Shown here: positions 1-64,000 of the stretch, piece by piece
How positions within the stretch are numbered: the first letter of the stretch is position 1
Layout of the letters: the number at the start of each line of letters is the position of its first letter
Assembly (NCBI RefSeq): GCF_009380135.2
Contig: NZ_WHUT02000007.1
Location: forward strand, 124,001-188,000
Reading direction: 5' to 3'
DNA length: 64,000 bases
From: Fertoeibacter niger
GTDB lineage: Bacteria > Pseudomonadota > Alphaproteobacteria > Rhodobacterales > Rhodobacteraceae
Notes under the pieces: model-generated
Databases searched by the model: none
Seen by the model: the letters and a program-made list of their open reading frames with translations, nothing else
What the model was told of the DNA's origin: nothing
Translations under genes and position numbers: made by a program

Positions 1-1
1 G

Positions 2-349
2 ATGATGATGTCGGCGGCGCTGCTGGGCCCCGAGGATGTGGCGGTGGTGTTTTCGCATTCCGGCAAGACCACCGCGGTGCTGGAACCGTTGGAGCTGGCC
101 CGCAAGAATGGCGCGCGCACCATCGCGGTGACGAACTACGACGACAGCCCCACCGCACGGATCGCCGATCTGGTGCTGTGTTCCACCGCACAGAACTCGC
201 CCCTTCTGGGTGAAAATGCCACGGCCCGCATCGCGCAGCTGAACATCCTTGATGCGCTGTTCGTGGCAACTGCGCAGCGCGACCGCAAGGCCGCCGAGGC
301 GAACATGGAGCGCACGATGCGCGCCGTCGCCTCCAAACGCAAACCATAG
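2..349 (+). CDS. RpiR/MurR-family transcriptional regulator, C-terminal SIS domain (partial)
   Basis: The frame is already open at the window edge, so only the last 115 residues or so are present. They form the second half of a SIS (sugar isomerase) domain. The visible part has a strand ending in VFSHSGKT, the conserved phosphosugar-binding loop, then a helix and the AVTN strand, as in RpiR/MurR regulators. In that family an N-terminal helix-turn-helix precedes the SIS domain, which senses a sugar phosphate. The helix-turn-helix would lie upstream of the window. The ribokinase-like gene follows about 10 bases downstream, so the two are probably co-transcribed and the regulator may sense that kinase's product. 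A stand-alone SIS isomerase cannot be excluded. Confidence 0.75.
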   Translation: MMMSAALLGPEDVAVVFSHSGKTTAVLEPLELARKNGARTIAVTNYDDSPTARIADLVLCSTAQNSPLLGENATARIAQLNILDALFVATAQRDRKAAEANMERTMRAVASKRKP

Positions 350-359
350 GGACATGCCG

Positions 360-1211
360 ATGCCTACCGTCCTTGTCTGCGGCAGCCTGCACCATGACAT
401 CATGGTTGCCGCCCCCAGCCTGCCGCGCCGCGATGAAACCATGGTGGGCACCGGCTGGTTCGCCAAATTCGGCGGCAAGGGCGGCAATCAGGCGGTGGCA
501 GCGGCGCGCGGCGGTGCGTGTCGCATGCTGGGCGCGGTGGGGGATGACGGGTTCGGGGCCTTCATGCGCGCGGGGTTGCAGGCGGGCGGGGTGCAGGATT
601 GCGTGCAGGTGGTTGCGGGCTTGGGCACAGGCATCAGCGTGGCGATCAGCGAGCCTTCGGGTGACTACGCGGCCATCATCGTGTCCGGGGCCAATCTGGC
701 GGTGGATCACGCGCCTTTGACCGGGGATGCGCTGTGGCAGGATGTGACGGTGCTGCTGTTGCAAAACGAGGTGCCCGAGGTGCTGAACCTTGCGGCGGCG
801 CGGGCCGCACGGGCGCGCGGCGTGACTGTGGTGCTGAACGCTGCACCCGCCCGGGCGCTGGGGGCCGATTTTGCCGCATTGGTTGATGTGCTGGTGGTGA
901 ACGCGGTGGAGGCCGAGATGATGGGCACCGCGCCCGTCACCGATCTGGACAGTGCCGCCACGGCCGCCGAAACGCTGGCAGCCCGGTTCAGCGCAGTGGT
1001 GGTGACAGCAGGCGGCGCAGGGCTGGCAGCCTGGTCGGCGCTGGACGAGGCATTCACCATCCCCGCGACGCCAGTCGCCGTGCAAAGCACCCATGGCGCT
1101 GGCGACATGTTCACCGGCACGCTGGCGGCGGCGTTGGCGCAGGGTGAAACGCTGCAATCGGCCTGCCAGAAAGGCAGCAATGCCGCCGCCGCCCATGTGG
1201 CGGGCCGATAG
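360..1211 (+). CDS. rbsK: Ribokinase-like PfkB-family sugar kinase
   Basis: A 283-residue PfkB-family kinase that would phosphorylate a free sugar such as ribose with ATP in the cytoplasm. The N-terminal family signature GGKGGNQ lies at residues 38-44. The C-terminal motif GAGD lies at about 246-249, with the Asp as catalytic base, followed by the MFTG anion-hole helix. The ATG at 360 is preferred over the one at 354 because the AGGGA at 348-352 is correctly spaced only for the second. It follows the RpiR-type regulator with almost no gap and converges on the dehydratase gene. The family assignment is secure. Ribose is the usual substrate, but deoxyribose or another sugar is possible, so the symbol is provisional. 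Confidence 0.8.
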   Translation: MPTVLVCGSLHHDIMVAAPSLPRRDETMVGTGWFAKFGGKGGNQAVAAARGGACRMLGAVGDDGFGAFMRAGLQAGGVQDCVQVVAGLGTGISVAISEPSGDYAAIIVSGANLAVDHAPLTGDALWQDVTVLLLQNEVPEVLNLAAARAARARGVTVVLNAAPARALGADFAALVDVLVVNAVEAEMMGTAPVTDLDSAATAAETLAARFSAVVVTAGGAGLAAWSALDEAFTIPATPVAVQSTHGAGDMFTGTLAAALAQGETLQSACQKGSNAAAAHVAGR

Positions 1212-1235
1212 GGCCTTGCGGGATCAGCCGCTTAT

Positions 1236-1289
1236 CAGCCCTGCCGGGCATCGTCGCTTTGCCGCAACGCGGAACGCCCGGCGGGGCTG
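1236..1289. terminator. Long hairpin between convergent genes
   Basis: Bases 1236-1249 and 1276-1289 form a 14-bp stem with one G-T wobble and a 26-base loop. It lies in the 106-base gap between the kinase stop and the end of the dehydratase gene. There is no T-run on either side, so it may be an RNA-stabilising or Rho-assisted structure rather than a classic intrinsic terminator. Confidence 0.45.
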
Positions 1290-1317
1290 ACGAGCGGCCG
1301 TTGCGAACCCTCTTGCG

Positions 1318-2859
1318 CTACATCACCGCGCCCATCTGCCAGGGCACGAATTCGGCCCCGCCAAAGCCCAGTTCCTCGGATTTCGTCTGCTCTCCCGAGG
1401 CCACGCGGATGAACAACTCAAAAATCTCGCGCGCCTTGGCCTCGATCGTCACCCCGTCGATGATGTCACCACAGTTCACGTCCATATCCTCGGACATGCG
1501 GCCATACATTTCCGAGTTGGTTGCCAGCTTGATGCAGGGCGTGGGTTTGTAGCCCGAAACCGAACCCCGCCCGGTGGTAAAGGCAATCAGATTGGCCCCC
1601 GAGGCGATTTGCCCGGTGACGGAACAGGGGTCATACCCCGGGCTGTCCATGAACACGAACCCGCGTTCGGTAATCGGTTCGGCGAATTTATACACCTGTG
1701 TCAGCGGGGCCGTGCCGCCCTTGGCCACCGCACCCAGCGATTTTTCAAGGATCGTGGTCAGCCCGCCTTTCTTGTTGCCGGGCGAAGGGTTGTTGTCCAT
1801 CTCGCCGCCGTTTCTTGCGGTGTAATCCTCCCACCACCGGATCCGCTCGACGATCTTGGCACCCACTTCGGGCGTCACCGCGCGGCGGGTCAGCAGATGC
1901 TCGGCCCCATAGATTTCAGAGGTTTCCGACAGGATCGTCGTGCCACCATGTGCCACCAGCAGGTCGGATGCCGCCCCCAGCGCCGGGTTGGCCGTGATGC
2001 CGGAATAGCCGTCTGACCCGCCGCATTGCATGCCGATCATCAGATGCTGCAACCCCGCAGGCTGGCGCTGCACCCGGTTGGCCACCTCGGCCATTTCGCG
2101 CAAAACCGCCACGCCACGCTCTATGGTCTTGCGGGTGCCGCCGGTCTGCTGGATCGTCATATAGCGGAAATTGCCGTCGCCCCGCATGCGCCCCGTGCCG
2201 ATCAGATCGGGGATCTGCATCACCTCACACCCCAGCCCCACCAGCAAAATCCCGCCAAAGTTGGGGTTGCGCGCATAGCCCTGCAAGGTGCGGAACAGCG
2301 TGGCATAGCCCTCGTCCTTGCCCGACATGCCGCAGCCTGACCCGTGCACGATGGGCACCACGCCATCGACATGCGGAAAATCCGCCAGCCATCCCTGCCG
2401 TTCCACCGCCTCGGCAATGAACCGCGCCACTGATCCTGAACAGTTCACCGAAGTGAGGATGCCCAGATAGTTGCGCGTGCCCACCTGCCCGTCATCGCGC
2501 GGATAGCCCATGAAATACCGGGGGCCGTCTATGGCGGGCAAGGGCCGCAGATCGGATGAAAACGCATAATCCTGATCATGCGCGCCCATGCCCAGATTGT
2601 GCACATGCACATGATCCCCCGCCGCGACCGGCAGCGTGGCCACACCGATGATCTGTCCATAGCGGATCACCTGAGCGCCCTGCACAATCGGCGCGCAGGC
2701 GATCTTGTGGCCGCGCGGAACCGCCTGCAAAAGCGGCGCGCCGATCTGGGGCAGCAGCGTGCCTGCTGACAGGTCTTGCAAGGCGATGATAACATTGTCA
2801 TGCGGATGCAGACGGATCACCGCGGGCTTTGCGGAATCAAGTGTCGGTGCGGGGGCCAT
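1318..2859 (-). CDS. UxaA/GarD-family altronate (sugar-acid) dehydratase
   Basis: A 513-residue protein with the full-length architecture of altronate/galactarate dehydratases. A SAF domain at about residues 15-95 is rich in His near HVHVHNLGMG. The large C-terminal UxaA domain follows, with motifs VGTRNYLGI, HGSGCGM and the conserved Cys of MQCGGSDGYSG. These enzymes remove water from an aldonate or aldarate to give a 2-keto-3-deoxy acid, using iron. The start is supported by GGAG six bases before the ATG. It is divergent from the GntR gene, whose operator-like palindrome lies in the shared promoter. The acid substrate cannot be read from sequence. With the neighbouring aldose-dehydrogenase-like reductase, an oxidative sugar pathway is a reasonable inference. 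Confidence 0.8.
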   Translation of the reverse strand: MAPAPTLDSAKPAVIRLHPHDNVIIALQDLSAGTLLPQIGAPLLQAVPRGHKIACAPIVQGAQVIRYGQIIGVATLPVAAGDHVHVHNLGMGAHDQDYAFSSDLRPLPAIDGPRYFMGYPRDDGQVGTRNYLGILTSVNCSGSVARFIAEAVERQGWLADFPHVDGVVPIVHGSGCGMSGKDEGYATLFRTLQGYARNPNFGGILLVGLGCEVMQIPDLIGTGRMRGDGNFRYMTIQQTGGTRKTIERGVAVLREMAEVANRVQRQPAGLQHLMIGMQCGGSDGYSGITANPALGAASDLLVAHGGTTILSETSEIYGAEHLLTRRAVTPEVGAKIVERIRWWEDYTARNGGEMDNNPSPGNKKGGLTTILEKSLGAVAKGGTAPLTQVYKFAEPITERGFVFMDSPGYDPCSVTGQIASGANLIAFTTGRGSVSGYKPTPCIKLATNSEMYGRMSEDMDVNCGDIIDGVTIEAKAREIFELFIRVASGEQTKSEELGFGGAEFVPWQMGAVM

Positions 2860-2926
2860 GGCCGTCTCCGTTACAATCGGTGCCGCGCGCGTGTGGGAGG
2901 GTGGCTTGACAGCGCGGCGGCCTTAG

Positions 2927-2944
2927 CTAACATGTTAGTATGCT
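2927..2944. promoter_or_regulatory. Probable GntR operator at the dehydratase/gntR divergent promoter
   Basis: A perfect 12-bp palindrome, CTAACATGTTAG, occupies 2927-2938. Overlapping it at 2930-2944 is ACATGTTAGTATGCT, which matches 13 of 15 bases of a second site at 4761-4775. The site touches the GntR start codon, which would suit autorepression together with control of the divergent dehydratase. Confidence 0.55.
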
Positions 2945-3674
2945 ACAAGCAACAGACCAGCCTCTGCAAGCTGTATCAGCCCCGCGCCGCCCGCTGCGCG
3001 GACTTGACCTGTTTCCAGGGTCATTGGCCAACAAGGTCTATCTGTCGCTGAAAGATGCGATCCTGACATTGACCTTCCGCCCCGGCGAGATCCTGCGCAA
3101 GCCCGAGATTTGCAGCGAGCTGGGCGTGTCGCGCTCGCCCGTGGCCGAGGCTGTGGCACGGCTGGCCGCCGAGGGGCTGGTGGATGTCGTGCCGCAGGCC
3201 GGCACATTCGTGGCGCGGTTTTCGATGGATGAGATCCGCGAAGGAGCCTTTCTGCGCGAGGCGCTGGAACTGGCGGCGGTGGAGCAGGTGGCGACCACCA
3301 TCACCGAAGACCAGCTTGTATTGCTGCGCCGCAACCTGCGGGTGCAAGAGGCGCTGGTGCAGGATGGCGATACCGAGGGGTTCTACGAACTCGACGGGCA
3401 AATGCACGAGCTGATGCTGTCGTTCACCGGCTTTCGTCGGCTGGCGCTGCTGGCTGAAACCACATGGGTCCATGTGAACCGTGCGCGGCGGCTGATCCTG
3501 CCCGCGCCAGGCAGGGTGGCGGCGACACTTGCCGAGCATCAGGCCATGGTCGCGGCGCTGGAGGCGCGCGATCCGGCTCTGGCCCGGGCCGCGACCCGCT
3601 ATCACCTGCGGCAGTTGATCACCTTTCTGGAACCGCTGGCCGACGCCCGCCCCGACCTGTTCCGGCAGGGCTGA
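2940..3674 (+). CDS. GntR-family (FadR/FCD subfamily) transcriptional regulator
   Basis: A 244-residue regulator. The N-terminal winged helix at about residues 25-95 contains KVYLSLKDAIL and the recognition helix around SELGVSRSPVAEAVARL. The C-terminal all-helical FCD ligand domain spans about 110-235 with the expected Asp and His residues (for example ELDGQMHELML). FCD members of this type usually bind sugar acids or other carboxylates and repress catabolic genes. It sits between the dehydratase and the reductase/ABC genes and has operator-like copies at both promoters, so it is the likely local controller. No Shine-Dalgarno sequence is visible before the ATG at 2940. A leaderless or slightly later start is possible. 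Confidence 0.85.
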   Translation: MLQATDQPLQAVSAPRRPLRGLDLFPGSLANKVYLSLKDAILTLTFRPGEILRKPEICSELGVSRSPVAEAVARLAAEGLVDVVPQAGTFVARFSMDEIREGAFLREALELAAVEQVATTITEDQLVLLRRNLRVQEALVQDGDTEGFYELDGQMHELMLSFTGFRRLALLAETTWVHVNRARRLILPAPGRVAATLAEHQAMVAALEARDPALARAATRYHLRQLITFLEPLADARPDLFRQG

Positions 3675-3711
3675 ACGGCGCGCAAAGCCATCGGCAGGGT
3701 GAAATGGCCGA

Positions 3712-4740
3712 TCACGAGACCGGCGCATCGGCCCGCAAAAGGCCCGCAGCCTTCAACGCGGCCCAAAGCTCCGACGGAATCCTTGCCCGTGACGCCGCCA
3801 CATTCGACGCCATTTCCGCCAGACCCTGCCCCCCCGGGATCACCGACACCACCGCCGGATGCCGCAGCGCGAACTGGAATGCGGCATCCACCATCCGCAC
3901 CGCGTGCCCTGCGCAGACCGCCTCGATCCGCGCCACACGGTCCAGCACTTCCGGCGGGGCCAGATCATAGTTGAAAAAAGCACCGGGCCGTGGCCCCGTC
4001 GCCAGAATGCCCGAGTTGTAGGGCCCGCCGATCACGATGCCGATGCCCCGCGCCTGCGCCATGGGCAGAAACGTTTCCAGCGCCGCCTGTTCCAGCAGCG
4101 TATACCGCCCGGCCAGCAGGAACAGATCGAAGTCGCCGCGTTCGGTAAGCCATTGGCAGGGCTGCCATTCGTTGACCCCGGCCCCAAAGGCCTTGATCAC
4201 CCCCTGATCGCGCAGCGCCTGCAAGGCGCGATAGCCGCCCGCCATGAACTCGGCCAGCCGTGCATCCAAAGCGCCCTGGCTCTTGTGGTTGAACACATCC
4301 AGATCATGCGCGAACAGCACATCCAGCCGGTCAAGCCCCAGCCTTTCCAGCGAAAACTCGACCGAACGCAGCGTGCCGTCATAGCTGAAATCATAGACCT
4401 CCTGCCTTGCGGGCACGTCAAAGAACTTGCCGATGCAGTCGCGGCTTTCCGGCGCACAGACCTGCAGCAGACGCCCGATCTTGGTCGAGATCACGTATTC
4501 ATCGCGCGGCTTGCCACGCAGAAAGCGGTTCAGCCGGGTTTCCGACAGGCCCAGACCATACAGCGGCGCGGTGTCGAAATAGCGCACCCCCGCATCCCAG
4601 GCGGCCTGCAACACCGCATCGGCCTCAGTATCGCTGATCGCGCGGTAAAGGTTGCCGATCGGGGCCGCGCCAAAGCCCAGTTCGGTGAATGTCAGCCCGC
4701 CGTTGCCGATCCTGTCCCAGTGCCGCGTCTTCAATTGCAT
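3712..4740 (-). CDS. Aldo/keto reductase, aldose 1-dehydrogenase-like
   Basis: A 342-residue aldo/keto reductase. Catalytic residues appear in order: FDTAPLYGLGLSE (Asp and the catalytic Tyr), the Lys of VISTKIGRLL, and a His in VLFAHDLD. A C-terminal segment with VIPGG contributes to NAD(P) binding. It most resembles the D-threo-aldose/L-fucose 1-dehydrogenase and pyridoxal 4-dehydrogenase subgroup, which oxidises a sugar to its lactone. The ATG at 4740 is chosen because GGAGG lies five bases upstream; earlier in-frame ATGs run into the operator. It is divergent from the sugar ABC genes and shares their control region. A role in oxidising the imported sugar before the dehydratase is inferred. 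Confidence 0.8.
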   Translation of the reverse strand: MQLKTRHWDRIGNGGLTFTELGFGAAPIGNLYRAISDTEADAVLQAAWDAGVRYFDTAPLYGLGLSETRLNRFLRGKPRDEYVISTKIGRLLQVCAPESRDCIGKFFDVPARQEVYDFSYDGTLRSVEFSLERLGLDRLDVLFAHDLDVFNHKSQGALDARLAEFMAGGYRALQALRDQGVIKAFGAGVNEWQPCQWLTERGDFDLFLLAGRYTLLEQAALETFLPMAQARGIGIVIGGPYNSGILATGPRPGAFFNYDLAPPEVLDRVARIEAVCAGHAVRMVDAAFQFALRHPAVVSVIPGGQGLAEMASNVAASRARIPSELWAALKAAGLLRADAPVS

Positions 4741-4760
4741 CTGCGCCTCCATCCTGACTG

Positions 4761-4775
4761 ACATGCTAGTATGTT
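4761..4775. promoter_or_regulatory. Second copy of the GntR-type operator motif
   Basis: ACATGCTAGTATGTT here matches 13 of 15 bases of the site at 2930-2944 and has the same CAT-6-ATG symmetry around a central TA. It lies 20 bases upstream of the reductase start and about 120 bases before the ABC ATPase start. It could serve both divergent promoters. Confidence 0.55.
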
Positions 4776-4894
4776 TTCCCACGGCCTGCACCTGCTTCGG
4801 GGCTGCGCGGCGGAAAAATCGGCGGGCCTGGCCGCTTGCCTGCGCAACGCCGCTCGGTCATGGTCGGGCGGGGCCGCGACGGGGGAAATCTGGC

Positions 4895-6397
4895 ATGCCG
4901 CATCTGGCCCTGACCGGGCTGAAAAAGACCTATGGCGCGGCCCGGGCGCTGAACGGTGCCGCGCTGGACCTGCGCGGCGGCGAGGTGCATGCCCTGATGG
5001 GTGAAAACGGCGCGGGCAAAAGCACGCTGATCCGCCTGCTGGCCGGGCTGGAGCGCCCCGATTCCGGGGTGATTGCGCTGGACGGCACACCTCTGCGCCT
5101 TGGCAACCCCGCCGAGGCCCAGGCGGCGGGATTGCGTTTCCTGCATCAGGAGTTGCAGATTTTCCCCGGGCTGTCGGTGGCGGAAAACATGTTCGCCGGG
5201 CGGGCCTACCCGTTGCGGGCGGGGTTGGTGCATTGGCGGGCACTGCGCACGGCGGCGGCAGAGGCGCTGCACCGGCTGGATGTCACGCATATCCGCCCGC
5301 AGGCGGCGATGGATGCGCTGGGGCCGGGCGATCAGATGCTGGTGCGCATCGCGGCTACGCTGCTGCCGGGTGCCAGCACCCCCTGGGCCTATGTGATGGA
5401 TGAACCCACCGCCGCACTGACCGGGGCCGAGGCCGAGCGGCTGTTTGCCGCCATCGCGGGCCTGAGGGCGCGGGGTGCGGCGGTACTTTATGTCTCGCAC
5501 CGCATGGACGAGGTGTTGCGGCTGGCCGACCGGGTGACGGTGCTGCGCGACGGCGCACATGTATCCACCCGCGCCATCGCCGATACCGGGCAGGCCCGCA
5601 TCATCGCCGAGATGACGGGGCGCGAGATGCGCGATCTTTACCCGCCGCGTGGCACGGCCACGGGGACGGTGGTGCTGGATGTCGCGGGGCTGGCCGCAGG
5701 TGCGCTGCATGACGCCGCTTTCACCCTGCGCGCGGGTGAGGTGCTGGGTCTGGCGGGGCTGTCAGGATCAGGGCGCAATGATCTGCTCAAGGCGCTGATC
5801 GGCGCGGTGCCGCGTCGGGGCCGGGTGACGCTGGATGGTGCGCCACTGGGCGATACGCCCGCCGCCTGCTGGGCGCAGGGCATGGCCTATGTGCCCCGCG
5901 AACGCCGGGCCGAGGGCGTGATGCTGGGCCGCGCCTTGGGTGAGACTGTGGCGTTGCCGCATCTGTCGCGGCTGTCGCGCGGTGGCTTCGTGAACCGGCG
6001 GGCCGAGGGCGCGCAGGTGAACACGCTGGCCGCGCAGGTGCGGCTGAAGGCCAGCGGCGCGGCACAGCCCTGCGGGCAGCTTAGCGGCGGCAACCAGCAA
6101 AAGGTGCTGTTCGCCCGCGCGCTGGCGGGCCGCCCCCGGGTGCTGCTGCTGGACGAACCCACGCGCGGCGTGGATGTGGGCGCAAGATTCGACATTTACG
6201 GGCTGATCCGCGACGCGGCAGGCACAGGGGCGGCTGTGCTGGTGGCCTCATCCGACCTGCCCGAACTGATCGGCCTCTGCGACCGTATCGCCATCTTGCA
6301 GGCGGGGCATCTGACGGGCATCACCCCGGCGGCAGGCCTGACCGAGGCCGCATTGCTGGCCCGCTGCTATGGCGACACCCCATCAAAGGACATCTGA
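4895..6397 (+). CDS. Sugar ABC transporter ATP-binding protein (RbsA/MglA type, two ATPase domains)
   Basis: A 500-residue fused double ATPase of the carbohydrate-uptake-2 class that energises sugar import at the inner membrane. The first domain has an intact Walker A, GENGAGKST, at residues 36-44 and Walker B at VMDEPTAALT. Its signature is degenerate (LGPGDQ), as is common in this class. The second domain has a weakened Walker A (GSGRND) but a clear signature LSGGNQQKV and Walker B LLLDEPTRGVDVG. The start at 4895 gives the family's usual length. The permease begins immediately after its stop codon. No periplasmic binding protein is adjacent, so the substrate is not given by context beyond a sugar. 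Confidence 0.9.
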   Translation: MPHLALTGLKKTYGAARALNGAALDLRGGEVHALMGENGAGKSTLIRLLAGLERPDSGVIALDGTPLRLGNPAEAQAAGLRFLHQELQIFPGLSVAENMFAGRAYPLRAGLVHWRALRTAAAEALHRLDVTHIRPQAAMDALGPGDQMLVRIAATLLPGASTPWAYVMDEPTAALTGAEAERLFAAIAGLRARGAAVLYVSHRMDEVLRLADRVTVLRDGAHVSTRAIADTGQARIIAEMTGREMRDLYPPRGTATGTVVLDVAGLAAGALHDAAFTLRAGEVLGLAGLSGSGRNDLLKALIGAVPRRGRVTLDGAPLGDTPAACWAQGMAYVPRERRAEGVMLGRALGETVALPHLSRLSRGGFVNRRAEGAQVNTLAAQVRLKASGAAQPCGQLSGGNQQKVLFARALAGRPRVLLLDEPTRGVDVGARFDIYGLIRDAAGTGAAVLVASSDLPELIGLCDRIAILQAGHLTGITPAAGLTEAALLARCYGDTPSKDI

Positions 6398-7369
6398 ATG
6401 GCCCAGACCCTGCGCCGCTATGGCACGCTGATCGGCATGCTGGCCATCGTGCTGTTCTTCTGGGCCATGCTGCCCGACACTTTCATGACCGCGCGCAACC
6501 TTATCAACATCAGCCAGCAGATTTCCATGCTGACGGTGGTGGCGGTGGCCATGACCGTGGTGATGGTGATGGGCGATTTCGACCTGTCTGTGGGGTCAAT
6601 GGCCAGTCTTGCGGGCGTGGTGGCAGCGGTGCTGTTTACCCATGACTGGCCCTTGTGGGCCGGCCTTGTGGCGGCGCTGGCGGTGGGGCTGCTGGGCGGT
6701 TTGATCAACGGGGTTCTGATCAGCCTGATCGGCATCCTGCCCTTTGTCGCCACGCTGGCCACGCTGACCATGTTCAGCGGTGCGGCTTTCATGGTGTCGG
6801 GCGGCAAGACCATCTTTGGCCGTGACATCCCGGCGGCGTTTTCGGATTTTGCGCGCGGCGGGCTGTCCCTGGGGCAGCTTGACGGACGCGCGCTGCTGCT
6901 GCCGTGGCTGACGCTGCTGGCGCTGGCGGTGGCGGCGCTGGTCTGGGTGCTGCTGGAACAGACCACCTATGGCCGCCGCCTTTATGCCATCGGTGCCAAC
7001 CCCGAGGCGGCACGTCTGGCCGGGGTGCGGGTCACGCGGCTGCGGCTGTCGGCCTTTGTGTTCACCGGGGCCGGGGCGGCGCTGGCCGGGCTGATGTATG
7101 CCGCGCGCGTGGCATCCGCCAACCCCACGCAAGGGTCGGGGCTGATGCTGACGGCGATTGCTGCGGTGTTTCTGGGCATGACCGTTTCGGAAAACGGCCA
7201 GCCGCGCGTGCTGGCCACGTTGGCGGGGGTGGCCGTGCTGGGGGTGATGGACAACGGCCTGACCCAGTTGCAGGTCGACAGTTATGTGCGCGAGGTGCTG
7301 GTGGGTCTGATCATCGTGCTGGCGGTGTCAATCTCGGCGCTGGGGCGCAGGGCCGTGGGCGGGCGCTAG
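6398..7369 (+). CDS. Sugar ABC transporter permease (RbsC type)
   Basis: A 323-residue, very hydrophobic protein with about eight to ten membrane segments. It belongs to the BPD_transp_2 family, the permease of RbsA-type importers. Diagnostic stretches are GDFDLSVGSMASLAG near residue 60 and YAIGANPEAARLAGVRV near residue 195, the cytoplasmic loop that contacts the ATPase. The ATG directly follows the ATPase stop, so translation is coupled. Only one permease gene is present. Transporters of this class normally use a homodimer or a pair of permeases plus a binding protein. The gene ends just before a strong bidirectional terminator. Confidence 0.9.
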   Translation: MAQTLRRYGTLIGMLAIVLFFWAMLPDTFMTARNLINISQQISMLTVVAVAMTVVMVMGDFDLSVGSMASLAGVVAAVLFTHDWPLWAGLVAALAVGLLGGLINGVLISLIGILPFVATLATLTMFSGAAFMVSGGKTIFGRDIPAAFSDFARGGLSLGQLDGRALLLPWLTLLALAVAALVWVLLEQTTYGRRLYAIGANPEAARLAGVRVTRLRLSAFVFTGAGAALAGLMYAARVASANPTQGSGLMLTAIAAVFLGMTVSENGQPRVLATLAGVAVLGVMDNGLTQLQVDSYVREVLVGLIIVLAVSISALGRRAVGGR

Positions 7370-7389
7370 GCCATCGTCGGGCAAACGCG

Positions 7390-7425
7390 AAAGCCCCCGC
7401 CGCAGATGGCTGCGACGGGGGCTTT
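7390..7425. terminator. Bidirectional intrinsic terminator
   Basis: A 16-bp inverted repeat (7390-7405 with 7410-7425, one mismatch, loop ATGG) carries AAA on one side and TTT on the other. It separates the convergent permease and RND pump genes and can serve both. Confidence 0.8.
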
Positions 7426-7442
7426 GCGCGCAACTGGCATGT

Positions 7443-10400
7443 TCAGGCCGGGTGCTTGCCTTCGGCAAACATCGTTTTCTGCGCCGCATTGTTCAGGTGG
7501 AACTCGGCATCCGAACGCGAGATCAGCGTGTAGAACATCGGCACCACGAACAGGGTGAACATCGTGCCGACCAGAAGGCCGGTAAAGATCACGATACCCA
7601 TGGCCTGCCGCGCCGCAGCCCCCGCACCCTCGGCGATGATCAGCGGCACCACCGCCAGCGCCATGGCCGCCGTGGTCATCAGGATCGGGCGCAGCCGGGT
7701 CTTGGCCGCCGCCACGATGGCCTGCCGGCGCGACATGTTGTGTTCCTCGCGCTGCTGGTTGGCGAATTCCACCATCAGGATGCCGTGCTTGGTAATCAGG
7801 CCGATCAGCGTGATCAAACCCACCTGCGTATAGATGTTCAGCGTGCCCAGCCCCAGATTCAGCGGCAGCAGCGCGCCAAAGATCGACAGCGGCACCGACA
7901 TCATGATGATGAAAGGGTCGCGGAAGCTTTCGAACTGCGCGGCCAGCACCAGATAGATCACGATGATGGCAGCGGCGAAGGCGAACAGAATCGCGTTGCC
8001 CTGCGCCACTTCCAGCCGCGACTGGCCGGAATAGTCGATGAAGAACCCGTCGGGCAGCGCCTCGCGCGCGATCTGTTCCAGCTCTGCCAGACCGTCGCCG
8101 GTTGAAGTTCCGATCGAGGGCAGCGCCGTCAGCGTGGCCGAGTTGAGCTGGTTGAACTGCTCGATGCTGGCCGCGCCCGCCCCGGTCTTCACGCTGACAA
8201 CCGAGGACAGGGGCACCATTTCGCCCGTGGCCGCCCGCACGAAAAACTCGCCCAGCCGTTCGGGGTTGTCGCGCCATTCCTGCGGCACCTGGGTGATGAT
8301 GTCATAGCTGTTGGAATCGCGGTCAAACTGGGCCACGGCCCCGCCACCCACTAGCAGCCCCAGCGTGTTGCCGATTTCGGATACGGCCACGTTCAGGCTG
8401 GCCGCCCGATCGCGGTCGATTGTCACCGTGACCTTGGGCGCGTCGAACGACAGCGAGTTCTGCACCACGATGAACCGCCCCGTGGCCATGGCCTTGTTCT
8501 TGATCTCTTCGGCCACTTCGACCACCCGCTCCGGTCCGAAGATCGACTGGATCACCAGCGACACCGGCAGGCCGCCCCCGGCACCTGGCAGGGTCGGCGG
8601 GGCAAAGACAAACCCCTGCACCCCGTTGACCTGGCCCAGACGGCCCTGGATTTCCTGCTGCAACTCGGCCTGGCTGCGATCACGTTCCGCCCAGTCCTTC
8701 AACGCCCAGATATAGATGCCCGAATTGGTCGCCCCGCCGAAGCCGGCGATGGAAAAGCTGACATCAACCTCGGGAATGTCCGCAGTCAGTTCCGAGATCT
8801 GGTCGGTGTAAAGGCTGGTATAATCGGTCGTGGCATAGCGCGGGCCGTTGACAAGGGCGAACAGCGCTCCGCTGTCTTCCTCGGGTGCCAGTTCGGTGGT
8901 TGTGTTCATGAACATGTAGCCGGTGGCCCCCAGCAGCGCCAGAACCATCAGCATGGTGACAGGCCGGTAATCCAGCGACGACGCCACCCGGCGTTCATAC
9001 CAGTTCGACACGCGGTCCGATGTGCGGTCAACAACGCGCTGGAACCGCCCGCCCTGCCCGTGCTTCAGCAGCCTCGCCGCCATCATCGGGGTGATGGTCA
9101 GCGCGACGATGCCGGAGATGATCACCGCCCCCGCCAGTGTCAGCGCGAATTCGGCAAACAGCGCACCCGTCAGCCCGCCGGTAAAGGCCAGCGGCGTCAG
9201 CACGGCGGCCAGCGTGATCGTCATGGCGATGACAGGCCCGGTGATTTCCTGCATGCCCTTGATGGCGGCGCGGGCAGGGGTCAGCCCCTCTTCGATATGG
9301 CGGTGGATGTTTTCCACCACCACGATGGCATCATCCACCACCAGACCGATGGCCAGCACCATGGCCAGCAGCGTCAACAGGTTGATCGAATAGCCCAGCG
9401 CAAGCATGATGGTGCAAACGCCGATCAGCGACAGCGGAATGGTGGCCACCGGCATCAGCACCGACCGGAACGACCCCAGGAACAGCAGGATCACCACGAC
9501 CACGATGGCCACGGCCTCGGCAATGGTGATGAAAACCTCTTCGATCGAGGCGCTGATGGTTTCGGTCGCATCATAGACCATTTCGATGGTCATGCCATCG
9601 GGCAGGGTGGCGTTGATCGCGGGCAATTCGGCAATCACCGCCGCCGCCGTATCCAGCGGGTTGGCGGCGGGGGTGGCCGTGATGCCGATGAACGTGCCCG
9701 CGCGCCCGTCAAAGGTCACGATCTCTGACGCTTCTTCCGACGCCAGTTCCACATTGGCCACATCGCGCAGATAGACCACGCCCGCATCTGTCTTTGTCAG
9801 CGGCAGCGCGCCAAAGGCCTCGGCGGTTTGCAGGGTCGATTCCAGCGTGATGGAATAGGCGACATATTCGTTGCGGGTCTTGCCCGGTGCCGACAGGAAG
9901 TTTGACGCGCGGATGGCCGCCAGAACCTCGGTCGCGGTCACGCCGCGCGCGGCCAGTTTCAACGGGTCGATCCAGACGCGCATGGCGTAATTCGCGGCGC
10001 CGATGATCTGCATTTCCGCCACGCCGTCGATGGTGGACACGCGCGGGCGGATCACCCGTTCCAGATATTCGGTCAGCTGTTCGGGCGTCATGTTGGGGTT
10101 CAGCGCCGCCAGATACATCAGCGCGAAGGTCTGGCCGGTGCCCTTGGTGATCACCGGATCCTCGGCCTCGCCCGGCAGTTGGCCGCGCACCTGCTGCACC
10201 TTTGACAGCACTTCGGTCAGCGCGATGTCGGGGTCAGCCCCCAGTTGCATCTGCACCGACACGACAGATGCCGATTGCCGCGAGGAGCTGGTCACATAGT
10301 CGATGTTTTCCGTGGTCGCCACCGCCTGCGCGATGGGCGCGGTGATGAAGCCCTGGATCAGCTCGGGTGCCGCGCCGGGGTAGACGGTGGTGATGGTCAC

Positions 10401-10532
10401 CACCGTTTCTTCGACCTCGGGGTATTGGCGCACCGGCAGGCTGCTGATGGCCTGCAAGCCCAACAGCAGGATCAGCGCGGCCAGCACCGATGACAGCACC
10501 GGGCGGCGGATGAAGATTTCAGAAAAGTTCAT
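7443..10532 (-). CDS. RND efflux pump inner-membrane transporter (AcrB/MexB-like)
   Basis: A 1029-residue pump, the normal length for hydrophobe/amphiphile efflux RND proteins. It starts with the cytoplasmic amphipathic NFSEIFIRRPVLSSVLA and a first membrane segment, followed by a large porter domain. The TM4 proton-relay segment carries paired aspartates in GLVVDDAIVVVENIHRH near residue 405. A second porter domain and the last membrane helices follow. It would export drugs or other amphiphiles by proton antiport, together with the adaptor encoded 10 bases upstream and an outer-membrane channel not found here. The adaptor-pump order and the divergent TetR gene are typical. The substrate is unknown. 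Confidence 0.92.
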   Translation of the reverse strand: MNFSEIFIRRPVLSSVLAALILLLGLQAISSLPVRQYPEVEETVVTITTVYPGAAPELIQGFITAPIAQAVATTENIDYVTSSSRQSASVVSVQMQLGADPDIALTEVLSKVQQVRGQLPGEAEDPVITKGTGQTFALMYLAALNPNMTPEQLTEYLERVIRPRVSTIDGVAEMQIIGAANYAMRVWIDPLKLAARGVTATEVLAAIRASNFLSAPGKTRNEYVAYSITLESTLQTAEAFGALPLTKTDAGVVYLRDVANVELASEEASEIVTFDGRAGTFIGITATPAANPLDTAAAVIAELPAINATLPDGMTIEMVYDATETISASIEEVFITIAEAVAIVVVVILLFLGSFRSVLMPVATIPLSLIGVCTIMLALGYSINLLTLLAMVLAIGLVVDDAIVVVENIHRHIEEGLTPARAAIKGMQEITGPVIAMTITLAAVLTPLAFTGGLTGALFAEFALTLAGAVIISGIVALTITPMMAARLLKHGQGGRFQRVVDRTSDRVSNWYERRVASSLDYRPVTMLMVLALLGATGYMFMNTTTELAPEEDSGALFALVNGPRYATTDYTSLYTDQISELTADIPEVDVSFSIAGFGGATNSGIYIWALKDWAERDRSQAELQQEIQGRLGQVNGVQGFVFAPPTLPGAGGGLPVSLVIQSIFGPERVVEVAEEIKNKAMATGRFIVVQNSLSFDAPKVTVTIDRDRAASLNVAVSEIGNTLGLLVGGGAVAQFDRDSNSYDIITQVPQEWRDNPERLGEFFVRAATGEMVPLSSVVSVKTGAGAASIEQFNQLNSATLTALPSIGTSTGDGLAELEQIAREALPDGFFIDYSGQSRLEVAQGNAILFAFAAAIIVIYLVLAAQFESFRDPFIIMMSVPLSIFGALLPLNLGLGTLNIYTQVGLITLIGLITKHGILMVEFANQQREEHNMSRRQAIVAAAKTRLRPILMTTAAMALAVVPLIIAEGAGAAARQAMGIVIFTGLLVGTMFTLFVVPMFYTLISRSDAEFHLNNAAQKTMFAEGKHPA

Positions 10533-10542
10533 CGTGCTGTCC

Positions 10543-11640
10543 TCACTCGCCCAAAGCTGCCGCAGGGGCGACGCTGTTGTCGATGGTCACGGGCCCGCCG
10601 CTGGTCAGGCGGTTCTGGCCTGCCGTCACGATCCGGTCGCCCGCAGCCACGCCTTCGGTGATCTCGGCCCGGCCACCTGACCGGCGGCCCACCTGCACGA
10701 ACACCTGTTCGACTGTCATCGTGTCGTCTTCGCCATCGCGCACCACAAACACCGAATCGCCATAGAGGTTGGAACTGATCGCCGTCTGCGGCACGGCCAG
10801 CACACCCTCTTCGGCGGGCAATTCCACCCGCACGCGCAGGAACTGCCCGGGATAAAGCGCACCATTTGTATCCTTGATTTCCGCCCGCACCGTCACCAGC
10901 CGCGAACCGGGATCGACACGCGGCTCGATCGCGATGATCTGGCCGGTAAAGCTAAGATCACCCACCTCGGTGCTGGCAGTCACCGACGTGCCGGGGGCGA
11001 CACGGGCAATCTGCTGTTCCGGCACGGCGAAATCGACGCGCATCGCATCCAGATTTTGCAGCGTGGCAAACACGGTGCCCGGGGTCACATATTGCCCTTC
11101 CTCGACCTGCGGAATGCCTATCACCCCGGCAAAGGGGGCCAGCAATTCCTTTTGCTCCAGCACGGCTGTCAGCCGCGCCACCTGCGCCAGCGCGTTCTTT
11201 TGCTGCGCCTCGGCACTTTCCAGCGTGGTGGCAGTGCTGATGCCGCGTTCCTGCAAGGTGCGGTTGCGGGCCAGCTCCGCCTCGGCCAGTTCCAGCGAGG
11301 CACGGGCGGCGGCCAGATCGGCCTGCTCGATGCGTTCGTCAATCTGCACCAGTGTCTGTCCTTCGGCCACGGCATCATTGGCGTCAAACTGCACCTGCCG
11401 CACCAGACCACCGGCCTGCACCGCCAGATCAACCCCCTGCGCCGACAGCGCGGTGCCGATGGCGTCAATGCCCGACACCCAGGTCACGGGTGCGGCCTCT
11501 TCCACGGCGACAGGCTGGGCGGGCGGCGTCATGGTTGCAAAGTATTGGGCGATCATGCTGGCGCGGAACATGTTGAACCACACGATGCCACCGACGATGG
11601 CGCCCAGCAGGATGATGGCGATGATGAGGCGTTTGACCAT
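10543..11640 (-). CDS. RND efflux periplasmic adaptor (membrane fusion protein)
   Basis: A 365-residue adaptor with an N-terminal membrane anchor (about residues 4-24, hydrophobic after MVKR). The usual HlyD-like order follows: a lipoyl half, a helical hairpin rich in Ala, Glu and Gln at about 95-165, the second lipoyl half (LLAPFAGVIGIPQVEEGQ), a beta-barrel and a membrane-proximal domain. It bridges the RND pump to an outer-membrane channel. It is the first gene of the pump operon and is divergent from tetR across a 113-base control region. No lipobox is seen, so it is held by a transmembrane helix rather than a lipid. Confidence 0.9.
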   Translation of the reverse strand: MVKRLIIAIILLGAIVGGIVWFNMFRASMIAQYFATMTPPAQPVAVEEAAPVTWVSGIDAIGTALSAQGVDLAVQAGGLVRQVQFDANDAVAEGQTLVQIDERIEQADLAAARASLELAEAELARNRTLQERGISTATTLESAEAQQKNALAQVARLTAVLEQKELLAPFAGVIGIPQVEEGQYVTPGTVFATLQNLDAMRVDFAVPEQQIARVAPGTSVTASTEVGDLSFTGQIIAIEPRVDPGSRLVTVRAEIKDTNGALYPGQFLRVRVELPAEEGVLAVPQTAISSNLYGDSVFVVRDGEDDTMTVEQVFVQVGRRSGGRAEITEGVAAGDRIVTAGQNRLTSGGPVTIDNSVAPAAALGE

Positions 11641-11722
11641 GACGGGGCTCCGTGTCAGGCGAATCTGGGGCGGCCTGCGAATGGTTCATCAGGACCGCTT
11701 TACTTTATACCCAGGGTCACTG

Positions 11723-11738
11723 TACCGTCTGGTCGGTA
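11723..11738. promoter_or_regulatory. Candidate TetR operator
   Basis: The inverted repeat TACCG-6-CGGTA lies in the divergent region between the efflux adaptor and the tetR gene, 15 bases before the tetR start. The spacing and symmetry are typical of TetR-family sites, and the position would repress both directions. Confidence 0.5.
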
Positions 11739-11753
11739 AAGTCAATCCACCGG

Positions 11754-12350
11754 ATGCTGCATGTGCAACTAAAACCCCAGAAAAAGGCGGAAACGCGGCA
11801 GCGGATTCTGGAAGCCGCCGATATTCTCAGCGCCGAACTGGGGGCAAACCACTTGTCGCTGGATGCCGTGGCGGCACGCGCCGGCATTTCAAAGGGCGGG
11901 TTGCTGTATCATTTTCCCAGCAAGCACGATCTCTTGCGCGGTCTGGTGGCGCAGCATGTCGATGGCATACGTGCCGACATGCAGGCGCAGGCGCCCGGTT
12001 GTCTTGGCCCCGAAGGCCCGGCGCTTGCCGGGGCGCGGGCCTATCTGGCGGTCAGCCGTCGCCGCATCTGCCGCATGGATGCGACCCTGGCGGGCGTTCT
12101 GGCGGCCATGGCCGAGGATGCGGGCTTCCTGGCACCGATGCTGGCCTTCCGCACCGAGGTAGAGGCGCTGTTCCGCCGTTGCCCCGACCCAGCGCAAGCC
12201 GAACTGGTGTTTCTGGCAACCCAAGGCATCGTGCAGATGTGCATGACGGACGCAGACCGCTACACCACCGACGATCTGCATCGCCTTTTCGACCTGCTGG
12301 ACGCGCAGTTGCTGGCAGGCCAGACCGGCAGGCAAGCCGCCCTAGCGTGA
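11754..12350 (+). CDS. TetR-family transcriptional regulator
   Basis: A 198-residue regulator. The N-terminal helix-turn-helix at about residues 16-62 contains RILEAADILSAELG, then AVAARAGISKGGLLYHFPSKHDLL, the typical TetR pattern. The remaining helices form the ligand pocket and dimer interface and are not diagnostic. ATG 11754 is the first in-frame start consistent with the domain, although no strong ribosome-binding site is visible. It is divergent from the efflux pump genes and very likely represses them, with release by a pump substrate. Its last codons overlap the end of the convergent PLP-enzyme gene by nine bases. Confidence 0.87.
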   Translation: MLHVQLKPQKKAETRQRILEAADILSAELGANHLSLDAVAARAGISKGGLLYHFPSKHDLLRGLVAQHVDGIRADMQAQAPGCLGPEGPALAGARAYLAVSRRRICRMDATLAGVLAAMAEDAGFLAPMLAFRTEVEALFRRCPDPAQAELVFLATQGIVQMCMTDADRYTTDDLHRLFDLLDAQLLAGQTGRQAALA

Positions 12351-13478
12351 TCCGATGGCCTGCTCCAGCGCCGCGATCAGCCGGTTCACGCCGTCATCGG
12401 TCGTCATGTTGCCGGGGGAAAAACGCATCAGCTGATCGCGCGCATCGGCGGCGATGCCCTGTGCGCGCAGGCTGACGATGATCGGTGCCGCGGGCTTTTC
12501 CGGCGGCAGTTTCACCATCACGCTGCCGCCGCGCTGATCCTTGGCGCGGGGGGTGGCAAAGGTCACATCCAGCCCTTCCATCGCCTGCATCAGCCGCTCG
12601 CCCAGCCGTTGCGTATGCGCCAGCAGGGCGGGCTTGTCCTGCGCCGCGTGCCAATCCATCGCTGGCAAGGACATGACAGCCGACATGACCGAAGGCGTGC
12701 CATTGTCATAACGGCGGATGTCGGGGGCATAGGCGAATTTGTCCAGATCCCACGAAAACGGGTTGGGCTGGCTGAACCAGCCGCGAAACTCGGGCTGGCT
12801 GGCGGCGATCAGTGCGGGCGCGACATAAAGCATGCCCGCGCCCGGCGTGCCGCACATCCATTTCAGGCTTGTCGAAACGGCGAAATCCACCGCAGGCGCG
12901 TTCACATCAAACGGCAGCAGCCCCACGGCCTGCGTCACATCCACCCCGATCAGGCTGCCTTGTGCGCGACCATGTGCCACCAGCGCCGAAATATCGCTGC
13001 GGTGCGAGGAGATCGAGCTGACCCAGGTCAGCAGCGCCAGCGCCACATCCGGGCCCCAGGCGGCGATCACATCCTCATCCTGCACCCAGTGCGCGCCCGG
13101 GCGCAGCGGCACGGTTTTCAGGGTAAAGCCGAAACGCGGGGCAAGCCCGGCCAACAGAAAATGCAGCGAGGGAAAGCAATCACCCGCCACCAGCAGCGTG
13201 CGCCCCGCCAGATGGCCCGCGGGCAGCGCGCCGATCACGGCATAAAGCGCGGCCGTCACATTCTCGGTCGTGGTCAGCGTGCCTTCGGCCGCGCCGATCA
13301 GGTCGCGCCAGCGGTCGATGAAACCCTGCCGTTTGCCCAAGGCATAGCCCCATTGCAGGTCATCCGGTGCGGCCCAGCTTGCGGCAAACCCGGCCATGGC
13401 CTGCGCCAGATCCTGCGCCTTGCCCGGATATTGCCCGATGGAGTGGTAAAGGAAATAAGCCGAACCGTCGCCCTGCAT
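12342..13478 (-). CDS. Class V aminotransferase-fold PLP enzyme (kynureninase/cysteine desulfurase-like)
   Basis: A 378-residue PLP-dependent enzyme of aminotransferase class V. The cofactor Lys is in AVSTSLKWMCGTPGAG at about residue 210. The preceding Asp/Gln pair is GVDVTQAVG, and TLTTTENVTAALY supplies the phosphate-binding region. The overall layout and the Trp after the Lys recall kynureninase, but the typical partner genes of tryptophan breakdown are absent. The C-terminal small domain ends with the class-typical RFSPGNMTTDDGVNRLI. The upstream metallo-hydrolase gene is on the same strand, 86 bases away, and may form a loose operon. The substrate is not recognised. Confidence 0.7.
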   Translation of the reverse strand: MQGDGSAYFLYHSIGQYPGKAQDLAQAMAGFAASWAAPDDLQWGYALGKRQGFIDRWRDLIGAAEGTLTTTENVTAALYAVIGALPAGHLAGRTLLVAGDCFPSLHFLLAGLAPRFGFTLKTVPLRPGAHWVQDEDVIAAWGPDVALALLTWVSSISSHRSDISALVAHGRAQGSLIGVDVTQAVGLLPFDVNAPAVDFAVSTSLKWMCGTPGAGMLYVAPALIAASQPEFRGWFSQPNPFSWDLDKFAYAPDIRRYDNGTPSVMSAVMSLPAMDWHAAQDKPALLAHTQRLGERLMQAMEGLDVTFATPRAKDQRGGSVMVKLPPEKPAAPIIVSLRAQGIAADARDQLMRFSPGNMTTDDGVNRLIAALEQAIGSR

Positions 13479-13564
13479 CTGCTGCCCCGTTCATTGCGTT
13501 GCAACCGGGATAACGCGACCCGCCAACGGGGGCCAGCGTGATATGTCAGTTCTGGTGCGTTCTG

Positions 13565-14317
13565 TCAGCCATAGCGCAGCGGGGCCTTGCGCAGCTTTGG
13601 CCATTGATCCGGCGCATGGCCCCAGATCACGAATGCCCCCTCGGCCAGCGCCATCAGCCGCGCGGCACTGGCCGCAGCCTGTGCGGGGTCATGCGCACCG
13701 GCAAACCCCTCAACCACCTCGGCCGGGCGGGAAATGGCATCACTGGTGATCAGCACGCGCCCGGTCTGCGGCAGGTCCAGCAACAGCGCCAGTTGCCCCG
13801 GCGCGTGGCCCGGCACCAGCAACACGCGAAATCCCGGGGCCAGATCTGCATCGCCGGCCAGCAGGTGATAATCAGCCTCGGGCCAGTCCATCGGCTGTGC
13901 CGCGCCCCAATACAGTGGGCGCGGCAAGGCCCGCTCGGCAGCCGCCATCAACACCGGCACACCGGGAAAACCGGCCAGCCCACCCACATGGTCGATATGG
14001 CTGTGGGTCAGGATCAGCAGATCAATGTCTTGCGGCCCAAGGCCCAGCAGCGCCAATTGCCCCAGAGGCAGGTTTTCCGCCGTCAGCGCCAGCACCTCGC
14101 CAAACTCGCCCAGATTGTCGGCCTCGCTGGCCGCCTGCGGATCAACGGCATAGGCGGGCGGAAAGCCGGTATCGACCAGCACATGTTCCCCCGCATCGGT
14201 GCGGATCAGAAAGCCGCTGATGCCGATCACCCGCCCGTTGGCATGCACCCGGAACAGGCCGTAATCCAGCACCGCCAGATCACGCGGGCGACCTTTCAGT
14301 TGAAACACGTCTGTCAT
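13565..14317 (-). CDS. Metallo-beta-lactamase-fold hydrolase (AHL-lactonase-like family)
   Basis: A 250-residue MBL-fold protein. The metal motif HxHxDH is present as [10 protein letters not shown] at about residue 120. Further ligands are a His in [10 protein letters not shown], an Asp in LITSDAI and a C-terminal His in IWGHAPDQW. An N-terminal LVDTGFP strand also fits the lactonase-like branch. ATG 14317 is preferred because a GGGGG tract is correctly spaced upstream. Members of this branch hydrolyse lactones, thioesters or similar compounds, and the true substrate cannot be read here. The gene is followed by the PLP enzyme on the same strand and is divergent from speD. Confidence 0.75.
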
Positions 14318-14414
14318 CGCCACCCCCCGTTCAAAAGACCGGGTGCCTTGGCCGAAGTCAAGCCGCCCCCAGTTCGGCTTTGTGCCGGGCCGCCGTTTCA
14401 GCTATCGCAGCGGT

Positions 14415-14789
14415 ATGGAAACGCCCGCCGACCATCTGCCCGGCACGCATCTGCTGGTTGACCTTTACGGGGCCGCGCATCTGACCGATGCGGCGGCGCT
14501 GGAGCGCATCTTGTGCGATGCGGCAGGTGCGGCAGGGGCCACCATCATTGCCACGCATTTCCGGGTGTTTCCGGGTGCTGCGGGGGTGACGGGCATGGTG
14601 CTGCTGGCGGAATCGCATATCTCGATCCACACGTGGCCGGAGCTGGGCTTTGCGGCGGTGGACATCTTCATGTGCGGCGCCGCCGATGCCGATGCCGCCC
14701 GCATGGCGCTGGAGGCTGCGATGGCACCCACCCGGGCCGAGGTTGTGGCCGTGGCGCGGGGGCAGGCCCGGGATCAGCGAAACCAGTAA
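14415..14789 (+). CDS. speD: S-adenosylmethionine decarboxylase proenzyme
   Basis: A 124-residue prokaryotic-type (SpeH-like) AdoMet decarboxylase. It makes decarboxylated AdoMet, the aminopropyl donor for spermidine. The self-cleavage and pyruvoyl site is the Ser of [10 protein letters not shown] (S67), with H72 and C87 at the same +5 and +20 spacing as in characterised bacterial enzymes. The N-terminal [11 protein letters not shown] is the usual opening. The start at 14415 gives the standard length. Its 3' end overlaps the 3' end of the membrane spermidine synthase gene by 16 bases on the opposite strand. The two steps of spermidine synthesis are therefore encoded tail-to-tail. Confidence 0.93.
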
Positions 14790-16351
14790 TCCCAGCCTTC
14801 ATTGTAATAGCCGACCAGCGCATGTGACTGGATGCGATTGAGATCCGCCGCCATGTCGGCCACATCGGGGGCAAACACCTGCGCCTCGCGCCAGATGGCA
14901 TCGGTCATGTAACGCAGACCGGGCGGCAGTTGCAGCGGGCGAGGGGCCAGCGGGCGCGGGCTGGCCAGCACAAAGCCCCAGTCGCCAAAGCTGGGCACAT
15001 AGGCGTGATAGGGCACCACCGCCAGCCCCTGCCCCGGCACCTGCGGGTTGCGGGTGGCAGCCAGCGTCTGCACCACCGACCAATAGGCCTGCCGCGCGAA
15101 CATGGGCGATCCGGCCTGCACCGCGATCAACCCCTGCGCGCTGATCCGATCGGCCAGCATGCCATAGAATTCAAGGCTGTAGAGTTTTGACAGGGCGATG
15201 GATTTCGGGTCGGGCAGATCGACGATCACCACATCATAGACCGCGCGGCTTTCCCCGACGAATGCCCATGCATCCTGCGACACCACCATCAGGCGCGGGT
15301 CGTTCAGCGCGTTGCCGTTCAGCGCCACCAGATCGGCATGGCCCGCGAACAGTTCCGTCACCCGCGCATCCAGATCGACCAGCGTGACCGCCTGCACATC
15401 CGCATGCCGCAGCACCTCGCGCGCGGCCATCCCGTCGCCGCCGCCCAGTATCAGCACCTGCGACCGGCGCGGGGCCAGCGCCATGGCCGGATGCACCAGC
15501 GATTCATGATAGCGGTATTCGTCCAGCGTATCGAACTGGATCGAGTAATCCAGAAACAGCCGTGTGCGGTCACGAAACCGGGTCAGGGTGATCTGCTGAT
15601 AGGGCGTTGTTTCCGACAGGATCACGTCATCCTCGAACAGGTTCGCCTCGACCACCGACACCAGCCGTTCGGCCTGCACCAAGGCGGCCAGCGACAGCAC
15701 CAGCGCCACGCCCCAGACTGCCCAGACCCGGCCCCCCATGCGGTCGCGAAAGATCCACAGCGACAGGCCCGCCACCAGAAGGTTCAGACAGCCAAAGGCA
15801 AGGCTGGCCGACATAAGCCCCAGATGCGGCAGGATCAGCAGCGGAAAGGCGACGGATGCCACCAGCGCGCCCACATAATCCACGCTCAGCACATTCTCGA
15901 ACCGGAATTCCGGCGCGCCGATTTCCTTCAGCACCCGGGCGATCAGCGGAATCTCCATGCCCGACAGCACACCGATGCAGATCAGCATCGCATAGAGCGG
16001 CAGGCCGACAACCCCCGCCAGCATATAGGAAAAATACAGCACCGGGGCCAGAAACCCGCCCAGGATTCCCAGCAGGATCTGCGCCCAGACAAAGCCCGGC
16101 AAGGCATGGGTGACAAAGCGCGACAGCCACGCCCCCAGCCCCATCGCGGCCAGAAACACCCCGATCACCAGCGAAAACTGCCGCACGGAATCACCCAGCA
16201 GATAGCTGGAAAGGGTGGCCGCAATCAGCTCATAGATCAGGCCCGCCACCGCAACCAAGAAGGTCGCGCCAAGCAGCCAGACCTCGCGCAGTTGCGGGCC
16301 TCTGGATGGCGTCAGCACCGGCAGGGCATCATGACAGGATGACAGCCGCAA
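14774..16351 (-). CDS. speE: Membrane-anchored spermidine synthase (polyamine aminopropyltransferase)
   Basis: A 525-residue protein in two parts. Residues about 20-230 form six to seven membrane helices. The C-terminal half is a spermidine-synthase Rossmann domain with the nucleotide motif [17 protein letters not shown], then VDLDARV, and the catalytic segment VDLPDPKS. It would transfer aminopropyl from decarboxylated AdoMet to putrescine or a related amine at the inner membrane. Many soluble SpeE enzymes lack the membrane part. The start is uncertain: TTG at 16351 overlaps the DUF350 gene by 23 bases, GTG at 16318 is an alternative, and neither has a clear ribosome-binding site. It is the last gene of the five-gene DUF4178-DUF350 operon. 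Confidence 0.88.
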
Positions 16352-16553
16352 TGATGATCGACAGTGACAGAAACACAGCCCCGATCAGCACGGCCAATGC
16401 AACGTTCTGATCCTGCTCGATTTCCTTGACCACCGGAAAGGGTGCGATGCGGGTGATGATCCACCAGCACAGCGCCATCATACTCACCCCCATGATGGTG
16501 TAGAACAGCGTCCCGATCACCTCGGACGGGTTGATTGCTGCCATGATATCCAT
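16329..16553 (-). CDS. DUF350-family small membrane protein (YjfL-like)
   Basis: A 74-residue protein with two membrane helices, about residues 13-34 and 50-73, and a short loop containing PFPVVKEIEQDQN. That length and the Gln/Asn-Val-Ala loop resemble one repeat unit of DUF350, the family of E. coli YjfL, thought to be a membrane channel-like protein. AGGA is correctly spaced before the ATG. It lies between the 54-residue protein and spermidine synthase in a tightly packed operon. The family's biochemical function is not established. A link to polyamine handling is inferred from this context and from yjfL being near the glutathionylspermidine-synthase-like yjfC in E. coli. Confidence 0.75.
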   Translation of the reverse strand: MDIMAAINPSEVIGTLFYTIMGVSMMALCWWIITRIAPFPVVKEIEQDQNVALAVLIGAVFLSLSIIIAAVILS

Positions 16554-16564
16554 TGTGATCCTCG

Positions 16565-16729
16565 CTATTTGACGCGTGAGTTGGAAGAATAGCCTCCGAT
16601 GCCGCTGCCCATGCGGATCGAACGATCCAGATCAGTGCTTTCATTGCCGATGCCGTGGTAGGACAGATACCCCGCCCCCGCTGTGGTCAGCAGCGCCCCG
16701 GCCAGAATGACGATGCGAAAGGCATTCAT
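16565..16729 (-). CDS. 54-residue single-pass membrane or exported protein
   Basis: A short gene between two operon partners. It encodes 54 residues: a hydrophobic N-terminal segment (about residues 4-20, opening MNAFRIVILAG) and then a polar tail with LDRSIRMGSGIGG. GAGGA lies eight bases before the ATG, and the ATG is three bases after the stop of the DUF4178 gene. Packing, ribosome-binding site and GC-rich third positions support a real gene. There is no lipobox, so it is either a signal-anchor protein or a cleaved secreted peptide. No family is recognised; a partner of the DUF350 protein is a guess. Confidence 0.7.
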   Translation of the reverse strand: MNAFRIVILAGALLTTAGAGYLSYHGIGNESTDLDRSIRMGSGIGGYSSNSRVK

Positions 16730-16732
16730 CTG

Positions 16733-18022
16733 TCAGTCCTCATCTGTCCAGTCGGTGCCCTTCCAGCGGGCACGGCGGTGCTGGAAGGGGCCCGCGGCCT
16801 TCCACAAAGCCACGGCACCAAAGGCCAGCGCCGCCAGCAGCGTCCACAACGGATGCCCCGCACCATTGCTGGCCGATACGGTGACGGCGGGCACCGGGCC
16901 ACCGCCGGCCGCCTCGCCCAGACCCGCCTCGGGCACGTCGATCTCCAGCGTGTAGGTGCCGGCCTCGGCGGGGCGAAACAGCAACCGGGTGCGGCTGTCA
17001 TCCTCGGTCCAGGGCCCGTCATCATAGCCGCTGTAATGCGCGATCTCGCGCCCGGCAATGAACACCGGCTGGTCATCCGGGTCGGTCAGCGTCAGTTCGA
17101 CAAAGGCCCAGCCGTTGTTCACCGTGCCGCTGACGGCGATTTCGGCCAGCCGCCCGGGGCTGTCGATTTCCAGCACAAGTTCTGTGGGCAACTGGTCGGC
17201 GGCAAAGGTCTGGGGTGGCAGGATCGGGCGTCCCATCGTCACCATCCACAGGCTGAGCGCCAGACACACGCCGCCAAATCCGATGGCCGCGTTGCGCAGG
17301 AACGCATCGTTGGGGCCCGCGGCGTAGGGTTGCAGCGGGTGGATGCCCGCTGGCGGCAAGGCTCGGGGGATGCCAAAGGCGGCCAGTGTTTCAGCCTGCG
17401 GCAGATAGACCGACCGTTCAATAGCCCTTTCGCTGCCGCTTTGCGTGTAATGCAGCATCGCATCTTCCGAAAGCACGCTGACAGTCTGCGACCGGTCACC
17501 CACCGCAGGCCGCCAGGTGAACTCGCCCTCGGCAAAGGTGATCACGCTGGTTGTGGTTTCGTAATAGGTGAAGCCCTTGCCTTCGGCCATGGCACGGGGC
17601 GGGGTTTCGGCGCGTTCCACCTCGGCAGGGCTGATCCATTCCGGGCGCAGCGGCTTGCGCCAGCGCCGGGTAAAAATCAGATGGCTGTCTTCCAGCGTCA
17701 GCCAGGCATAGCCATGCGTGTCGGAATAGATCAGGTGATCCACCCAGACCCAACTGCGCCCGCCATGGCTTTCCGACAGGCCAATGACGCCGATCACCCG
17801 GTAAGCTACTCCGGCCACCGCTCCCTCCGCCCCGATGCGCAGGGGGGTGGCGGGGCGATCCAGTTCGGTGAAGGTGCGCAGGATGCGGTAATTGTCCAGC
17901 GCATCCAGTTCGCTGCCGCAATAGCCGCAGATATGGGTCGTCACCCGCCCGCCGCCCAGCACTGGCAGGCCCGCCCCGCAGCCGGTGCAACTGATGCTGC
18001 GCAGATCGGCGCTGACGCTCAT
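16733..18022 (-). CDS. Zinc-ribbon DUF4178 protein with C-terminal membrane helices
   Basis: A 429-residue protein. An N-terminal zinc ribbon (SCTGCG, then THICGYCG, residues about 8-33) is followed by two DUF4178-type beta-rich modules. The first is recognisable by GVAYRVIGVIGLSE and WVWVDHLIY. Near residues 250-275 is a membrane helix (GFGGVCLALSLWMVTMG), then a beta-sandwich exposed segment with acidic YSGYDDGPWTEDD, and a last helix near the C-terminus. The ATG at 18022 overlaps the stop of the preceding DUF4178 gene (ATGA), so the two are translationally coupled. The function of DUF4178 is unknown. The ribbon suggests a cytoplasmic docking module feeding into the membrane. Confidence 0.75.
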   Translation of the reverse strand: MSVSADLRSISCTGCGAGLPVLGGGRVTTHICGYCGSELDALDNYRILRTFTELDRPATPLRIGAEGAVAGVAYRVIGVIGLSESHGGRSWVWVDHLIYSDTHGYAWLTLEDSHLIFTRRWRKPLRPEWISPAEVERAETPPRAMAEGKGFTYYETTTSVITFAEGEFTWRPAVGDRSQTVSVLSEDAMLHYTQSGSERAIERSVYLPQAETLAAFGIPRALPPAGIHPLQPYAAGPNDAFLRNAAIGFGGVCLALSLWMVTMGRPILPPQTFAADQLPTELVLEIDSPGRLAEIAVSGTVNNGWAFVELTLTDPDDQPVFIAGREIAHYSGYDDGPWTEDDSRTRLLFRPAEAGTYTLEIDVPEAGLGEAAGGGPVPAVTVSASNGAGHPLWTLLAALAFGAVALWKAAGPFQHRRARWKGTDWTDED

Positions 18023-18639
18023 CGCCGGTCCACCCGCACATCGAACGGGTCCACCCATTCGCCCAGAAACCAGCGCGCGCCGTCAGGGCCGAATTCGCCT
18101 GACAGAAGCGTGGCATCGGCGGCGGTGGCGTTGATGAAGTGATGCACCTCGCCGATCAGCAGAAGGTCGGGGAAATTGCCGCGCAGCGCCACACAAGTGG
18201 CCTCTTCGGCCTCGGTCACGGTGAAATGCCCGTCAAGGCAGCGGAATGCGCTGCCAAGGGCGGGCGGCGTGCTGAACGCAGGCATGCCCCCGTCCAGCGG
18301 TTCCTGCACCACCACATCGCCCTCATCCACCGAAATCCAGCGCCCCGCGCCGGTATCGGAGGTGGTCCAGAATTCATCCCAGGTGCCCCGGCCATAGCTG
18401 TAGCGCGCATGGCCCACCGGATGATACGTCAGCCCGCCGATCACCACCCGGTCGCCCAGCCCGAACAGCAGCGGCACGTCATGCATGACGCCCTGCTCGC
18501 CCGCCAGCCGCATCTGGTCATCCTGCACGAACAGGCTGGTGCCGCAGGAGGGGCAATTCATCATCTTCAGCCGCGCGAACTGCGGGCCGAGGCTGTCACC
18601 ACATTTCGGGCAGTTCCGCTGCGTCATGGGCCGGATCAT
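18019..18639 (-). CDS. Zinc-ribbon DUF4178 protein, soluble
   Basis: About 206 residues with an N-terminal zinc ribbon (NCPKCGDSL, then NCPSCGTSL) and one DUF4178 module. The module is recognised by GDRVVIGGLTYHPVGHARYSYG, WDEFWTTS and GRWISVDEGD. It has no membrane segment. ATG 18639 is preferred because GGAA lies about six bases upstream; ATG 18627 would shorten it by four residues. It is the first gene of the operon leading to the second DUF4178 protein, the 54-residue protein, DUF350 and spermidine synthase. A degraded tadC lies upstream. The two DUF4178 proteins probably pair. No enzymatic residues are obvious. Confidence 0.75.
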   Translation of the reverse strand: MIRPMTQRNCPKCGDSLGPQFARLKMMNCPSCGTSLFVQDDQMRLAGEQGVMHDVPLLFGLGDRVVIGGLTYHPVGHARYSYGRGTWDEFWTTSDTGAGRWISVDEGDVVVQEPLDGGMPAFSTPPALGSAFRCLDGHFTVTEAEEATCVALRGNFPDLLLIGEVHHFINATAADATLLSGEFGPDGARWFLGEWVDPFDVRVDRR

Positions 18640-18701
18640 GCCCGGTTCCGGGCAGAAGGCAAGCGCGGCATCGGCCCTGCCCGGACCGCAGCCCCACGTG
18701 A

Positions 18702-19586
18702 TCAGCGCGCGGCATACATGTCCATATAGCGGATCACGATCGGGCAGAGTGTGATCAGAAACAAGGCGGGCAGCATCAGGAATTCCATGACCGCCGACTT
18801 CTGCACTGGCAGCTTGTTGGCCTTTTCCTGTGCCCTCAGTTCGCGGTTGACCCGCATTTCCACGGCATGGCAATTCAGCGCCTCTGACAGGCTGGTGAAG
18901 TATTGCATCGGCTGCGCCACCACATTCACGAAAGACGTGGCCTCGCGGATGCCCATACGGGTGGCCATGTCGCCCATCGCCAGTACGCGGTCGCGGCCTG
19001 CCAGAATCTCCTGCTGCACAGTCAGGAATTCGGTGGAAATGTCGGGGCAGATCACCGCCAGTTCGGCCCCCACCCGCGACAGGGCGGCGTCAAAGCCCAT
19101 GCCCGCCTCGACCGAGATCTGCAACAGATCCAGCGCATTGGGAAAGCCGTCCTCGATGCGGCCCTGCCGTGCGGTGATGCGCGATTTCAGCCACCAGCCG
19201 GGGCCGTAAAACCCCACAGCCACCGATACTGCGATCACCTGCAAGATGCGCAGCGGGGCGAGGCCGATCAGCGGGGCCTACACCGCGTCGGGCAGCACGG
19301 CGGTCTGTGCCAGCCCCAGCGCCGTCAGCAGGATCACCGGCCCCAGCATCGCAAGCGCCAGCCGCATCAGGAAAAAGTTGCGCACGGCATGCGCGCCGGT
19401 CCAGCCCGCATTGTTCAGCTGAAACCGGATCTGCACCCGTTCGCTGCGATCCTCGGGGATCAGCGATTTCAGCAGGCCTTGCGGCGTGGTGTCGGCGGTC
19501 TTGCGCAGGCTGGGCCCGGCCGCGCGGCCTGCCTCCACGGGGCGGACCAGAGCCAGCATGCGCCGCGCTGATGAGGGTAATGCCAA
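18702..19586 (-). pseudogene. tadC: tadC pseudogene (Tad pilus assembly platform protein)
   Basis: The frame encodes most of a TadC-like T2SSF protein. An N-terminal part runs to LALGLAQTAVLPDAV, then comes an in-frame TAG at 19278-19280. The downstream frame continues without any shift through PLIGLAPLRILQVIAV and the family core GFPNALDLLQISVEAGMGFDAAL to the C-terminal helix LPALFLITLCPIVIRY. A single nonsense codon therefore splits the gene. The 5' end is also missing: around 19565-19586 the frame runs out of phase into a tadB remnant. The protein would normally help form the inner-membrane platform of a Flp pilus. It is surely inactive unless the stop is suppressed. Confidence 0.8.
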
Positions 19587-19860
19587 GACACAACGCCAGA
19601 CAGGCGCCGGGGCGCAGGGCCAGCCCCGCCTGCCGCAGCCTGACCGGCAGGGTGCCGATCAGCGGCACGCCCTCCTGCACCCAGGACCGTGGCCGGGTTT
19701 GCAGAATCCGGATCTCCTCGGCCTCGGTCTTGCCCGCCTTCAACAGGGTCAGGCGGCGGGTGCGGGCATCCTCGTGCCCATGGTCTCCCGACAAAAGCTG
19801 CCGCAGCCCCCGAAACAGCAGCACCCCCCGAAACAGGCCCGCATAAAGCAGATGGGTGGG
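19560..19860 (-). pseudogene. tadB: tadB 5' fragment
   Basis: On the minus strand a fragment of about 100 codons reads LLYAGLFRGVLLFRGLRQLL, then ARTRRLTLLKAGKTEAEEI, VPLIGTLPVRLRQAGLALRP and a membrane helix LALCLGITLI. This is the order seen in the N-terminal third of TadB: helix, cytoplasmic Arg-rich linker, second helix. After that the frame is lost and the sequence continues, shifted by one, as tadC. The rest of tadB, including its T2SSF domain, is gone. The start codon is also lost at about 19860, where the fragment meets a prepilin-peptidase piece in the opposite orientation. Limits are approximate. Confidence 0.6.
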
Positions 19861-20093
19861 TGGGTGGCGGCGATGTAAAAGGCCTGTCGGCGCTGATGCT
19901 GTTCGTGCCGCCGCAGGGGCTGTCGCTGTTTCTGCTGGCGCTGTCGGCGGCGCTGTTTCTGGGCATCGGCGCGCTGGCGCTGGCCCGGTGGGGTTTCGGC
20001 CTTCCCACATCTCCCTCGGCCGCGCTGCGCACGAAGCGCTTTCCCATGGGAGTTTCCATCGCGCTGGCCGGTCTGGCGTTGCCGCTGGCCTAA
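19851..20093 (+). pseudogene. Prepilin peptidase (A24, TadV/CpaA-like) 3' fragment
   Basis: On the plus strand, codons from 19851 read DGWVGGGDVKG, containing the second aspartate motif (GGGDVK) of A24 prepilin peptidases. Two hydrophobic stretches follow (LSLFLLALSAALFLGIGALAL and a shorter C-terminal one) and a closing FPMGVSIALAGL, which fits the family's PYGxAIxxG end. Third-position GC is very high, so this frame was coding. The N-terminal half with the first catalytic Asp is absent; upstream the frame is only the antisense of tadB. It is therefore a truncated gene, joined head-to-head to the tadB remnant. Confidence 0.55.
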
Positions 20094-20884
20094 CCGCGTC
20101 CGGTCAACAGCGGCAGCATCAGCGCAAACAGTTCCGCCTGCGATGAAATCCCGCAACGCGCGTAAAGCTGTTTGCGGAACACCTTTACCGTTTGCGCCGC
20201 CACGCCCAGCCTGAGGCCGATCGACACCGAGGAATGCCCGCGCAGGATCAACAGCGCCACCTCGGCCTGCCGCTGCGACAGGCGAATGCCATGCGCCGCC
20301 AATGCGGCCCGCGTCAGTTGATCGGGCACATCGGGGGCCGGGCCGGGCTGACCCACCAAACCCGCCCAGTGCGCCTCGGCCAGCGCCGTGACGATGGGCG
20401 CGATGCGGCTGGCCGTCTCGATCTCACGCGGGGCAAAGTTCTGGCCCGAGGATGCGTCGCGGCCAAGGCAGATGTTCAGCGACACCCCCGCCACCGGATA
20501 GGCGACAAAGCCGATCTCGTCGATCAGCGTGGTTTGCTGATAATAATCAAGGAAATAACGGCTGCGCTGGAACGCATCGGGGGCAACGTCGCGCAGGCGG
20601 TAGGCCCCGGCGGGCGCGCGGGCCAGATGCAGATCGTGGTAGGGGTCCAGCAGATAGGCCCCGGCCAGATAGGTTGTGTCCATCGCGGCAAACACCTGCG
20701 GCCCGTCGGCCTGCCGGAACAGGGCCTGCGGCGGCCCGGCATCGCGGTAGGCCATCACAATGATATTGTCGAACGGCAGGCAGCGGTGCAAAAAATCTCG
20801 CAGGGCGGATTCAAACCCGTTCTGCCCCAGCCTGCGGATGGTCTGCGCCAATTGTGTCTCGGCGGAATTGGGCAGGCTTTGCAT
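20090..20884 (-). CDS. LuxR-family transcriptional regulator
   Basis: A 264-residue regulator. The C-terminal LuxR helix-turn-helix spans about residues 198-260, with [45 protein letters not shown] split over its helices. The N-terminal region (about 20-185) is not a receiver domain and lacks a clear acyl-homoserine-lactone pocket signature, so it may be a solo ligand-sensing LuxR. GAGG precedes the ATG. It is divergent from the polyamine ABC operon across about 110 bases that hold a striking palindrome, and it likely controls that operon. Its 3' end overlaps the prepilin-peptidase fragment by four bases. Confidence 0.85.
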
Positions 20885-20906
20885 GATACCTCGCCGGTCA
20901 TACCTC

Positions 20907-20929
20907 TCTGGGGGTATATACCCCCCAGA
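20907..20929. promoter_or_regulatory. Palindrome between luxR and the polyamine ABC operon
   Basis: A near-perfect palindrome, TCTGGGGG-TATATA-CCCCCCAGA (one extra C), is centred on TATATA. The half-site GGGGGTAT recurs about 50 bases downstream at 20961-20968, abutting the first potA ATG. The position in the divergent region suggests the binding site of the LuxR protein or another dimeric regulator. Confidence 0.6.
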
Positions 20930-20996
20930 ACACAGGGGTTTAGCCTTTTTACCAGATTGCGGGGGTATGAACCAGCCCGCCGCCAGCGGAGACTGG

Positions 20997-22054
<1,058 letters not shown>

Positions 22055-22055
<1 letters not shown>

Positions 22056-22975
22056 TGGCTGGCTTTGCACCCAAGACCGGGGCAGAGGGCACGGGATACA
22101 CCCGCATCGTCGGCCCATTGCTGCTGCCCACCTGGGCGATGATCGGCATATTCCTTGTGCTGCCGGTGGCGCTGATGGCGGTTTACTCCTTTCTGACCAA
22201 GGAATTCCGCGGCGGCGTGATCTGGGATTTCACCACCGCCGCCTATGACCAGTTCTTTGTCACCCGTGGCCTGTTCGGAGACGAACCAGCGGCGATCGAG
22301 TGGACCTATATCGGCATTTTCTGGCGGTCGATCTGGCAGGCGGGCGTGGCGACGCTGGTCTGCCTGATCGTGGGCTTCCCTACGGCCTGGTTCATCGCCA
22401 CACGGCCCCCTGCCAGCCGCCAGTTGTGGCTGTTCCTGATCACTATTCCCTATTGGGTGAACCTGCTGATCCGCACCGTATCGCTCAAGTTCCTGATCCG
22501 CGACAACGGGCCCTTGAACGAATCACTCATGGGTCTTGGCCTGATCGATGGCCCTTTGCCGCTGGTGAACACCAACCTGGCCGTGCAGCTGGGGCTGTTC
22601 TACAGCTATCTTCCGTTCATGGTGCTGCCGATCTACGCCGCCGTCGAGCGTTACAACTTTGCGCTGTCCGAGGCTGCGGCTGACCTCTACGCCTCCCGCT
22701 GGGTCACGCTGCGGGAAATCGTGTTGCCCGTGGTGCGCCCCGGCATCATCGCGGGCTGCATTCTGGTGTTCGTGCCGTCGCTTGGGGCCTTTCTTGCGCC
22801 CGACCTGCTGGGCGGTGCGAAAACATTCATGATCGGGTCACTGATCGAGGAACAGTTCAAGGGCAGCCAGGGCAACTGGCCCTTTGGCGCGGCCTGCGCG
22901 ATGATCCTGATGACGCTGGTGATGATCGTGCTGATCGCCTATGCCCGCCAGCAATCCCGTGCGGAGGGTGGCTGA
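22055..22975 (+). CDS. potB: Spermidine/putrescine ABC transporter permease 1
   Basis: A 306-residue permease of the PotB/PotH type with about six membrane helices. The first is [19 protein letters not shown] near residues 22-42. The EAA-like coupling loop reads [20 protein letters not shown] near residue 205 and would dock on PotA. It forms the membrane channel with the next gene product. Its start overlaps the potA stop and its stop overlaps the next ATG, so all three are translationally coupled. Confidence 0.9.
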
Positions 22976-23775
22976 TGGATCTGCGCCGCTACCCCGGTTT
23001 CCGCGCCATGACGCTGCTGTGTCTGGTGATCCTTTATACCCCGCTGATCGTCATCACCGTCTACAGTTTCAACGCATCGACCAGCATCACCACCTGGGGC
23101 GGGTTTTCCTGGCGCTGGTATGCAGATGTCTTTACTGGCCCCGAAGCCCCGCGTTTCCGCGCCGCCGCGTGGAACTCGCTGACGATTGCGCTGATCGCCG
23201 CCACCACGGCCACGCTGATCGCCACGGCCGCTGCCGTGGCCATGGTGCGGGGCGGGCGGTTCCGGGGCAAATCCGCCACCTTCACGCTGATCAACCTGCC
23301 GCTGATGGTGCCGGAAATCGTGATCGCTGTGGCCACGCTGATCTTCTTTTCCATGATCGGGCTGACAACCGGCTATCTGACCATACTGATCGCCCATATC
23401 ACCTTCTGCATCCCCTTCGCCTACCTGCCCATCGCCGCCCGGCTGCAAGGCATCGAGGCGACGTATGAGCAGGCGGCCCGCGACCTTTACGCAACCCGCG
23501 CGCAGGCATTCCGGCTGATCCTGCTGCCCTTGATGATGCCGGGCGTCATCTCGGGCTATCTTCTGGCCTTCATCATCAGCCTCGATGACTTCATCATCAC
23601 AAATTTCGTCAAGGGCGCGGGCATGGAAACCCTGCCCACCGCCATCTTCGGCTCGGTCAAACAGGGCATAAAGCCCAACATCATGGCGATTTCCACCATG
23701 ATGCTGGCCGTGTCGGTGCTGCTCGTCACCCTGTCCTATTTCGTCAACAGAGCCGGGCAAAAGACCCGCGCCTAA
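22975..23775 (+). CDS. potC: Spermidine/putrescine ABC transporter permease 2
   Basis: A 266-residue permease of the PotC/PotI type with six predicted membrane helices. The first is [21 protein letters not shown] (split around the Pro). The EAA-like loop is [21 protein letters not shown] near residue 160. The conserved segment [13 protein letters not shown] near the end is characteristic of this permease class. It pairs with the preceding permease. The binding-protein gene starts 17 bases after its stop with a strong AAGGAG site. Confidence 0.9.
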
Positions 23776-23792
23776 TCCAACAAGGAGATCCC

Positions 23793-24821
23793 ATGAACCG
23801 CCTTCTTACCACCGCCGCCGCCTTTGCCTGCCTTGCCGGGGCCGCCCATGCCGAGGGCTCGCTTTCGGTCTATCACTGGTTCGAATACATCCCGCAGGAA
23901 CTGGTGGACAAATTCACCGCCGAGACCGGCATCGCCGTGACCATCGACACCTACGACAGCAACGAGGCGATGCTGGCTTCGCTGAAGGCGGGCAAGCTGG
24001 GCCAGTATGACGTGGCCGTTCCCGCCGATTTCATGGTCAGCATCATGGCGGCCGACGGGATGCTGGATACCTTCACGCCCGAAGAAATGCCCAACCTCGG
24101 CAATATCGAACAGCAATGGCTGGATGTGTATTTCGACCCGGGCCGCAAATCCTCGATCCCCTACCAGTGGGGCTCTACCTCCTACGCCGTGAACCGTGAT
24201 GTCTATACTGGCCCGATCGACAGCCTGGGCGTGATCTTTACCCCGCCGCCGGAACTGGCGGGCAAGATCAACTCGCTGGATAGCCAGAACGAGGTGCTGA
24301 TACTGGGCTCGCTGTTCCTCGGCATCCCGCAATGCACCACTGACCGCGAACAGCTGAAGGCGCTGAACGACATGCTGCTGGCGGCCAAGGAAGGCTGGGC
24401 CAGCTTCGGGTCCGACACCGCGAAGGACGTTCTGGTGTCGGGCGATGCGGCGGCGGGCATGATCTACAACGGCTTCTCCGCCAAGGCGCGGGCCGAAGGC
24501 GCGAATGTGGAATATGCCTATCCCAAGGAAGGCCATGTGCTGTGGATGGACAACGTGGTGCTGCTGAAAGACGCGCCGAACCGCGAGAACGCGCTGAAGT
24601 TCATGAACTTCCTGCTGGTGCCGGAAAACGCCGCCGCCGTGACGAATTACGCGGCCTATACGGCGGGGGTAAAGGACGTGGCCCCTTTCCTTGACGAGGC
24701 GATCAAGACCAGCCCCGAAAACAACCCGCCCGCCGATGCCACCCCCGGCGTTTTCGCGCAGGCCTGCGATCAGGAAACGCAGCAGTTCTACGACGCCATC
24801 TGGACCAACCTGAAAAAGTGA
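23793..24821 (+). CDS. Polyamine ABC transporter substrate-binding protein (PotD/PotF type)
   Basis: A 342-residue periplasmic binding protein with a classic signal peptide (hydrophobic core to about residue 18, AHA cleavage at about 20, then EGSLSVYHWFEYIP). Polyamine-family landmarks are YHWFEYIP, YDSNEAMLASLKAG, DVAVPADFMV and the IPYQWGSTSYAVN loop, whose aromatic and acidic residues line the amine pocket. It captures putrescine, spermidine or a related amine and delivers it to the potABC-like complex. AAGGAG lies at ideal spacing. Which polyamine is preferred cannot be decided by eye. The downstream hydrolase suggests carbamoyl- or acyl-putrescine-like compounds are possible. Confidence 0.88.
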   Translation: MNRLLTTAAAFACLAGAAHAEGSLSVYHWFEYIPQELVDKFTAETGIAVTIDTYDSNEAMLASLKAGKLGQYDVAVPADFMVSIMAADGMLDTFTPEEMPNLGNIEQQWLDVYFDPGRKSSIPYQWGSTSYAVNRDVYTGPIDSLGVIFTPPPELAGKINSLDSQNEVLILGSLFLGIPQCTTDREQLKALNDMLLAAKEGWASFGSDTAKDVLVSGDAAAGMIYNGFSAKARAEGANVEYAYPKEGHVLWMDNVVLLKDAPNRENALKFMNFLLVPENAAAVTNYAAYTAGVKDVAPFLDEAIKTSPENNPPADATPGVFAQACDQETQQFYDAIWTNLKK

Positions 24822-24828
24822 CCCTGCG

Positions 24829-24851
24829 GCGCGGGCCACCCCGGCCCGCGC
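24829..24851. terminator. GC-rich hairpin after the binding-protein gene
   Basis: A perfect 9-bp stem (24829-24837 with 24843-24851, loop ACCCC) starts eight bases after the stop. There is no T-run, so it may protect the mRNA or reduce readthrough into the hydrolase gene rather than stop transcription fully. Confidence 0.5.
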
Positions 24852-24966
24852 AGCCCCCCACAACCGCATTCCCACGCGCCCCCGCACGAGGCTCAATTCC
24901 CATGTCATTTCATCCTGGCAGAAGTATCCACGGGGGTCCGGGGGCAGCCGGCCCGCGGCGCCGCCC

Positions 24967-25731
24967 ATGAGGCTCGCCCTCTGGCAGGGCCACTCCCCGG
25001 CGGGCGACATTTCCGCCGCGATGGCCGCGCTTGAAACCGCGCTCAACGCCGCAGGTGCGGCAGGGGCCACAACCCTCGTCACCCCGGAAATCTACCTGCC
25101 CGGCTACAACCACCCGGCCATCGCCGACCACGCACAGCCGCGGGGTGGCGCATGGCATGGGACGGTGGCCGCGTTCTGCCGCAAGGCCGGTTGCGGCATC
25201 GTGCTGGGCTATGCAGAACGCGATGGCGCAACGGTTTGCAATTCTGCGCTGGTGCTGGATGATCGCGGCGCGCAGGTGGCACATTACCGCAAGATCCAGC
25301 TCTACGGCCCGCGCGAAAAGGCACTCTACACACAGGGCGACGCCTATGTGACCTTTGATATGAACGGCACAAAGGCCGCTATCCTGATCTGCTATGACAT
25401 CGAATTTGCCCCGCATGTTGCGGCGCTTGCGGCGCAAGGGGTCAGAATCATCCTCGTGCCCACCGCCAACATGCAGCCCTACACCCATGTCGTGCGCCAT
25501 ACCGTGCCCGCCATGGCGGCCAACCATGCTGTCAGCATCGTCTATGCCAATTACTGCGGCAGCGAAGGCGATCTCGATTATGTTGGCGGCTCTCTGATCG
25601 CCGCTGCCGATGGCAGCATTCCGGCGCAGGCAGGCACCACCCCCGCGCTGCTGATCGCTGATCTGCCGGAAGGCTACCCCGAACAGCATCTGTCCACACA
25701 GGCCCTTGACCTGCGCACCATCCCGCTGTGA
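24967..25731 (+). CDS. Carbon-nitrogen hydrolase (nitrilase superfamily amidase)
   Basis: A 254-residue nitrilase-superfamily protein with the full catalytic triad: Glu41 in TPEIYLPGY, Lys109 in HYRKIQLYG and Cys142 in LICYDIEFA. A second structural Glu lies near KALYTQGD. These enzymes hydrolyse amides or carbamoyl groups with a Cys nucleophile. The best-known polyamine-linked member is N-carbamoylputrescine amidase, but that enzyme is usually about 290 residues, and this one is nearer to the short aliphatic/omega-amidase group. It lies 145 bases after the polyamine binding-protein gene on the same strand, which suggests cleavage of an imported amine derivative. No ribosome-binding site is obvious. 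Confidence 0.75.
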   Translation: MRLALWQGHSPAGDISAAMAALETALNAAGAAGATTLVTPEIYLPGYNHPAIADHAQPRGGAWHGTVAAFCRKAGCGIVLGYAERDGATVCNSALVLDDRGAQVAHYRKIQLYGPREKALYTQGDAYVTFDMNGTKAAILICYDIEFAPHVAALAAQGVRIILVPTANMQPYTHVVRHTVPAMAANHAVSIVYANYCGSEGDLDYVGGSLIAAADGSIPAQAGTTPALLIADLPEGYPEQHLSTQALDLRTIPL

Positions 25732-25799
25732 TCCACGCAGCGCCCAGCCTTTTCGACCTTGCAGGAACCCCAATGGTCGTTTAAACGCACAGCCGCGTA

Positions 25800-25872
25800 G
25801 CCCCAATAGCTCAGCTGGTAGAGCATTTCATTCGTAATGAAGAGGTCGGCGGTTCGAATCCGTCTTGGGGCA
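25800..25872 (+). tRNA. tRNA-Thr (anticodon CGT)
   Basis: A complete 73-base cloverleaf. The acceptor stem GCCCCAA pairs with TTGGGGC. The D-stem is GCTC/GAGC and the anticodon stem TTTCA/TGAAG has loop TTCGTAA. The T-arm has loop TTCGAAT with GGCGG/CCGTC. The anticodon CGT reads ACG (Thr). The discriminator base is A and the CCA end is not encoded. Confidence 0.95.
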
Positions 25873-26005
25873 CGCGGAAATCTGATTTTGTTTGGTGGCG
25901 CAGGGCTGGCGTCTGACCTTGGGGGGTCAGCAGACCAGACCCAAGGCCAAGGGGTGCTGCGGCATCACAGCGCCGTTTGCTGGGCAGGCCGCTGTTGCAA
26001 CCCGC

Positions 26006-27466
26006 TTAGTTCGCCGCGCGGCCCAGCGCCTCGCCCTCCACGATATCTGCGTTCTGCACAGGTTCGTCTGACACGCGCGGCGGCGGGGTGGGGGAGCCGA
26101 CGATCAGCGGCAAAAGCTCGCTTCCGGTGGCGCTGGGGCCCGCGCTTTCGGCAGGTTCGCGCCAGCTCAGCGTGTCGAAGCCCCCGCAATTGTCACAGAC
26201 CGGGCCCCATGCGGCGTGGATGTTCTGGCATTTGTCGCAACACCATTGCGGGCCGCGCGGCGCGGTCAGCGCCCGGGCCAGCCAGCCGCGCACCACTGCG
26301 TCATCGGCGCCTTCGCCGCGCTCGATCGCCGCCATGATCGCCAGCGAGCGGGCGGTCGGGTGACGGGTTGGCAGATCGCCCAGCGCGCGGCGCGCGGCGG
26401 GAAATTCCTCGGCGGCGATGTTCAGCTCGGCCAGCAGCATCCGGGTTTCGTCATGGTCGGGGTGCAGGGCGGTCAGCAGCTTGAACCGTTTCAGGCGCTG
26501 GCTGGCGGTTTCATCCGGCTCGATCTCGGCAAAGGCGGCGGCCAGATCGGGGTGGGGTCGCGCAGCCCAGGCCTTTTTCAACACGCGCGTCGCGTGTTTC
26601 GCATCGCCCTTGGCAATATAGCTGCGGGCGGCCATGGCGGCGGCAGGGATCAGGTCGGGCGACAGGCGGTTCGCCTCGATCGCGGCCTCTTGCGCCTCGA
26701 TGCTGGCGGTTTCATCCACCAGCGTCTTGGCCTCTTGCAGGGCCAGCACGGCGTCACGGCGTTGATAGACAGCCTTGGGCAATGCGCCCGATTTCAGCTT
26801 GGCCCCCAGGGTGGAACGTGCGCCCTTCCAGTCGGCCTGTTCCGATTGCAGTTGCAGCAGGATGTCCTGCGTTTCCGGGTGCCGGGGCTTCAGCGCAAAG
26901 GCCTTTTCCGCCAGTTTCAGCGCCGTCACCCGGTCGCCCTCGGCGATCTTCTGGTTCATCAGCCCGCGCACGCCGACAAAGCGGGTCTTGTCGTTGCCCA
27001 GCAGGGCCTTGTAAGCCTCGGTCGCGCGGCTGCTGTCGCCGGTCTGTTCGGCCGCCTGCGCGATCAGCAGCGTCGTCAGCTCCGGCTGGTTCAGATAGCG
27101 TTCGGCCTTGCCCGCGCGCGACAGCGCCACCCGCGCCTCACCCGAGGCCAGCGCCATCAGGCTTTCGCCCACCGCCTGATAGCCCTTGCGTTCGCGGTTG
27201 CGGTCGAAATAGCGCGAAATCGCGGTTTCATCGCCGTTCAGGAAATGCAGCAGAGCGATCAGAAAGCCCACCAGTTTCATCACGAACCACAGCGCCAGCA
27301 TCAGCAGCAGCGCCGCGATCAGCGCCTGCAACGGCCCCAGCGTGAATTCGAAATTCGCCACCGCAACGCGGATGCCCCCGCTGGTATCCAGCAGCAGGCC
27401 CGCACCCAGCGTCAGCGCACCCACCAGCACGACAAACAGCAGAACCTTGACCAAAGACCAGATCAT
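26006..27466 (-). CDS. HemY-like TPR membrane protein with C-terminal zinc ribbon
   Basis: A 486-residue protein of the HemY_N family. Two membrane helices at about residues 5-28 and 42-68 are followed by the conserved cytoplasmic-side segment (RYFDRNRERKGYQAVGESLMAL). A long row of TPR-like helical pairs runs over about residues 95-400 (for example AEKAFALKPRHPETQDIL). Near residue 410 is a rubredoxin-like ribbon, CCDKCQNIHAAW then VCDNCGG, followed by a disordered Pro-rich tail. HemY-type proteins are linked genetically to heme synthesis, but their biochemical role is unclear. It follows the mitofilin-like gene by 10 bases and forms an operon with hemD, a common alphaproteobacterial arrangement. 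ATG 27466 is chosen because the helix starts there. Confidence 0.85.
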   Translation of the reverse strand: MIWSLVKVLLFVVLVGALTLGAGLLLDTSGGIRVAVANFEFTLGPLQALIAALLLMLALWFVMKLVGFLIALLHFLNGDETAISRYFDRNRERKGYQAVGESLMALASGEARVALSRAGKAERYLNQPELTTLLIAQAAEQTGDSSRATEAYKALLGNDKTRFVGVRGLMNQKIAEGDRVTALKLAEKAFALKPRHPETQDILLQLQSEQADWKGARSTLGAKLKSGALPKAVYQRRDAVLALQEAKTLVDETASIEAQEAAIEANRLSPDLIPAAAMAARSYIAKGDAKHATRVLKKAWAARPHPDLAAAFAEIEPDETASQRLKRFKLLTALHPDHDETRMLLAELNIAAEEFPAARRALGDLPTRHPTARSLAIMAAIERGEGADDAVVRGWLARALTAPRGPQWCCDKCQNIHAAWGPVCDNCGGFDTLSWREPAESAGPSATGSELLPLIVGSPTPPPRVSDEPVQNADIVEGEALGRAAN

Positions 27467-27476
27467 GCCGCGCCCC

Positions 27477-28751
27477 TCACATGGTTTCGGCGGCGGTGGC
27501 GAGGCTCGCCACGGCTGCGGTTGCGTCGATGCGGCGCTGTGCCTCGGCGGTCCACTCGGCCATGGCGGCCTGGCCATCGGGCGGCAGGGCGGCCAGTTCC
27601 TGCAAGGCCAGCGGCAGATCCTCGGCGACAAGCGCCGCTTCGGCGCGCGACAGGATGGCGTCGGGGTCGGCACCCTCACGCGGGGCAAGGGACCGCGCAC
27701 CGGTCTGGCTGCGCAGGAAAGACCCCAGGCGTTCGGTCAGGCTGTCGCCCATGTCGGCGCGCAACGACGCCTCCAAGGCGGCGCGGGCCGCGTCGGGATA
27801 GGCCGATTGCAGGATGGCCATGGTGGGCAGGCCACCCTCGGCACCCTCGGCCAGAATGGGTGGCACCTCCAGCCCGGCGGCGGTCAGATCGGCCAGCGGG
27901 TCGGCAAAGCCTGCGCCACTGTCCAGCGCCGCCTGCACGCGGGCAACGGCAGCGGCAGTGGTCGCGGCCAACGCCAAAGCCTCGGCCTCGGCTGTCAGGG
28001 TGGCGGCCTGCGCCTCGGCTTCGGCCAGACGCGCCTCGGCGGCCTTGGCGGCAGCCTCGACATCGCTGACCAGTGCGGCACCGGCACCTTTCTGCGCTTC
28101 AAGCTCCGCGCGCAGGGCGGCAAGATCGGCCTCGTAATTCGACAGGGCCGCAGATGATGCGCCGCCCTCGCCTGCGGGGCGGTTTTCCAGCGCGGTCAGG
28201 CGGTCCTCCAGCGCTGCAAGGCGGGGGTCCAGCGCGGCGACGGCATCGGATGCGGCGGTGGCCGCAGCCCCGGCAGCCTCGGCTTCGGTTCTGATCGGCG
28301 CAAGCGCATCATCCCCGATGCCTTCGGGGCGGGCGGCCAAGGCCTCGATCCGGGTCTTGAGGTCTGCCGTTTCCGTCGCCTGCGCGGCCAATGCGGCCTC
28401 AAGCTCGGCCGTGCTGCCGATAGGCCAGCCGTTCGGCACCACCTGCGCCAGACCAAAGCCCAAACCGGCCGCAATCACGCCCCCGGCCAGCAAGGCGGCA
28501 AAGCCACCGCGCTTTTGCGGGGCTGCGGCCACGGGCGATTCGGCCTGCCGCGGGGCCAGGCTGGGTTCGGCAGCGGATTCGGGCGGCGACGCGGGCGGCA
28601 GGGTGGCCATGATTTCGGCCTCATCTGGCCCTGCGCGCCACAGATCACGCTCGGGCTCGGGCAGAATGACCGGATCGGGCGCGGAATCCGGCGTATCCGC
28701 GGCAACGGGAACGGTCGCATCCTCGGTCGGGCGGGGGTCGGTGTCTGCCAT
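27477..28751 (-). CDS. Mitofilin-like inner-membrane protein
   Basis: A 424-residue protein. An acidic, Pro-rich N-terminal cytoplasmic region of about 85 residues is followed by one membrane helix (GGFAALLAGGVIAAGLGFGLA) at about 86-108. Next comes a long Ala/Glu/Leu-rich coiled coil over about 115-270, then a helical C-terminal domain (about 290-420) with LPLALQELAALPPDGQAAMAEW. This is the layout of bacterial COG4223 proteins related to mitofilin/Mic60, encoded between hemD and hemY in alphaproteobacteria. The family is thought to shape membranes or scaffold envelope contacts. ATG 28751 has AAGG upstream; an earlier in-frame start is nine codons away. Confidence 0.82.
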   Translation of the reverse strand: MADTDPRPTEDATVPVAADTPDSAPDPVILPEPERDLWRAGPDEAEIMATLPPASPPESAAEPSLAPRQAESPVAAAPQKRGGFAALLAGGVIAAGLGFGLAQVVPNGWPIGSTAELEAALAAQATETADLKTRIEALAARPEGIGDDALAPIRTEAEAAGAAATAASDAVAALDPRLAALEDRLTALENRPAGEGGASSAALSNYEADLAALRAELEAQKGAGAALVSDVEAAAKAAEARLAEAEAQAATLTAEAEALALAATTAAAVARVQAALDSGAGFADPLADLTAAGLEVPPILAEGAEGGLPTMAILQSAYPDAARAALEASLRADMGDSLTERLGSFLRSQTGARSLAPREGADPDAILSRAEAALVAEDLPLALQELAALPPDGQAAMAEWTAEAQRRIDATAAVASLATAAETM

Positions 28752-28821
28752 GGCCTTGCCTTTCGTCACTGTCCGCATCCTGACCGGAGCATGTTTAGCC
28801 TATCCGCTGCGGCGATGCGTC

Positions 28822-29562
28822 TCAAGCATGCGGCGCTGCGGCAATCAGCGCCGCCACCGCTTCTGCCATGGCGGCGGCATCGGGGGCGGCGGAAATCCGC
28901 AACCGGGTGGAAAGTTGCTGCGGCACAGCATCGGCCACCGCCGGGCTGAACGCCACAACCCACAACGGGGCAAGCGGGGTGATGGTTCCTGCCGCTGCGG
29001 CAAAAAGCGCCGCCGTGCGCGGGGAAAACAGCGGCACCACCACAGGCGCCGGGCCATGCAGCAGGGCCATCGCACCGGGCGTCAGGCCTTGTGGCCGCTG
29101 CGCATAGACCGTGACGGCTGTGGTGGAAATGCCCGCCCCGGTCAGCCGCGCCGCCAGATTGCCCCGCGTGTCCTGCCCACAAAGGTGCAGAAGCGGCCCC
29201 TTGCCGCCCGCCGCAACAATCGCTGTCAGCAGGGCCGCCGCATCGCCGCTGGCCGAACGTGCCGCCAGCCCCGCCGCCCGCGCGACCCGTGCCGTCTGAT
29301 CACCCACGCACCAGACCGGCAGGCCGGCCAGACTGGCAGCGGCAGGCAGGCGCAAGAACCCCGCCACCCCGGTTTCCGAGGTGAAGACCAGTCCCGTCAC
29401 AGGCGCGGCGGGCAGCGGCGTGGCCAGAAACTCCGGGGCCAGCAAGGGCGATGTGACGATGGCCAGTTCCCCCATCCGCGCACGCAGCAGCGCCGCAAAC
29501 CGGTCGGCCTGCGCTGCGGGCCGGGTCAGCAGGATGGGGGGGACATGGGATTGTCGGGCCAT
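28822..29562 (-). CDS. hemD: Uroporphyrinogen-III synthase
   Basis: A 246-residue HemD-like protein that closes and isomerises hydroxymethylbilane to uroporphyrinogen III for heme and related tetrapyrroles. This family is weakly conserved. The supporting signs are the opening [17 protein letters not shown], the [14 protein letters not shown] segment, and VTVYAQRP before the second half. Length and position also fit, followed by mitofilin-like and hemY genes and divergent from tsaD. ATG 29562 is chosen to match the family start; an upstream start would run into the tsaD promoter. The divergent spacing to tsaD is 46 bases. Confidence 0.82.
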
Positions 29563-29608
29563 GGTTCCGGTGTTACCTGCGGGGAACCCTTCTGGCAACC
29601 GGCGGCCC

Positions 29609-30706
29609 ATGCAGAACAGGCTAACCTTTCTTGGCATTGAAAGCAGCTGTGACGATACGGCTGCGGCGGTCGTGCGCCATGTGCCGGGCGGGCGGGCCGA
29701 AATATTGTCATCCGTGGTGGATGGGCAGACGGCGCTGCACGCGCCCTTTGGCGGCGTGGTGCCGGAAATTGCCGCACGCGCCCATGCCGAACGGCTGGAT
29801 CATTGCGTCGAGGCGGCTTTGGCCGGGGCGGGGCTGACATTGGCCGATCTGGATGGCGTGGCGGTGACGGCGGGGCCGGGGCTGATCGGCGGCGTGCTGT
29901 CAGGTGTGATGTGTGCCAAGGGGATTGCGGCGGCCACGGGCCTGCCGCTGGTGGGCGTGAACCATCTGGCGGGCCATGCGCTGACCCCGCGCCTGACCGA
30001 CGGGTTGGAATTTCCCTATCTGATGCTGCTGGTCTCGGGCGGCCATTGCCAGCTTCTGATCGCGCGCGGGGCTGAAGATTTCACCCGGCTGGGCGGCTCG
30101 ATCGACGATGCACCGGGCGAGGCGTTTGACAAGACCGCGAAACTGCTGGGCCTGCGCCAGCCCGGCGGGCCGGAGGTGGAGGCCGAGGCACGGCAGGGCG
30201 ACCCCCGGCGTTTCGCCTTTCCCCGCCCGCTGCTGGACAGGCCGGGCTGCGACATGAGCTTTTCCGGCCTGAAAACCGCCGTGCTGCGGGCGCGTGATGG
30301 GCTGATCGCAGCGCAGGGCGGGTTGCTGCGGCAGGACCGCGCCGATCTGTGCGCCGGGTTTCAAGAGGCTGTGGCGGCCGTGCTGGCCGAAAAGACCCGC
30401 CGGGCGCTGGCAGTTTACAGCGCCGATGCACCGGTTGCCCCCGCCTTTGCCGTGGCGGGCGGCGTAGCGGCTAACAGCCGTATCAGGGAGGCGCTGGAAA
30501 CTGTTTGCGCCGGGGCGGGCGTGCGTTTTCTGGCGCCGCCGCTGCGGCTTTGCACCGACAACGCGGCGATGATCGCCTGGGCGGGGATCGAACGGTTTCG
30601 TCTGGGCCTGCGCGACGGGATGGATCTGGCCGCCCGCCCGCGCTGGCCGCTGGACCAGACCAGCGCGCCCCTGCTGGGCTTTGGCAAGAAGGGGGCCAAG
30701 GCATGA
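29609..30706 (+). CDS. tsaD: tRNA N6-threonylcarbamoyladenosine synthesis protein TsaD
   Basis: A 365-residue Kae1/TsaD ATPase-fold protein that transfers the threonylcarbamoyl group to A37 of ANN-reading tRNAs. It opens with the family signature [16 protein letters not shown]. The metal-binding HLAGH, the [10 protein letters not shown] phosphate loop and [13 protein letters not shown] are present. A C-terminal [16 protein letters not shown] is also as expected. Its partner TsaE is encoded about 13 kb away. The start at 29609 directly precedes the conserved first strand. The stop overlaps the gpsA ATG (ATGA). Confidence 0.95.
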
Positions 30707-31626
30707 TCGGCATTCTGGGCGCGGGGGCATTCGGCACGGCGCTGGCGGTGGCCTTGGGCCGCGAAGGGCCGGTGATGTTGTGGGGCCGCAGCGGTGCGGG
30801 GGCGCGGCTGCCGGGGGTCGTGCTGCCGGAAAACGTCACCGTGACGGCAAATTGCGCAGATCTGGCGCGCGCCCAAACCGTGCTGCTGGCGGTGCCCGCG
30901 CAGGCGCTGGCCGGGGTTCTGGCCACGCATGGCTGGCTGAACGGGCGGGCGTTGGTCGCCTGCTGCAAGGGGGTGGATCTGGCCAGCGGGCTGGGCCCCA
31001 CCGGGCTGATCGCCCGCGCCTGCCCCGCGGCCATACCCGCCATCCTGACCGGCCCCAGCTTTGCCACCGACATCGCGCGCGGCCTGCCCACGGCACTGAC
31101 GCTGGCCTGTGCCGATGATGCGGCGGGGGCGGCGTTGCAGCAGCAGCTTTCCACCGCCGCGCTGCGGCTTTACCGCACCACCGACGTGACGGGGGCCGAA
31201 CTGGGTGGCGCGCTGAAGAACGTGGTGGCGATTGCGGCGGGCGTGGTGATCGGCGCGGGTCTGGGCGATTCGGCCCGGGCCGCCCTGATGACGCGCGGCT
31301 ATGCCGAGATGGTGCGGCTGGCGCAGGCCCTGGGTGCGCAGGCGGAAACTCTGGCCGGTCTGTCGGGTTTTGGTGATCTGGTGCTGACCTGCACATCGGA
31401 CCAGTCGCGCAATTTCCGCTATGGCCGCGCGCTGGGGGCGGGCGAGCCGTTTGACACGGCCATCACCGTCGAAGGCGTGGCCACCGCAAGGGCCGTGACG
31501 GCGCTTGCCGCCCGCCATGACATCGACATGCCGCTGGCCGTGATGGTTGCGGCGCTGACCCTTGGTCAGATAACCTTGCCCGAGGCCATTCAGGCCCTGC
31601 TTTCCCGCCCCTTGAAACAGGAATAG
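30703..31626 (+). CDS. gpsA: Glycerol-3-phosphate dehydrogenase [NAD(P)+]
   Basis: A 307-residue GpsA that reduces dihydroxyacetone phosphate to sn-glycerol 3-phosphate for phospholipid synthesis. The NAD(P) fold opens with [37 protein letters not shown] and the catalytic Lys of [15 protein letters not shown] (near residue 173) are all present. [11 protein letters not shown] is a further family landmark. The ATG overlaps the tsaD stop, so the genes are coupled. It is slightly shorter than E. coli GpsA but complete. Confidence 0.94.
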
Positions 31627-31902
31627 ATGATGCGCGTTGCCCTTTTCTGCCATGACAAACCGGATAGCCTGCCGGTCCGCCTTGAAAACCGCGCGGCGCA
31701 TCTGGCGCATATTGAATCGTCGGGCGTGGTGGAAATGGCCGGGCCGCTGCTGGACGCCGCCGGGCAGATGTGCGGATCTTTGGTCGTGCTGATGGTGGAT
31801 GATCTGGCGCAGGCGCAGGCGTGGGCGGCGGCTGATCCCTATGCCAAGGCCGGGCTGTTCGCCTCTGTCACCGTCATCGAATGGAAAAAGGTGATCGGCT
31901 GA
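31627..31902 (+). CDS. YciI-family protein
   Basis: A 91-residue protein of the YciI/YCII domain, a small ferredoxin-like fold. The conserved His-Asp pair appears as RAAHLAHIES and DPYAKAGLF, and the usual closing strand is TVIEWKKV. The ATG follows the gpsA stop with no gap, and its stop overlaps the next ATG, so it belongs to the tsaD-gpsA operon. The biochemical role of stand-alone YciI proteins is not well defined; some relatives are dehydrochlorinase-like. Confidence 0.85.
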   Translation: MMRVALFCHDKPDSLPVRLENRAAHLAHIESSGVVEMAGPLLDAAGQMCGSLVVLMVDDLAQAQAWAAADPYAKAGLFASVTVIEWKKVIG

Positions 31903-32315
31903 TGCCCTACTGGCTGTTCAAATCGGAACCCGACACCTGGAGCTGGGATGACCAGGTGGCCAAGGGTGCCGCAGGCGAGGAATGGCATGGCGTGCGCAAC
32001 TATCAGGCACGCAACAACATGCGCGCGATGCAGGTGGGCGATCTGGGGTTCTTCTACCATTCCAACATCGGCAAGGAAGTGGTGGGCATCGTCGAGGTCA
32101 GCCAGACCAGCGCACCCGACAGCACGACCGACGATCCGCGCTGGGATTGCGTGCATATCCGCGCCGTGCGCCCCCTGCTGCATCCGGTGACGCTGGACAC
32201 CTGCAAGACCGATCCCCGGTTGTCGGGCATGGTTCTGGTGAACAATTCCCGCTTGTCGGTGCAGCCGGTCAGCGCGGATGAATGGCAGGTGATCTGTGCC
32301 CTGGGCGGGTTGTGA
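31902..32315 (+). CDS. EVE-domain protein
   Basis: A 137-residue EVE domain, a PUA-like fold thought to read modified bases in DNA or RNA. Landmarks are MPYWLFKSEPDTWSWDD at the start, GVRNYQARNNMRAM, the aromatic-cage region DLGFFYHSN, and the closing VQPVSADEWQVI. It begins on the TGATG overlap with the YciI gene and closes the operon that contains tsaD. A link to tRNA threonylcarbamoylation or another modified base is plausible but not shown. Confidence 0.9.
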   Translation: MPYWLFKSEPDTWSWDDQVAKGAAGEEWHGVRNYQARNNMRAMQVGDLGFFYHSNIGKEVVGIVEVSQTSAPDSTTDDPRWDCVHIRAVRPLLHPVTLDTCKTDPRLSGMVLVNNSRLSVQPVSADEWQVICALGGL

Positions 32316-32516
32316 TCAGCGCCGCCTGCGGGCAAGCATGGCGCCGATGATGCCGCCGATCACCGCTCCGACGGGCGTATAGAAGAACGCCACGCCCATC
32401 GCATAGGCCCCTTCGCGCTGCGATATGTCAAACACATCGCCCGCGAGGATGCCAAGTGTCATCGTGGTCACGCCACCGACAACAAGACCCAGCAGAAAAC
32501 CGACCAGCATCCGCAT
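32316..32516 (-). CDS. Small glycine-rich two-helix membrane protein
   Basis: A 66-residue protein with two hydrophobic helices, about residues 4-24 (LVGFLLGLVVGGVTTMTLGI) and 40-62 (FFYTPVGAVIGGIIGAML). Both carry Gly-zipper-like spacing, and the protein ends in an ARRRR tail. Its stop is immediately next to the stop of the EVE gene on the other strand. ATG 32516 and ATG 32510 are both possible. Codon use looks genuine, but no family is recognised. Gly-zipper proteins of this size are often envelope-stress or pore-like, which is only a loose analogy. Confidence 0.55.
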   Translation of the reverse strand: MRMLVGFLLGLVVGGVTTMTLGILAGDVFDISQREGAYAMGVAFFYTPVGAVIGGIIGAMLARRRR

Positions 32517-32627
32517 GGCGAAACCCCCGTTTTCGGCCAGTGTGCCCGTGCTTTTGTTGGCGATAAAGCCCTTTGTCCAGACGCACGGCACCGCTATGCT
32601 GATGCCATCGGCAGCAGGGGGGCAGAG

Positions 32628-33023
32628 ATGGGGTTTCTGGCGGTTCTGGTGGCGGCTGTGGCGGGTTTTGCCGTGGGCGCGGTCTGGTATATGACATTGT
32701 CCGCGCCGTGGATCGCGGCCTCGGGCGTGCGGCTGGGGCCCGACGGCCGACCAGCGAAGGCCGAGGGCGTGTCGCCGATGATCATTGGTTTTGTGGCGAT
32801 GGTCGTGGTGGCGGGGATGATGCGGCATGTCTTTGCCATGTCGGCTATCGACACGGTGTTTGAGGGGCTGACCTCGGGCCTCGGGATCGGGGCGTTCTTC
32901 ATCACGCCATGGCTGGCGATGTGCTATGGCTTTGCGGGCCGCCCGGCACGGCTGGCGATGATTGATGGCGGCTATGCGGTGGCGGGCTGCGGAGTTATCG
33001 GGCTGGTGCTGGCCTTGTTCTGA
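32628..33023 (+). CDS. DUF1761-family membrane protein
   Basis: A 131-residue integral membrane protein with four predicted helices. It opens with FLAVLVAAVAGFAVGAVWYM, and WYxxL..PW after the first helix is the DUF1761 hallmark. The second and third helices flank an amphipathic loop and the C-terminal helix ends in GVIGLVLALF. No catalytic residues are evident and no function is known for the family. It stands alone, divergent from the 66-residue membrane protein across about 110 bases. An 8-bp inverted repeat overlaps its stop codon at 33020-33042. Confidence 0.8.
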   Translation: MGFLAVLVAAVAGFAVGAVWYMTLSAPWIAASGVRLGPDGRPAKAEGVSPMIIGFVAMVVVAGMMRHVFAMSAIDTVFEGLTSGLGIGAFFITPWLAMCYGFAGRPARLAMIDGGYAVAGCGVIGLVLALF

Positions 33024-33042
33024 ACCGGGCGGCGCGGTTCAG
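33020..33042 (+). terminator. Weak hairpin at the end of the DUF1761 gene
   Basis: CTGAACCG at 33020-33027 pairs perfectly with CGGTTCAG at 33035-33042 around a seven-base loop. It includes the stop codon and has no following T-run, so it may be a Rho-dependent or mRNA-end structure. Confidence 0.35.
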
Positions 33043-33066
33043 CGCCCATGCGCATCGGGCCGGGGC

Positions 33067-33172
33067 AAAAAAATGGAGGGCCCCGACCCACACCGAGACC
33101 CTCCACCCACCCCACGTGCTCCCCAACGGCACCACACGTGTTCTGAAACGGTCCCGGGCGTCCTGCCCTGAT
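33067..33172 (-). ncRNA. Candidate small RNA, about 105 nt
   Basis: The 326 bases between the DUF1761 and DUF2853 genes hold no plausible protein gene. Read on the minus strand they have a promoter-like pair ahead of position 33172 and then three hairpins. The first is GGGC-5-GCCC (33156-33168). The second pairs two CACGTG copies (33113-33118 and 33135-33140). The third is GGAGGG/CCCTCC (33075-33080 with 33099-33104). Seven T's on the RNA-like strand (33067-33073) follow the last hairpin, making a convincing intrinsic terminator. It does not fit SRP RNA, 6S RNA or tmRNA by eye. Start and end are estimates, and its targets are unknown. Confidence 0.55.
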
Positions 33173-33178
33173 GATCGG

Positions 33179-33207
33179 AACATAGGCGCAATCGGTGCCT
33201 GCGCCAA
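33179..33207 (-). promoter_or_regulatory. Promoter of the candidate small RNA
   Basis: On the minus strand, TTGGCG (33202-33207) and TATGTT (33179-33184) are separated by 17 bases, a good fit to a housekeeping -35/-10 pair. Transcription would start near 33172. Confidence 0.5.
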
Positions 33208-33349
33208 ACCCCAAGCCCATGGCATTTTATTAAACATCAGCCCCAAAGACCGGGAGGTCTTCAGGGCTTGCTGCCGGTTTTCTGTGATGCAGGGATTTGC
33301 GGCGGATCATGCCGGCAGGACCAACGACAACCGCACCCGCCGATGCGGT

Positions 33350-33691
33350 TCAGGCGTAAACCGCTTCTTTGCCGAAATGCTTCACCAGCATGTAATAGAT
33401 CACGGCACGATATTTGTTGCGATCGGATTTGCCATAGGTCTCGATCACCGCGTTGATCGCCGCCATCAGGTCGGGGCCATCATCAAGCCCCAGTTTCTTG
33501 ACGAGGAAGTTGTTTTTCACCGTCTCAAGCTCGGACTGGTCGCTGGATGCGACGGTTTCGCTGTCGGCGTTGTAGATCGCCGGGCCACAGCCGATCGTCA
33601 CCTTGGTCAGCAAGGCCATGTCGGGGTCGATCTTGCACTTGTCGCGCAGGGCCTCGGCATATTTGGCGATCAGATCGTCACGTTTGCTCAT
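33350..33691 (-). CDS. DUF2853-family protein
   Basis: A 113-residue acidic helical protein, starting MSKRDDLIAKYAEALRDKC and containing TIGCGPAIYNADSETVA and GKSDRNKYRAVIYYMLV. These stretches match the conserved blocks of DUF2853. There is no signal peptide or membrane helix, so it is likely cytoplasmic. AGGAG precedes the ATG by eight bases. The function of the family is unknown. It lies downstream of ahcY on the same strand but about 180 bases away, so it is probably a separate unit. Confidence 0.82.
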   Translation of the reverse strand: MSKRDDLIAKYAEALRDKCKIDPDMALLTKVTIGCGPAIYNADSETVASSDQSELETVKNNFLVKKLGLDDGPDLMAAINAVIETYGKSDRNKYRAVIYYMLVKHFGKEAVYA

Positions 33692-33850
33692 GTCGTCTCT
33701 CCTCGTTCCTGTCGGTTCATCATTGCCGCGGGTCCGGCGCATTGGCCGGGCGGGATGCAGGAAGCCTAGGCGAAAGCCGGAGAGCGGCAAAGGGGAAATC
33801 CGGCTGCCGTTCCCCGTGACGGCAGCCGGGCGGAGCTTTGCCGATCAGGT

Positions 33851-33878
33851 GCGCCCGATCAGTAGCGCCCGATCAGTA
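33851..33878. repeat. 14-bp tandem duplication at the ahcY stop
   Basis: GCGCCCGATCAGTA occurs twice in direct tandem (33851-33864 and 33865-33878). The second copy contains the last codon and stop of ahcY, so the duplication lies just behind the reading frame and leaves the protein intact. Confidence 0.85.
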
Positions 33879-35258
33879 GCGGTAGTGTTCCGACTTGAAC
33901 GGCCCTTCGACCTTGACGCCGATGTAGTCGGCCTGATCCTTGCGCAGTTCGGTCAGCTTGACGCCGATCTTCTTCAGATGCAGGCGCGCCACCTTCTCAT
34001 CCAGTGCCTTGGGCAGGATGTAGACGCCCGGCGCATAATCCGCGCCCTTGGTCCACAGCTCGATCTGCGCCAGCACCTGATTGGTAAAGCTGGCCGACAT
34101 CACGAAACTGGGGTGGCCGGTGGCGTTGCCCAAGTTCAGCAGGCGGCCTTCGGACAACAGGATGATCCGGTTGCCCGAAGGCATCTCGATCATGTCCACC
34201 TGGTCCTTGATGTTCGTCCACTTGTGGTTCTTCAGCGCGGCGACCTGAATTTCATTGTCGAAATGGCCGATGTTGCCGACAATCGCCATGTCCTTCATCT
34301 CGCGGATATGCTCGATGCGGATCACGTCGCGGTTGCCCGTGGTGGTGATAAAGATGTCGGCTGATGCCACCACATCCTCCAGCAGCACCACCTCGAACCC
34401 GTCCATCGCGGCTTGCAGCGCGCAGATCGGGTCCACCTCGGTGACTTTCACCCGCGCACCGGCGCCTTGCAGGCTGGCGGCAGACCCCTTGCCCACATCG
34501 CCATAGCCGCAGACCACGGCCACCTTGCCAGCCATCATCGTGTCGGTCGCGCGGCGGATGCCGTCAACCAGCGATTCCTTGCAGCCATACTTGTTGTCGA
34601 ATTTCGATTTCGTCACCGAGTCATTCACGTTGATCGCCGGGAAGGGCAACTGGCCCTTCTTGTGCAGATCATAAAGACGGTGAACACCCGTGGTGGTTTC
34701 CTCGGACACGCCCTTGATCGCGGCCTTGGTTTTTGCAAACCAGCCGGGCGACTGCTGCATCCGTTTCTGGATTTGCAGCTTGATCACCTCTTCCTCTTCG
34801 GACTGGGGCACCGACAGCACATCCTCGCCCGCCTCCATCCGCGCGCCCAAGAGCACATACAGCGTCGCATCACCACCATCGTCGAGGATCATGTTCGCGC
34901 CTTCAGGGAACATGAAGGAACGGTCAAGGTAATCCCAATGTTCCGTCAGGGTCTGGCCCTTGATGGCGAACACCGGAACCCCAGCCTTGGCAATGGCGGC
35001 TGCGGCGTGGTCTTGTGTGGAAAAGATGTTGCACGAGGCCCAGCGCACATCCGCGCCCAGCGCCACCAGTGTTTCGATCAGCGCGGCAGTCTGGATCGTC
35101 ATGTGCAGCGAACCGACAATCCGCGCGCCAGCCAGAGGCTTTGCCTCGCCAAACTCTTCGCGCAGCGCCATCAGGCCCGGCATTTCGGTTTCGGCAATCG
35201 TCAGCTCCTTGCGCCCGAAATCGGCAAGGGCAATGTCTTTGACAATGTAATCGGCCAT
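33873..35258 (-). CDS. ahcY: Adenosylhomocysteinase
   Basis: A 461-residue S-adenosyl-L-homocysteine hydrolase. It splits the product of methyltransferases into homocysteine and adenosine and so supports the methyl cycle. Landmarks are the N-terminal [17 protein letters not shown], substrate loops [16 protein letters not shown] and [17 protein letters not shown], and the NAD fold [15 protein letters not shown]. The C-terminal tail [22 protein letters not shown] ends in the conserved Lys-Tyr-type HYRY. AGGAG is six bases before ATG 35258. The gene lies near regA, the H-NS-like gene and a LysR gene. In Rhodobacter capsulatus, ahcY is linked to the hvrA/hvrB genes and is light-regulated. No SAM or SAH riboswitch was recognised upstream. 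Confidence 0.96.
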
Positions 35259-35351
35259 GGGGCGCTCCTGTTTCGCTTTGGCAGGAGCCATAGCATCAAG
35301 GGCAGGGTCCAGCAATTGCATGTAGCCCCGCGCATGCGCCCCGGCGCAGCG

Positions 35352-35783
35352 TCAGAGCGCCACGCCCGCCTGTTGCAGGAAATCTGCCGGGGCGGCGCCA
35401 TCGCTCCACCCGGTGCCGGAACCCACCACGCAGGCGCTGCCATCGGCGCGGGTATAGGTCACGGTCCAGGTGCCCGACAGATCCGACGCCCAGAAATCAA
35501 ACCGCGTGCCATCGTCGTTCATCGCGCTTAGCGTGATCTCTTCGGCATAGTCTTCGGTCAGGCTGATCGCAACAACATCCGGTCTGTCGCAGAACGGGTC
35601 GGTCGGCAGCTGGGCCGCACCCACCCGGGGCATGGTGTCGTAGACCGCCAGATTGACCGCATCGGTATCGGGCGCCGGCGTCGCAGGCCACAGCGCCGCA
35701 CTCACCGGCAGCGTGGCCGCCAGAACGGCCGTGGCCGCCGCACCAAGCACACCCATGCGCAGAAAGTTCACGTTGCGTTGCAT
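35352..35783 (-). CDS. Secreted protein of unknown function
   Basis: A 143-residue protein with a clear signal peptide: Arg-containing start (MQRNVNFLR), a hydrophobic core to about residue 27, and VSA at the likely cleavage site. The mature part has two Cys residues (DPFCDRPDV and GSACVVGSG) that could form a disulfide in the periplasm. It also has a YTRADGSACVVGSGTGW strand motif typical of small beta-rich proteins. AAGGAAGG lies seven bases before the ATG. No family is recognised. It sits upstream of ahcY on the same strand but with a gap of 93 bases. Confidence 0.75.
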   Translation of the reverse strand: MQRNVNFLRMGVLGAAATAVLAATLPVSAALWPATPAPDTDAVNLAVYDTMPRVGAAQLPTDPFCDRPDVVAISLTEDYAEEITLSAMNDDGTRFDFWASDLSGTWTVTYTRADGSACVVGSGTGWSDGAAPADFLQQAGVAL

Positions 35784-35918
35784 CAGTCGACCTTCCTTGC
35801 TGCACATCTGAATTCTGGTGGCACAACGCCCCTCACCCGGCAAAAGTTCCGCAACCGGCGCGCGCCGTCGTTGCGCGCCCTGCTTTTGCGCCGTATTCCC
35901 GGGTGCCGGAGGTGACAC

Positions 35919-36518
35919 ATGGCAAAGCCGCAACGCGCCTGGCAGCGCATGCTTTCCGGCCGCAGGCTGGATCTGCTGGACCCCACGCCGGTGGATATCG
36001 AAATCGAGGATATCGCGCATGGCCTGGCCTTTGTCGCACGCTGGAATGGGCAGACACGCGGCGACTGGCCCTATTCGGTGGCCGAACATTCATTGCTGGT
36101 GGAACAGATTTTTACCCGGATGAATCCCGCGCAGCCGCCGCGCTGGCAATTGGCCGCGCTGCTGCATGACGCGCCGGAATATGTGATCGGCGACATGATC
36201 AGCCCGGTAAAAGCGGCGGTGGGCCCCAGCTATGGCGAACTGGATGCGCGGCTGACAGCAGCGGTGCATCTGCGCTTTGGCCTGCCGATGGTCCTTCCGG
36301 CAGCGGTGAAGAAGGAGATCAAGAAGGCCGACCGCATCTCGGCGTGGCTGGAGGCTGTGCAGATTGCGGGGTTCACAGTGGCCGAGGCCGACAGGTTTTT
36401 CGGCGCCCCGGAAAATGCGCTGCTTGCCGGGCTGGAAATACGCTTGCGTCCGCCCGTCGCGGTGCGGGCGGACTATGTGCAAAGGCACGCGGAACTGCTG
36501 GCTGCCTGCACGGTTTAA
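35919..36518 (+). CDS. HD-domain phosphohydrolase (YfbR-like)
   Basis: A 199-residue HD-superfamily hydrolase. Metal ligands are arranged as His in VAEHSLLV, His-Asp in LLHDAPEYVIGD and a distal Asp in KKADRISAWLEA. These fit the YfbR/oxetanocin-like branch that removes phosphate from nucleotides or cleaves related substrates. GGAGGTGACAC directly precedes the ATG. It is divergent from the secreted-protein gene and stands alone on its strand before the LysR gene. The substrate is not determined. Confidence 0.85.
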   Translation: MAKPQRAWQRMLSGRRLDLLDPTPVDIEIEDIAHGLAFVARWNGQTRGDWPYSVAEHSLLVEQIFTRMNPAQPPRWQLAALLHDAPEYVIGDMISPVKAAVGPSYGELDARLTAAVHLRFGLPMVLPAAVKKEIKKADRISAWLEAVQIAGFTVAEADRFFGAPENALLAGLEIRLRPPVAVRADYVQRHAELLAACTV

Positions 36519-36655
36519 AACCGCAGCCCGGCGATGCGCAGCCAGCGGCGGGTGGGGGCCGCCTCATCCTGCGGCTGCGGGCGGAGGCGTGGCATTGGCT
36601 GCGGTGGGTCGAACCTGGCGGCGATCAGCAGCGCATTGGCAAAGATATGCAACAT
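36515..36655 (-). CDS. Possible 46-residue small protein
   Basis: A short minus-strand frame with a mildly hydrophobic start (MLHIFANALLIAARF) and an Arg/Pro-rich tail ending in RRWLRIAGLRF. It occupies most of the 251 bases between the HD gene and the LysR gene and ends four bases inside the HD gene end. Codon use is GC-rich and looks protein-like, but there is no strong ribosome-binding site and no family is recognised. The remaining part up to 36769 is A/T-richer and probably the LysR promoter. Confidence 0.4.
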   Translation of the reverse strand: MLHIFANALLIAARFDPPQPMPRLRPQPQDEAAPTRRWLRIAGLRF

Positions 36656-36769
36656 TTTGTAACTCCATTCTCTTGCGTCGATGGAGCATTTATACAGTAA
36701 TATCGGGGCATGATCCCGTCAGGAAGATTTCCGGCCTATTAGCCCAACTATCATATTACCGGAGGTGCG

Positions 36770-37636
36770 ATGCCGATAGACTGGCAGTCCATGCCTGCGC
36801 TCACCGCCCTGCGCGCGTTCGAGGCCACGGCGCGGCTGCAAGGCTTCAGCGCCGCCGCCCGCGCGCTGAACGTGACGCCTGCGGCGGTCGCCCAGCAGGT
36901 GCGGGGACTTGAGGATCATCTGGGCGCGGCGCTGGTGCAGCGCGACGGGCGCGGGCTGGCGCTGACTGATACGGGCGAACGGCTGGCTCTGGCCCTGGGC
37001 GAAGGCTTTGGCACGCTGCAATCGGCAGTCGCCGCTGCCCGCGCCGGGCGGGCCGACGGGCCGGTGCGCATCACCCTGACCACCGGCTTTGCAACACAAT
37101 GGCTGATGCCCCGGTTGCGCGGTTTCTGGGCGGCGCATCCCGATATCGGCCTGTCCCTGCACCCCGACCCCCGCGTTCTGGATCTGCGGCGTGAAGGCAT
37201 GGATGTGGCCATCCGCTATGGTGACGGTCAATGGCCGGGGGTGCAGGCGCAGTTGCTGGCCTCGGCCCGGCTGGTGGTGGCTGCGGCGCCGGGGCTGCTG
37301 GCAGGGTCCGCAAAGCCTGATCTGGGCGCATTGCCCTGGGTTCTGACGCAGGACTGGCCCGAACAGGAAAACTGGATGCGCAGCATCGGCATCGATACGG
37401 CTGGCTGCCTGATGACCGAATTTCCCAATGAAGAGCTGGCCTTGGCCGCCGCGCGCCAGGGGCTTGGCGTCATCGTCGAAAGTCTGGCCTTGCTGGAGGA
37501 TGACCTGAAAACCGGGCGGCTGGTGCTGGTGCAGGACAATCAGGATGCCCTGCCAGGCTATTTCATCATCACGCAGGCCGGCCCACAACGCCCCGCCGTG
37601 CGCCGGTTTCTTGCCTGGCTGGTGGCGCAGGCGTGA
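36770..37636 (+). CDS. LysR-family regulator (possible HvrB)
   Basis: A 288-residue LysR regulator of the GcvA-like type. The N-terminal winged helix spans about residues 8-66 (ALRAFEATARLQGFSAAARALNVTPAAVAQQVRGLE). The co-inducer domain follows, with VRITLTTGFATQWLMPRL at its start and EELALAAARQGLGVIVES near residue 225. GGAGGTGCG directly precedes the ATG. It lies between ahcY and the H-NS-like hvrA gene. In R. capsulatus the LysR gene hvrB stands in the same neighbourhood and activates ahcY in response to light. Identity with HvrB is inferred only from position. A GTAATAT/ATATTAC inverted pair at 36697-36703 and 36753-36759 could be part of its control. Confidence 0.82.
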   Translation: MPIDWQSMPALTALRAFEATARLQGFSAAARALNVTPAAVAQQVRGLEDHLGAALVQRDGRGLALTDTGERLALALGEGFGTLQSAVAAARAGRADGPVRITLTTGFATQWLMPRLRGFWAAHPDIGLSLHPDPRVLDLRREGMDVAIRYGDGQWPGVQAQLLASARLVVAAAPGLLAGSAKPDLGALPWVLTQDWPEQENWMRSIGIDTAGCLMTEFPNEELALAAARQGLGVIVESLALLEDDLKTGRLVLVQDNQDALPGYFIITQAGPQRPAVRRFLAWLVAQA

Positions 37637-37654
37637 TCGCCCGCGCCTTTGCCG

Positions 37655-37969
37655 TCAGATCATCATCGACTCGGCGGAGGCCCCGCCCTTCAGCGCCGCC
37701 TCGAACCAGCGCGGTTTGCGGCCACGGCCCGACCATGTATCCGACGCATCGGCGGGATTGGCATATTTGGCCACAGCAGGCGCGCGCTTGCGGCCCACCG
37801 GAAGCCCGGTCAGTTCCGCCAGCGAGAAACCGCGCGCGCGCGCCATTTCTTCAAGCTCGGCAATGGTTTCTTTCTTCTTGCGGTCCTCGAAGGTGGCAAT
37901 GGCCTTTGCTATCTGCGATTGCAGATCCTTGAGTTCTTTGAGCGAAAGCTCGTTCAGATTGATGTCCAC
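37655..37969 (-). CDS. hvrA: H-NS-family nucleoid protein (HvrA-like)
   Basis: A 104-residue protein. The N-terminal half is a coiled coil for oligomerisation (about residues 5-48, NELSLKELKDLQSQIAKAI). The C-terminal half is the H-NS DNA-binding core of the HvrA/BpH3 type, YANPADASDTWSGRGRKPRWF split over a loop, with the GRGRKP hook that enters the minor groove of A/T-rich DNA. In R. capsulatus the HvrA protein is encoded beside regA and tunes photosynthesis and nitrogen genes in dim light. This gene keeps that place, downstream of regA on the same strand. An A/T-rich upstream tract with a repeated GTGTAAAA may be its autoregulatory target. Confidence 0.88.
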   Translation of the reverse strand: MDINLNELSLKELKDLQSQIAKAIATFEDRKKKETIAELEEMARARGFSLAELTGLPVGRKRAPAVAKYANPADASDTWSGRGRKPRWFEAALKGGASAESMMI

Positions 37970-38092
37970 AGGGCGCGTCCTTACAGATTTCGATGACCCT
38001 GTGTAAAACAGATTTAAATAATGATCAATCCAGTGTAAAATAGGCGACAGTGCCAGTTAAAAACCGGCGCTGCAACGGGTGTGAAGGGTGGC

Positions 38093-38647
38093 TTATTTGG
38101 GGCTGCGCTTTGCCAATATGCGTTGCAGCGTGCGCCGATGCATGTTCAATCGCCGCGCGGTTTCAGAAACATTGCGGTCGCACATCTCATAGACGCGCTG
38201 GATATGTTCCCACCGAACGCGATCGGCCGACATCGGGTTGTCGGGCGGCTGCGGCAGGGTTTCGCCGCGCGACAGCAAGGCATGCGTCACCTCATTGGCA
38301 TCCGCGGGTTTGGAAAGATAATCCGTCGCGCCGATTTTAACCGCCGCCACAGCAGTCGCAATCGCGCCGTAACCCGTCAGCACCACGATGCGGCAATCGG
38401 GTCGGCGGTCGCGCAGCACCTCGACCACATCCAGGCCATTGCCATCTTCCAGCCGCAGATCGACCACGGCATAGGCTGGCGGCCGCGCCATGGCCATGGC
38501 CTTGCCAGCGGCAACGCTTTCCGCCGTTTCGGGCAGAAAACCACGTTTTTCCATCGCCTTGGCCAGACGTTTGACAAAGGATTCGTCATCATCAACCAGC
38601 AGCAGGGTTCTGTCCGCCCCCAGATCGAGCATCTGTTCTTCTGCCAT
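38093..38647 (-). CDS. regA: Redox response regulator RegA/PrrA
   Basis: A 184-residue two-component response regulator with the standard length of RegA. The receiver domain carries the acidic pocket LLVDDDESF (about residues 17-25), the phosphorylation Asp63 in VVDLRLEDG and the Lys in LSKPADANE. A short linker leads to a C-terminal Fis-type helix-turn-helix ending in NVSETARRLNMHRRTLQRIL. ATG 38647 restores the known length; a longer in-frame extension starts earlier. Together with RegB it controls respiration, carbon and nitrogen fixation and photosynthesis genes by oxygen or redox state. SenC is encoded upstream on the same strand and RegB on the other side. Confidence 0.95.
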   Translation of the reverse strand: MAEEQMLDLGADRTLLLVDDDESFVKRLAKAMEKRGFLPETAESVAAGKAMAMARPPAYAVVDLRLEDGNGLDVVEVLRDRRPDCRIVVLTGYGAIATAVAAVKIGATDYLSKPADANEVTHALLSRGETLPQPPDNPMSADRVRWEHIQRVYEMCDRNVSETARRLNMHRRTLQRILAKRSPK

Positions 38648-38719
38648 TTTCGCCGAACCCCCATCCCATACCACCGAACACAGATAGGCCGTTCGCATGC
38701 GATGGTCAAACCGGGGGTT

Positions 38720-39340
38720 TCAACCCGCGCTGAGGAAGCACCCCACGCGCTGTGCCATCTGGTCCGCCGTTACCTCACGCTTGAAGAAATCGACAAAGCC
38801 GGTGCCGGGCAACACCAGATAGGTAAAGGTGGAATGGTCCATCAGATAGAATTCTGGGTCGTCGCCTTCCTGTTTCTTGTAATAGGTCTTGTAGGCCAAT
38901 GACGCGGCCTTCACCTGTTCCTCGCTGCCGGTCAGCCCGATCATGCGCGGATGCACCAGTTCGCTGTATTCCGCCATCACCTCGGGCGTGTCGCGCGCCG
39001 GGTCGATGGTGATGAACACCGGGGTCACGTCCAGCCCCTGCTCTTCCAGAATGTCCACGGCCTCGGCGTTGCGGGCATTGTCCAGCGGGCAGACATCGGG
39101 GCAATAGGTATAGCCGAAATAGACCAGCGAAGGCGTCGTGATCACATCGGCATCGGTCACGGTCGCGCCCGTGCCATCGACCAGCGTGAACGGCCCGCCT
39201 ATGGCGCCGCCGCCCACCTGCCCGCCCCGGCAACTCGCGTAATCATCGCCGGACCCCGACAGGAAAACCCAGGCCGCCGACCCCGCCAACAGCGCCACAA
39301 CCGTGGCGGCCGCCGCACCCGCATAGAGCTTTGTCATCAT
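38720..39340 (-). CDS. senC: SCO1/SenC/PrrC copper chaperone
   Basis: A 206-residue thioredoxin-fold protein with an N-terminal membrane anchor (about residues 8-29). The copper site is formed by the Cys pair in GYTYCPDVCP and a distal His in LMDHSTFTYL. It delivers copper to cytochrome c oxidase and, in the Rhodobacter group, affects RegB signalling. The gene is transcribed toward regA and is divergent from regB over about 98 bases, the classic order. It would face the periplasm. Confidence 0.94.
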   Translation of the reverse strand: MMTKLYAGAAAATVVALLAGSAAWVFLSGSGDDYASCRGGQVGGGAIGGPFTLVDGTGATVTDADVITTPSLVYFGYTYCPDVCPLDNARNAEAVDILEEQGLDVTPVFITIDPARDTPEVMAEYSELVHPRMIGLTGSEEQVKAASLAYKTYYKKQEGDDPEFYLMDHSTFTYLVLPGTGFVDFFKREVTADQMAQRVGCFLSAG

Positions 39341-39438
39341 CCGACCCCTTTTGTCTCAGCTGGTTCTTGCTGCATTGATCCTGCAAGGCAGGCCTCTTAA
39401 CAATGGGAAAGATACGCCTGCGACAGCAAGGACATGTG

Positions 39439-40821
39439 ATGATTCCGGCCCCGCTGGCCATTTTTCCGCGTGACGCGCGGGGCGATTGGGTGCGTCTGCG
39501 CACCCTGATCCTGTTGCGCTGGATGGCCGTGGCCGGGCAGTTGGCGGCCATCATGGTGGCAGACCGCTACTATGGCATGCAGTTGCCGCTGGGCCTGTGT
39601 TACATGGCCGTGGGCGCCTCGGTCTGCGCCAATCTGATCGCGATTTTCGTCTTTCCCGAGAACAAGCGCCTGTCAGAGCTGGAGGCGATGCTGACGCTGC
39701 TGTTCGACCTGTCGCAACTGTCGTTCCTGATCTATCTGACCGGCGGGCTGACCAACCCGTTCGTTCTGCTGATTCTGGCCCCGGTGACGATTTCCGCCTC
39801 GGCGCTGGAGCTGCGCACCACGATCATTCTGGGCAGCCTTGCGATTCTGTTCGTGACGCTGACGGTGTTCCTGAACATTCCGCTGCGCTTTCCCGATGGC
39901 ACGGCGCTGGAAATTCCGGTGCTGTTCGAGTTTGGCTTCTGGCTGTCGATCGTGATCGGGATCATGTTCCTCAGCCTTTATTCGCGGCGGGTGTCGTCGG
40001 AAATCCGCTCGATGTCGGATGCGCTGCTGGCCACGCAGATGGCGCTGGCGCGGGAACAGAAGCTGACCGATCTGGGCGGGGTCATTGCCGCAGCCGCGCA
40101 TGAACTGGGCACGCCGCTGGCCACGATAAAGCTGGTCAGTGCCGAGTTGATGGAGGAATTGGCCGACCGCCCCGACCTGCGCGAGGATGCGCAGCTGATC
40201 CGCGATCAGGCCAACCGTTGCCGCGACATCCTTCGGTCGATGGGCCGCGCGGGAAAGGACGATCTGCACATGCGGCAAGCCCCGCTGGGCGAGGTGTTGC
40301 GCGAGGCCGCAGAGCCGCATCTGGCGCGCGGCAAGCGGGTGGAGTTCTCGCTGGCCCCCGGCGCGGGCGGCAGCGACCGCCAGCCCAGCATTCCACGCCA
40401 GCCCGAGATCATCCACGGCCTGCGCAACCTGATCCAGAACGCCGTCGATTTCGCGCATGGCACCGTCTGGGTCGATGGCGAGTGGACTGCGGGGCGCATT
40501 CTGGTGCGAATCGTCGATGACGGCCCCGGCTATCCGCCGCAGGTGGTGGGCCGCATTGGCGACCCGTTCCTGCGCCAGCGCCGTGGTGTGCCCGAACCCG
40601 ACCGCCGCCCGGAGTATGAGGGCATGGGACTGGGCCTGTTCATCGCCAAGACATTGCTGGAACGCACCGGCGCGGAGTTGAGCTTTGCCAATGCCGCAGA
40701 TCCATTCCTGACCCCGGACGAACGCCCGGAACGTTGTGGCGCGATTGTCGAGGTAATCTGGCCCGCAAGCCTTTTCCCGAAAAACCGCCCGCTGGGTGAT
40801 AACGAGCCCATCCGGGCCTGA
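39439..40821 (+). CDS. regB: Redox sensor histidine kinase RegB/PrrB
   Basis: A 460-residue membrane kinase, the known RegB length when started at ATG 39439 (an upstream in-frame ATG would add 12 residues). Six membrane helices cover about residues 20-185. The loop LTGGLTNPFVLLIL carries the GGxxNPF box that senses the quinone pool. The H-box is AAAAHELGTPLATI with phosphorylated His at residue 221. The redox-active Cys at residue 261 lies in NRCRDILRSMGRAGKDD. The ATPase domain has LIQNAVDFAHG, DDGPGYP and GMGLGLFIAKTLLER. It phosphorylates RegA when electron flow is reduced. Confidence 0.95.
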   Translation: MIPAPLAIFPRDARGDWVRLRTLILLRWMAVAGQLAAIMVADRYYGMQLPLGLCYMAVGASVCANLIAIFVFPENKRLSELEAMLTLLFDLSQLSFLIYLTGGLTNPFVLLILAPVTISASALELRTTIILGSLAILFVTLTVFLNIPLRFPDGTALEIPVLFEFGFWLSIVIGIMFLSLYSRRVSSEIRSMSDALLATQMALAREQKLTDLGGVIAAAAHELGTPLATIKLVSAELMEELADRPDLREDAQLIRDQANRCRDILRSMGRAGKDDLHMRQAPLGEVLREAAEPHLARGKRVEFSLAPGAGGSDRQPSIPRQPEIIHGLRNLIQNAVDFAHGTVWVDGEWTAGRILVRIVDDGPGYPPQVVGRIGDPFLRQRRGVPEPDRRPEYEGMGLGLFIAKTLLERTGAELSFANAADPFLTPDERPERCGAIVEVIWPASLFPKNRPLGDNEPIRA

Positions 40822-40849
40822 TGATTGGCGCGGTTGTTCCCTCCATGAC

Positions 40850-40865
40850 TTAACCCTGCGTTAAC
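40850..40865. promoter_or_regulatory. CtrA-type binding site upstream of the DivL-like gene
   Basis: TTAA-CCCTGCG-TTAAC matches the TTAA-N7-TTAAC box of the alphaproteobacterial cell-cycle regulator CtrA with exact spacing. It sits about 56 bases before the DivL-like start codon. One perfect box is rare by chance in such GC-rich DNA, but binding is not shown. Confidence 0.6.
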
Positions 40866-40920
40866 CTTATAGACCCAAGGTTGCATCACGGGTATTTGTT
40901 CGCGTCGGGGTGATGCGGTG

Positions 40921-42501
40921 ATGCACATTGATTGGATGTTGGCATTCTGGCTGGGGTTAACGGCAATTGTCGCCGCATTGGGCGGCACGCTGCTGATGTC
41001 GTCGATGCAGGGGCGATCCAATACACGCGCCAGCATCTTTTTTGAAAACGCGTCCGGCACGGTATTCCTGTTTGATGGCGAAACCTTGCTGGATGCTACT
41101 CCGGGCGCGCGGGCGCTTTTGCAGGCCAGCACCGGCCGCGGGGGGCCGTGGGTTCGGCTTCTGGCCTATCTTGCGCCCCGCTTTTCCGGGTTCGAGGACC
41201 GGCTGGCCCAACTGCCCGGTGAAGGGCGCATCGTGATGTCCTCGGCCGAAGATGCGGGCGTGGCCCTGCTGTTGCAGGCCGAATTGCGTGGCGGGCTGAT
41301 CCGCATCACCCTGCACGACCCTGAAAGTGCGGCGCGGTTGCCGGGCCTTGATCAACTGGCGCAGCGCGCCATGCAGGACGAACTGGATCAACTGCGCGCA
41401 ACCATGGCGCAGGCCCCGGTGCTGGTCTGGCGCGAAGATGGCGCGGGGGCGGTGATCTGGGCCAACGCAGCCTATCTGATGCAGGCCAGCCGCACGCTGG
41501 AACCGGGGCAGGATCTGACATGGCCCCTGCCCCGGATTTTCGAACGCACCGCCACAACGCAGGGCGCGCAAAGCCAGCGGCAGCGGCTGGAGCCCGCCGG
41601 CGGCCCGGCGCAATGGTTCGACCTGACCGGCATTGCCGAGGGCGCCGGGCGGCTGTTGTTCGCGCTGCCCGCCGATGCGGCGGTGCAGGCCGAAACCGGG
41701 CTGCGCGATTTCATGCAGACGCTGACAAAGACCTTCGCGCATCTGCCCATCGGGCTGGCCATTTTCGACCACCAGCGGCAACTGGCGCTGTTCAACCCGG
41801 CGCTGCTGGATCTGTCGGGCCTGCAACCCGATTTCCTGTCACGTCGCCCCACGCTGTTCGCCTTTCTCGACGCGATGCGCGACAACAGCATGATCCCCGA
41901 GCCCAAAGATTACCGCGGCTGGCGCAAACAGATGACCGCGCTGGAAAAAGCGGCGCTGTCAGGCCTTTATGAGGAAACGTGGAGCCTGCCTTCAGGCCAG
42001 ACCTACCGCGTCAGCGGTCGGCCACACCCCAATGGTGCGCTGGCCCTGATGTTTGAGGATATCTCCACCGAAATGTCGCGCACCCGCCGCTACCGCGCCG
42101 ATCTGGAACTTGGGCAGGCGGTGGTTGATGCGCTGGACGAGGGCATCGCCGTATTCTCGCAGGCCGGGCAGTTGGTGATGACCAACACGGCCTATGCCGC
42201 GCTCTGGGGGCATGACCCTGCGGCCACCTTGGTCGATGGCGGCATTGCGGCGCTTTGCGCGCATTGGCGCGGGCATTCCGCCGCCTCTCCGTTGTGGCAA
42301 GAGGCGGAATATTTTGTGGCAACCCTTGGCGATCGTGACCCTTGGGGTGGCGAGGCGCGGCTGAACGACGGGCGGCTGGTGACGTGCCGCTTCGTGCCGC
42401 TGGCGGGCGGGGCGACGCTGGCCGCGTTCCGTCTGGCGCAGCCGCCTGACACGGTGCTTGAGGTGATGCCCGAGGTGGCGACCGTGCGCAAGACCGCCTG
42501 A
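40921..42501 (+). CDS. divL: DivL-like multi-PAS protein lacking a kinase domain
   Basis: A 526-residue protein with one N-terminal membrane helix (about residues 5-27, WMLAFWLGLTAIVAALGG) and three PAS-like modules. These are near residues 140-220 (ending DLTGIAE), 270-375 (FAHLPIGLAIFDHQRQLALF) and 400-490 (VDALDEGIAVFSQAGQLVMT). There is no histidine-phosphotransfer or ATPase domain after the last PAS. In Rhodobacter, the CtrA-pathway protein DivL is described as such a kinase-less PAS protein, and DivL genes are known beside tsaE, so the identity is likely. A CtrA-type box lies upstream. GTG 40918 is an alternative start. Confidence 0.7.
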   Translation: MHIDWMLAFWLGLTAIVAALGGTLLMSSMQGRSNTRASIFFENASGTVFLFDGETLLDATPGARALLQASTGRGGPWVRLLAYLAPRFSGFEDRLAQLPGEGRIVMSSAEDAGVALLLQAELRGGLIRITLHDPESAARLPGLDQLAQRAMQDELDQLRATMAQAPVLVWREDGAGAVIWANAAYLMQASRTLEPGQDLTWPLPRIFERTATTQGAQSQRQRLEPAGGPAQWFDLTGIAEGAGRLLFALPADAAVQAETGLRDFMQTLTKTFAHLPIGLAIFDHQRQLALFNPALLDLSGLQPDFLSRRPTLFAFLDAMRDNSMIPEPKDYRGWRKQMTALEKAALSGLYEETWSLPSGQTYRVSGRPHPNGALALMFEDISTEMSRTRRYRADLELGQAVVDALDEGIAVFSQAGQLVMTNTAYAALWGHDPAATLVDGGIAALCAHWRGHSAASPLWQEAEYFVATLGDRDPWGGEARLNDGRLVTCRFVPLAGGATLAAFRLAQPPDTVLEVMPEVATVRKTA

Positions 42502-42618
42502 TCCGGCCTGCCGCGCGCAATGTGCCAAGTCCAGCACATGGCGCCGCGTCACTGGCCCCCCGCCCCGTCGTCACCGAACCGGCTTGCGGCGGCGCGCGCG
42601 TCCCGTCATCTTCACCGC

Positions 42619-43101
42619 ATGCCGGATGATGCTGCGCTGACCCTTTTTTTGCCCTCGGAAAGGGCCACAGCCCGCCTTGGCGCATGGCTGGCCGCTGCGC
42701 TGGGGCCGGGCGATGTGCTGCTGCTGACCGGCAGCATCGGCGCGGGCAAGACGCATCTGTGCCGCGCGCTGATCCGCGCCGCATTGGGCCGGGCCGAGGA
42801 TGTGCCCTCGCCCACCTTTACCCTTGTGCAGACCTATGACGCGGCGGGATACGAAATCTGGCATGCCGATCTTTACCGCCTGACCCACCCGGACGAGGTG
42901 CTGGAACTGGGGCTGGAGGCAGCTTTCGCAACCGCAGTTTGTCTGGTGGAATGGCCCGACCGGCTGGGCAATCTGGCCCCCGCCAATGCCATCCGCCTGA
43001 CGTTGCGGGCGGATGGTGACGGTCGGCAGGCCGAATTTCTGGCCCCGGCCCATGCCCCGTTGCTGGCACGGCTTGCGCAGGACTGGGCGCAGGATGTCTG
43101 A
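42619..43101 (+). CDS. tsaE: tRNA threonylcarbamoyladenosine biosynthesis ATPase TsaE
   Basis: A 160-residue TsaE ATPase. Walker A GSIGAGKTH is followed by the TsaE-specific SPTFTLVQTYD and IWHADLYRLTHPDEVLELG, the switch region. A late Trp-Pro-Asp (VEWPDRLG) completes the family pattern. It assists TsaD in making the t6A37 base of tRNA. The ATG at 42619 is the first start that fits the family. Its stop overlaps the AmgK-like gene by eight bases. It begins the tsaE-amgK-murU-addB-addA chain. Confidence 0.93.
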   Translation: MPDDAALTLFLPSERATARLGAWLAAALGPGDVLLLTGSIGAGKTHLCRALIRAALGRAEDVPSPTFTLVQTYDAAGYEIWHADLYRLTHPDEVLELGLEAAFATAVCLVEWPDRLGNLAPANAIRLTLRADGDGRQAEFLAPAHAPLLARLAQDWAQDV

Positions 43102-44101
43102 CCGCCAAGCGCAATCGAAGGCGTTTCTGCACCGCTGCGGCTGGGGCATGGCAGAGCGCCGCTTTCTGGCGGGCGATGCATCGGACCGCAGCTATGACCG
43201 GCTGACCCGGCGGGGCGAGACTGCCGTGCTGATGGATGCGCCGCCGGGCCGGGGTGACGACCCCGCCGCATTTGTCGCCATTGCCGGGCATCTGCGGCGG
43301 CTAGGCCTGTCGGCACCCTTGATCATCGCACAGGATCTGGCGCAGGGTTTCTTGTTGCTGGAGGATCTGGGCGATGCGCTGTTCGCCCGGATGATCCCTG
43401 ATGATCCTGCCACAGAAACAACGCTCTACGCCGCCGCCACCGATGTGCTGACCCATCTGCATCGCCACCCCGCCCCGCCCGGCCTGCCCGACCTGACCGC
43501 CGCAGACTGGGCAACTGCCGCCGCCTTTGCGCCCGACTGGTATGGCCTCGCCGCCACCGGCACCCGGGCCGATACCGGCCCTTTCACCGAAACCCTGGCA
43601 GGCCTGCTGCGCGCCCATGCCGATGGCCCACGCGTGATGATCCTGCGCGATTACCACGCCGAAAACCTGCTTTGGCTGCCGGGGCGCGACGGGCTGGCCC
43701 GCGTGGGGCTGCTGGATTTCCAGTTGGCCCAGTTGGGGCAGCCGGGCTATGATCTGGTGTCGCTGCTGCAAGATGCCCGGCGCGATGTGCCGCCCGTGGT
43801 CGAGGCGGCCATGATCCGCCGCTTTGCCGATGCCAACGGGCTGCCTGACACCTTCACCGCCAGCTATGCGGTGCTGGGGGCCCAGCGCACCCTGCGCATT
43901 CTGGGTATCTTTGCCCGGCTTTGCCTTGTGGCGGGCAAGCCGCAGTATGTGGCGCTGATCCCCCGGGTCTGGGCGCAGTTGCAACGCAATCTGGCGCATC
44001 CGGCGCTGGCCCCCCTTGCCGCGATATGCAACACCCTGCTGCCCGCACCCACGCCTGCGCTGCTGGAAAGGATCACCGCCCAATGCGCCCCGAAGCCCTG
44101 A
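43094..44101 (+). CDS. amgK: AmgK-like aminoglycoside-phosphotransferase-fold sugar kinase
   Basis: A 335-residue APH-fold kinase. The catalytic loop is LRDYHAENLLWL, with the metal Asp in GLLDFQLAQLGQPGYDLVSLLQD. The N-terminal part carries the P-loop-like FLAGDASDRSYDRL. Its position right after tsaE and before a MurU-like uridylyl transferase identifies it as AmgK, the kinase that phosphorylates N-acetylmuramic acid at the anomeric position for cell-wall recycling. The start overlaps tsaE and its end overlaps the next gene by 19 bases, so the set is co-translated. Confidence 0.85.
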   Translation: MSDRQAQSKAFLHRCGWGMAERRFLAGDASDRSYDRLTRRGETAVLMDAPPGRGDDPAAFVAIAGHLRRLGLSAPLIIAQDLAQGFLLLEDLGDALFARMIPDDPATETTLYAAATDVLTHLHRHPAPPGLPDLTAADWATAAAFAPDWYGLAATGTRADTGPFTETLAGLLRAHADGPRVMILRDYHAENLLWLPGRDGLARVGLLDFQLAQLGQPGYDLVSLLQDARRDVPPVVEAAMIRRFADANGLPDTFTASYAVLGAQRTLRILGIFARLCLVAGKPQYVALIPRVWAQLQRNLAHPALAPLAAICNTLLPAPTPALLERITAQCAPKP

Positions 44102-44778
44102 TGCTGTTTGCCGCCGGTTTCGGCACCCGCATGGGCGCGTTGACGGCCGACCGGCCAAAGCCACTGCTGCCGGTGGCGGGCCGCCCGCTGATCGACCATG
44201 CGCTTCAACTGGCCGATCAGGCGGGCATCGCGCGCAAGGTCGTCAACCTGCACTACCGGGGCGATCAGCTGGCCGCGCATCTGGCCAGCCGCCCCGATGT
44301 CGCCCTGTCGTGGGAGCGTGAGGCCATACTGGAAACCGGCGGCGGTCTGCGTGCGGCCCTGCCGCTGCTGGGCACGGGGCCGGTGCTGACGCTGAACCCC
44401 GATGTTGTGTGGTCTGGCCCCAACCCGCTGACAACATTGCTGAACGCATGGAATCCGGCGCGGATGGACGCGCTTTTGCTGCTGCTGCCAGCCGGCGAAG
44501 CAGGCCGCGCGCCGGGCAAAAGCGATTTCCTGCTGGACGGCGACGGGCGGATCAGCCGGGCAAACGGCACAGATGGCGTGGTCTATCTGGGCGCGCAGAT
44601 CATCCACACCGAGGGGTTAGCCAATATTCATGAACAGGTGTTCTCATTGAACCGGCTGTGGGACCGGATGATTGCCCGGGGCCGCGCCTTTGGCCTGATC
44701 CACCCGGGCGGATGGTGCGATGTGGGCACGCCCGCAGGCATTGCCGCCGCCGAAGCCCTGCTGGCCGCCGATGTTTGA
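44083..44778 (+). CDS. murU: MurU-like N-acetylmuramate-1-phosphate uridylyltransferase
   Basis: A 231-residue nucleotidyltransferase. The glycine-rich loop FAAGFGTRMGALT and RPKPLLPVAGRPLID open the Rossmann-like core. Metal and sugar residues appear in VLTLNPDVVWSG and HPGGWCDVGTPAGI. It would make UDP-MurNAc from MurNAc-1-phosphate and UTP in the recycling route that bypasses de novo synthesis. It overlaps amgK at its start and addB at its end (eight bases). The pairing with AmgK makes this assignment stronger than the fold alone. Confidence 0.87.
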   Translation: MRPEALMLFAAGFGTRMGALTADRPKPLLPVAGRPLIDHALQLADQAGIARKVVNLHYRGDQLAAHLASRPDVALSWEREAILETGGGLRAALPLLGTGPVLTLNPDVVWSGPNPLTTLLNAWNPARMDALLLLLPAGEAGRAPGKSDFLLDGDGRISRANGTDGVVYLGAQIIHTEGLANIHEQVFSLNRLWDRMIARGRAFGLIHPGGWCDVGTPAGIAAAEALLAADV

Positions 44779-47716
44779 CGGCCTCGCACCCCGCCTGTTC
44801 GCCCTGCCACCCGGGGTCGATTTTCCGGCGCTGCTGGTGCGGGGCCTGCGCGAAAGGCTGGCAGGCCAGCCACCCGAGGCGATGGCACAGGTGCAGCTTT
44901 TCGTGAACACCCAGCGCATGCGCCGCCGGGTGACGGCGATTTTCGCGGCATCCGGCGCGGGCTTTCTGCCGCGCATCCGGCTGCTGACAGACATCGCAGC
45001 ACTGGTGCCTGGCCTGCCCGCAGCCGTGCCGCCCCTGCGCCGAAGGCTGGAGCTTACCCAGCTCATCGCCCGCCTGCTGGAGGCACAGCCCGATGTAGCA
45101 CCGCGCGCCGCACTCTATGATCTGGCCGACAGCCTTGCCGCGCTGATGGACGAGATGCAGGGCGAAGGCGTCAGCCCCGAGGCGATTGCCGCGCTGGATG
45201 TGGCCGACCATTCCGCGCATTGGCAGCGCACCCGCGAATTCATGCGCATCGTGACGCCGCTTTTCGCCGCACAGGACGCGCCGGATGCCGAGGCACGGCA
45301 GCGCATGGCGGTCGAACGGCTGGCAGCCCAGTGGCAAGCCGCGCCGCCGCAGGGGCCGGTGATCGTGGCAGGCTCCACCGGGTCACGCGGCACGACGGCG
45401 CTGTTCATGCAGGCAGTGGCGGCGCTGCCGCAAGGCGCGCTGTTGCTGCCGGGGTATGATTTCGATCAACCGCTGGCAGTGTGGCAGGGCCTCGATGACG
45501 CGCTGACGGCCGAGGATCATCCGCAATTCCGCTTTCGCCGCCTGATGCTGGCGCTGGGGGTAGGGCCTCAGGCTGTTCACCCCTGGCTGGCCGAGGCCCC
45601 GCCACCCACCCTGCGCGGGCGGCTGATCAGCCTGTCGCTGCGCCCCGCGCCCGTGACCGACCAGTGGCTGACCGAGGGGCGGCAGTTCACCGATCTGGCC
45701 GCTGCCGCCCAAGGCATGACGCTGATCGAGGCCCCCGGCCCCCGGGCCGAGGCGCTGGCGGTGGCGCTGATCCTGCGGCAGGCGGCGGAACAGGGCCGCA
45801 GCGCCGTGCTGATCACCCCTGACCGGGGCCTGACGCGGCAGGTCACGGCGGCGCTGGACCGCTGGGGCATCCGCCCCGACGATTCGGCGGGCCGCCCACT
45901 GGCCCTGTCGGCCCCGGGGCGGCTGCTGCGGCATGTCACGCGGCTGTTCGGCCAGCGGCTGACCGGCGAGGCGCTGCTGGTGCTCTTGAAGCACCCGCTG
46001 ACTGCCACCGGGGCCGACCGGGGCAACCACCTGCGCTGGACCCGCGATCTGGAACTGCGCCTGCGCCGCCACGGCCCGCCATTCCCCTCGCCCGCCGATC
46101 TGGCGGCATGGGCCGCAGCGCAGCCCGGGCCGGGCGTGGTAGAATGGGCCGCGTGGCTGGGGCAGGCGCTGGCCGGGGTGGATGCCATCACATCGCGCCC
46201 GCTGACCGATCACGTGGCGCATCACCTGGCGCTGGCCGAGGCTTTGGCAACCGGCCCCGGCGGCACCACCACCGGCGAATTGTGGCGCGAAGCGGCGGGC
46301 GAGGCGGCGCTGGCACTGATGGCCGACCTTGCCGCCGAGGCCCCGCACGGCGGCATCCTGACGCCCGCCGATTACACCGACCTTTTCGATGCGCTGATCC
46401 AGCGCGGCGAAGTGCGCGAGGCGGCAGAGCCGCATCCGCTGATCACCATCCTGGGGCCTCGCGAGGCGCGTGAACAGGGGGCCGATCTGGTGATATTGGG
46501 CGGGCTGAACGATGGCATCTGGCCGCAACTGCCACCGCCCGATCCGTGGATGAACCGGCAGATGCGGCTTCAGGCCGGGCTGCTGCTGCCCGAACGCCGC
46601 ATAGGCCTCTCCGCGCATGACTATCAGCAGGCAGTAACCGCGCCCGAGGTAGTGCTGACCCGCGCCACCCGCGATGCCGAGGCTGAAACCGTGCCCTCGC
46701 GCTGGCTGAACCGGCTGATGAACCTGATGGGGGGTCTGGGCGAACAGGGCGGGGTTGCCGCCTTGGCGGGCATGCGCCAGCGCGGGCAAGGCTGGCTGGC
46801 ACTGGCCGCGCAACTGGAAATGCCCGCCGCCACCATGCCCTCCGCCGGCCGCCCGGCCCCGCGCCCGCCGGTGGCCGTCAGGCCCGCGCAACTGGCCGTC
46901 ACCGGCATCCGCACCCTGATCCGCGATCCTTATGCGATCTATGCCAAACATATCCTGCGGCTGAAACCGCTTGATCCCCTGCGCCAAAGCCCCGATGCGC
47001 GGCTGCGCGGATCGGTGCTGCATCTGGTGCTGGAGGATTTCGTCAGAACCCGCCAACCCGAATCCCGTCCCGAGGCGCGCGCGCGTCTGCTGGCCATCGC
47101 TGCACGGGTCTTGGCCGCCGAAACCCCCTGGCCCGCCGCCCGCGCGCTGTGGCACGCCCGGCTGGAACGCGCCGCCGATTTCTTTCTGGATGTCGATGCG
47201 GCGGAATCCGGCACCCCCGTGGTGATCGAGGAGATGGGCAAGGTGCGGCTTGACCCCCTGCCCTTCACCCTGACCGCCACGCCCGACCGGATCGACATCC
47301 TGCCCGACGGCCGCCTGCATATCTATGATTACAAGACAGGCACGCCCCCCAGCAAGAAACAGCAGGCCGCCTTCGACAAGCAACTGCTGCTGGAGGCGGC
47401 GATGGCCGAACGCGCCGCCTTCAAGGGGCTGGAAACCGCCGAGGTGGCCCGGATCAGCTACATCGGCCTTGGCACCAACCCCAAGGTGGAAGCGCAGGAT
47501 GTGACGCCCGCCGATCTGGGCCGCGTGTGGCAGGAATTGCACCGTCTGATCGCCCGCTACGCCCAGCGCGAACAGGGCTATGCCGCCCGCCGCGCGGTGT
47601 TTGCCGAACGTTTCCCCGGCGATTACGACCATCTGGCCCGCTTCGGCGAATGGGAGATGAACGATGCCCCCCTGCCCGCAGATGTCGGCCCGCCCGATCC
47701 GGAGGATGCGGCATGA
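44771..47716 (+). CDS. addB: Double-strand break repair protein AddB
   Basis: A 981-residue AddB of the alphaproteobacterial type. The N-terminal two-thirds is a helicase-like but inactivated domain (for example LFVNTQRMRRRVTAIF, ILGPREAREQGADLVILGGLNDG). The C-terminal third is a RecB-type nuclease with LRGSVLHLVLEDF and the catalytic cluster around ATPDRIDILPDGRLHIYDYKTG. Together with AddA it resects DNA ends for recombination. It overlaps murU by eight bases and addA by four (ATGA), so the subunits are coupled. ATG 44771 matches the murU stop overlap. Confidence 0.93.
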   Translation: MFDGLAPRLFALPPGVDFPALLVRGLRERLAGQPPEAMAQVQLFVNTQRMRRRVTAIFAASGAGFLPRIRLLTDIAALVPGLPAAVPPLRRRLELTQLIARLLEAQPDVAPRAALYDLADSLAALMDEMQGEGVSPEAIAALDVADHSAHWQRTREFMRIVTPLFAAQDAPDAEARQRMAVERLAAQWQAAPPQGPVIVAGSTGSRGTTALFMQAVAALPQGALLLPGYDFDQPLAVWQGLDDALTAEDHPQFRFRRLMLALGVGPQAVHPWLAEAPPPTLRGRLISLSLRPAPVTDQWLTEGRQFTDLAAAAQGMTLIEAPGPRAEALAVALILRQAAEQGRSAVLITPDRGLTRQVTAALDRWGIRPDDSAGRPLALSAPGRLLRHVTRLFGQRLTGEALLVLLKHPLTATGADRGNHLRWTRDLELRLRRHGPPFPSPADLAAWAAAQPGPGVVEWAAWLGQALAGVDAITSRPLTDHVAHHLALAEALATGPGGTTTGELWREAAGEAALALMADLAAEAPHGGILTPADYTDLFDALIQRGEVREAAEPHPLITILGPREAREQGADLVILGGLNDGIWPQLPPPDPWMNRQMRLQAGLLLPERRIGLSAHDYQQAVTAPEVVLTRATRDAEAETVPSRWLNRLMNLMGGLGEQGGVAALAGMRQRGQGWLALAAQLEMPAATMPSAGRPAPRPPVAVRPAQLAVTGIRTLIRDPYAIYAKHILRLKPLDPLRQSPDARLRGSVLHLVLEDFVRTRQPESRPEARARLLAIAARVLAAETPWPAARALWHARLERAADFFLDVDAAESGTPVVIEEMGKVRLDPLPFTLTATPDRIDILPDGRLHIYDYKTGTPPSKKQQAAFDKQLLLEAAMAERAAFKGLETAEVARISYIGLGTNPKVEAQDVTPADLGRVWQELHRLIARYAQREQGYAARRAVFAERFPGDYDHLARFGEWEMNDAPLPADVGPPDPEDAA

Positions 47717-50700
47717 GGCGCGATGACGCAACCGAGCGGCAGGTGCAGGCGGCAGAGCCCGCCGCATCGACATGGCTGTCGGCCAATGCCGGTTCAGGCA
47801 AGACGCGCGTGCTGACCGACCGTGTGGCGCGGCTTTTGCTGGACGGCGTGCAGCCCCAGCGCATCCTGTGCCTGACCTATACCAAGGCGGCGGCGTCCGA
47901 GATGCAGAACCGGCTGTTCCGCCGTCTGGGCGAATGGGCGATGCTGGATGATGCCGCCCTGCGCGCCGCCCTTCTGACACTGGGCATGAGCGCGGCACCC
48001 GACAACGACACGCTGGCGCAGGCCCGCCGCCTGTTCGCCCGCGCCATCGAAACGCCCGGTGGCTTGCGCATCCAGACCATCCATTCCTTCTGTGCCACCC
48101 TGCTGCGCCGCTTTCCGCTGGAGGCGGGCGTTTCCCCGCAATTCACCGAGATGGATGACCGCGCCGCCACGCTGCTGCGAGAGGAAATTGTCGAGGAGCT
48201 GGCCGATACCCTGGCCCCCGCCGCTGTGCAGGCCCTGGCCCGCGCCTATACGGGCGAGGATTTCGCCCGGCTGTCACAGGAAATCGCCGGCCAGCGCGAG
48301 GGCTTTGCCACCCCGCTGGATGACGCCGCCAGCCGCGCATTGTTCGGCCTGCCGCCCGGCCTTGATGCCCACGCATTGCTGGCCGAGGTGTTGCTGGGCG
48401 GCGAGGCGGATCTGCTGGCGCAGGCGGCGGCGATACTGGCAACAGGTTCAACGAATGACGTGAAAGCGGCTGACAAACTCGCCGCGCTGTCACTGGACGC
48501 GCCTGACCTTGGCACCCAGCGCGCACTGGAAGGCGCGCTCCTGTTCGGGGTCTCCAAGGTCGAAGGTAAAAGCTTCACGGCAAAGCTTGACGAACTGGCC
48601 ACCCTGAAAACCCGGCCCAAACTCGCGCATCTGCAAGACCGGCTGAACACCCTGATGCGGCGCGTCGAACAGGCCCGCCCCCTGCGGCAGGCGCTGCAAG
48701 CCGCGCAGAAAACTGCCACCCTGCACGCCTTTGCCGCCGCCTTCCTGCCGGTCTATGCGGCGCGCAAGGCGGCGCGCGGCTGGCTGGATTTCGATGACCT
48801 GATCACCCGGGCCAAGGCGTTGCTGACAGACCCGTCCGTGGCGCAATGGGTGCTGTTCCGGCTGGATGGTGGCATCGACCATATCCTTGTGGACGAGGCG
48901 CAGGATACCAGCCCCGACCAGTGGCGCGTCATCGAACTTCTGGCGCAGGAATTCACCGCAGGCCGGGGTGCGCGGGATGTGGCCCGCACCATCTTTGTGG
49001 TGGGCGATAAGAAGCAGTCGATCTATTCGTTCCAGGGGGCCGATGTGGCGGCCTTCGACCGGATGAAGGCGCATTTCGCCGCCCGTCTGGGCGAGGCGGG
49101 CCAGCCCTTGCAGGATCTGGACCTGCTGCATTCCTTCCGGTCTGCGCCGCTGCTTTTGCGGCTGGTCGATCTGACCTTTGATGAACGCCGCAGCGCCGAT
49201 CTGGGCGGCAGCCTGCGCCACATCGCCTTCAAGGCGCAGATGCCGGGCAAGGTGGAACTGTGGCCGCTGATCGCAGCCGGCAGCGACCCCGAGCCGGAGC
49301 ATTGGTTCGACCCGGTGGATATGCTGCCCGAGGAACACCACGCCGCCCGTCTGGGCCGCGCCGTGGCCGCCCGAATCCGCCAGATGATCGACGCAGGCAC
49401 GCAGATACCCGACCCCCACGCCCCGCCGGGCGAGCTGCGGTTTCGCGCCATGCATGCGGGTGACGTGCTGATCCTGGTGCAGCGCCGGTCCGACATTTTC
49501 GCCGCCATCATCGCGGCCTGCAAGGCGGCGGGCCTGCCCATCGCCGGGGCTGACCGGCTGAAGCTGGGGGCCGAACTGGCGGTGAAGGATCTGGCGGCGC
49601 TGCTGGCCTTCCTCGCCACGCCCGAAGATGACCTATCGCTGGCCGCAGCCCTGAAATCACCCCTGTTCGGCTGGACGGAAGCGCAGCTTTACACCCTCGC
49701 CCAGCCGCGCAAGGGGTATCTGTGGCAGGCGTTGCGGAACGATCCTTCACATACCGCCACGGTGGCCGTGTTGCAGGACATGCGCGACCAGGCCGATTAC
49801 CTGCGCCCCTATGACCTGATCGAACGCATGCTGACCCGGCATGGCGGGCGGCAGGCCCTGCTGGCGCGGCTGGGGGCCGAGGCGGAAGATGGCATTGATG
49901 AATTGCTGTCGCAGGCCTTGGCCTATGAACGCAGCGATGTGCCCAGCCTGACCGGCTTTCTGGGCTGGCTGCAAACCGATGATGTCGAGGTGAAACGCCA
50001 GATGGATGCGGCGGGCGGCCGTATCCGCGTGATGACGGTGCACGGTGCCAAGGGGCTGGAGGCGCCGGTGGTCATCCTGCCCGACACCGCCGACCGCGAC
50101 CCGCCGGAACGGGGCGAGATTTTTCTGGCCGATGGCGTGCCGGTCTGGAAAACCCCGGCACCTGACAGCCCGGCGCTGATTGCCAATGCGCGCGATTTCC
50201 GCAAGGCGCAGGCCGCCGCCGAAAACATGCGCCTGCTTTATGTGGCGATGACGCGGGCACAATGCTGGCTGATCGTGGCGGCGGCGGGCAAGCTGGAACG
50301 CGGCGACGCATGGCACGATCTGATCCGGCAGGGCATGGTGGCAGCGGGGGCCGAGGCCGCAGACAATGGCCTGCGGCTGACAGAGGGCGACTGGCCCGCA
50401 GATGCCCCCGCACCACCCGCGGCGGCGGATACCTTGCCCACCCTGCCCCCTTGGGCCAATTCCCCCGCGGCCGAGCCGCAGCGCCCGCCGCAGCTTCTGT
50501 CGCCCTCTGACCTTGGCGGGGCCAAGGCTTTGCCGGGCGAGGCGGCCCTGCTGGGCGAAGAGGCGGCCAAACTGCGCGGCACTCGGCTGCACCTGCTGCT
50601 GGAACATCTGCCGGGGCAGGATGCGGCGCTGTGGCCCGGCCTGACCGATGCCCTGCTGCCGGGGGTCGAGGGCCGCGACATCCTGCTGGCCGAGGTGCAG

Positions 50701-51054
50701 GCCCTGCTGGCCGCGCCCGCGCTGGCCAGCTTCTTTGCCCCCGATGCCCTGCGCGAAGTGACCATCACCGCCGATATCCTTGGCCACCGCATGCTGGGCA
50801 CGATCGACCGGCTGATCCTGTCGCCGGGCAAGTTGCTGGCGGTGGACTACAAATCCAACGCGCTGGTGCCCGCCCAGCCCGGGGATGTGCCGCCCGGCCT
50901 GATGCGCCAGATGGCCGCCTATGCCGAAGGATTGCGCCAGATTTACCCCGACCGGCAGGTCGAAGTGGCGATACTCTGGACAAAAACCGCGCAACTGATG
51001 CTGCTGCCATGCGATATGCTGGGGTCGGCCTTGCGTTCGGCCACGATCCCTTGA
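47713..51054 (+). CDS. addA: Double-strand break repair helicase-nuclease AddA
   Basis: A 1113-residue UvrD-like helicase with a C-terminal nuclease. Helicase motifs are Walker [28 protein letters not shown], Walker [52 protein letters not shown] and [10 protein letters not shown]. The nuclease part has RLHLLLEHL and the core [20 protein letters not shown]. It moves along DNA and degrades it until regulated by a recombination hotspot. The start overlaps the addB stop. A trxA gene follows 55 bases after its stop with its own strong ribosome-binding site. Confidence 0.95.
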
Positions 51055-51109
51055 CGGGCGCGCGCCCCCTCCTTACGTTTGTTTTCAACCCATCATCAGG
51101 AGAGCCAAC

Positions 51110-51430
51110 ATGGCCACCGTAGCCGTTACCGATGCCACATTCGACGCCGAAGTCCGCAAGTCGGACGTGCCGGTCATCGTCGATTTCTGGGCCGAATGGT
51201 GCGGTCCCTGCCGCCAGATCGGCCCCGCGCTGGAAGAACTTTCCGCCGAATATGCGGGCCGGGTGAAGATCGTGAAGATCAACGTCGATGAAAACCCCGA
51301 CAGCCCGGCACGTCTGGGTGTGCGGGGCATTCCGGCGCTGTTCATGTTCAAGAACGGCGAAGTCGTGTCGAACAAGGTCGGCGCCGCCCCCAAGGCCGCG
51401 CTGGCCAATTGGATCGCCACCGCTATCTGA
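51110..51430 (+). CDS. trxA: Thioredoxin
   Basis: A 106-residue thioredoxin 1. The active site is WCGPC (Cys31 and Cys34) within [13 protein letters not shown]. The cis-Pro loop follows as [12 protein letters not shown]. It reduces disulfides in the cytoplasm with thioredoxin reductase. AGGAG is well placed before the ATG. The addA-trxA order is conserved in many alphaproteobacteria. A strong hairpin terminator lies 20 bases after its stop. Confidence 0.96.
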
Positions 51431-51450
51431 CCGGGCCAAATCCGGGCAAC

Positions 51451-51472
51451 GGGGCACCCTGCGGGGTGCCCC
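51451..51472 (+). terminator. Terminator after trxA
   Basis: A perfect 9-bp stem, GGGGCACCC with GGGTGCCCC, loop TGCG, followed by TTGT. It closes the tsaE-to-trxA transcript and lies between convergent genes. Confidence 0.7.
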
Positions 51473-51491
51473 TTGTCATGTCTGCCGCCCG

Positions 51492-52400
51492 TCAGATCTG
51501 CCAGCCATGCCGGGCAAACCGCGCCCTGATCTGGTCTTCCGCCTCGGGTGAACCGCCATTGATCGTGTGGCGTTTGAAGAACCACCACAGATAGGCGTCA
51601 AAATCCTGCGGCTCGCCCGCAACGCTGGCAAAGGCCGCCGCCAGCCCGTCGCGCCGCACTGATCCGGCGATGTGGTGAAAGTCGATGTCCGCGAACAGCA
51701 CCGCCGGTTTGCGCAGGAAAAGCCCGCTCAGCGCCATGGCCGAGTTTTGCGTCACCACATAGTCGCAGGCCGACAGCAGGTCGGGGCCGGGGGCATCTGA
51801 CATCTGAAACCGCGGGTTCGCCTTGGCCAGCGCGGCCAGCGCCCGGTGATCGGCGGCGGTATAAACCTCTTTCGGGTGCAGCCGGGCCAGCAGGGGGCGT
51901 GCCGGATCGGCGGCCAATGTGGCGCGGATCATGTCCAGCGGGCTCATCGCCTGAAAGGACCGGTGCTCGGTCAGCCGTCCCTGCAACGGCACGAAGATGA
52001 ACCCCTCGCGCGTCACCGGCGGATCGCCCAGCAGCTTTTCCCGCCAGCGCCGGGCAAAGCCTCGCGCCTGCGCCGGATCGACCGAGGCCGCATCAAACCG
52101 GGCCAGCGCCACATCGAATTGCCAGCGTTCGGCCACCGATTCGATCTGCCAGAACGGATAATGATACGCCCGCCGCAGGCACAGCGTGCGCGGCCCAATG
52201 GGCGGCTGCATGTGAAACAGCGACCACCCTGCGCGGCGCGCGGCCTTTTGCCGTTCCGCCTCGGTGTCGTCGTGAAAGGACAGCCGCAGCCCTGCAGGGG
52301 CCACCGCCGCCGCAATCCGGTTGACGATGTTCACCTGCCCTGCCTCGGCATCGGCGCGCATCGCCGGGGCAAGATACAGATGAAGCACGCGGTCCGACAC
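51492..52400 (-). CDS. Capsule-polysaccharide-synthesis-like protein
   Basis: About 302 residues when started at GTG 52400, which has GGGGTG upstream; a longer in-frame version begins at GTG 52463. Conserved stretches are VPLQGRLTEHRSFQAMSPLDMI, LARLHPKE and VVTQNSAMALSGLFLRKPAVLF. These match the Capsule_synth-like GT-B glycosyltransferase fold found in capsule and Kdo-linker enzymes. No signal peptide is seen, so it is probably cytoplasmic and acts on a sugar nucleotide. The donor and acceptor are unknown. It is divergent from hslV, and no other glycan genes are nearby. Confidence 0.65.
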   Translation of the reverse strand: MSDRVLHLYLAPAMRADAEAGQVNIVNRIAAAVAPAGLRLSFHDDTEAERQKAARRAGWSLFHMQPPIGPRTLCLRRAYHYPFWQIESVAERWQFDVALARFDAASVDPAQARGFARRWREKLLGDPPVTREGFIFVPLQGRLTEHRSFQAMSPLDMIRATLAADPARPLLARLHPKEVYTAADHRALAALAKANPRFQMSDAPGPDLLSACDYVVTQNSAMALSGLFLRKPAVLFADIDFHHIAGSVRRDGLAAAFASVAGEPQDFDAYLWWFFKRHTINGGSPEAEDQIRARFARHGWQI

Positions 52401-52494
52401 TGTTTCACCCCTGCTGGCGGTCGCCAGTCTTGGCTGCGCTGCGTCTGCTGTCAACCGTGCCACCCGTGCATGGGTTGTGCAGGGTGGTGCGGGG

Positions 52495-52523
52495 CTTGTG
52501 ACGCCGCCCGCCTGCCGCCATAT
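52495..52523 (+). promoter_or_regulatory. Heat-shock sigma-32-type promoter of hslV
   Basis: CTTGTGA (52495-52501) and CGCCATAT (52516-52523) are separated by 14 bases. They fit the RpoH pattern CTTGAAA-N11-16-CCCCATNT. They lie 26 bases before the hslV ATG, and the downstream gene belongs to the classic heat-shock group. Confidence 0.6.
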
Positions 52524-52549
52524 AGGGATGGAACAAGGCGGGGGCCATC

Positions 52550-53107
52550 ATGGCGGATGACAGATTTCCCGGCTGGCACGGCACGACAATTCTGGCGGTG
52601 CGGCGCGGCGGCGAGGTGGTGGTGGCCGGTGACGGCCAGGTCAGCCTGGGAGCCACGGTTATCAAGGGGTCTGCCCGCAAGGTGCGCAGGCTGATGCCGG
52701 GGGGCTTTCCCGTGGTGGCAGGCTTCGCCGGATCGACCGCCGATGCCTTTACCCTGCTGGAACGGCTGGAAAAAAAGTTGGAGGCGATGCCCGGCCAACT
52801 GGCCCGCGCATCGGTGGAGCTGGCAAAAGACTGGCGGATGGACAAATACCTGCGCAACCTTGAGGCGATGCTGATCGTCACCGACGGGGCCGATCTTTAC
52901 GTCATCACCGGCGCCGGTGACGTGCTTGAACCCGAACATGACGTCGCAGCCATCGGTTCGGGCGGCAATTTCGCACTGGCTGCGGCGCGTGGCCTGATGA
53001 CCACCGACATGCCTGCCGAAGACATCGCCCGCCGCGCCATGGCCATCGCCGCCGACATCTGCGTTTACACCAACGGCAACCTGACGGTGGAACGGATTGC
53101 AAAATGA
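52550..53107 (+). CDS. hslV: HslV peptidase subunit of the HslUV protease
   Basis: A 185-residue HslV. The mature enzyme would begin at Thr12 of the propeptide (WHGTTILAV), the N-terminal nucleophile of this proteasome-like peptidase. Catalytic Lys and the [14 protein letters not shown] motif follow, and the [14 protein letters not shown] and [10 protein letters not shown] segments complete the family. It forms two hexameric rings capped by the HslU ATPase. Its gene is separated from hslU by an oppositely oriented gene, which is unusual. A heat-shock-type promoter lies just upstream. Confidence 0.95.
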
Positions 53108-53159
53108 ACCGGCCCAAGTGGCTGGCGGCGCAGGGTTTTTACCCCACGCCGCGCCACGG

Positions 53160-53651
53160 TCAGGACAGGGCCACCTTGGCCACATTGTCCTTGTAGTCTT
53201 CCTTGGGGTCGGCCCCCAGCAGCAGCTTCAGGCCCGCGAACAGGCTGGACCCGTCGCGCCAGATTTCCGCGCTTGCAGGATCAAGCCGCAGCAGCACCAG
53301 CTTGGGGTCGTCCTTGCCCCCCTCATACCAGGCCGCGACGTGGCTGTTCCACAGCCGGTCCACCACCGCGCGGTTGGTATCGCGCGCCAGGCTGCCGTGA
53401 ACGCAGGCAAACAGGTCATGCCCTTTCGAGGTGAAGGTCGCGATGGCGCGCGCACCCATGCCGGTGCCCAGCGCCGCGGCCAGTTCGCTGTCAGTGCTGG
53501 TGAAAAACCAGATCGGCCCCTGATCCCCCTCGACCTGCGCCGTCATCGGCCGTGTATGCGCGTCGTCATGGCCAGCCAGACCCAGCATCATCGTCCTGTC
53601 GGATTGCAGCGCCTTCCAGAATTTTGCGGTCAGTTCATGCGGTTCGGCCAT
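53160..53651 (-). CDS. Pyridoxamine 5'-phosphate oxidase-fold protein (general stress type)
   Basis: A 163-residue split-barrel protein of the PNPOx-like general-stress family (GsiB/YdaG-like). It includes GLAGHDDAHTRPMTAQVEGDQGPIWFFTS and ATFTSKGHDLFACVHGSLA, a pattern for flavin binding. The C-terminal KLVLLRLDPASAEIW is also conserved. GGAGG lies seven bases before ATG 53651. It is inserted between hslV and hslU, on the opposite strand. The function is unknown but is often stress-linked. Confidence 0.8.
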   Translation of the reverse strand: MAEPHELTAKFWKALQSDRTMMLGLAGHDDAHTRPMTAQVEGDQGPIWFFTSTDSELAAALGTGMGARAIATFTSKGHDLFACVHGSLARDTNRAVVDRLWNSHVAAWYEGGKDDPKLVLLRLDPASAEIWRDGSSLFAGLKLLLGADPKEDYKDNVAKVALS

Positions 53652-53740
53652 CGTCCATCCTCCGTTTCGGTTGTGATGACCCAACGAGTGCGGTCGCCGA
53701 ATGTTCCGTCCCTGCCGCAAACCCTTGACAGGAGAGTGTC

Positions 53741-55042
53741 ATGACCGACCTTACGCCGCGCGAAATCGTTTCCGAGCTTGACCGCCATATCATCGGCCAG
53801 CAGGACGCCAAACGCGCCGTTGCAGTGGCTTTGCGCAACCGCTGGCGGCGCAAGCAACTGGCCGATGACCTGCGCGACGAGGTCTATCCCAAGAACATCC
53901 TGATGATCGGCCCCACCGGCGTGGGCAAGACCGAGATCAGCCGACGTTTGGCCAAACTGGCCCGCGCGCCGTTCCTGAAGGTGGAGGCGACGAAGTTTAC
54001 CGAGGTAGGCTATGTGGGCCGCGACGTTGACAGCATCATCCGCGATCTGGTGGATGCCGCCATGATCGACACCCGCGAGCGCATGCGCGAGGATGTGCGC
54101 GCCCGCGCCAAGGCCGCCGCCGAGGAACGGGTGATCGAGGCGCTGGCGGGCAAGGACGCCCGCGACCAGACGCGCGACATGTTCCGCCGCCGGCTGCGGG
54201 CCGGCGAGCTTGACGCCACATTGATCGAGATCGAGGTGCAGGACAGTGCCAGCCCCTTGGGCGGCATGTTCCCCATGGCCCCCGGCATGGAAACCCAGAT
54301 GCAGGGGTTGCAGGACATGTTCAAGGCCTTTGGCGCCCGCACCACGCGCAAGCGGGTGACGGTGGCGGAAAGCTATGACCTGCTGCTGGGGCAGGAGGCG
54401 GACAAACTGCTGGATGACGAGGCGGTGAAGGCGCAGGCGCTGGAGGCGGTGCAGGAAAACGGCATCGTTTTTCTGGATGAAATCGACAAGATCTGCGTTC
54501 GGTCGGATGCGAGGGGGGCCGATGTCAGCCGCGAGGGCGTGCAGCGCGACCTGCTGCCGCTGATCGAGGGCACCACGGTATCGACCAAATACGGGCCGGT
54601 GAAAACCGACCATATCCTGTTCATCGCATCCGGTGCCTTCCATATTGCCAAACCGTCGGATCTGCTGCCCGAATTGCAGGGTCGCCTGCCGATCAGGGTG
54701 GAATTGCAGCCGCTGACCGAGGGCGATTTCGTGCGTATCCTGACGGAAACCGACAATGCGCTGACGCTGCAATATGCGGCACTGATGGGCACCGAAAAGG
54801 TGACGGTGCGCTTTACCGACGATGGCATCGCGGCGCTGGCGGGCATTGCCGCCGAGGTGAACCGCAGCGTGGAAAACATTGGCGCGCGACGGCTTTACAC
54901 GGTGATGGAGCGTGTGTTCGAAGAGTTGTCGTTCAGCGCGCCCGACCGGGGCGGCGAAGCGGTGACGGTGGACGCCGCTTATGTGGAGGCGAACCTGGGC
55001 GCCCTGTCGCGTTCGGCGGATCTCAGCCGATATGTGCTGTAG
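53741..55042 (+). CDS. hslU: HslU ATPase subunit of the HslUV protease
   Basis: A 433-residue AAA+ unfoldase. Landmarks are the N-terminal [20 protein letters not shown], Walker [10 protein letters not shown], the [14 protein letters not shown] pore loop, Walker [11 protein letters not shown] and the sensor region around [18 protein letters not shown]. The C-terminus ends in the LSRYVL segment that docks on HslV. It has AGGAG well placed. It is transcribed in the same direction as hslV but with an opposing gene between, so it must have its own promoter in the 89 bases upstream. Confidence 0.96.
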
Positions 55043-55116
55043 CCTGCCCACCGCACGGGGTTGACCGCGCCTTTCGTGTCACCCATGCAGGGCTGACAGT
55101 TGCGAAGGGCGTGGGC

Positions 55117-56229
55117 ATGATCCGTTTGCTGCTGATTGTTCTGGTGCTTGCAGGCTGCACGCCGCGCGGCACCATGACGGTGGATCCGTCAGCGGCGGGT
55201 CTGGGTGTGATGCGCACGGTGTTCGTGGGCACCACCCGCGCCGTGAACCCTGAAAGTGGCAGTTTCGGCGCCATGCGATCAGAGGCAACCGCCTTTGCAC
55301 GCTACGATATCTCGATCCCGGCAGAGCATGAATTGGGGACAATCACTTGGCCAGCGCGTGGCCGCAAGGCTGACCCGCTGACAGATTTCGTGACCGTGGC
55401 CGAGAAACTGTATGGCGGCGAGCCTGTGTTTCGTGCCGACCTGTCGCAAGCAATGGCGCGTGACCCGCGCGGCGGACGCGAGGCGGTGATCTTTGTGCAT
55501 GGGTTCAACACCACGTTTGCCGAGGGGCTCTACCGCATCGCGCAACTGTCCAACGATCTGGAGTTGCCCGGCATCACGGTGCATTACTCCTGGCCCTCGG
55601 CGGGCAAGCCGCTGGGCTATGTCCAGGACCGCGACTCGGCGCTTTTTGCGCGCGACGGGTTGGAGGGGCTGATCGAGCAAGTCTCTGCCGCCGGGGCAGA
55701 CCGGATTTATCTGGTGTCACATTCTCTGGGCGCGATGCTGACCATGGAAACCCTGCGCCAGATGGCCATTCGGAAACAGCGGCAGGGACTGGGGCGGATA
55801 TCGGGCGTGCTGCTGATTTCACCGGATATTGATGTCGATGTGTTCCGCTCGCAGGCGCATGCGATTGGTGTGCTGCCTCAGCCGTTCCTGATCTTCGGGT
55901 CGAACCGCGACCGCGCACTGGGGCTTTCGGCGCGCATCACCGGGCAGCGTGAACGGCTGGGCAACATGGCCGACATCACGCCCGTGGCCGATCTGAACGT
56001 GACCTATCTGGATACCGCGGCCTATGCCGAGGGCGACGGGCATTTCACCTTGGCCACATCGCCGGCGCTTATCCGTCTTCTGGCGGGCATCAGCGATGTG
56101 AACGCGGCCTTTGACGCAGACCAGGCCGGGCGCATAGACCTGTTGCCGGGCGTCGTGCTGACGCTGCAGAACGCGACCGAGGTGATCCTGTCACCCGTGG
56201 CAGACATCGCAGACGGTCTATCTCGCTAA
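55117..56229 (+). CDS. Lipoprotein alpha/beta hydrolase (DUF900)
   Basis: A 370-residue protein with a lipoprotein signal peptide. The lipobox LVLAGC ends at Cys14 when started at ATG 55117. The mature part is an alpha/beta hydrolase of the DUF900 type. It contains VFVGTTRAVNPESG, the oxyanion-region VIFVHGFNTTFAEGLYR, the nucleophile elbow VSHSLGA and a catalytic His near AEGDGHFTL. The nearest better-known relatives are lipases or esterases of the envelope. AAGGG fits ATG 55117 better than GTG 55111. The substrate is unknown. Confidence 0.78.
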   Translation: MIRLLLIVLVLAGCTPRGTMTVDPSAAGLGVMRTVFVGTTRAVNPESGSFGAMRSEATAFARYDISIPAEHELGTITWPARGRKADPLTDFVTVAEKLYGGEPVFRADLSQAMARDPRGGREAVIFVHGFNTTFAEGLYRIAQLSNDLELPGITVHYSWPSAGKPLGYVQDRDSALFARDGLEGLIEQVSAAGADRIYLVSHSLGAMLTMETLRQMAIRKQRQGLGRISGVLLISPDIDVDVFRSQAHAIGVLPQPFLIFGSNRDRALGLSARITGQRERLGNMADITPVADLNVTYLDTAAYAEGDGHFTLATSPALIRLLAGISDVNAAFDADQAGRIDLLPGVVLTLQNATEVILSPVADIADGLSR

Positions 56230-56825
56230 CGCCCGCGCCGCAGATACACATAATACGCCCCGCCGCCGCCGTGTTTCAGATGCGCCTCGGCCACTTGCAG
56301 CACGCAGGGGCCCAAGGGGGGCAGGTGCAGCCATTGCGGCACCTGATGGCGCAGGATGCCCATGCGCTGCGGGATCGGGCCGTGGTCGGGGCGCTGCTTG
56401 CCCTTGCCGGTGATCACCAGCACCAGCCGCAGCCCCGCCGCATGGGCGTTGAGGATGAAGCCCACCAGTTCGGGATGCGCCTCGGCCAGGGTCATGCCGT
56501 GCAGGTCGATCCGCGCCTCGGGGGCCAGTTTGCCGCGCGCCATCCGGGCGAAGTTCTTGGCATCCATCCGCAGGGGCGCTGCGGCCAGTTGATCGCGCAG
56601 CGGTGGCAGAATGTCATGCACGGGGGCGTGGCGGACCTTTTCGCCAATGCGGAAGCGGTTGAAGGCAGGGGCAGGGGCGATGGCCTTGGGTTCCGGCGCG
56701 GCGGGCAGATCCAGCGGGCGGGGATTGTGAGTTTTCACCTTGCCGGGGTGCATGGCTGTCGCGGTGCGCGTCACGGCATGCCAAAGCTCTTCCTCCTCGG
56801 GGCGCAGGGTGCGGCGGCGGGCCAT
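56226..56825 (-). CDS. Smr-domain protein
   Basis: A 199-residue protein with a C-terminal Smr (MutS2-related) domain. It has RIDLHGMTLAEAHPELVGFI, the LVLVITGKGKQR loop and a final HLKHGGGGAYYVYLRR. Smr domains bind or cut branched nucleic acids. The N-terminal part is basic and Pro-rich. It starts four bases after the mltA stop, so it is co-transcribed with mltA and tim44. Its end overlaps the lipoprotein gene by four bases on the opposite strand. Confidence 0.88.
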   Translation of the reverse strand: MARRRTLRPEEEELWHAVTRTATAMHPGKVKTHNPRPLDLPAAPEPKAIAPAPAFNRFRIGEKVRHAPVHDILPPLRDQLAAAPLRMDAKNFARMARGKLAPEARIDLHGMTLAEAHPELVGFILNAHAAGLRLVLVITGKGKQRPDHGPIPQRMGILRHQVPQWLHLPPLGPCVLQVAEAHLKHGGGGAYYVYLRRGR

Positions 56826-56829
56826 GGCG

Positions 56830-57858
56830 TCAGCCGTCGGGCAGCATGGCATAGGCGCGGTCGATCGGGAACAGCACCAGCATGCGCCCGCCATCCTTGA
56901 CCGTGCCCGCCTGATTGCCGGCCTTCAGCCCCGTGCCATAGAAGATATCCGCCCGCTGCGCACCCTTGATCGCCCCGCCGGTATCCTGCGCGATGAACAG
57001 GCGGCGCAGCGGGTCGCGCCCATCTTTCTCCACCCAGACCGGGGCACCCAAAGGGGTGAACTTGGGGTCTATGGCCACTGACCGCATGCCGGTGATCGAC
57101 CGGCCCATCGCCCCGATCGGGCCCTTTTCCGGCGGCAGATCCGGCAGTTTGCGGAAGAACACGTAAGACGGGTTGTGGTTCAGCAGCGCCGCGCCAGCCG
57201 CCGGGTTGCCGCGCACCCAGGCCTTGATCGACTGCGCCGACACATCCTGCAAGCGGTGCGTGCCACGGCGGATCAGTTCCTGCCCGATGCTGCGGTAGGG
57301 GTGGCCGTTCTTGCCGCCATAACCCAGCCGCAGCGTTGACCCGTCGGGCATCACGATGCGGCCTGACCCCTGCACCATCAGGAAATAGGCCTCCACCGGG
57401 TCATCCAGCCAGGCCACCTCCAGCCCCCGCCCGCGCAGGATGCCGCTTTCAATTTCGGCCCGGCTGCGCCAGACCATACCCTCGCGCATTTCCGGCGGCT
57501 TGGCGTAAAGCGGATAGGCAAAGCGCGGCGTGCGCACGGGGGAGCCCGCCAGTTCCGGCTCGTAATAGCCGGTGAACAGGGCGGGGGGCGTGCCGATCAG
57601 CACGGGGCGGAAGAACAGTTCAAAAAACCCGCGCGCGGCATCGGGCGTGGCGGGCACATCCTGCGCGAATTTGCACAAGGGCCCCCATTCAGGTGCCTTC
57701 AGCAGGTCGCAGGTTTCGCGAAACACCAGCAGCGCCGCGCGGTGGTCATCCTGCGCCCAGCCGTCAAGCTCCTCGAAATGCAGCACTTCCTCGGCGGCGG
57801 CCCCGCCCCCGATCGCCGTCACGGCGCACAGCGCCAGGGCGCGGAGCGCGGCACGCAT
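56830..57858 (-). CDS. mltA: Membrane-bound lytic murein transglycosylase A
   Basis: A 342-residue MltA with an N-terminal signal peptide (hydrophobic to about residue 20, ending GAAA). There is no lipobox, so it is periplasmic rather than lipid-anchored. The MltA domain (LFTGYYEPELAGSPVRT) and 3D domain (AQDTGGAIKGAQRADIFYGTG, with the catalytic Asp) are present. It cuts peptidoglycan to give anhydro sugars, which the AmgK/MurU system can recycle. The start overlaps the tim44 stop (GTGATG context); GTG 57861 is an alternative. Confidence 0.92.
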   Translation of the reverse strand: MRAALRALALCAVTAIGGGAAAEEVLHFEELDGWAQDDHRAALLVFRETCDLLKAPEWGPLCKFAQDVPATPDAARGFFELFFRPVLIGTPPALFTGYYEPELAGSPVRTPRFAYPLYAKPPEMREGMVWRSRAEIESGILRGRGLEVAWLDDPVEAYFLMVQGSGRIVMPDGSTLRLGYGGKNGHPYRSIGQELIRRGTHRLQDVSAQSIKAWVRGNPAAGAALLNHNPSYVFFRKLPDLPPEKGPIGAMGRSITGMRSVAIDPKFTPLGAPVWVEKDGRDPLRRLFIAQDTGGAIKGAQRADIFYGTGLKAGNQAGTVKDGGRMLVLFPIDRAYAMLPDG

Positions 57859-58517
57859 CACTCTCCGGTAGCGACGAGTTGCCAGTTGGGGTCATCGGCC
57901 CCCATGCGCCGCGCAAAGCTCCACAGATCGCGCTGGCTTTTCACCTCGGTCGGGCTGCCCTCGATCACTTCGCCCGCCTTGTTGCGGATCACTGAGGTCA
58001 GCTCGCCGGTAAAGCGCACCACAATCTCGGCCTCGCGCGTGGTGGTGTTGAAGCTGGCCTCGTGCAACGACAATTCACGCAAGCCCACGAAGTTCGCCTC
58101 GACCGTCAGGCCTTCGCGCTCGCGCGCCTCGACCGCATCGGCAAAGCTTTGATACACGTCCTTTGACAGGAAGGGCAGGATCGCGTCGATCTCGCCCTTT
58201 TCATAGGCCATCAGGATCATCTCGTAGGCGCCGCGCGCGCCTTGCAGGAACTCGTTCACCGAAAAACTGGGCTCGGCCAGTTTCATCGCCGCCAGCGCCT
58301 TGGCCGAGGGACTGCCATCAGGCACATGATCGGTGATGTCGCGGTCGGGGCCTCCCTCGATCACCTCGAAATCGCGGCGCGGGCCGGGGCGGGCATCTTC
58401 CGCCGGGATTGCAGGCTTTTCAAAGCCTTCGCGCGTGCCCAGCACATTCTTCAGCTTGATGATCAGGAACACGGCGATCCCGGCCAGAACAAGCAGTTGG
58501 ATCAGGGAAGAGCTCAT
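57858..58517 (-). CDS. Tim44-like domain inner-membrane protein
   Basis: A 219-residue protein with an N-terminal membrane anchor (about residues 5-24, IQLLVLAGIAVFLIIKL) and a C-terminal Tim44-like domain over about residues 75-215. The domain has FLQGARGAYEMILMAYEKGE and VDLWSF-type closing strands (SQRDLWSFARRMG). The mitochondrial relative helps import. The bacterial family (TimA) is an inner-membrane-linked protein of unclear role. It is the first gene of the tim44-mltA-smr operon and divergent from fxsA. Confidence 0.9.
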   Translation of the reverse strand: MSSSLIQLLVLAGIAVFLIIKLKNVLGTREGFEKPAIPAEDARPGPRRDFEVIEGGPDRDITDHVPDGSPSAKALAAMKLAEPSFSVNEFLQGARGAYEMILMAYEKGEIDAILPFLSKDVYQSFADAVEAREREGLTVEANFVGLRELSLHEASFNTTTREAEIVVRFTGELTSVIRNKAGEVIEGSPTEVKSQRDLWSFARRMGADDPNWQLVATGE

Positions 58518-58660
58518 CTTTAACCTCGGTCGGGCGGCGGGGCTGTGGCCCCTGTGATGTTGGGGGTTGGAAACCAGCCCCGTTGTTTCCTATGTAGGAT
58601 AGGGGTGCGGCCAAGTCCACCGCCACGCCCGCAAGAAAGCGTTGCCAGAAAGGGCCCGCC

Positions 58661-59125
58661 ATGTGGCTGTTTGCCATTATCATTGCCGTGCCGCTGATCG
58701 AGATCGCGTTGTTCGTCACGGTGGGGGCCTGGCTGGGCCTGTGGCCGACGCTGGCGATTGTGCTGGGCACGGCGCTGCTGGGGGGTGCGGTGATCCGGCG
58801 GCAGGGGGTGCAGGCTGTGGCACAGATGCGGGCCGCCGGGCCGCAGGCAGCCAATCCGCTGTCACCCCTGGCCCATGCCGCGCTGACGGTTGTGGCCGGT
58901 GTGCTGCTGATCCTGCCCGGATTTTTCACCGATACGCTGGGGCTTTTGCTGCTGATCCCGCCGCTGCGCCGGGTGCTGATCGCAGTTCTGGCCACCCGGA
59001 TGCGGTTTCAGACGATGCCGCAGCGCCCGGCGCGCGACATGCCGATCGACGGCGAATACATTGACCTTGACTCAGGGCGGATCGACCCGCCCGCAAACCG
59101 CCCCTCCGGTTGGACACGGCATTGA
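58661..59125 (+). CDS. fxsA: FxsA-family membrane protein
   Basis: A 154-residue integral membrane protein with the FxsA pattern. The first helix is WLFAIIIAVPLIEIALFVTVG with conserved Glu. A second is LWPTLAIVLGTALLGGAVI. The paired third and fourth helices are around VVAGVLLILPGFFTDTLGLLLLI. The C-terminal tail is polar. Its E. coli relative affects phage T7 exclusion by plasmid F; the native role is unclear. It is divergent from tim44 and precedes secB. Confidence 0.9.
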   Translation: MWLFAIIIAVPLIEIALFVTVGAWLGLWPTLAIVLGTALLGGAVIRRQGVQAVAQMRAAGPQAANPLSPLAHAALTVVAGVLLILPGFFTDTLGLLLLIPPLRRVLIAVLATRMRFQTMPQRPARDMPIDGEYIDLDSGRIDPPANRPSGWTRH

Positions 59126-59201
59126 GAGGCCGCATCTGACCTGCTAGACAGGGGCACAAACCGGCAAAAGCCGGGGATTGCAGCGTCAGCAGGAGAAAGT
59201 G

Positions 59202-59705
59202 ATGACCGAAACCAATGGTGCCGCCCCCGAGGCCCCGCCGCAGATCAAGATGCAGGTTCTGGCGCAGTTCGTGCGCGACATGTCGTTTGAAAACATGGTG
59301 GCCCGCAAGGGGCTGCAAGGCACAGACGTGCAGCCCGACATGCAGGTGCAGGTCAGCCTTGATGCCCGCAAACGCACGGCGGATCATCAGTTTGAGGTGA
59401 TTGCCAAGTTCCGCGTCACATCAAAGAACAAGGCCAGCAACGAAACCCTGTTCCTGATGGAGCTGGAATATGCCGGCATCTTCCACGTCGAAAACGTGGC
59501 TGAAGAGCAGATGCATGCCTTTCTGCTGATCGAATGCCCGCGCCTGCTGTTCCCCTATATCCGCCGGATCATTTCCGACGTGACGCGTGACGGGGGCTTC
59601 CCGCCGGTGAACGTGGACAACGTGGATTTCGTGGCGCTTTACCGCATGGAGCTTGCCCGCCGCGCCGAGGCGCAAAAGGCCGAACAGCCCACACTGGTAT
59701 CGTGA
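59202..59705 (+). CDS. secB: Protein-export chaperone SecB
   Basis: A 167-residue SecB that holds precursor proteins unfolded for SecA. Typical segments are VLAQFVRDMSFENM, the ELEYAGIFHV strand and LLIECPRLLFPYIRRIISDVTRDGGFPPV. CAGGAG precedes ATG 59202. It follows fxsA and converges on dnaQ with only a four-base gap. Confidence 0.95.
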   Translation: MTETNGAAPEAPPQIKMQVLAQFVRDMSFENMVARKGLQGTDVQPDMQVQVSLDARKRTADHQFEVIAKFRVTSKNKASNETLFLMELEYAGIFHVENVAEEQMHAFLLIECPRLLFPYIRRIISDVTRDGGFPPVNVDNVDFVALYRMELARRAEAQKAEQPTLVS

Positions 59706-59709
59706 TCCG

Positions 59710-60408
59710 CTAACTACGTTTCAGCCAGATCGCGCCGTCGCCCAGTTTGGCCACAAAGGCCGCATGGGCGGCAGATTCCGCCTCGGTGATCCGGGGCGGC
59801 AGCGGCGCGGGGCGGGGCTGCGGGCGCCACGCCATCTGTGGCCCGCTGTCGTCGCGCCGCGCTTGCGCCTCGGACGGCAAGGCGAAATCGGGCTGCCTGC
59901 CGCCGATCAGTTCCAGATAGACCTCGGCCAGAATTTCACTGTCCAAGAGCGCGCCGTGCTTTTCGCGCGCCGAATTGTCCACGCCAAAGCGGCGGCACAG
60001 CGCATCGAGCGACGCGGGTGAGCCCGGGAACTTCTTGCGCGCGATCAGCAGCGTATCCAGCGCCCGGTCGAGGGGCAGCAGCGGCAGGCCAGCCCAGCCC
60101 AGTTCGGCATTCAGGAATTTCATGTCAAAGCTGGCGTTGTGGATCACCAGCGTCGCATCTCCGATGAAGTCAAGGAATGCCGGCCCCACCGTCTTGAACA
60201 GCGGTTTGTCACGCAGGAAATCATCGCCCAGACCATGCACCTCGAACGCCTCTTTCGGCATCATGCGCTGCGGGTTGATATACTGGTGATAGGTGCGGCC
60301 GGTGGGCATGTGGTTGAACAGCTCCACCGCGCCGATCTCGACGATCCGGTGGCCTTCGGAGGGTTCGAAGCCGGTGGTTTCGGTGTCCAGCACAATCTCA
60401 CGCATCAT
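59710..60408 (-). CDS. dnaQ: DNA polymerase III epsilon subunit (proofreading exonuclease)
   Basis: A 232-residue DnaQ. The exonuclease motifs are Exo[11 protein letters not shown], Exo[13 protein letters not shown] and Exo[19 protein letters not shown]-terminal tail links to the alpha subunit. It proofreads replication errors. Two adjacent ATGs (60408 and 60405) are possible starts. It overlaps the coaE end by about ten bases, in the conserved maf-aroE-coaE-dnaQ order. Confidence 0.95.
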
Positions 60409-60991
60409 GGGCCTCGCGGATATGGGCGATCAGGGCGCGGACGGCATGGCGCACCGCCTCCAGCCCCAGGGTTTCGATGATATGGGTGCTGCGGGCGCGT
60501 TTTTCAGCATCCGGCATCTGGCGGGCCAGGATGGTGGCGAACTGCGCCTCTGTCATGCCGGGGCGGGCCAGCACGCGGGCGCGTTGCAGGGCAGGGGGGG
60601 CTGTGACGACAAGGGTGGCGTCCATGTCCGCTTCGGTGCCCTTTTCGAACAGCAGGGGGATGTCGAACAGCACGATGTCGGCGGTGGCATCGGCCAGAAA
60701 GGCGGCACGGTCAGCGGCGACCAATGGGTGAACAATCGTTTCGATACGCTTCAGCGCGGCCGGATCGGCGGCGATCCATGATTTCAGCGCGTTGCGGTCA
60801 ACGCTCCCCGCCGCCACGGCGGCCGGGTGCAATGCGGCAAGCGGGGCCACCGCCGCACCACCCGGCGCATAGAGCCGGTGAACGGCGGCATCGGCATCCC
60901 ATACCGGAACCCCTTCGGCCGCAAAGAACCCCGCCGTGGTCGATTTGCCCATGCCGATGGAGCCTGTCAGCCCCAGACGAAACGGCCTCAT
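60398..60991 (-). CDS. coaE: Dephospho-CoA kinase
   Basis: A 197-residue CoaE that adds the 3' phosphate in the last step of coenzyme A synthesis. The P-loop is [11 protein letters not shown] (about residues 8-18). Then come the [11 protein letters not shown] region, IVHPLV and the lid/acceptor loop DIPLLFEKG. The start overlaps the aroE stop (ATGA). The family length and order are normal. Confidence 0.95.
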
Positions 60992-61827
60992 CCGCGCAGA
61001 ACGGCGTCGCGGGTGGCGGCGTCCACCTCGGGGCGGTGGCCAAACCAGCGTTCAAACCCCGGGGCGGCCTGATGCAGCAGCATGCCAAGACCATCGACCA
61101 CGGTGCAACCCATATCCTCGGCCTCGATCAGCAGGTTTGTTTTCAGCGGGGTGTAGACCAGATCCGTGACCAGCGCGCGGGGGTTCAGCGCATCCAGCGG
61201 CACCCGGAAATCGGGTTTTCCCACCATGCCCAGCGAGGTGGTGTTCACCACCGTCATCGCATCCTCCAGCATGTTGCCGGCCTGCACCCAGTCTTGCACG
61301 ATGACCTTCGCCCCGAAGTCTGACCGCAAGGCCTCGGCCCGGGGGCGGGTGCGGTTGGCAAGACGGATTTCAGGCACGCCCACCTCGATCAGCGCGGCAA
61401 CCACCGCGCGGGCCGCACCACCGGCACCGAACACGGCGGCTGGCCCGGCCTGCGGCACCCAATGCGGCGCGTTCTGCCGCAGATTGGCGATGAAGCCCGA
61501 ACCGTCGGTGTTGTCGGCATGGATGCGCCCGTCATTGCGGAAGATCAGCGTGTTGGCCGCCCCGATGAGAGCCGCGCGGTCGGTGACAATATCGGCCAGC
61601 GCCAGGATGGTCTCCTTGTGCGGGATGGTCACGTTGACCCCAACGAAACCCAGTTTCGGCAGCATATGCAATGCGTTGCGCAGGTCGGCTTGCGCGATGT
61701 CCAGCGGCACATAATGCCCCTTCAGCCCATAGCGTTTCAGCCAGTAGCCATGCAGGATCGGGGAACGGCTGTGGGCAATCGGTGATCCGATGACGCCTGC
61801 CAGCGGAATGCGCGGATGGTCGGTCAT
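60988..61827 (-). CDS. aroE: Shikimate dehydrogenase
   Basis: A 279-residue AroE that reduces 3-dehydroshikimate in aromatic amino-acid synthesis. The substrate part has [12 protein letters not shown] and NVTIPHKE (catalytic Lys), NTDGSGF and the NADP loop [11 protein letters not shown]. Its stop overlaps coaE and its start overlaps the maf stop. The order is that of Caulobacter and relatives. Confidence 0.95.
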
Positions 61828-62423
61828 GTGGTGATGAAACCTCTTAGTCCCAGATAGCCCAGCAGGGGCAGCAGCGGCAGGCCCAGAACGGTGAAATAGT
61901 CGCCCTCGATGGCGGTGAACAGGCGCACGCCTTCCTCTTCCAGCTTGTAGGCGCCAACCGAATCGGCCACGTCCGGCCAGTTGCGGGCCAGATAGCTGTC
62001 GAGCCAGCCATCGGAAATGTCACGCATGGTCAGCCGCACCTCTCCCATATGCCGCCAGACTGGTTTTGCGCCCTCGTATATCACGACCGCCGACAAAAGC
62101 TGGTGGGTCTGGCCACGAAGCATCTGCAACTGTGCCCGGGCTGCATCAACATCGGCAGGTTTGCCCCAGACACGGCCAGCAAAGGCAAGAACCTGGTCGC
62201 AGCCGATCACCACCGCATCGGGGTGCCGTTCAGCGATCTTGCGCGCCTTAAGTTCAGCCAGCGTATCGGCAATGTCGCGCGGGCTGGCCGCCTCTTCCTC
62301 CAGAGCGGCTCGGATGCTACCTTCGTCGATGCGCGCGGGCAGGGCCTGCACCGCCACGCCCGCGCGCGCCAGCAACAGACTGCGGATGGGCGATGCTGAA
62401 GCGAGGACAAGGCTTGGTGTCAT
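61824..62423 (-). CDS. maf: Maf-family nucleotide pyrophosphatase
   Basis: A 199-residue Maf protein. The opening [18 protein letters not shown] and the [21 protein letters not shown] motif with its catalytic Asp mark the family. Members hydrolyse non-canonical or modified nucleotides such as dTTP, UTP or 7-methyl-GTP; the preferred one is not read from sequence. It is the first gene left of the candidate replication origin and is transcribed away from it. Confidence 0.93.
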
Positions 62424-62831
62424 GGGGCGATGCTGTGGATAATCTGCTTATGTTCCTGACGGCGAAATCGGCGAGATCAGGCTGTGACCCCGTTGGTGCG
62501 GAGCGTGGGCCGATTTGTCAACCCGCCCGGGCCAGTTACCCACCTGTGCAGTGCCCGCCACACGAACACGGGATAGAATGAGGTTCCTGCGCCATGTGCA
62601 CGAATGGAACCAAAGTTCTCCACAGCGCCAGGAAACGCAAGCTGTTGTTTTATATGTAATAAAAATGCACAATCGGCGGTTTTCCGCATGCATGCACAGC
62701 GTTTTCCACAGATCGTGAACTGGGGATGAATCACGGGATGAATGTCTTAATCCTGTTACCCACCGCCCCTACTGCATCATTCCTTTTCTTAGACTCTTTC
62801 TTTAAGAGAAGGGCAGCACAAGGAGACTGGC
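62424..62831. other. Candidate chromosomal replication origin (oriC)
   Basis: The 408 bases between maf and hemJ hold no protein gene. A perfect DnaA box (TTATCCACA on the minus strand) is at 62434-62442. Boxes with one mismatch lie at 62616-62624 (TTCTCCACA) and 62702-62710 (TTTTCCACA). TTACCCACC occurs twice, at 62536-62544 and 62756-62764. An A/T-rich patch, unusual in this genome, lies at about 62644-62668 and could be the unwinding element. CcrM-type GANTC sites occur at 62728-62732 and 62792-62796. Genes diverge from this point. In Caulobacter the origin lies in the same conserved neighbourhood (maf-aroE-coaE-dnaQ on one side, hem genes and rho on the other). Confidence 0.65.
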
Positions 62832-63272
62832 ATGGGAAGCTTTCTGGCGGATGTGTATCCTTGGGTGAAATCCTTCCATGTGATGTCGGTCATCGCGTGG
62901 ATGGCGGGCCTGTTCTATCTGCCGCGCCTGTTCGTGTATCACGCCGAACAGGGCGCGGCGGTTGACACGCTGTTCCGCATCATGGAAGTGCGCCTGCTGC
63001 GCGCCATCATGAACCCCGCTATGGTGGCCACCTGGGTCTTTGGCCTTGCGCTGGTGTTCACGCCAGGCATCGTGGACTGGGGCATGGTCTGGCCCTGGAC
63101 CAAGGCAGCATCGGTGCTGGCAATGACCTGGTTCCACCATTGGCTTGGCCTGCGCCGCAAGGATTTTGCCGTTGGTCGCAACACGCTGAACGGCCGCCGC
63201 TACCGCATGATGAACGAGGTGCCGACCCTGCTGATGATCGTGATCGTTTTGTCGGTGATCGTGAAGTTCTGA
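62832..63272 (+). CDS. hemJ: Protoporphyrinogen oxidase HemJ
   Basis: A 146-residue CopD/HemJ-type membrane protein with four helices. The N-terminal helix carries WVKSFHVMSVIAWMAGLFYLPRLFVYH, with the heme-binding His residues of the family. AIMNPAMVATWVFGLALV and the closing helix follow. It oxidises protoporphyrinogen IX in bacteria that lack HemG and HemY-type oxidases. A GGAG site precedes the ATG. It is the first gene to the right of the candidate origin, with rho behind it. Confidence 0.93.
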   Translation: MGSFLADVYPWVKSFHVMSVIAWMAGLFYLPRLFVYHAEQGAAVDTLFRIMEVRLLRAIMNPAMVATWVFGLALVFTPGIVDWGMVWPWTKAASVLAMTWFHHWLGLRRKDFAVGRNTLNGRRYRMMNEVPTLLMIVIVLSVIVKF

Positions 63273-63406
63273 ACTGCCCGCTGTCTGGTTGACTTTTTGC
63301 GCAGCGCCGCTTAATTGCGACGGTGCAGGGCCGTCCGGCCCACCGCATTTCCCATTCATGACCGATGCAGGCCCCACCGGGGCAGCGCCAAGGATACGCT
63401 TTTCCC

Positions 63407-64000
63407 ATGACCATTGAACGCCTGAACCTCGCCGAACTCAAAGCCAAGACGCCCGCCGACCTGCTGGCGATGGCCGAGGAATGGGAGATCGAGAACGCCC
63501 CTTCGATGCGCAAGGGTGAGATGATGTTCTCGATCTTGAAGGAACATGCCGAGGAAGGCTGGGAGATCGGCGGCGATGGCGTGCTGGAAGTGTTGCAAGA
63601 CGGTTTCGGCTTCTTGCGCAGTCCGTCGGCCAACTATCTGCCGGGCCCGGATGACATCTATGTCAGCCCCGAGATTTTGCGGCAATTCTCGCTGCGCACG
63701 GGTGACACGATCGAAGGCGTTATCGCCGCGCCCCGTGAAACCGAAAAATACTTCTGCATGACCAAGGTGACGCGGATCAACTTTGATGATCCGGAAAAAG
63801 CCAAGCACAAGGTTCATTTCGACAACCTGACCCCGCTTTACCCTGACGAGCGTTTCAAGATGGAGGTTGAAGACCCCACACTGAAAGACCGCTCGGCCCG
63901 GATCATCGACTTGGTGGCGCCTATCGGCAAAGGGCAGCGCGGGCTTATCGTGGCGCCGCCGCGCACCGGCAAGACGGTGCTGTTGCAGAACATCGCGCAT
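63407..64000 (+). CDS. rho: Transcription termination factor Rho (partial)
   Basis: The first 198 codons of Rho, cut by the window end. The N-terminal helical part begins [20 protein letters not shown]. The cold-shock-like RNA-binding domain (about residues 45-125) has DGFGFLRSP and [16 protein letters not shown]. The P-loop APPRTGKT of the ATPase ring appears near residue 186. The gene lies 134 bases after hemJ and is complete at its start. The rest lies beyond the window. Confidence 0.97.

Follow-up and report, generated by a model that had tools for sequence, protein, structure and literature searches.

A conserved C-terminal lysine as candidate acceptor of a 7TM-spermidine synthase in DUF350/DUF4178 clusters

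The most informative feature of the polyamine-linked gene cluster of Fertoeibacter niger is a single residue, the terminal lysine of a 54-residue protein (p54), which the first-pass annotation of this DNA had left unmentioned. Judging from the sequences, the seven-transmembrane spermidine synthase of the cluster (7TM-SpdSyn) may move an aminopropyl group from decarboxylated AdoMet (dcSAM) to the lysine at the C-terminus of a tail protein encoded in the same cluster, giving a tethered spermidine-like side chain. We put the probability of this reading at about one half.

The cluster lies in a window of 64,000 nucleotides, the whole stretch of DNA that was analysed. The first-pass annotation had listed two DUF4178 proteins, a 54-residue protein, DUF350, SpeE, and SpeD, and all six genes were located where it had placed them. 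The soluble DUF4178 protein (202 aa, minus strand, 18019..18627; Pfam PF13785, E 2e-12) has an N-terminal zinc ribbon. Its gene adjoins DUF350/SpeE across phyla and has an alternative ATG at 18639, the end coordinate given in the first pass. The membrane DUF4178 protein (429 aa, minus strand, 16733..18022; Pfam PF13785, E 1.9e-9) gathers, in this order, a zinc ribbon, DUF4178, a TM segment, a second beta domain, another TM segment, and an acidic end (...SDWTDED). Its AF2 model has a pLDDT of 90 and a pTM of 0.74, and the search of the PDB for similar folds gave TM-scores of at most 0.35, with no interpretable match. The zinc ribbons announced for both DUF4178 proteins are present (CxxC...CxxC), and their four cysteines never vary among 27 aligned homologues of the membrane type. 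The candidate acceptor, p54 (minus strand, 16565..16729), has an N-terminal hydrophobic segment and a Gly/Ser/Arg-rich tail ending in GIGGYSSNSRVK, whose final lysine is encoded by AAA (minus strand, 16568..16570) next to a TAG stop (16565-16567). The DUF350 membrane protein (74 aa, minus strand, 16329..16553; Pfam PF03994, E 7.3e-11) is about half the length of the 133-position Pfam model. The 7TM-SpdSyn itself is an MFS/7TM-SpeE (minus strand, 14774..16351; NCBIfam PRK03612, 611.5 bits; Pfam PF01564), with start candidates at GTG 16318 (~514 aa) and TTG 16351 (~525 aa). SpeD is an AdoMet decarboxylase of class 1b (124 aa, plus strand, 14415..14789; TIGR03330, 113.5 bits for a cut-off of 75.65) and has the self-cleavage motif. 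It lies tail-to-tail with SpeE, and the 16-base overlap described earlier is the one we find at 14774-14789. SpeD is convergent here. Many distant phyla have it as the opening gene of the operon. A PotABCD-like polyamine importer is encoded 2.3 kb past the cluster.

The association of these genes is widely conserved. Of 25 other Pseudomonadota genomes with DUF4178, 23 have SpeE and DUF350 next to it. In a sample of nine phyla, 80 SpeE loci had DUF350 within 5 kb in 67 cases and DUF4178 within 5 kb in 66, while 10 had neither DUF350 nor a tail protein near SpeE, some of these being short contigs or second copies. At least nine phyla have a cluster of this kind, and the genes are thus not neighbours by chance. 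This bears out the earlier proposal of a recurring membrane-linked SpeD/SpeE/DUF350/DUF4178 system, whose clustering is conserved in distant genomes and not unique to this strain. A syntenic short ORF with the architecture of p54 is also found across phyla, which indicates that the 54-residue ORF is a real gene.

We found a membrane-linked tail protein with a Gly/Ser/Arg-rich C-terminus and a terminal lysine in all 109 loci that encode DUF350 together with SpeE or DUF4178 (98 came from a blind filter, and the other 11 were read by hand). A few genomes were sampled twice. The loci share phylogeny and thus do not represent 109 independent events. The background frequency of C-terminal lysine is 8.6% among 1,011 other large ORFs. 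The residue is carried by several types of scaffold: p54-like mini-proteins, the C-terminal end of the fused DUF4178 protein in Betaproteobacteria (for example ..SSGGGHK), proteins of 80-120 aa ending in ..GGK or ..SGK, and lipoproteins of more than 230 aa ending in RRGK, SRGK, or FGGK. Homology between the p54-type proteins and the lipoprotein tails is not demonstrable. No match to p54 was found in Pfam, NCBIfam, or PHROGs, nor was there a convincing Pfam match for the other separate tail proteins. We considered a cause at the nucleotide level, the ribosome-binding site of the next gene, and ruled it out because two lysine codons (70 AAA and 34 AAG) and all three stops are used and the downstream genes vary. 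For the tails on lipoproteins and signal anchors, the predicted location is the periplasm. Our literature search found no report of a lysine-ended tail in DUF350/SpeE/DUF4178 clusters.

The enzyme retains its catalytic motifs: no change in GGGDG, DxxDP, or YHE occurs among 48 homologues. The dcSAM site (GGGDG) and the catalytic DxxDP are shared with SpeE of E. coli, from which the enzyme differs in the GP loop on the putrescine side and in the tyrosine of PTY, replaced by PSF with a two-residue deletion. The AF2 model (pLDDT 90.8) has the SpdSyn fold and an N-terminal 7TM domain. The folds closest to the SpdSyn domain are those of aminopropyltransferases with broad specificity or long-chain products, such as Thermus 1uir and the thermospermine synthase 6bq2. 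Since the positive charge is on the even loops in all 48 sequences, we infer from sequence that the catalytic domain is probably outside, in the periplasm, like the tails. The number of TM segments is uncertain because AF2 renders residues 140-189 as one long helix.

A second family of DUF350 loci encodes a YgiC/YjfC-type ATP-grasp ligase. There, the tail ends in Gly in 14 and in Ser in 4 of 18 loci, all from one phylum, and never in Lys. YgiC and YjfC are reported as peptide-spermidine ligases, and the E. coli proteins YjfM and YgiB end in GG. The link to yjfL/yjfC drawn in the first pass is real: the YjfL-YjfM-YjfC and YgiB-YgiC systems resemble the cluster of F. niger in placing an enzyme of polyamine chemistry by a protein that is linked to the membrane and has a tail rich in Gly, Ser, and Arg, and DUF350 is common to the yjf locus and to this cluster. 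They differ in that the E. coli systems (DUF350, DUF1190) use an ATP-grasp ligase and have tails ending in Gly/Ser, whereas p54 ends in Lys and none of the six genes of the cluster encodes an ATP-grasp ligase according to Pfam and NCBIfam. The ATP-grasp enzyme of the sister system looks like a cytosolic protein and its tail partner like an exported one, a mismatch that counts against the proposed reading. We dropped the idea of one scaffold swapping its end, as the Lys-lipoproteins and DUF1190 (Gly) align in the signal peptide only.

Parts of this cluster have a history. Li et al. 2019 (Biochem J 476:2579) reportedly described AdoMetDC, an MFS-SpdSyn fusion, and DUF350, and concluded that the substrate of the enzyme is other than putrescine; they are said to have left open the substrate of the membrane-fused SpdSyn with AdoMetDC. 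To our knowledge, no acceptor was proposed in that work. Its system has SpeD, the membrane-SpdSyn fusion, and DUF350 in common with ours, and only here is a specific residue the acceptor candidate. Ravi et al. 2024 (PMC11237479) describe an operon linked to PSP in which a 7TM-spermidine synthase is encoded with DUF350, DUF4178, and a lipoprotein, and propose a role in membrane dynamics for it. Most of the cluster was already reported by Li 2019 and Ravi 2024, and the term 'undescribed system', used in the first-pass annotation, was too strong. The operon of Ravi 2024 shares the 7TM-SpdSyn fusion and the adjacent DUF350 and DUF4178 with F. niger, but it has a CesT/Tir-PspA dyad, whereas the cluster of F. 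niger lacks PspA, has two DUF4178 genes and a convergent SpeD, and encodes the 54-residue mini-protein in place of the lipoprotein. PspA has no match in the whole genome of F. niger (99% complete) and was therefore rejected as an obligatory partner in this genome. The C-terminal lysine is not mentioned in the available portion of that paper. More distant precedents exist for the enzyme and for its putative product. The fungal NHMT (AN4663; PMC10349129), a 7TM N-terminal histidine methyltransferase acting on the terminal residue of secreted proteins, resembles 7TM-SpeE in architecture (seven TM segments and a SpdSyn-like domain), but it methylates and has Ile in place of the dcSAM-binding Asp, which 7TM-SpeE keeps. 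In diatom silaffins, lysine side chains of small peptides bear aminopropyl units (PMC3820600), although these lysines are internal and eukaryotic, whereas that of F. niger is terminal and bacterial.

In the proposed mechanism, SpeD would produce dcSAM and the 7TM-SpdSyn would transfer its aminopropyl group to the side-chain amine of the last lysine of the tail, here p54. Because the side chain of lysine amounts chemically to a tethered aminobutylamine, the product would be a spermidine-like arm, perhaps lengthened by repeat rounds. DUF350 and the DUF4178 zinc-ribbon proteins may serve as membrane scaffold or regulatory partners. We infer the tail as substrate, the lysine chemistry, the periplasmic catalysis, and a role in envelope physiology. 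Among the considerations that speak against aminopropylation, dcSAM must get to the periplasm if the predicted topology is right, and the C-terminal lysine may be kept for another reason, such as attachment to peptidoglycan as in Braun lipoprotein. A literature search on aminopropyl-lysine retrieved no paper.

The alternatives differ in what they leave unexplained. The aminopropyl acceptor might instead be a lipid headgroup or a small soluble amine. The lysine-tailed protein would then be a partner of the enzyme, such as a sensor of the membrane or of polyamines, rather than its substrate. The similarity of the fold to 1uir and 6bq2 makes a larger free polyamine acceptor possible, and Ravi 2024 prefers polyamine monitoring or the aminopropylation of other substrates (PMC11237479). 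We nevertheless regard this as unlikely, as it explains neither why the last residue of a mere partner is constantly lysine nor why Gly/Ser occurs exactly with a carboxylate-amine ligase. In Lpp, an invariant terminal lysine has its side chain joined to peptidoglycan. The tails, lysine-ended like Lpp and predicted to be periplasmic when they are lipoproteins or signal-anchored, could likewise be covalent anchors, attached by an L,D-transpeptidase encoded elsewhere. This is very unlikely, because the Gly/Ser-ended sister tails could not be joined in this way and the conserved SpeD and SpeE would remain unaccounted for. Nor did inspection of the clusters bring a transpeptidase to notice in passing. 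We give hardly any credence to a different chemistry of the 7TM-SpdSyn on the tail, such as methylation: NHMT, also a 7TM protein with a SpdSyn-like domain, does methylate a protein N-terminus, but its Ile replaces the Asp/Glu of GxG(D/E)G, the Asp is invariant in our 48 sequences, and SpeD, the maker of dcSAM, is beside the enzyme or in its operon in many loci.

The first pass held that the two enzymes make spermidine; in this reading, they would do so at the membrane, and the other products would regulate or transport it. 7TM-SpeE indeed keeps every catalytic residue of spermidine synthase and is the sole Spermine_synth match in the genome, and the importer mentioned above is close by. This reading fares poorly on other grounds, and we find it quite unlikely. 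Bacterial membrane-APT fusions are reported, in PMC12803844 (citing Li 2019), not to be involved in spermidine or spermine synthesis. In E. coli K-12 deleted for speE, relatives of the enzyme reportedly do not bring spermidine back. The acceptor loop differs from that of E. coli SpeE. Elsewhere in its genome, F. niger encodes a carboxyspermidine dehydrogenase/decarboxylase pair, a route proven for spermidine in Paracoccus denitrificans (Rhodobacterales). In our preferred reading, held at about even odds, the cluster would be a protein-modification cassette rather than a spermidine pathway.

Extending aminopropylation of the terminal lysine to the sister loci, we tentatively propose, with slightly less confidence than we would grant an even bet, that DUF350 systems generally put a polyamine on the end of a membrane protein: an extracytoplasmic 7TM aminopropyltransferase would modify Lys tails, and the ATP-grasp enzyme would attach spermidine to Gly/Ser tails. 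The terminal Lys, and the Gly/Ser that accompany a peptide-spermidine ligase, narrow the search to a single protein, a single residue, and a single mass shift. If true, this would define a protein lysine aminopropyltransferase, put right the frequent mislabelling as 'polyamine aminopropyltransferase', and assign a function to the gene neighbourhoods of DUF350, the yjf genes of E. coli among them.

The cluster is transcribed on the minus strand in the order soluble DUF4178 protein, membrane DUF4178 protein, 54-residue protein, half-length DUF350 protein and membrane-fused spermidine-synthase-like protein (7TM-SpeE), and the AdoMet decarboxylase gene (speD) is convergent to it with a 16-base overlap. 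The first-pass annotation had described this inventory and arrangement accurately, and the clustering it expected in distant genomes was borne out in at least nine phyla. DUF4178 is present in 26 of 399 Pseudomonadota genomes, including the one under study; SpeE and DUF350 share its fetched stretch in 23 of the remaining 25. When the SpeE alignment was run against named genomes, 80 loci were recovered, spread over at least nine phyla: Pseudomonadota, Campylobacterota, Gemmatimonadota, Acidobacteriota, Myxococcota, Bacteroidota, Elusimicrobiota, Desulfobacterota, and Planctomycetota. DUF350 lies within 5 kb of SpeE in 67 of these loci (within 300 bases in 58) and DUF4178 within 5 kb in 66; SpeD is on the fetched stretch in 35, frequently heading the operon.

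Some loci depart from this organisation. The Rhodocyclales-type 7TM-SpeE of six fetched loci (L089, L091, L093, L101, L129, L132) have no DUF350, DUF4178, or recognised tail within reach and are possibly second copies; in L133, these genes are about 5 kb distant from an enzyme of the same type. Among the fetched DUF4178 loci, there was only one, L049 in genome G169, for which no cluster gene was found close by, and this genome encodes a 7TM-SpeE and a small Lys-ended protein on a separate short contig (L146). In the window, a PotABCD-like polyamine ABC transporter (20934-24821, plus strand; PotA above the TIGR01187 cut-off, then a pair of permeases and the periplasmic binding protein) is followed by a nitrilase-like hydrolase (24967-25731). 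This proximity is not conserved, because just a few further loci (L061, L065, L068) have a PotA-like gene near the cluster. A metallo-beta-lactamase-fold gene (13565-14323, minus strand), whose product falls short of the AHL-lactonase cut-off, and an ORF resembling a LuxR-type regulator (20090-20884, minus strand) flank the cluster region at a distance.

The first-pass annotation regarded the cluster as a candidate for an undescribed system, with two enzymes that make spermidine. The operon type, with PspA, is already described in Ravi et al. 2024 (PMC11237479), which cites Li et al. 2019 for AdoMet decarboxylase linkages; PspA had no match in this genome. A 2025 polyamine paper (PMC12803844) states of bacterial membrane-APT fusions that they are experimentally uninvolved in spermidine/spermine synthesis. 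The cluster is thus known and widespread, and the name ‘spermidine synthase’ is probably wrong. The genome has a single Spermine_synth protein, encoded in the window, and adjacent carboxyspermidine dehydrogenase and decarboxylase genes on another contig (G000:C5:3003-7082, locus L002). Such a pair leads to spermidine in Paracoccus denitrificans (PMC11999265) and is likely the spermidine route of this organism. Given this pair and the statement on membrane-APT fusions, spermidine synthesis by the cluster is unlikely.

The AF2 model of the enzyme (48 homologues) is confident (pLDDT 90.8) and shows the spermidine-synthase fold in full, and its closest solved structures are aminopropyltransferases with longer or varied acceptors. 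The dcSAM-binding GGGDG and catalytic DxxDP motifs are invariant in the 48 homologues. The enzyme shares its catalytic residues with E. coli SpeE but differs from it in the loop that follows DxxDP and in the acceptor-side PTY motif, from which we infer that aminopropyl chemistry is likely kept on a different acceptor. Seven TM segments are predicted, and in 48 of 48 sequences it is loops 2, 4, and 6 that carry the positive charge (mean 8.6, against 1.3 for loops 1, 3, and 5); the stretch beyond TM7 is acidic. From this pattern the catalytic domain is predicted to be periplasmic. The lipoprotein tails, the signal-anchored mini-proteins, and the DUF4178-TM-tails are likewise predicted to lie there. 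The 7TM domain and DUF350 are, by position only, candidate routes for dcSAM into the periplasm. Fungal NHMT (PMC10349129), an ER-resident 7TM protein with a SpdSyn-like domain, acts on secreted proteins by modifying their N-terminus and has the same arrangement, a likeness of architecture.

The DUF4178 membrane protein comprises a zinc ribbon (four invariant Cys), a beta-rich domain, a TM segment, a second beta domain, another TM segment, and an end that is acidic in most homologues; a fold search with its model returned no informative match. DUF4178 and DUF350 are regarded as putative scaffold or regulators. Where a separate protein bears the Lys tail, as in L040, L081, L086, L114, and other loci, the last residues of the DUF4178 membrane protein form an acidic run (such as ..DDD), to which the cationic tail could bind.

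Between DUF4178 and DUF350, a short ORF is found across phyla, and its last residue is Lys without exception. In Betaproteobacteria, where it is absent, the fused DUF4178 protein terminates in a TM segment and ...SSGGGHK; in gammaproteobacterial and other variants it is replaced by a protein of 80-120 aa ending in ..GGK or ..SGK, or by a lipoprotein of more than 230 aa ending in RRGK, SRGK, or FGGK. Of the fetched loci, 109 combine DUF350 with SpeE or DUF4178, and all 109 have a Lys-ended tail, a count to which no simple probability attaches because the loci are related and a few genomes entered the sample twice (e.g. L034/L065, L036/L064, L038/L060). In 98 of them a Lys-ended candidate was retrieved by a filter that took no account of the last residue, and the other 11 were read by hand. 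Terminal Lys occurs in 8.6% of 1011 other large ORFs on the same stretches. The terminal codon is AAA or AAG, followed by stops of all three kinds.

A peptide-spermidine ligase requires a C-terminal carboxylate, an aminopropyltransferase an amine. We compared 20 DUF350 loci from genomes without a membrane SpeE above its cut-off, of which 18 have a YgiC/YjfC-type ATP-grasp gene. YgiC and YjfC are reported to be peptide-spermidine ligases (Pederick 2023, as cited in PMC12568646). In 18 of 18 ATP-grasp loci the tail protein, which is either DUF1190 or small and unrelated, ends in Gly or Ser (E. coli YjfM and YgiB have a C-terminal GG), whereas the tails of the 109 clusters end in Lys. The tail's last residue tracks the chemistry of the enzyme, and this match is the strongest single argument for the tail as substrate. 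The data fit a reading, new as far as we found in the literature, in which the enzyme would aminopropylate the C-terminal Lys of the tail protein instead of making spermidine.
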